Shown here in pieces: positions 1 to 11,981 of a DNA stretch of 11,981 nt. The first letter of the stretch is position 1, and each line of letters begins with the position of its first letter. The stretch is from a bacterium. GTDB taxonomy: Bacteria; Thermosulfidibacterota; Thermosulfidibacteria; Thermosulfidibacterales; JALWSI01. The notes under the pieces are model-generated. The model worked only from the letters and a program-made list of their open reading frames with translations. It was not told the DNA's origin and did not search any database. The DNA lies in contig JALWSI010000218.1 of the NCBI GenBank assembly GCA_027080315.1, forward strand, positions 1 through 11,981, written 5' to 3'. A program made the position numbers and the translations under genes.

Positions 1-301
1 CTATTCCGCTGCGGCCTTCGGCCTTGCTCCATAGCGGCAAGTGACCCTATGCGTTATGAACTAGAAAAAGGAGATATAACATGGTGCATATTCCAGTCAA
101 AATCCAATCCCCACCTGATCCAGTGAAACTCCCCACCTTGTTTGCTCCTCTGGCTATGGTTTGTTTCTTCTCACCTCCTTGTTGATTACGTTGTCCTGCC
201 CTCAGCGGTGGGTTTGGGCTGAAGTTGAAAGCCTTGACAAGCTGGGTAGGGTTCAGCAGATAAGAAGGAGGGTGATTCTGTTCACTCTGAACCGGTAAGC
301 T
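1..301. other. Non-coding left flank, possible IS debris
   Basis: I see no convincing gene here. The stretch holds a GC-rich GGCC-TTC-GGCC mini-hairpin in the first 35 bases, an imperfect direct repeat (92-137), and a 7-bp inverted repeat (GGTTCAG at 250-256, CTGAACC at 287-293) around a purine-rich loop just before the TolC-family gene. A 34-codon frame at 81-185 has a good AAGGAG (69-74), but its product is proline-rich and unrecognisable. A TTGACA at 234-239 has no acceptable -10 at the right spacing. A minus-strand frame runs through the region and into the next gene, without gene-like features. The overall look is of degenerate mobile-element flank rather than a working gene, but no terminal inverted repeat or transposase is visible. 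Confidence 0.4.
92..137. repeat. Imperfect direct repeat pair
   Basis: Two copies of the pattern TCCAGTnAAA...TCCCCACC occur at 92-115 and 119-137. The first copy has five extra bases in the middle; otherwise the copies are nearly identical. Closely spaced degenerate repeats of this kind occur at the ends of IS21-like elements as transposase-binding sites. That link is an inference, since no transposase or terminal CA dinucleotide boundary is visible. Confidence 0.4.
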
Positions 302-306
302 GGAGG
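302..306 (+). promoter_or_regulatory. Shine-Dalgarno deciding the TolC-family start
   Basis: GGAGG at 302-306 is five bases from ATG at 312. The frame could also begin at GTG 306, but that codon lies inside the GGAGGTGA ribosome-binding sequence, so ATG 312 is the better start. Confidence 0.7.
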
Positions 307-311
307 TGAAA

Positions 312-1517
312 ATGAGAGGTTTAAAGATAATTATTGTGTTTTTTGCTTTTATGTTGGCCTTACCCATTGCATCTTATGGATCTGTTATCTTCCCATCTTC
401 CTGGGAAGATAATGTGACAATAGAGGACACTGGTAAGAAGTTAGAGGCCTTTGAGAACAAGTATCTAACCCTTCTAAACTCTCAAAAACCAGATTTAGGA
501 CTCTATCTTGTTACCGCTTATGAAAAAGACTTTGAGAGCGGAGAGAATAAGTACAACTACGGAATTGAGTGGAGACTTTTTGACGAGGGATGGTGGCAAT
601 CTAAAAGAGAGAAGATGAAGAAGATCTTAGAGACAAAGTTAGAGTTTCTACAGCTAAAGAGAAGTAATTTTCTAAAAAAGATCGTGCTCATGCGTCAGCA
701 CATTCATTTTGCCCATAACCGCCTTCTGTTTGAAAAGGCTTTATCAAGATCTAAGCTCTTAGAAAAGGTATTACAGAGGAGAAGAAAGGCACTTAAATCT
801 GGCTTTGCTACAAGGGTAGATGTGAAGCATTTAGAGACAGAACTTGAGATAGCAAACCAAGAAATAGAGTATCTAAAAACGGTTCCTAAGGAAGGGTTTA
901 CTTCGTATGAACTTAGCATCTTGAATAAGATAGAGTATGCGCCTTTAAAGCCATTGAACTCCTTGGTTAGCTTAGCAATAGAGAATAAACCCGACCTTAA
1001 GATTCAGGATGTTATGACTAAAAGGGCAGATTTTTTCCCATCATGGACTGATGATTTAGACGTAACACTATACGTCAAAAGGAGAAATGAGTTCTATGAG
1101 AGTCAGAGATGGTGTTATGGGGTAAAGGTAGCCATTCCTCTCTATTATAATGGTAAAAGAAGCAGGATTATAGAATTGCAAAAGTTGCTCTATGTAGATC
1201 AAAAGAACTTGATAAAGAGGCAGCTTAATGAAGAGCTTGCCATTAGGGTAGGAAGGTTTAAGAAGGCTCAATTTGAGGTTAAAAGAAGCCAGAGTCTTTA
1301 TAGCTTAGCTAAGCTTGAGCTTGAAGATGCTATCAAAAAAAGTAGATTACCCATACAGAACCTAAAGACCGAACCTTTGAGAAGTGTTGAGAGCTTGAGG
1401 TTGAAGGAGATTGATGCCAGATACAATGTGCTTGAGAATAGACTTAGAGCGTATCTTTACCTCTTAGATCTTTTAGAAGTTTGCGGCGTTAGTGATCCAC
1501 AAAGTGTAATCCAGTAG
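312..1517 (+). CDS. TolC-family outer-membrane efflux/export protein
   Basis: Probable trimeric outer-membrane channel of the TolC/OEP family, giving the exit route for the polymer or substrate handled by the neighbouring HlyD-type protein. The 401-residue product starts with a signal peptide (hydrophobic residues 5-20, cleavage near SYG-S at 23-24). It shows the two-repeat OEP pattern: a strand segment NYGIEWRLFDEGWW (82-95) leading into a long charged coiled coil (96-190), then a second strand segment YGVKVAIPLYYNGKRSR (269-285) leading into a second helical hairpin (286-388). At 401 residues it is shorter than typical TolC proteins (about 430-490). Its 3' end runs 29 nt into the convergent glycosyltransferase gene. 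The gene is AT-rich (33-38% GC in two sampled 60-base stretches), unlike the glycosyltransferase. The family call rests on pattern and context; the transported substrate is inferred. Confidence 0.75.
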   Translation: MRGLKIIIVFFAFMLALPIASYGSVIFPSSWEDNVTIEDTGKKLEAFENKYLTLLNSQKPDLGLYLVTAYEKDFESGENKYNYGIEWRLFDEGWWQSKREKMKKILETKLEFLQLKRSNFLKKIVLMRQHIHFAHNRLLFEKALSRSKLLEKVLQRRRKALKSGFATRVDVKHLETELEIANQEIEYLKTVPKEGFTSYELSILNKIEYAPLKPLNSLVSLAIENKPDLKIQDVMTKRADFFPSWTDDLDVTLYVKRRNEFYESQRWCYGVKVAIPLYYNGKRSRIIELQKLLYVDQKNLIKRQLNEELAIRVGRFKKAQFEVKRSQSLYSLAKLELEDAIKKSRLPIQNLKTEPLRSVESLRLKEIDARYNVLENRLRAYLYLLDLLEVCGVSDPQSVIQ

Positions 1518-4122
1518 CGATGTTGTCGGGCCCATTGGGTGGGGCAAAGCTGGCATCTTGGGGGATATAAACTACCCCTTTCCAGTGGTGCTCTGCTGGT
1601 ATGTTGAAGATGACGTCTTGTAGTGCATTATGATGCGGATAGCCGCCGTGGAAGTTGACGTCCACCTGAGAGTATAGGTGTCTGATCCCGTTGTAGGCTG
1701 AGCTCCACTGGATTGTGACATGCCTTATGTTCTTCACCCTTGCGCTCTCAAGCTGGCAGAGAAAAGAACGCGCCAATCGGAGATACCCGTTTCCCCCTTT
1801 TCCCTTGTTCCAGGCACCGTCTATCTTTATGTACCTGCCATTCACCTTATATACGGTGTCTAAGTTCAGGGGATGCCTGCCGGCGTTCCTTAGGTCAATG
1901 TTATCAAGGTCCACATAGGCTGCCTGGTTTATGAGAATAAGGTCTGTCTTGTCATCTGGCAGAAGGTTCTCGTAGGTGTGTGGAGGTGGCTCCTCATTGC
2001 CTCTGGGCTTGTACTCTATGCTGAGATTTCTGATACTTACGTGGTTCACCCTTTTTAAGAGAAAGACCTCTGTCTTATCCTTGGGGAAGTCAAAGAAGAT
2101 AGCCCTGTCAAGCAGTACCTGCCCCTCTTTCTCTAAGTTTATAACCTCAAAGACCTCTTGCCTTATGTAGGGGTATCTCTTCTTCCATCTAAGGCTTCCT
2201 ATCCTGTTCAGAAAGTTCTCGTCGTTTGGTCTTCTCAAAAGCAGAATGTCTCTTACCTTCACCTCTTCTTTTAGCCGTATAGAGACCTCTCCCTTCTGGG
2301 CGTCTTGAGCCAATCCAAAGAGTTTCTCTCTTTCACCCTTCACCGCAATCAGCGCCTCCATGGGCTTGTAGGCCATGATCTTTGTGTTTGATCCTTCCAA
2401 GGTGATGTGATCCCTCTTTATAAAAATGGGGGCATCTATGGTTATTGATTTAGAGGGTAGCCTAATAACAGCCCCTTTTGGGGCTTTCGTAATGGCCTCG
2501 TTTATGGCCTCGGCCCAGTTGCTATCTTCTGGGTTAGACAGCATTATCACCTCCGTCTTGTTGGGAGGGGCGAACACCCTGATGTCGGGAAAACTCACCA
2601 CCCTTTCTGATAAGACGAGGACGAAGATGAACGCCAAGGTTACTACGAACATAGCAAAGTTAGGCATTATTCCAGAGAGAGGATGTTTTGGTCTTCTCCA
2701 CCATGCAGAGGCGTCCTGTTCTGTTCCCCCCTTCTTCCACTTTTGGTGGGGTAGGTGGAAGTTCACCCATATCTTAACAAGCGCTCCCATCCATTGGTTG
2801 TATAGCATTAAAGGGACGGTTCTGTAGCTTATAGGGTGCCCTCCTAAGCCTATGACGGTTGATTGCAGGGTTCTAACCATAAGGACCCATGCCAGATAGA
2901 TGGGCATGTAAACCGGGTGCACCGCGATGCTCAGGATGATGGCAGAGGTTATTCCCACTAAGGCAGACCACATGGAGATCTTTTGATCCAGAATGGCGAG
3001 CCAGACAAACCATCCGCCTACCTTATCAGGGCCAAGGTCCAAAGCCCTTCTCGTGTTTCTTAAGGTGTTTCCATACCATCTAAAGAGTAGCTGTAGGCTA
3101 ACCTTTATGAAGTTCTCGTCTCTGCTTTCCATGGCGTAGCAGATGCTGTCGGGGATGTAGAGCATATCCCAGCCTTCCTTCAGCATCTGGAACCATGTGC
3201 TCTTGTCGTCTCCCATGAGAAAGCGGAACACCCCGAAGGTGGGGGTACTTAGGTAGTCCTTTTCAACCTTCTCTATGAACTCTTCTTTCACTATTGCTAC
3301 GGTGCGAAAAGCAGAGAACCTGCCTGTTAAGGTGAGAACCCTTTTTGACAAAGAGTGGGAGCCGAAGAGTATGTGTCTCTGTCCGAACTTCATGTTGAAC
3401 CAGTCTTTGTACCATCTTGACGAAGAGCTTATGTAGGCCACTTCGTTGGTGGTTACCGCCCCCAGGTTGGGAAAGGCCGTGAAGAAGGCAAGCACCTTCT
3501 CTAAGGTATGTGGTTCTAACACAGAGTCTCCGTCCATGAGAACAGTGACACTGTTGTAGTCCTCTTCATGCTTGAAGAACCTTCTGGAGACCGCTCTCAG
3601 AGCGTCTCCCATAGCCACTCTCTTTCCCTCGTGCTGCCTCTGCATAACCAATTCCACCTTTTGGGATACTGGATGGCTCTTGAACATAGAGGCAAAGAGG
3701 TGGTCTTCTTCATCAGAGGCTGTGGCAACAACCAAGGTGGCGTCGCAGGGAAGCCTTGAAAGCTCTGATAACAAAGACTGCAGCATCTCTACGGTTATCC
3801 ATGGTTTTTCCATGTAAGATGGGATGACAAAGTATATTCTTTGAGGCCTCAGTTCCTTCTTTTTTTCCCAGGTTTTGTATGCAAGCTCCCTCATCTTTGG
3901 ATAGGTGAAGAAGTGATAGATGACGGATCTTACGTAATTGGAGGCAAGCCAGAGGTATCGGTAGGCTGTGAACACCCCTACTGCTATTATGTGTTCGTTC
4001 TTTATGTAGTAGAAGTAAGGCCAAAATATGAAAGCGATGCCAAAGGCTATTCCTATGTAGAAGAGTCCCGGTCCTAAAAGGGACAGGGTTCCTTCCCTTA
4101 AGCCAAACTTCTTAAAATACAC
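1489..4122 (-). CDS. Alg8-like GT2 polysaccharide synthase fused to beta-helix domain
   Basis: Inner-membrane processive glycosyltransferase, likely polymerising an exopolysaccharide from nucleotide sugars. The 877 residues show two N-terminal membrane segments (about 14-37 and 45-62). A cytoplasmic GT-A domain follows (about 94-340) with VIPSY (99-103), the DGDS metal/UDP motif (197-200) and the MGDD catalytic-base motif (303-306). RWYGNTLRN (348-356) is preceded by Q344, one residue farther than in canonical QxxRW. More membrane segments lie at about 371-400, 404-425 and 488-506. After the last, residues about 510-877 form a pectate-lyase-like beta-helix, beginning with an N/W...AI..A pattern and the ITIDAPIFIKRDHITLEG rungs and ending in a His/aromatic-rich tail. 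The domain is probably periplasmic. The start is GTG, overlapping the upstream PilZ-HlyD gene by 11 nt (translational coupling). A normal Alg8 is about 490 residues, so the C-terminal extension is the oddity. The polymer is unknown. Confidence 0.8.
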   Translation of the reverse strand: MYFKKFGLREGTLSLLGPGLFYIGIAFGIAFIFWPYFYYIKNEHIIAVGVFTAYRYLWLASNYVRSVIYHFFTYPKMRELAYKTWEKKKELRPQRIYFVIPSYMEKPWITVEMLQSLLSELSRLPCDATLVVATASDEEDHLFASMFKSHPVSQKVELVMQRQHEGKRVAMGDALRAVSRRFFKHEEDYNSVTVLMDGDSVLEPHTLEKVLAFFTAFPNLGAVTTNEVAYISSSSRWYKDWFNMKFGQRHILFGSHSLSKRVLTLTGRFSAFRTVAIVKEEFIEKVEKDYLSTPTFGVFRFLMGDDKSTWFQMLKEGWDMLYIPDSICYAMESRDENFIKVSLQLLFRWYGNTLRNTRRALDLGPDKVGGWFVWLAILDQKISMWSALVGITSAIILSIAVHPVYMPIYLAWVLMVRTLQSTVIGLGGHPISYRTVPLMLYNQWMGALVKIWVNFHLPHQKWKKGGTEQDASAWWRRPKHPLSGIMPNFAMFVVTLAFIFVLVLSERVVSFPDIRVFAPPNKTEVIMLSNPEDSNWAEAINEAITKAPKGAVIRLPSKSITIDAPIFIKRDHITLEGSNTKIMAYKPMEALIAVKGEREKLFGLAQDAQKGEVSIRLKEEVKVRDILLLRRPNDENFLNRIGSLRWKKRYPYIRQEVFEVINLEKEGQVLLDRAIFFDFPKDKTEVFLLKRVNHVSIRNLSIEYKPRGNEEPPPHTYENLLPDDKTDLILINQAAYVDLDNIDLRNAGRHPLNLDTVYKVNGRYIKIDGAWNKGKGGNGYLRLARSFLCQLESARVKNIRHVTIQWSSAYNGIRHLYSQVDVNFHGGYPHHNALQDVIFNIPAEHHWKGVVYIPQDASFAPPNGPDNIATGLHFVDH

Positions 4123-5473
4123 TCTTCAGCCTTGAGAGAACTTCGTTCTTGAACCACACAACAACCCTTGAGTTTACTGGAAGCCCGGGATCTTTCAAAA
4201 AGTCTATCTTAACAATGGTTCCCTCTGTGCCAAATTCCTGGGTAGGGTATCCGATAACCGATATCCTTCCATCATAGGTTTTGCCGGTGACAGGAGAGTA
4301 TATCTTTACAGGCTCTTTTGCGGCTATCTTCGTTAATTCCCAGTTGGGAATATGGCAAAGGACGAAGAGGGGTTCTTTCTCCATCACAATCACTATGTCC
4401 CTTTCGTGGACAACTGAACCTTCAGGAAGCTTTATCTGTTTAACCCAACCACTGGTAGGGGCAACAACTTTTAGTCCCTTTATCTGGTCCTCTATCTCTC
4501 TCATCTCTGCCTTTAGCTGGCTTATCTTAATTGCTAATTCTGGCTTGCGAGAGGGACTATTTGCAGCCGATGCCTTGGCTTCTGCGAGCCTCAGTTTTAA
4601 TCTAATTAGATTTGCCTCTACGAACCTGAAATCCTTTATTGATATAACATGCTCATCAAACAATTTCTTAGCCTTTTTATATTCTTGAATCTGATATTTA
4701 TACAGCTCTTCTAAGGTCTTTATAACGGCGTCCTTGTTAGCATATTGATGTTTATTTTCTTCTTCTAATATATTTATCTGATTTTTAATCATACTTAGAC
4801 GATACAGAAGATGTGGGTTGTCTATCTCAAATAATACAGAACCACCATTGACATATTTGCCGATATTTGTGTGTATCTTAGCAACAACACCTTCTTCTTT
4901 AGAGCTTATATCTATTCTGTCTCCATGCACTATACCGTAGGTTTTAAAGATAAATATAGAGTTATACGCAATGAAGGCGAGTACTATGGATATAACGATA
5001 CCCCCAAAGACCAACCAGAATAACATGTGTCTTTTGAAGCTTCTATAAAGATTTGCTTCCTCTTCTTCAGCTAAGATGAGACTCTCTCCAATTGGAGTGT
5101 CAATAGATGGAAGATTAAGGGTAGCAATAACCGTTTCTATATCGTCTAATCTACCCTCTATTGCAAACTCTATATACTGCCTTATGGCTCGTCTCTTCTT
5201 TGGTGTTAGTTCTTCAAACTCAAAACCTACTTCTCCCTCTGCTACTCTTCTACAAACCATATCAACTGGAATTATCACAGAGGCTTCTTTGAAGGGCAGT
5301 ATGAGATTAGCACTAACTCTCTCACCAATATCCCATCTATCTCCGTTAGATTCAATGCCAATTCCAATTACAGAAAAATCCTTTGCTTTATAGGTTTTGT
5401 CTTCTATCTGAACGGCTACTGGGAGAGCAACTCTTTGTGCTCTTCTCTTTAGATTAGGTTCTTTCTCTATCAC
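4112..5473 (-). CDS. PilZ-TM-HlyD co-polymerase (Alg44-like)
   Basis: Likely c-di-GMP-responsive partner of the downstream synthase. The 453-residue protein has an N-terminal cytoplasmic PilZ domain (about 8-105) with both c-di-GMP signature motifs: RxxxR (R10, R14) and DxSxxG (D32, S34, G37). A membrane segment follows (about 149-176), then a periplasmic HlyD/RND adaptor part: lipoyl-like halves at about 185-220 and 334-365 around a coiled-coil hairpin (222-333), then beta-barrel sequence to the end. PilZ-TM-HlyD is the architecture of alginate Alg44. The start is GTG with AAGGAG seven bases upstream. The gene leads a two-gene operon with the synthase (11-nt overlap), and its periplasmic part is a natural partner for the TolC-family protein nearby. 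It is very AT-rich in the coiled coil (20% GC in 4741-4800). Architecture is clear; the activating role is inferred by analogy. Confidence 0.85.
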   Translation of the reverse strand: MIEKEPNLKRRAQRVALPVAVQIEDKTYKAKDFSVIGIGIESNGDRWDIGERVSANLILPFKEASVIIPVDMVCRRVAEGEVGFEFEELTPKKRRAIRQYIEFAIEGRLDDIETVIATLNLPSIDTPIGESLILAEEEEANLYRSFKRHMLFWLVFGGIVISIVLAFIAYNSIFIFKTYGIVHGDRIDISSKEEGVVAKIHTNIGKYVNGGSVLFEIDNPHLLYRLSMIKNQINILEEENKHQYANKDAVIKTLEELYKYQIQEYKKAKKLFDEHVISIKDFRFVEANLIRLKLRLAEAKASAANSPSRKPELAIKISQLKAEMREIEDQIKGLKVVAPTSGWVKQIKLPEGSVVHERDIVIVMEKEPLFVLCHIPNWELTKIAAKEPVKIYSPVTGKTYDGRISVIGYPTQEFGTEGTIVKIDFLKDPGLPVNSRVVVWFKNEVLSRLKSVF

Positions 5474-5793
5474 TTATAAACTCCTTACATCTCTTTTTAT
5501 CTCTCGCATTCATTTCCCACCTACCTTGGTTAAAGAGAGGATACCTTACTCCTACTCTCCTTAAGGCAACCTTCAATTCTGTCAAGATCTTAGCCTTCTC
5601 CCCAGCTCTCCCCCTTTTCCCAAAATGGCCTCTCTTCTCCTGCCGCTTTTTGATGTGCCTTTCTCTTTTAGCCTTCTGTTATCCTCCCTTCACCCCTGCA
5701 CCTTAGTCTCTTCTTCCCCCAAGGTTTCTCATTCTACCATACTTGGATGAGGTGTTCCACTCAGGGCATAAGATATTCCCTTGGCCTTTTGCA

Positions 5794-5813
5794 TCAATGG
5801 AACTTTCCATTGA
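5794..5813. promoter_or_regulatory. Operator-like 9-bp perfect dyad
   Basis: TCAATGGAA (5794-5802) and TTCCATTGA (5805-5813) are perfect inverted copies separated by two bases. The dyad overlaps the possible -35 box TTGACA (5810-5815), about 65 bp before the start codon of the secreted-protein gene. Its symmetry and position suggest a repressor site; no matching regulator lies in the window. Confidence 0.45.
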
Positions 5814-5837
5814 CAGATGGCAGTGGTAGCCTATCTC
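5810..5837 (+). promoter_or_regulatory. Possible sigma70-type promoter
   Basis: A perfect TTGACA (5810-5815) is followed after 16 bp by TATCTC (5832-5837), a weak -10 matching only the first three consensus bases. A smaller dyad, CCTAT/ATAGG (5830-5834 and 5839-5843), covers the -10. It would drive the gene at 5879. The poor -10 keeps confidence low. Confidence 0.3.
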
Positions 5838-5878
5838 AATAGGTAAGAGATATGCTTTGAGGGAAAGGAGGACTGCTC

Positions 5879-6271
5879 GTGAAAAGAGGGATGTTTATTG
5901 GCTTGTTGGTGGTTCTTTTTGTTGGTGTTGGGTTGTCGTTCTCCCTTGCTGGTGAAAGATACATCCTAGCTCAGGGCTCCAGGTTGTGTGATGATAGCGG
6001 CAGGTTCTGCTTTGATGGCTATATAAGCAGATATGCCCAGCGGCAGATTGTGATTGAGATAAAGGGAAGGGTTGCAAAGGGCTGTGATCCTGGAAAGGTT
6101 ATCTTTATCCTTGTAGGGGAGAACAAGGGCGGGGCTAAGTTCCGCAAAGAGGTGGCAGTTGATATCAAAGGCAGCTATGGAGAGATCATTGATAAGAAGG
6201 TAGGCATTGGCCGGGGCATCTCTGCTGATTGGAGGGTGGAGAAGGTGGTGTATATTCCTAAGGGGGAATAG
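5879..6271 (+). CDS. Small secreted protein of unknown function
   Basis: I do not recognise this 130-residue protein. It begins with a clear Sec signal peptide: KR at 2-3, a hydrophobic core 5-22, and a likely cleavage after SLA (24-25). The mature part is about 106 residues and probably beta-rich, with alternating hydrophobic stretches such as QIVIEIKGRV (56-65) and VIFILVGENKGG (74-85). It has three cysteines: C37 and C44 in a CDDSGRFC loop, which could form a disulfide, and C69. The start is GTG, with AAAGGAGG (5865-5872) six bases upstream, a strong ribosome-binding site that supports a real gene. It lies 32 nt before mntA on the same strand but has no obvious functional tie to it. A periplasmic or surface location is inferred. 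Confidence 0.65.
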   Translation: MKRGMFIGLLVVLFVGVGLSFSLAGERYILAQGSRLCDDSGRFCFDGYISRYAQRQIVIEIKGRVAKGCDPGKVIFILVGENKGGAKFRKEVAVDIKGSYGEIIDKKVGIGRGISADWRVEKVVYIPKGE

Positions 6272-6303
6272 AGATGCTTATTGAGGTTGTTTGGGAGTGA
6301 AGT

Positions 6304-6594
6304 ATGAATCTGGAGAGTGTATTGAGAAGGTTGAGAGAGCTGAAACCGTGGCTTAGGGATCGCTATAAGGTGGTAGAGATAGAGCTTTTTGGTTCTTTGG
6401 TTCGGGGAGATCATAGGAAAGAGAGTGATATAGATGTTCTGGTAGAGTTTGAAGAAGGAGCTGATCTCTTTGATCTGGTGGGATTGGGGTTGTACTTAGA
6501 AGAGGAGTTTGGCTGTTCTGTAGATGTGGTGCCGAAAAGGGTGCTGAGGAAGGAGTTAAGAGAGTCTGTTCTGAGTCAATCAGTAGCCGTATGA
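6304..6594 (+). CDS. mntA: MntA-type nucleotidyltransferase antitoxin
   Basis: Minimal nucleotidyltransferase (MNT) domain protein of the MntA/HepT (HEPN-MNT) toxin-antitoxin type. In characterised pairs MntA transfers AMP onto a tyrosine of the HEPN RNase and silences it. The 96 residues are a normal family length. The signature GSx10DxD is intact: G30-S31 then D42 and D44, with a third acidic residue D74 in the SVDVV strand, so all three expected metal ligands are present. GGGAG (6293-6297) is six bases before the ATG. The stop overlaps the next start as ATGA (6591-6594), typical of coupled antitoxin-toxin genes. The partner hepT is frameshifted, so this antitoxin may currently have no active target in this locus. 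Confidence 0.85.
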   Translation: MNLESVLRRLRELKPWLRDRYKVVEIELFGSLVRGDHRKESDIDVLVEFEEGADLFDLVGLGLYLEEEFGCSVDVVPKRVLRKELRESVLSQSVAV

Positions 6595-6921
6595 GGGACT
6601 ATAGACATATTATCGCTGCTATGAGGAGCATTGAGCTGTTTATTAAAGAAAGACATGGACTTTGATGCCTTTGAGTCAGACGATAAAACCTCCAGTGCGG
6701 TCATAAGGAAGCTGGAGATTATCGGAGAGGCCGTAAAAAAGATCCCAGATGATGTGCGTCAGAAGTGTCCTTCAATTCCCTGGAAAGAGATGGCTGGCAT
6801 GAGAGATAAATTGATACATTTCTATTTTGGTGTTGATAATAGATTGGTATGGAGGGCAATCACAGAGAGAGTGCCTCTCATCAGGCGAGAGATTGAGCTG
6901 ATACTTCGGAAAGAGAGCTAA
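6591..6921 (+). pseudogene. hepT: HepT-type HEPN RNase toxin, frameshifted
   Basis: HEPN-domain RNase toxin partner of MntA, broken by a one-base shift. ATG 6591 overlaps the mntA stop and opens a good HepT N-terminus (MRDYRHIIAAMRSIELFIKE) but reaches a stop at 6663-6665. The rest of the family (DMDFDAFESDDKTSS onward) continues in the +1 frame from 6652 to TAA at 6921. Removing one A in the AAAGAAAG stretch (6645-6652) restores a 109-residue protein, the normal length. The RNase motif Rx4HxY is intact in the downstream frame: R at 6802-6804, H at 6817-6819 and Y at 6823-6825, the Y being the residue AMPylated in studied pairs. Alternative starts in the second frame (TTG 6631, ATG 6655) would lose the first helix. 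A read error or programmed frameshift cannot be excluded. Confidence 0.8.
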
Positions 6922-6933
6922 ATATACTTTCGC

Positions 6934-7752
6934 TTATCTTCTTTTGAGCTTTGCTATGCGGCTCTTGGCCTTTTTGGCGTAAGGCGATTTTGGAAATTTT
7001 TTTATCAGCTTTCTCCACAGCAACTCTGCTGTCTTTGCATCACCGAGTCTGTAAAAGGCTTCTCCCTCTTTGTAGAGGGCTGGAGGAACCTTGGGGCTCT
7101 TGGGATAGAGGCTTGGCACCTTGTCGTAGGCCAGTATGGCCTCCTTATACTTGCCCATGGCAAAGAGGCTCTCTCCCATCCAGAACTGGGCATTCCCCGC
7201 CAAGGTCTCTTTGGGATACAAGGTGACATACTGGCTGAACCCATGGTAGGCATCCTGGTATCTTCTTGCCCTGAATGCGTTGAGAGAATTTTTGTAAAGG
7301 GTGTCTGGGGGAGGGGCCTCTTGTACCACCCGAGTTTCAATCTTTGGCTTCTGGCTCTTGGCTTTCTTTAGTTGCTGCTTCAGCTGCTGTTGTTGCTCCT
7401 CAAGTTCTGCTATCTGGCTCTTTAACTCTCTGATACTGCGATTACAGCGCTCTATGCCGTCGTTGAGCCGAGCGTCAGTCTCTGTCATCTCAAGGCGTTT
7501 TGCCTCGCTGTCTGCAAGGCGGCGCCTCAGCTCCTTGTTGGTCTCTTCCAAGGAGCTGAGGCGCGCTTCCATGTCGTCTTGTCTCTTTTGAAGGGCGGCT
7601 ATGGACTGAGAGAGCTGTTGGGAGAGCTCTCTTGCCATGACCTCTTGTTTTGTCTCTACTCTCTGCACATCACTGGTGGTGACGCACCCCTCAATCCCCA
7701 TGAGGGTTACACCCACAACGCAGCAAAGAAGAGAGAGTAGAACCCTTCTCAT
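6934..7752 (-). CDS. cpoB: Tol-Pal accessory protein YbgF/CpoB
   Basis: Periplasmic accessory protein of the Tol-Pal system. In E. coli, CpoB links Tol-Pal to peptidoglycan synthesis during division. The 272 residues start with a signal sequence (1-22) ending at C23. The preceding I-E-G is a poor lipobox, so lipidation is uncertain. A long charged, glutamine-rich coiled coil follows (about 30-135), then a Pro-rich hinge (PPPD, 147-150). Three C-terminal TPR-like repeats cover about 151-184, 187-220 and 223-258, the hallmark of this family (e.g. FRARRYQDAYHGFSQY). ATG 7752 is one base after the pal1 stop, so translation is probably coupled. It is the last gene of the operon and ends 12 bp from the convergent hepT, with no terminator hairpin between them. 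The C-terminus is unusually Lys/Arg-rich. Confidence 0.9.
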   Translation of the reverse strand: MRRVLLSLLCCVVGVTLMGIEGCVTTSDVQRVETKQEVMARELSQQLSQSIAALQKRQDDMEARLSSLEETNKELRRRLADSEAKRLEMTETDARLNDGIERCNRSIRELKSQIAELEEQQQQLKQQLKKAKSQKPKIETRVVQEAPPPDTLYKNSLNAFRARRYQDAYHGFSQYVTLYPKETLAGNAQFWMGESLFAMGKYKEAILAYDKVPSLYPKSPKVPPALYKEGEAFYRLGDAKTAELLWRKLIKKFPKSPYAKKAKSRIAKLKRR

Positions 7753-7753
7753 C

Positions 7754-8242
7754 TCACTTCTTTATAGCCTCTAAGTGGTCTCTTCTGTTCTGGGCCCAGC
7801 AGGCTTCATTGTGCTCGGTGCAAAGTGGACGCTCTTCCCCGTAGCTCACCGTTGAGATGCGCTCGGCGTCTATTCCCCTGCTAACCAGATAGACCTTGGC
7901 GGCATTGGCTCTCTTTTCGCCAAGTGCCATGTTGTACTGGGTTGAGCCTCTCTCATCGCAGTGTCCTTCTATAAGAAGCTTCTCGCAGGGGTGGTCCTGA
8001 AGATACTCTACCCACGCCTCTAAGATGGACTTCGCTGCGGGGGTGAGCTCGTAGCTGTCAAAGGCAAAGTGGATATCCTTTGTGAGCACCCCAGGAGCGG
8101 GTACCACTTCTCCCCCCGTGGCTCCTGCTTTGGCACTTGGCACAGGACAAGGACCGGGTCCCGTACATGTTCCCAACTGTGAACAGCAACCTGCCATCAC
8201 AATACCTGCCACCACAACCAACGATACCAGCATTCCCCTCAT
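7754..8242 (-). CDS. pal: Peptidoglycan-associated lipoprotein Pal, copy 1 (short)
   Basis: Outer-membrane lipoprotein with an OmpA-like peptidoglycan-binding domain, partner of TolB and TolA. The 162 residues have a signal peptide with lipobox VMAG-C (lipidated C19), a short linker rich in Gly, Pro and Cys (20-52), and the OmpA domain (55-162). That domain contains HFAFDSYEL (58-66), the peptidoglycan-contact segment GHCDERGSTQYN (93-104) and NRRDH (152-156). Three cysteines in the domain (C95, C141, C148) are shared with the second copy. A strong AGGAGG lies about eight bases before ATG 8242. It sits 30 nt after the longer pal paralogue and one base before ybgF. Hand alignment gives 74 of 108 identical residues to the other copy, so this is a tandem duplication. 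Confidence 0.9.
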   Translation of the reverse strand: MRGMLVSLVVVAGIVMAGCCSQLGTCTGPGPCPVPSAKAGATGGEVVPAPGVLTKDIHFAFDSYELTPAAKSILEAWVEYLQDHPCEKLLIEGHCDERGSTQYNMALGEKRANAAKVYLVSRGIDAERISTVSYGEERPLCTEHNEACWAQNRRDHLEAIKK

Positions 8243-8272
8243 GATCTAACCTCCTCCTTTCAATGTGGATAT

Positions 8273-8932
8273 TTACTCGCCAATGATCACTATGTGATCC
8301 CTTCTGTTTTTGGCCCAGCACTCCTCTGTGTGCTCGGTGCAGAGAGGCTTCTCTTCTCCGTAGCTGACGGTGTCTATGCGTGATGGGTCTATGCCCAGAT
8401 AGCCAAGGTACTCTTTGGCTGCGTTGGCCCTCTTCTCGCCAAGGGCAAGGTTGTATCTGGTTGAGCCCCTCTCGTCACAGTTCCCTTCAATGCGGATAGA
8501 GAGATTTGGATGCTGATGCAGATACTCTGCTACCGCTCCCAGTATCTCTTTGGCCTCTTCGCTTAGTGTGTAGCTATCAAAGGCGAAATGGATGTCTTTG
8601 TGCACCAGTTCCATTAGGCGCTGCAGCTCTTCGGCCTTTGCCTCGGCCTCTTTGGCCTTCTGGGCTTCAAGCCTGCGTCTCTCTGCTTCCATACGCTGGC
8701 GTTCAAGCTCTTCCTGTGAGAGCTGGTAGGGGGTCTTCCCTGTTGTGGGGGCTTCCACCACCTTTGCCTCAGACTTCTGAGGCTTGGGAGCCACTTGCAT
8801 TCCCTGTTTCTCGCCGGCCTTCACATACCCAGGAATCTGCTTCTTGGCAGGGCAGGTTCCCGTAGTGCACTCACAAGATACCATGAAGAGCCCTGCCAAT
8901 ACCAACACCGCAGCCATAGCCACACGTTTCAT
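8273..8932 (-). CDS. pal: Peptidoglycan-associated lipoprotein Pal, copy 2 (long linker)
   Basis: Second Pal-type lipoprotein, directly after tolB, the usual pal position. The 219 residues have a signal peptide and lipobox MVS-C (lipidated C20), and a linker of about 90 residues. The linker's second half (70-108) is a highly charged Glu/Arg/Ala helix that could form a coiled coil. The OmpA-like domain (112-219) contains HFAFDSYTL, GNCDERGSTRYN (150-161) and KNRRDH (208-213). The frame can be extended to a TTG at 8968 abutting the tolB stop, but only ATG 8932 has a strong ribosome-binding site and gives a clean lipoprotein signal, so I use it. Compared with copy 1 it has the longer reach, perhaps anchoring across a different envelope distance. 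Both copies keep the DERG and NRRD segments, so both probably bind peptidoglycan. Confidence 0.9.
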   Translation of the reverse strand: MKRVAMAAVLVLAGLFMVSCECTTGTCPAKKQIPGYVKAGEKQGMQVAPKPQKSEAKVVEAPTTGKTPYQLSQEELERQRMEAERRRLEAQKAKEAEAKAEELQRLMELVHKDIHFAFDSYTLSEEAKEILGAVAEYLHQHPNLSIRIEGNCDERGSTRYNLALGEKRANAAKEYLGYLGIDPSRIDTVSYGEEKPLCTEHTEECWAKNRRDHIVIIGE

Positions 8933-8938
8933 ATCTCT

Positions 8939-8946
8939 CCTCCTCC
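8939..8946 (-). promoter_or_regulatory. Shine-Dalgarno deciding the long pal start
   Basis: On the minus strand GGAGGAGG (8946-8939) ends six bases before ATG 8932. No such site precedes the upstream TTG at 8968. It lies downstream of the stem-loop at the tolB stop codon. Confidence 0.75.
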
Positions 8947-8968
8947 GCGCTATACTTTTGATTTTCAA

Positions 8969-10228
8969 TTACTGAAGCGATCTCCAACAGGGATCGCTTC
9001 CATTCAGTCTCCTCACCTTCACAATACCGTTGCCGTCCTCAGTGGTCAAATATAGAGTTCGTCGTGGGCCCTCTCCCTTAAAGAACATAAGATATCTCCC
9101 GTTGGGTGACCAGCAAGGGTCTTCGCCTTCTACAACCACCTTGCTGTTTCCGCTCTTCATATCAAGCACGTGGATAAGAATTTTTCCCCCTTCCACCGAA
9201 ACATAGGCCAGTTTGTCTCCTTTTGGAGACCAGGCCGGTGAGACCTCATAGGGTCCAAAGGTGAGCCTCGTCTGTTCACTTCCGTCTGGATTCATGATGT
9301 AGATGTGGGGGGCTCCGCTTCGTCTTGACACAAAGGCGATTTTGCGACCATCGGGAGACCAAGCTGGAGAGGTGTCTATCGCTGGGTTTCTTGTGATTCT
9401 TTTGGTGTATCCAGTTATCAAGTCCTTTATATAGATGTCGCTGTTTCCGTTTAGAGAGTAGCTGAAGGCCAGCTGCGTGCCGTCTGGAGACCAGGACGGA
9501 GAGATCTCTGCACCCTTTTTCTTAGAGAGCACCTTCACCCGTCCTGTGGCCACCTCTAAAAGATAGAGATCCGCCTCTCCCCGTTTGAAAGAGGTGTAGG
9601 CTATCCATCTGCCGTCAGGTGACCATGATGGGCACAGGTTTATTGAGTTGTCGTGGGTTAAAAGCTGGAAGGAAGAACCATCGGGAGAGATTATCCCTAT
9701 CTCTTTTATTCCTGGCCTGGTTCTCACAGAGAGAGCCACAGAGCTATAAAATATGCCTTCTTCTCCTGTGAAGGCTGTGAAGATATCGTCTGCCAGCCTC
9801 ATGCCCACCAGATCTTTTGCTTCTCTCTTTATTGAATACTTTCTGGCCAGAATCTCTTTGCCCTCAACAACATCAAACACCCTTGCAGAGAGGGAGAACT
9901 TTCCGTTTCTGGTTCCTCCGTGGGCTACCACCAAGATCTCTGCTCCAATGAAACGCCAGTCTTTAAAGTTGCCGTTCTCAAATCTGTTGGTGATGAAGGT
10001 CTTGGGGTCTATGATCTTAAATAGACCGTAGAGCTCAAGGTCTTTCTTGGTTACCTCTTGAACCCTTTTGGTGTCCGGATCCCCCTTCATGAGAAGGGCA
10101 ACAGAGACCAGCTTGCCCCCTGGCGAGGTGACATCAATGTAAACCTTGCCGTATCCTTGTGCAGAAAACAGCGTTGCTACCAGTATGGTCAATATCAGAC
10201 CAAAGAGCTTTCCATTTATATTCCTCAT
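8969..10228 (-). CDS. tolB: Tol-Pal periplasmic beta-propeller protein TolB
   Basis: Periplasmic component of Tol-Pal that binds Pal and, through its N-terminus, TolA. The 419 residues match the usual length (about 430). A signal peptide (1-27) precedes an alpha/beta N-terminal domain (about 28-165), which includes the D2-like DLELYGLFKIIDP region (63-75) typical of TolB. A six-bladed propeller (about 170-419) shows five clear WSPxG repeats with W at 202, 246, 290, 333 and 373, and a degenerate last one (DPCW, 412-415). ATG 10228 is preceded by AGGAGGG at good spacing. The gene starts 12 nt after tolA and ends 36 nt before the long pal. A perfect stem-loop covers its last codons. Nothing essential appears missing. 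Confidence 0.95.
   Translation of the reverse strand: MRNINGKLFGLILTILVATLFSAQGYGKVYIDVTSPGGKLVSVALLMKGDPDTKRVQEVTKKDLELYGLFKIIDPKTFITNRFENGNFKDWRFIGAEILVVAHGGTRNGKFSLSARVFDVVEGKEILARKYSIKREAKDLVGMRLADDIFTAFTGEEGIFYSSVALSVRTRPGIKEIGIISPDGSSFQLLTHDNSINLCPSWSPDGRWIAYTSFKRGEADLYLLEVATGRVKVLSKKKGAEISPSWSPDGTQLAFSYSLNGNSDIYIKDLITGYTKRITRNPAIDTSPAWSPDGRKIAFVSRRSGAPHIYIMNPDGSEQTRLTFGPYEVSPAWSPKGDKLAYVSVEGGKILIHVLDMKSGNSKVVVEGEDPCWSPNGRYLMFFKGEGPRRTLYLTTEDGNGIVKVRRLNGSDPCWRSLQ
8974..9000 (-). promoter_or_regulatory. Perfect 9-bp stem-loop at tolB 3' end
   Basis: GAAGCGATC (8974-8982) and GATCGCTTC (8992-9000) are perfect inverted copies with a nine-base loop, lying in the last codons of tolB on the minus-strand transcript. 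The stem is followed by AGTAATTGAAAA rather than a T-run, so it is not a standard intrinsic terminator. It could be an RNA-processing or stabilising element that sets pal expression apart from tolQRAB, or weak attenuation. Confidence 0.5.
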
Positions 10229-10240
10229 CTTCCCTCCTTT

Positions 10241-11122
10241 TTAAGGTCTGAACCTTATGCCTACTTCCATCTCGTCTCCTGGGTAATCCTTGGGTAAGGG
10301 GGCAAAGGGAGCCGCCTTTCTAACCGCCCTTAAGACTGACCTGTCGAAAAAGACATTTCCCGAGGTGGTTTCAAGCTCCACCTTCTTCAGGCTACCATCC
10401 TTTTCTATGGTTATGGTCACAATGGCCTCTAACTTTGCTTGCTCATCCACCTCTGGGGGAAGCACCCACGCGTCTCTAACCTTTTGGGATATGGAATTAT
10501 AGTAGCTCTGAAACCTAGTTTCAACTGCGCGAGGGTTCACTGCGGTTCCTCTCATGCGACCGGGTTTAACCTGTCCTACCTCTTTTGAGATCTTAGCCAA
10601 AGCCTTTGCTATCTGGGCGTCGGGAGCAGGCTCTTGTTGTTTCTTTTGTTTCTTTACAGGCTTCTTTTTTACTACCTTCTTCTTTCTATTCTTTGTAGCT
10701 TTTTTCGCCTTCTTTTTAGTACTCTTCTTTTCTACCTTCTTCTTTTTGGTCTTTTCTCTCTTTTTTGCAGGCTTCTTAGCCGCCTTCTTTTTGGGAGGCA
10801 CTTTCTTCTTCTCTTTGGGTAGTTTCCAGGCGGTTTTGCTCTTCTTTTCAGGAGGAGGGCTGCTCTTCTTAACCTCTTTTTTTACCTGTGCTCGCCTTTT
10901 TGGGGGTACGGTTTTGGTCTTCTGGCTCTTCTGCTGCACCACCTGAGGACCTAATAGGGCCACGGTGTAGGTGGGAATAAATATTCTCTTAGGCTTGTAG
11001 TATCGTTGCCAGAGTAGCACCCCTCCCACTAAGGATGCGTGTAACAGTACAGATACCAGAAAGGCTGCTATCCACGACGAAGGGGATATCCCTGAAGAGC
11101 CGTAACCCTCTTCTCGTATCAC
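10241..11122 (-). CDS. tolA: TolA/TonB-family energy-transducing protein
   Basis: Inner-membrane-anchored protein that carries force from TolQR to TolB-Pal. Its 293 residues have the three-part TolA layout. An N-terminal anchor helix (about 17-38) contains the SVLLHASLV segment, where the conserved Ser and His contact the motor. A lysine-rich stalk (62-161) follows, with about 46 lysines in 100 residues. A C-terminal TolA/TonB domain (about 195-293) contains YYNSISQKVRDAWVLP, VTITIEKDGSLKKVEL and the S-G-N...D.S...A..KA.PF pattern. The start is GTG; an in-frame TAA lies six bases upstream, so no longer start is possible, and a GGAAGGG lies about nine bases away. It sits 50 nt after tolR and 12 nt before tolB. 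The stalk is much more lysine-dense than the Ala/Lys/Glu stalk of E. coli TolA. Context decides TolA over TonB. Confidence 0.9.
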   Translation of the reverse strand: MIREEGYGSSGISPSSWIAAFLVSVLLHASLVGGVLLWQRYYKPKRIFIPTYTVALLGPQVVQQKSQKTKTVPPKRRAQVKKEVKKSSPPPEKKSKTAWKLPKEKKKVPPKKKAAKKPAKKREKTKKKKVEKKSTKKKAKKATKNRKKKVVKKKPVKKQKKQQEPAPDAQIAKALAKISKEVGQVKPGRMRGTAVNPRAVETRFQSYYNSISQKVRDAWVLPPEVDEQAKLEAIVTITIEKDGSLKKVELETTSGNVFFDRSVLRAVRKAAPFAPLPKDYPGDEMEVGIRFRP

Positions 11123-11172
11123 TTGTTAAGGCCCTTCCTCTCTTGCTCTAAGGTCAGAGGGAGGCATGAGTC

Positions 11173-11619
11173 TCACCTCTTCTTGCGGCTGTATGGTCTG
11201 CTTCTTCTGCTCTTTTTCTGGAATGCTGCTTCGGGCTTTGTAACCAGTCCCACCTTCTTGAAACCTGCTGCCTTCACGGCCCCGAGCACCCTTATTACGT
11301 TTTTGTAGGCGGTATCTCCGTCTCCCCTTATGGCAACTTGTCGGTCGGGCATTATGGAGTAGAGCGCCTTCAGCTTTGGCCCCAGGTCTTTTAGCTGGTA
11401 GGCATGCCGGTTTAAAAATATGGAGCCGTCTCTCAGCACCGTTATCACTATGGGTTCCTTCTTGCTACGCAGGGGTGCTGCGGTTGTGTGGGGCAGCTCA
11501 ACCTTAACACCGTGGATAAGCATAGGGGTGGTCACCATGAAGATGATGAGGAGCACCAGCATCACATCAACCAAGGGGGTGACGTTTATCTGTGACACCA
11601 TGCCCCGATTATTCCTCAT
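11173..11619 (-). CDS. tolR: TolR/ExbD-family motor protein
   Basis: Inner-membrane motor subunit that works with TolQ to use the proton gradient. The 148 residues start with a short cytoplasmic tail. A single membrane helix (about 17-36) contains the essential aspartate D18 in the motif [19 protein letters not shown]. The periplasmic ExbD domain (about 50-130) includes [34 protein letters not shown] basic tail (134-148, [15 protein letters not shown]) extends beyond the usual domain end. ATG 11619 lies inside the last codons of tolQ (11-nt overlap) and has an AAGGA a few bases upstream, indicating coupled translation and matched amounts. ExbD is the alternative name for this fold, but the flanking tolA, tolB and pal genes settle the TolR role. 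Confidence 0.93.
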
Positions 11620-11981
11620 AGGTTCCTTCCAGCATGTTCATGAATTCAAAGGCGTGGGCCCTCAGCCCGTCTTCCATTCTCTCAACCTTTGCCAGAAAGT
11701 GGTTGTAGGCCACCACTGCAGGAACCGCCACTGCTATGCCTAAGGCTGTGGTGATGAGGGCCTCTGATATACCCGGAGCCACCACCGCCAAACTGGCAGA
11801 TCCTTTAACCCCTATCTGATGGAATGCCCGCATTATTCCCCATACGGTTCCAAAGAGCCCTATGAAGGGGGCGGTGTTGCCAACTGTGGCCAGAAATCCC
11901 AGCCACGAGTGGAGTCTGCCCCGATTCAAGAGGATCACCTCCTCAACCACCCGTTCCCAAACCATGGCACGTTGGGATGAA
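11609..11981 (-). CDS. tolQ: TolQ/ExbB-family motor protein (5' part outside window)
   Basis: C-terminal half of the TolQ proton-channel subunit; the frame stays open to the window edge, so the N-terminus lies beyond it. An internal ATG (11965) is not the start, because conserved family sequence (QRA before MVWERVVEE) continues upstream. Counting from that methionine, residues 21-45 form a membrane helix with the family motif [17 protein letters not shown], and residues 68-90 form the next ([25 protein letters not shown]). Both contain threonines (T31, T72/T73) of the kind that line the channel in characterised TolQ/ExbB. The loop between them carries [10 protein letters not shown] and VAPGISEAL as expected. 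About 123 of a usual 230 or so residues are visible. The 3' end overlaps tolR by 11 nt. Confidence 0.93.

Follow-up and report, generated by a model that had tools for sequence, protein, structure and literature searches.

The question raised by this locus is whether three neighbouring genes, which encode a PilZ-TM-HlyD protein, a GT2 synthase and a TolC-like protein, can form a compact secretion machine in which the HlyD part and a TolC-like channel replace AlgE and the accessory proteins of the alginate system, as a first, sequence-only reading had suggested. The analysis supports this suggestion and adds to it a helix domain whose function is inferred. The reading considered likely, at a probability of about 0.7, is that of a compact system for synthase-dependent exopolysaccharide secretion, activated by c-di-GMP and provided with a TolC-type exit of its own, in which the binding of c-di-GMP, activation, docking, export, the enzyme reaction and the polymer are inferred.

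The window, i.e., the whole stretch of DNA that was analyzed (11,981 nucleotides), is an entire contig, so that the sequence upstream of base 1 is absent, and it belongs to a draft genome of 1.84 Mb that is 94% complete. The features of the window are as follows:

306-1517, + strand: TolC-like ORF, 403 aa, intact, with a GTG start at 306 and an alternative ATG at 312
1489-4122, - strand: ORF of the GT2 synthase with its C-terminal beta-helix fusion, 877 aa, intact (Pfam, Alg8 identity, tree and AF2 model)
2623-4122, - strand: Alg8-like synthase part, residues 1-500, with D197-G-D199, G304-D-D306 and R348-W349
1492-2550, - strand: right-handed beta-helix domain, residues 525-877, lyase/epimerase-like by predicted fold and conservation
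4112-5473, - strand: PilZ-TM-HlyD ORF, 453 aa, intact, with a cytoplasmic PilZ domain (~1-110), a TM segment (~150-168) and periplasmic lipoyl/beta-barrel parts
Within the latter, residues ~220-336, - strand: adaptor alpha-hairpin, inserted in the lipoyl/beta-barrel parts, with the tip K267-x3-L271-x6-S278

The presence of the three genes was confirmed, all of them with intact reading frames, and the TolC-like start first proposed, the ATG at 312, is an alternative to the GTG at 306. An operon-like overlap of 11 bp joins the PilZ-HlyD gene to the GT2 gene. The TolC-like gene lies on the other strand and converges on the GT2 gene, with which it shares 29 bp at the 3' ends. This opposite strand and the separate, enzyme-like beta-helix domain that ends the GT2 protein are two points which the sequence-only reading did not stress. 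No RNA families were found by an Rfam scan of the window, and a scan of the window for promoters and terminators returned signals no better than those of shuffled sequences.

The PilZ-HlyD adaptor and the synthase with its beta-helix

The adaptor matches the Pfam families PilZ (8.6e-10), HlyD_D23 (2.1e-9) and HlyD_3 (6.7e-8). Its two c-di-GMP motifs, RxxxR and D/NxSxxG (R10, R14, D32, S34 and G37), which had been called intact at these very residues, are so exactly as stated, and they are invariant in 10 aligned adaptors; the window's own genome also has 11 GGDEF matches. When a profile of ten adaptors was compared with the PDB, the periplasmic part matched EmrA (4.6e-27 over 142-448), as well as LipC and HlyD structures, and the N-terminus matched the PilZ structures of Alg44 (3.6e-8). 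The direct comparison with an Alg44 profile by hhalign (99% probability, E 6.8e-18) left the hairpin unmatched, and the length of this region is 116 aa in the window and 116-162 in the cassette adaptors, versus 31 in the Alg44 of P. aeruginosa and 9 in that of roseobacters and rhizobia.

The tip of adaptor hairpins that bind TolC is known to carry the motif RxxxLxxxxxxS (RLS/RLT; PMC3391258). The hairpin of the window has L271 and S278 at the exact RLS spacing, with K267 in place of the arginine, and most cassette adaptors have L and S/T at this same spacing, with a variable first position that is N or another residue in most of clade A (see below). Among the mechanistic hints of a docking of the adaptor on a TolC-type channel, the hairpin and its RLS-like tip are the strongest, although docking itself is inferred. 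The adaptor can be described as a fusion of an Alg44-like PilZ domain, for which c-di-GMP binding is likewise inferred, and an EmrA-type adaptor whose TolC-docking motif is near-complete.

The GT2 protein matches the Pfam family Glyco_tranf_2_3 (1.5e-34) and, over residues ~41-504, shares 33-36% identity with Alg8 proteins. The catalytic motifs, first noted as DGDS and MGDD, were confirmed (DGDS and GDD intact), and an RW motif was also found at 348-349. The AF2 model of the whole GT2-helix protein (877 aa) has a pLDDT of 86.5, and the solved folds nearest to its synthase part are hyaluronan synthases (Z 26.9). The last TM segment (~485-503) is preceded by a loop rich in K/R, which, under the positive-inside rule, would place the helix domain in the periplasm.

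This beta-helix domain has approximately 350 residues, is separate from the synthase part and was modelled with high confidence. Its predicted fold is close to that of the K1 capsule lyase 7w1c (Z 31.1, 301 residues, rmsd 2.5), the alginate epimerase/lyase 8ja4 (Z 25.5) and AlgE4 (Z 24.6), with an identity to these fold matches of only ~14% and no Pfam family match to the domain. AlgG was also considered as a relative of the domain and was rejected, given that the two are unrelated by profile comparison. The nearest relatives of residues 525-877 come from Thermus (a hypothetical protein) and from Vibrio (a protein annotated as "GH55-like").

The invariant positions of the helix are R654, W771-N-K773-G, R800-H801, Q805-W806 and D821-x-N823-x-H825-GG, of which K773, R800, H801, D821, N823, H825 and R654 are invariant across both the fused and the free-standing relatives. 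One conserved cluster with a free-standing relative, found in four Vibrio records, also contains a glucuronate isomerase, heparinase- and alginate-lyase-family proteins, sodium:solute symporters and a KdgM porin, and a Cellvibrionaceae locus with such a relative presents a UxaC match. The fused domain is likely to be a beta-helix of the uronate lyase/epimerase type, as predicted by the model, with a conserved site that is probably active; this activity is inferred, and the catalytic residues are unassigned.

The TolC-like protein and the recurrence of the cassette

The assignment of the third protein to the TolC family was the weakest call of the sequence-only reading, and the Pfam OEP match (PF02321; 9.1e-4, 19.5 bits) does fall under the 22-bit gathering cut-off, with only one of ten TolC-like members matching this family even weakly. 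The call is upheld by the predicted fold: the AF2 model (pLDDT 80, pTM 0.70) has two beta-hairpins and long helices, and it superposes on TolC with Z 20.9 over 354 residues (rmsd 5.4). The protein, which has a signal-like N-terminal segment at ~5-23, is thus predicted to have the fold of a TolC protomer, with a divergent sequence. Some of the TolC-like proteins of the Campylobacterota bear a SPOR-like domain.

A search of genome contigs with the whole window protein as the query found no relatives. The profile of the helix domain (GT2 residues 525-877), when searched against GTDB species genomes, retrieved 24 loci, 15 of which (L025-L039) are GT2-helix fusions or fragments of these fusions, and further loci with the cassette were found in Campylobacterota. 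At every locus where the sequence covers that side, PilZ-HlyD is encoded directly upstream of GT2-helix, and this pair is hosted by Campylobacterota, Gammaproteobacteria, Betaproteobacteria (Ramlibacter), Desulfovibrionaceae and Aquificaceae. As the arrangement is seen in more than 15 other genomes, it cannot be attributed to chance.

In the phylogenetic tree, the cassette synthases form a single clade (100/100) that is sister to Alg8 and contains two groups. Clade A (14 rows, support 100/99), which includes the window, has the TolC-like gene, and clade B (support 93/92), which is made up of Desulfovibrionaceae and Aquificaceae, has no TolC-like gene adjacent to the cassette. The nearest rows to the window synthase are gammaproteobacterial, in a placement that is not strongly supported. 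No cassette is present in the genomes of eight other species of the window's own order, so it was likely either acquired horizontally or retained as a relict in this lineage.

The TolC-like gene adjoins the cassette in all 15 clade A loci that have downstream sequence, window included. It was recovered by a TolC-like profile search in the window, L025-L030, L034, L035 and L037, and by tblastn in L097, L101, L108, L109 and L110. Its orientation is convergent in eight of these loci and co-oriented in the other seven, which indicates that the linkage outlasts rearrangement. The profile search found no adjacent TolC-like gene at L031, L033, L036 or L038, and its absence next to the cassette in clade B suggests that the outer-membrane partner may be exchangeable. 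In L111, which encodes a helix-less homologue, a gene upstream of the adaptor (8474-9541) is a possible TolC-like gene on account of its hairpin-like stretch, for which hhalign reached a probability of only 1.8%.

The linkage of the TolC-like gene to the other two, at first only inferred, is now established for clade A and was not found in clade B. Co-occurrence of the three genes in other genomes, the failure of which would have refuted the proposal, was confirmed, with the TolC-like neighbour found only in clade A. The three-gene trio is real and is found in distantly related bacteria.

Polymer, proposed mechanism and rival explanations

The identity of the polymer, which was inferred in the sequence-only reading, remains so, and the genes for its precursors speak against alginate. 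A single clear nucleotide-sugar dehydrogenase is encoded in the window's own genome. This enzyme belongs to the UDP-glucose type, with 564 bits to the TuaD model (versus 256 for P. aeruginosa AlgD). All of the dehydrogenase matches in 14 of the 15 other cassette genomes are of the UDP-glucose (Ugd) or WecC/TviB kinds, with no match in the remaining draft, and no GDP-mannose dehydrogenase of the AlgD type was found in the 16 draft genomes (the window's own and these 15), of which 15 carry a dehydrogenase of the UDP-glucose type. In three Ramlibacter, the gene for the UDP-glucose dehydrogenase lies next to the adaptor gene in divergent orientation, and no homologues of AlgA, AlgG, AlgK, AlgI or AlgJ/X were found in the window or in L025-L039 (tblastn, 1e-3). 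As the genes are of the Ugd rather than the AlgD type, and the loci lack alginate accessory homologues, a UDP-GlcA-based, glucuronate-containing polymer may be inferred instead of alginate, with the case standing slightly short of balanced, given that UDP-glucose dehydrogenase is common and its presence is weak, merely suggestive evidence.

The genes, motifs, predicted folds, conservation, linkage and phylogeny, together with the absence from the draft genomes of genes of the AlgD type, are shown, and the mechanism proposed here is inferred. For its inner-membrane steps the cassette is modelled on Alg8/Alg44 (PMC8461298, PMC9734138), and for the steps beyond on a tripartite adaptor-TolC exporter. 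In this model, c-di-GMP would bind the adaptor at its PilZ domain and switch on the neighbouring Alg8-like synthase of the inner membrane, as suggested by the intact motifs and the Alg44/Alg8 pair. The synthase would then polymerise an activated sugar, most likely into a UDP-GlcA-derived product that contains glucuronate, and pass the chain to the periplasm, where the fused beta-helix, a predicted fold, would meet the emerging chain and either cleave or epimerise its uronate residues. The tip of the adaptor hairpin would dock on the TolC-like channel that is encoded alongside, and the two proteins would form a closed duct through the periplasm and the outer membrane, in place of AlgE/AlgK.

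One alternative is that the cassette is a reduced alginate (polymannuronate) system, in which GDP-ManA is the substrate of the synthase and the beta-helix acts as a C5-epimerase that replaces AlgG. This is favored by the position of the synthase as the sister to Alg8, by the Alg44-like PilZ domain of the adaptor and by a helix fold near the alginate epimerase/lyase and AlgE4 (Z 24.6-25.5), but it is unlikely, given that an AlgD-type dehydrogenase is missing from all 16 draft genomes, that homologues of AlgA, AlgG, AlgK, AlgI and AlgJ/X are missing from the cassette loci and that the helix is unrelated to AlgG by profile. The fused helix could also be a dead domain, with a purely structural or binding role, as a fold is no proof of activity on its own and no catalytic residues have been assigned. 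This is hard to reconcile with the seven residues (K773, R800, H801, D821, N823, H825 and R654) that do not vary in either the fused or the free-standing relatives, and with the location of some of the latter within polyuronate-degradation clusters, and it is improbable.

It is also conceivable that PilZ-HlyD and GT2-helix make a polymer which leaves through a channel other than the TolC-like neighbour, or which stays on the surface. The opposite strand of the TolC-like gene in the window and its lack of adjacency in clade B are in favor of this, and the window's own genome offers other candidates for the exit, namely four ordinary OEP genes and, away from the cassette, a porin of the Alginate_exp family (contig C148), for which tblastn found no similarity to AlgE. 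On the other hand, the linkage in 15/15 clade A loci is maintained across phyla despite the changing orientation, the adaptor hairpin has an RLS-like tip, and an Alginate_exp match over the cut-off is missing in 14 of the 15 other cassette genomes, which makes another exit unlikely. Least probable is a scenario in which the adaptor and the TolC-like protein export something else, such as a glycolipid or a protein, and the GT2 acts separately. While adaptors of the EmrA/HlyD type do usually serve drug or protein export, no recurrent ABC, MFS or RND transporter was found among the scanned cassette neighbours, the direct neighbour of PilZ-HlyD is a GT2 of the processive type that has an RW motif, and Alg44-Alg8 provides a precedent (PMC8461298), all of which leave this scenario very unlikely.

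Relation to known systems and meaning

The exopolysaccharide system with a TolC-type exit, the preferred reading, resembles the Alg8/Alg44 pair of the algD operon (Pseudomonas and Azotobacter) in its GT2 synthase, which is homologous over its whole length, in its adjoining PilZ-TM-adaptor gene and in its intact c-di-GMP motifs. It differs in the long hairpin, inferred to dock on TolC, the beta-helix fused to the synthase and the TolC-like gene in the place of AlgE/AlgK, and it has neither AlgD nor the accessory genes of the alginate system. AlgD, a linkage to AlgE/AlgK and the modification genes were each looked for and not found, which places the cassette outside the alginate system as defined.

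Similarities may also be found in the XcsA-XcsB-TolC model of cellulose export in Thermosynechococcus (Maeda 2018, reviewed in PMC12430437), an unproven model based on scattered genes, which shares with the cassette the tripartite combination of a synthase, an HlyD-like adaptor and a TolC-type channel under PilZ control. In the Xcs system, however, the PilZ domain is on the synthase and not on the adaptor, there is no fused modifying enzyme and the product is cellulose; a phylum-wide survey of cyanobacteria found no PilZ-HlyD proteins (PMC4594306). The EmrA/HlyD adaptors and TolC-type factors present the same lipoyl and hairpin architecture and TolC fold, and an RLS tip motif that the cassette adaptor matches in part, whereas the inner-membrane partner in the cassette is a glycosyltransferase rather than a transporter, and the adaptor bears a PilZ domain.

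The beta-helix lyases and epimerases (7w1c, 8ja4 and AlgE4) share the fold of the cassette helix (Z 24.6-31.1), which differs in its low identity, its lack of a Pfam family and its fusion to a membrane synthase. The BgsA/BgsB system of mixed-linkage beta-glucan in the Rhizobiales is similar in its c-di-GMP-activated GT2 and different in the binding of c-di-GMP at the C-terminus of the synthase (PMC5567048). BgsA/BgsB has an adaptor-like partner, and it is not known to include a PilZ adaptor, a fused helix or a linked TolC.

No description of this cassette was found in the open-access literature searched (the subscription literature was outside the search), and it is probably an undescribed variant of synthase-dependent secretion. 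A bolder reading, for which the evidence is as yet evenly poised, would be a distinct secretion class, found across phyla, in which a c-di-GMP-gated synthase with its own periplasmic lyase/epimerase and a PilZ adaptor is linked to a dedicated TolC-type duct for a glucuronate-based polymer.

In the literature searched, cyanobacterial cellulose is the only other polysaccharide made by a synthase for which a TolC-type exit has been proposed (PMC12430437). Because the genes for the three parts stay together across phyla, this idea can be tested directly in culturable members, such as Ramlibacter or, where no TolC gene adjoins the cassette, Halodesulfovibrio. The cassette also offers a synthase fused to its own predicted polymer-modifying enzyme, and it may be a way of making a polymer of uronic acids that is not alginate.

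Other genes of the window

Beyond the cassette, which joins the genes of the PilZ-HlyD adaptor, the synthase with its fused beta-helix and the TolC-like protein, the window holds the following features:
5879-6271, + strand, 130-aa small protein, secreted-looking
6304-6921, + strand, MntA-like nucleotidyltransferase and adjoining HepT-like ORF, assigned by Pfam
6934-11965, - strand, tol-pal cluster (CpoB-like, TolB, TolA/TonB-like, TolR, TolQ), ORFs identified by reading
7754-8242 and 8273-8968, - strand, two tandem Pal-like lipoproteins within this cluster

The tandem lipoproteins appear to represent a duplication. The MntA-like ORF matches Pfam NTP_transf_2 (1.6e-16) and the short HepT-like ORF has a match at 2.6e-27; the two make up an MNT/HEPN toxin-antitoxin pair, each scoring below the NCBIfam equivalog cut-offs. 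The 130-aa ORF, which has no Pfam family, is located between this pair and the cassette.

Variants of the cassette

One Campylobacterota homologue of the adaptor/synthase pair, from clade B of the synthase tree, lacks the fused helix:
L111 5465-8481, - strand, adaptor/synthase pair without helix

A 356-aa ORF upstream of this pair may encode a very divergent TolC-like protein; its match is not significant. In the Campylobacterota contig L025, a cellulose-synthase-like gene with a PilZ domain (4545-6815) lies shortly past the TolC-like gene. Campylobacterota TolC-like proteins (L030 7814-9343; L034 823-2427) carry an N-terminal SPOR-like domain, i.e., a peptidoglycan-binding domain, which the L027 protein may also possess. 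In Ramlibacter terrae (L037), the record shows the synthase's helix part broken across two frames around ~8360-8432, through either sequence error or pseudogenization.

Alginate-type loci and free-standing helices

In roseobacter and rhizobial alginate operons (L015, L016, L017), the Alg44-like proteins have neither the hairpin nor the c-di-GMP motif RxxxR, so their control may differ from that in Pseudomonas. A Campylobacterota genome (L112, G619:C20) brings together a true Alg8-type synthase, a PilZ protein and a nucleotide-sugar dehydrogenase, possibly an alginate-type operon. As the UNVERIFIED “Pseudomonas phage Y5” record (L021, OQ572407.1) carries algD-alg8-alg44-algK-algE, a bacterial alginate operon, it probably represents either DNA from a bacterium or an assembly error.

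Finally, an uncharacterised beta-helix enzyme found inside a conserved glucuronate-utilisation cluster (L020 8013-10007 and the Vibrio loci L041, L042 and L045) is a candidate for a new polyuronate lyase family.
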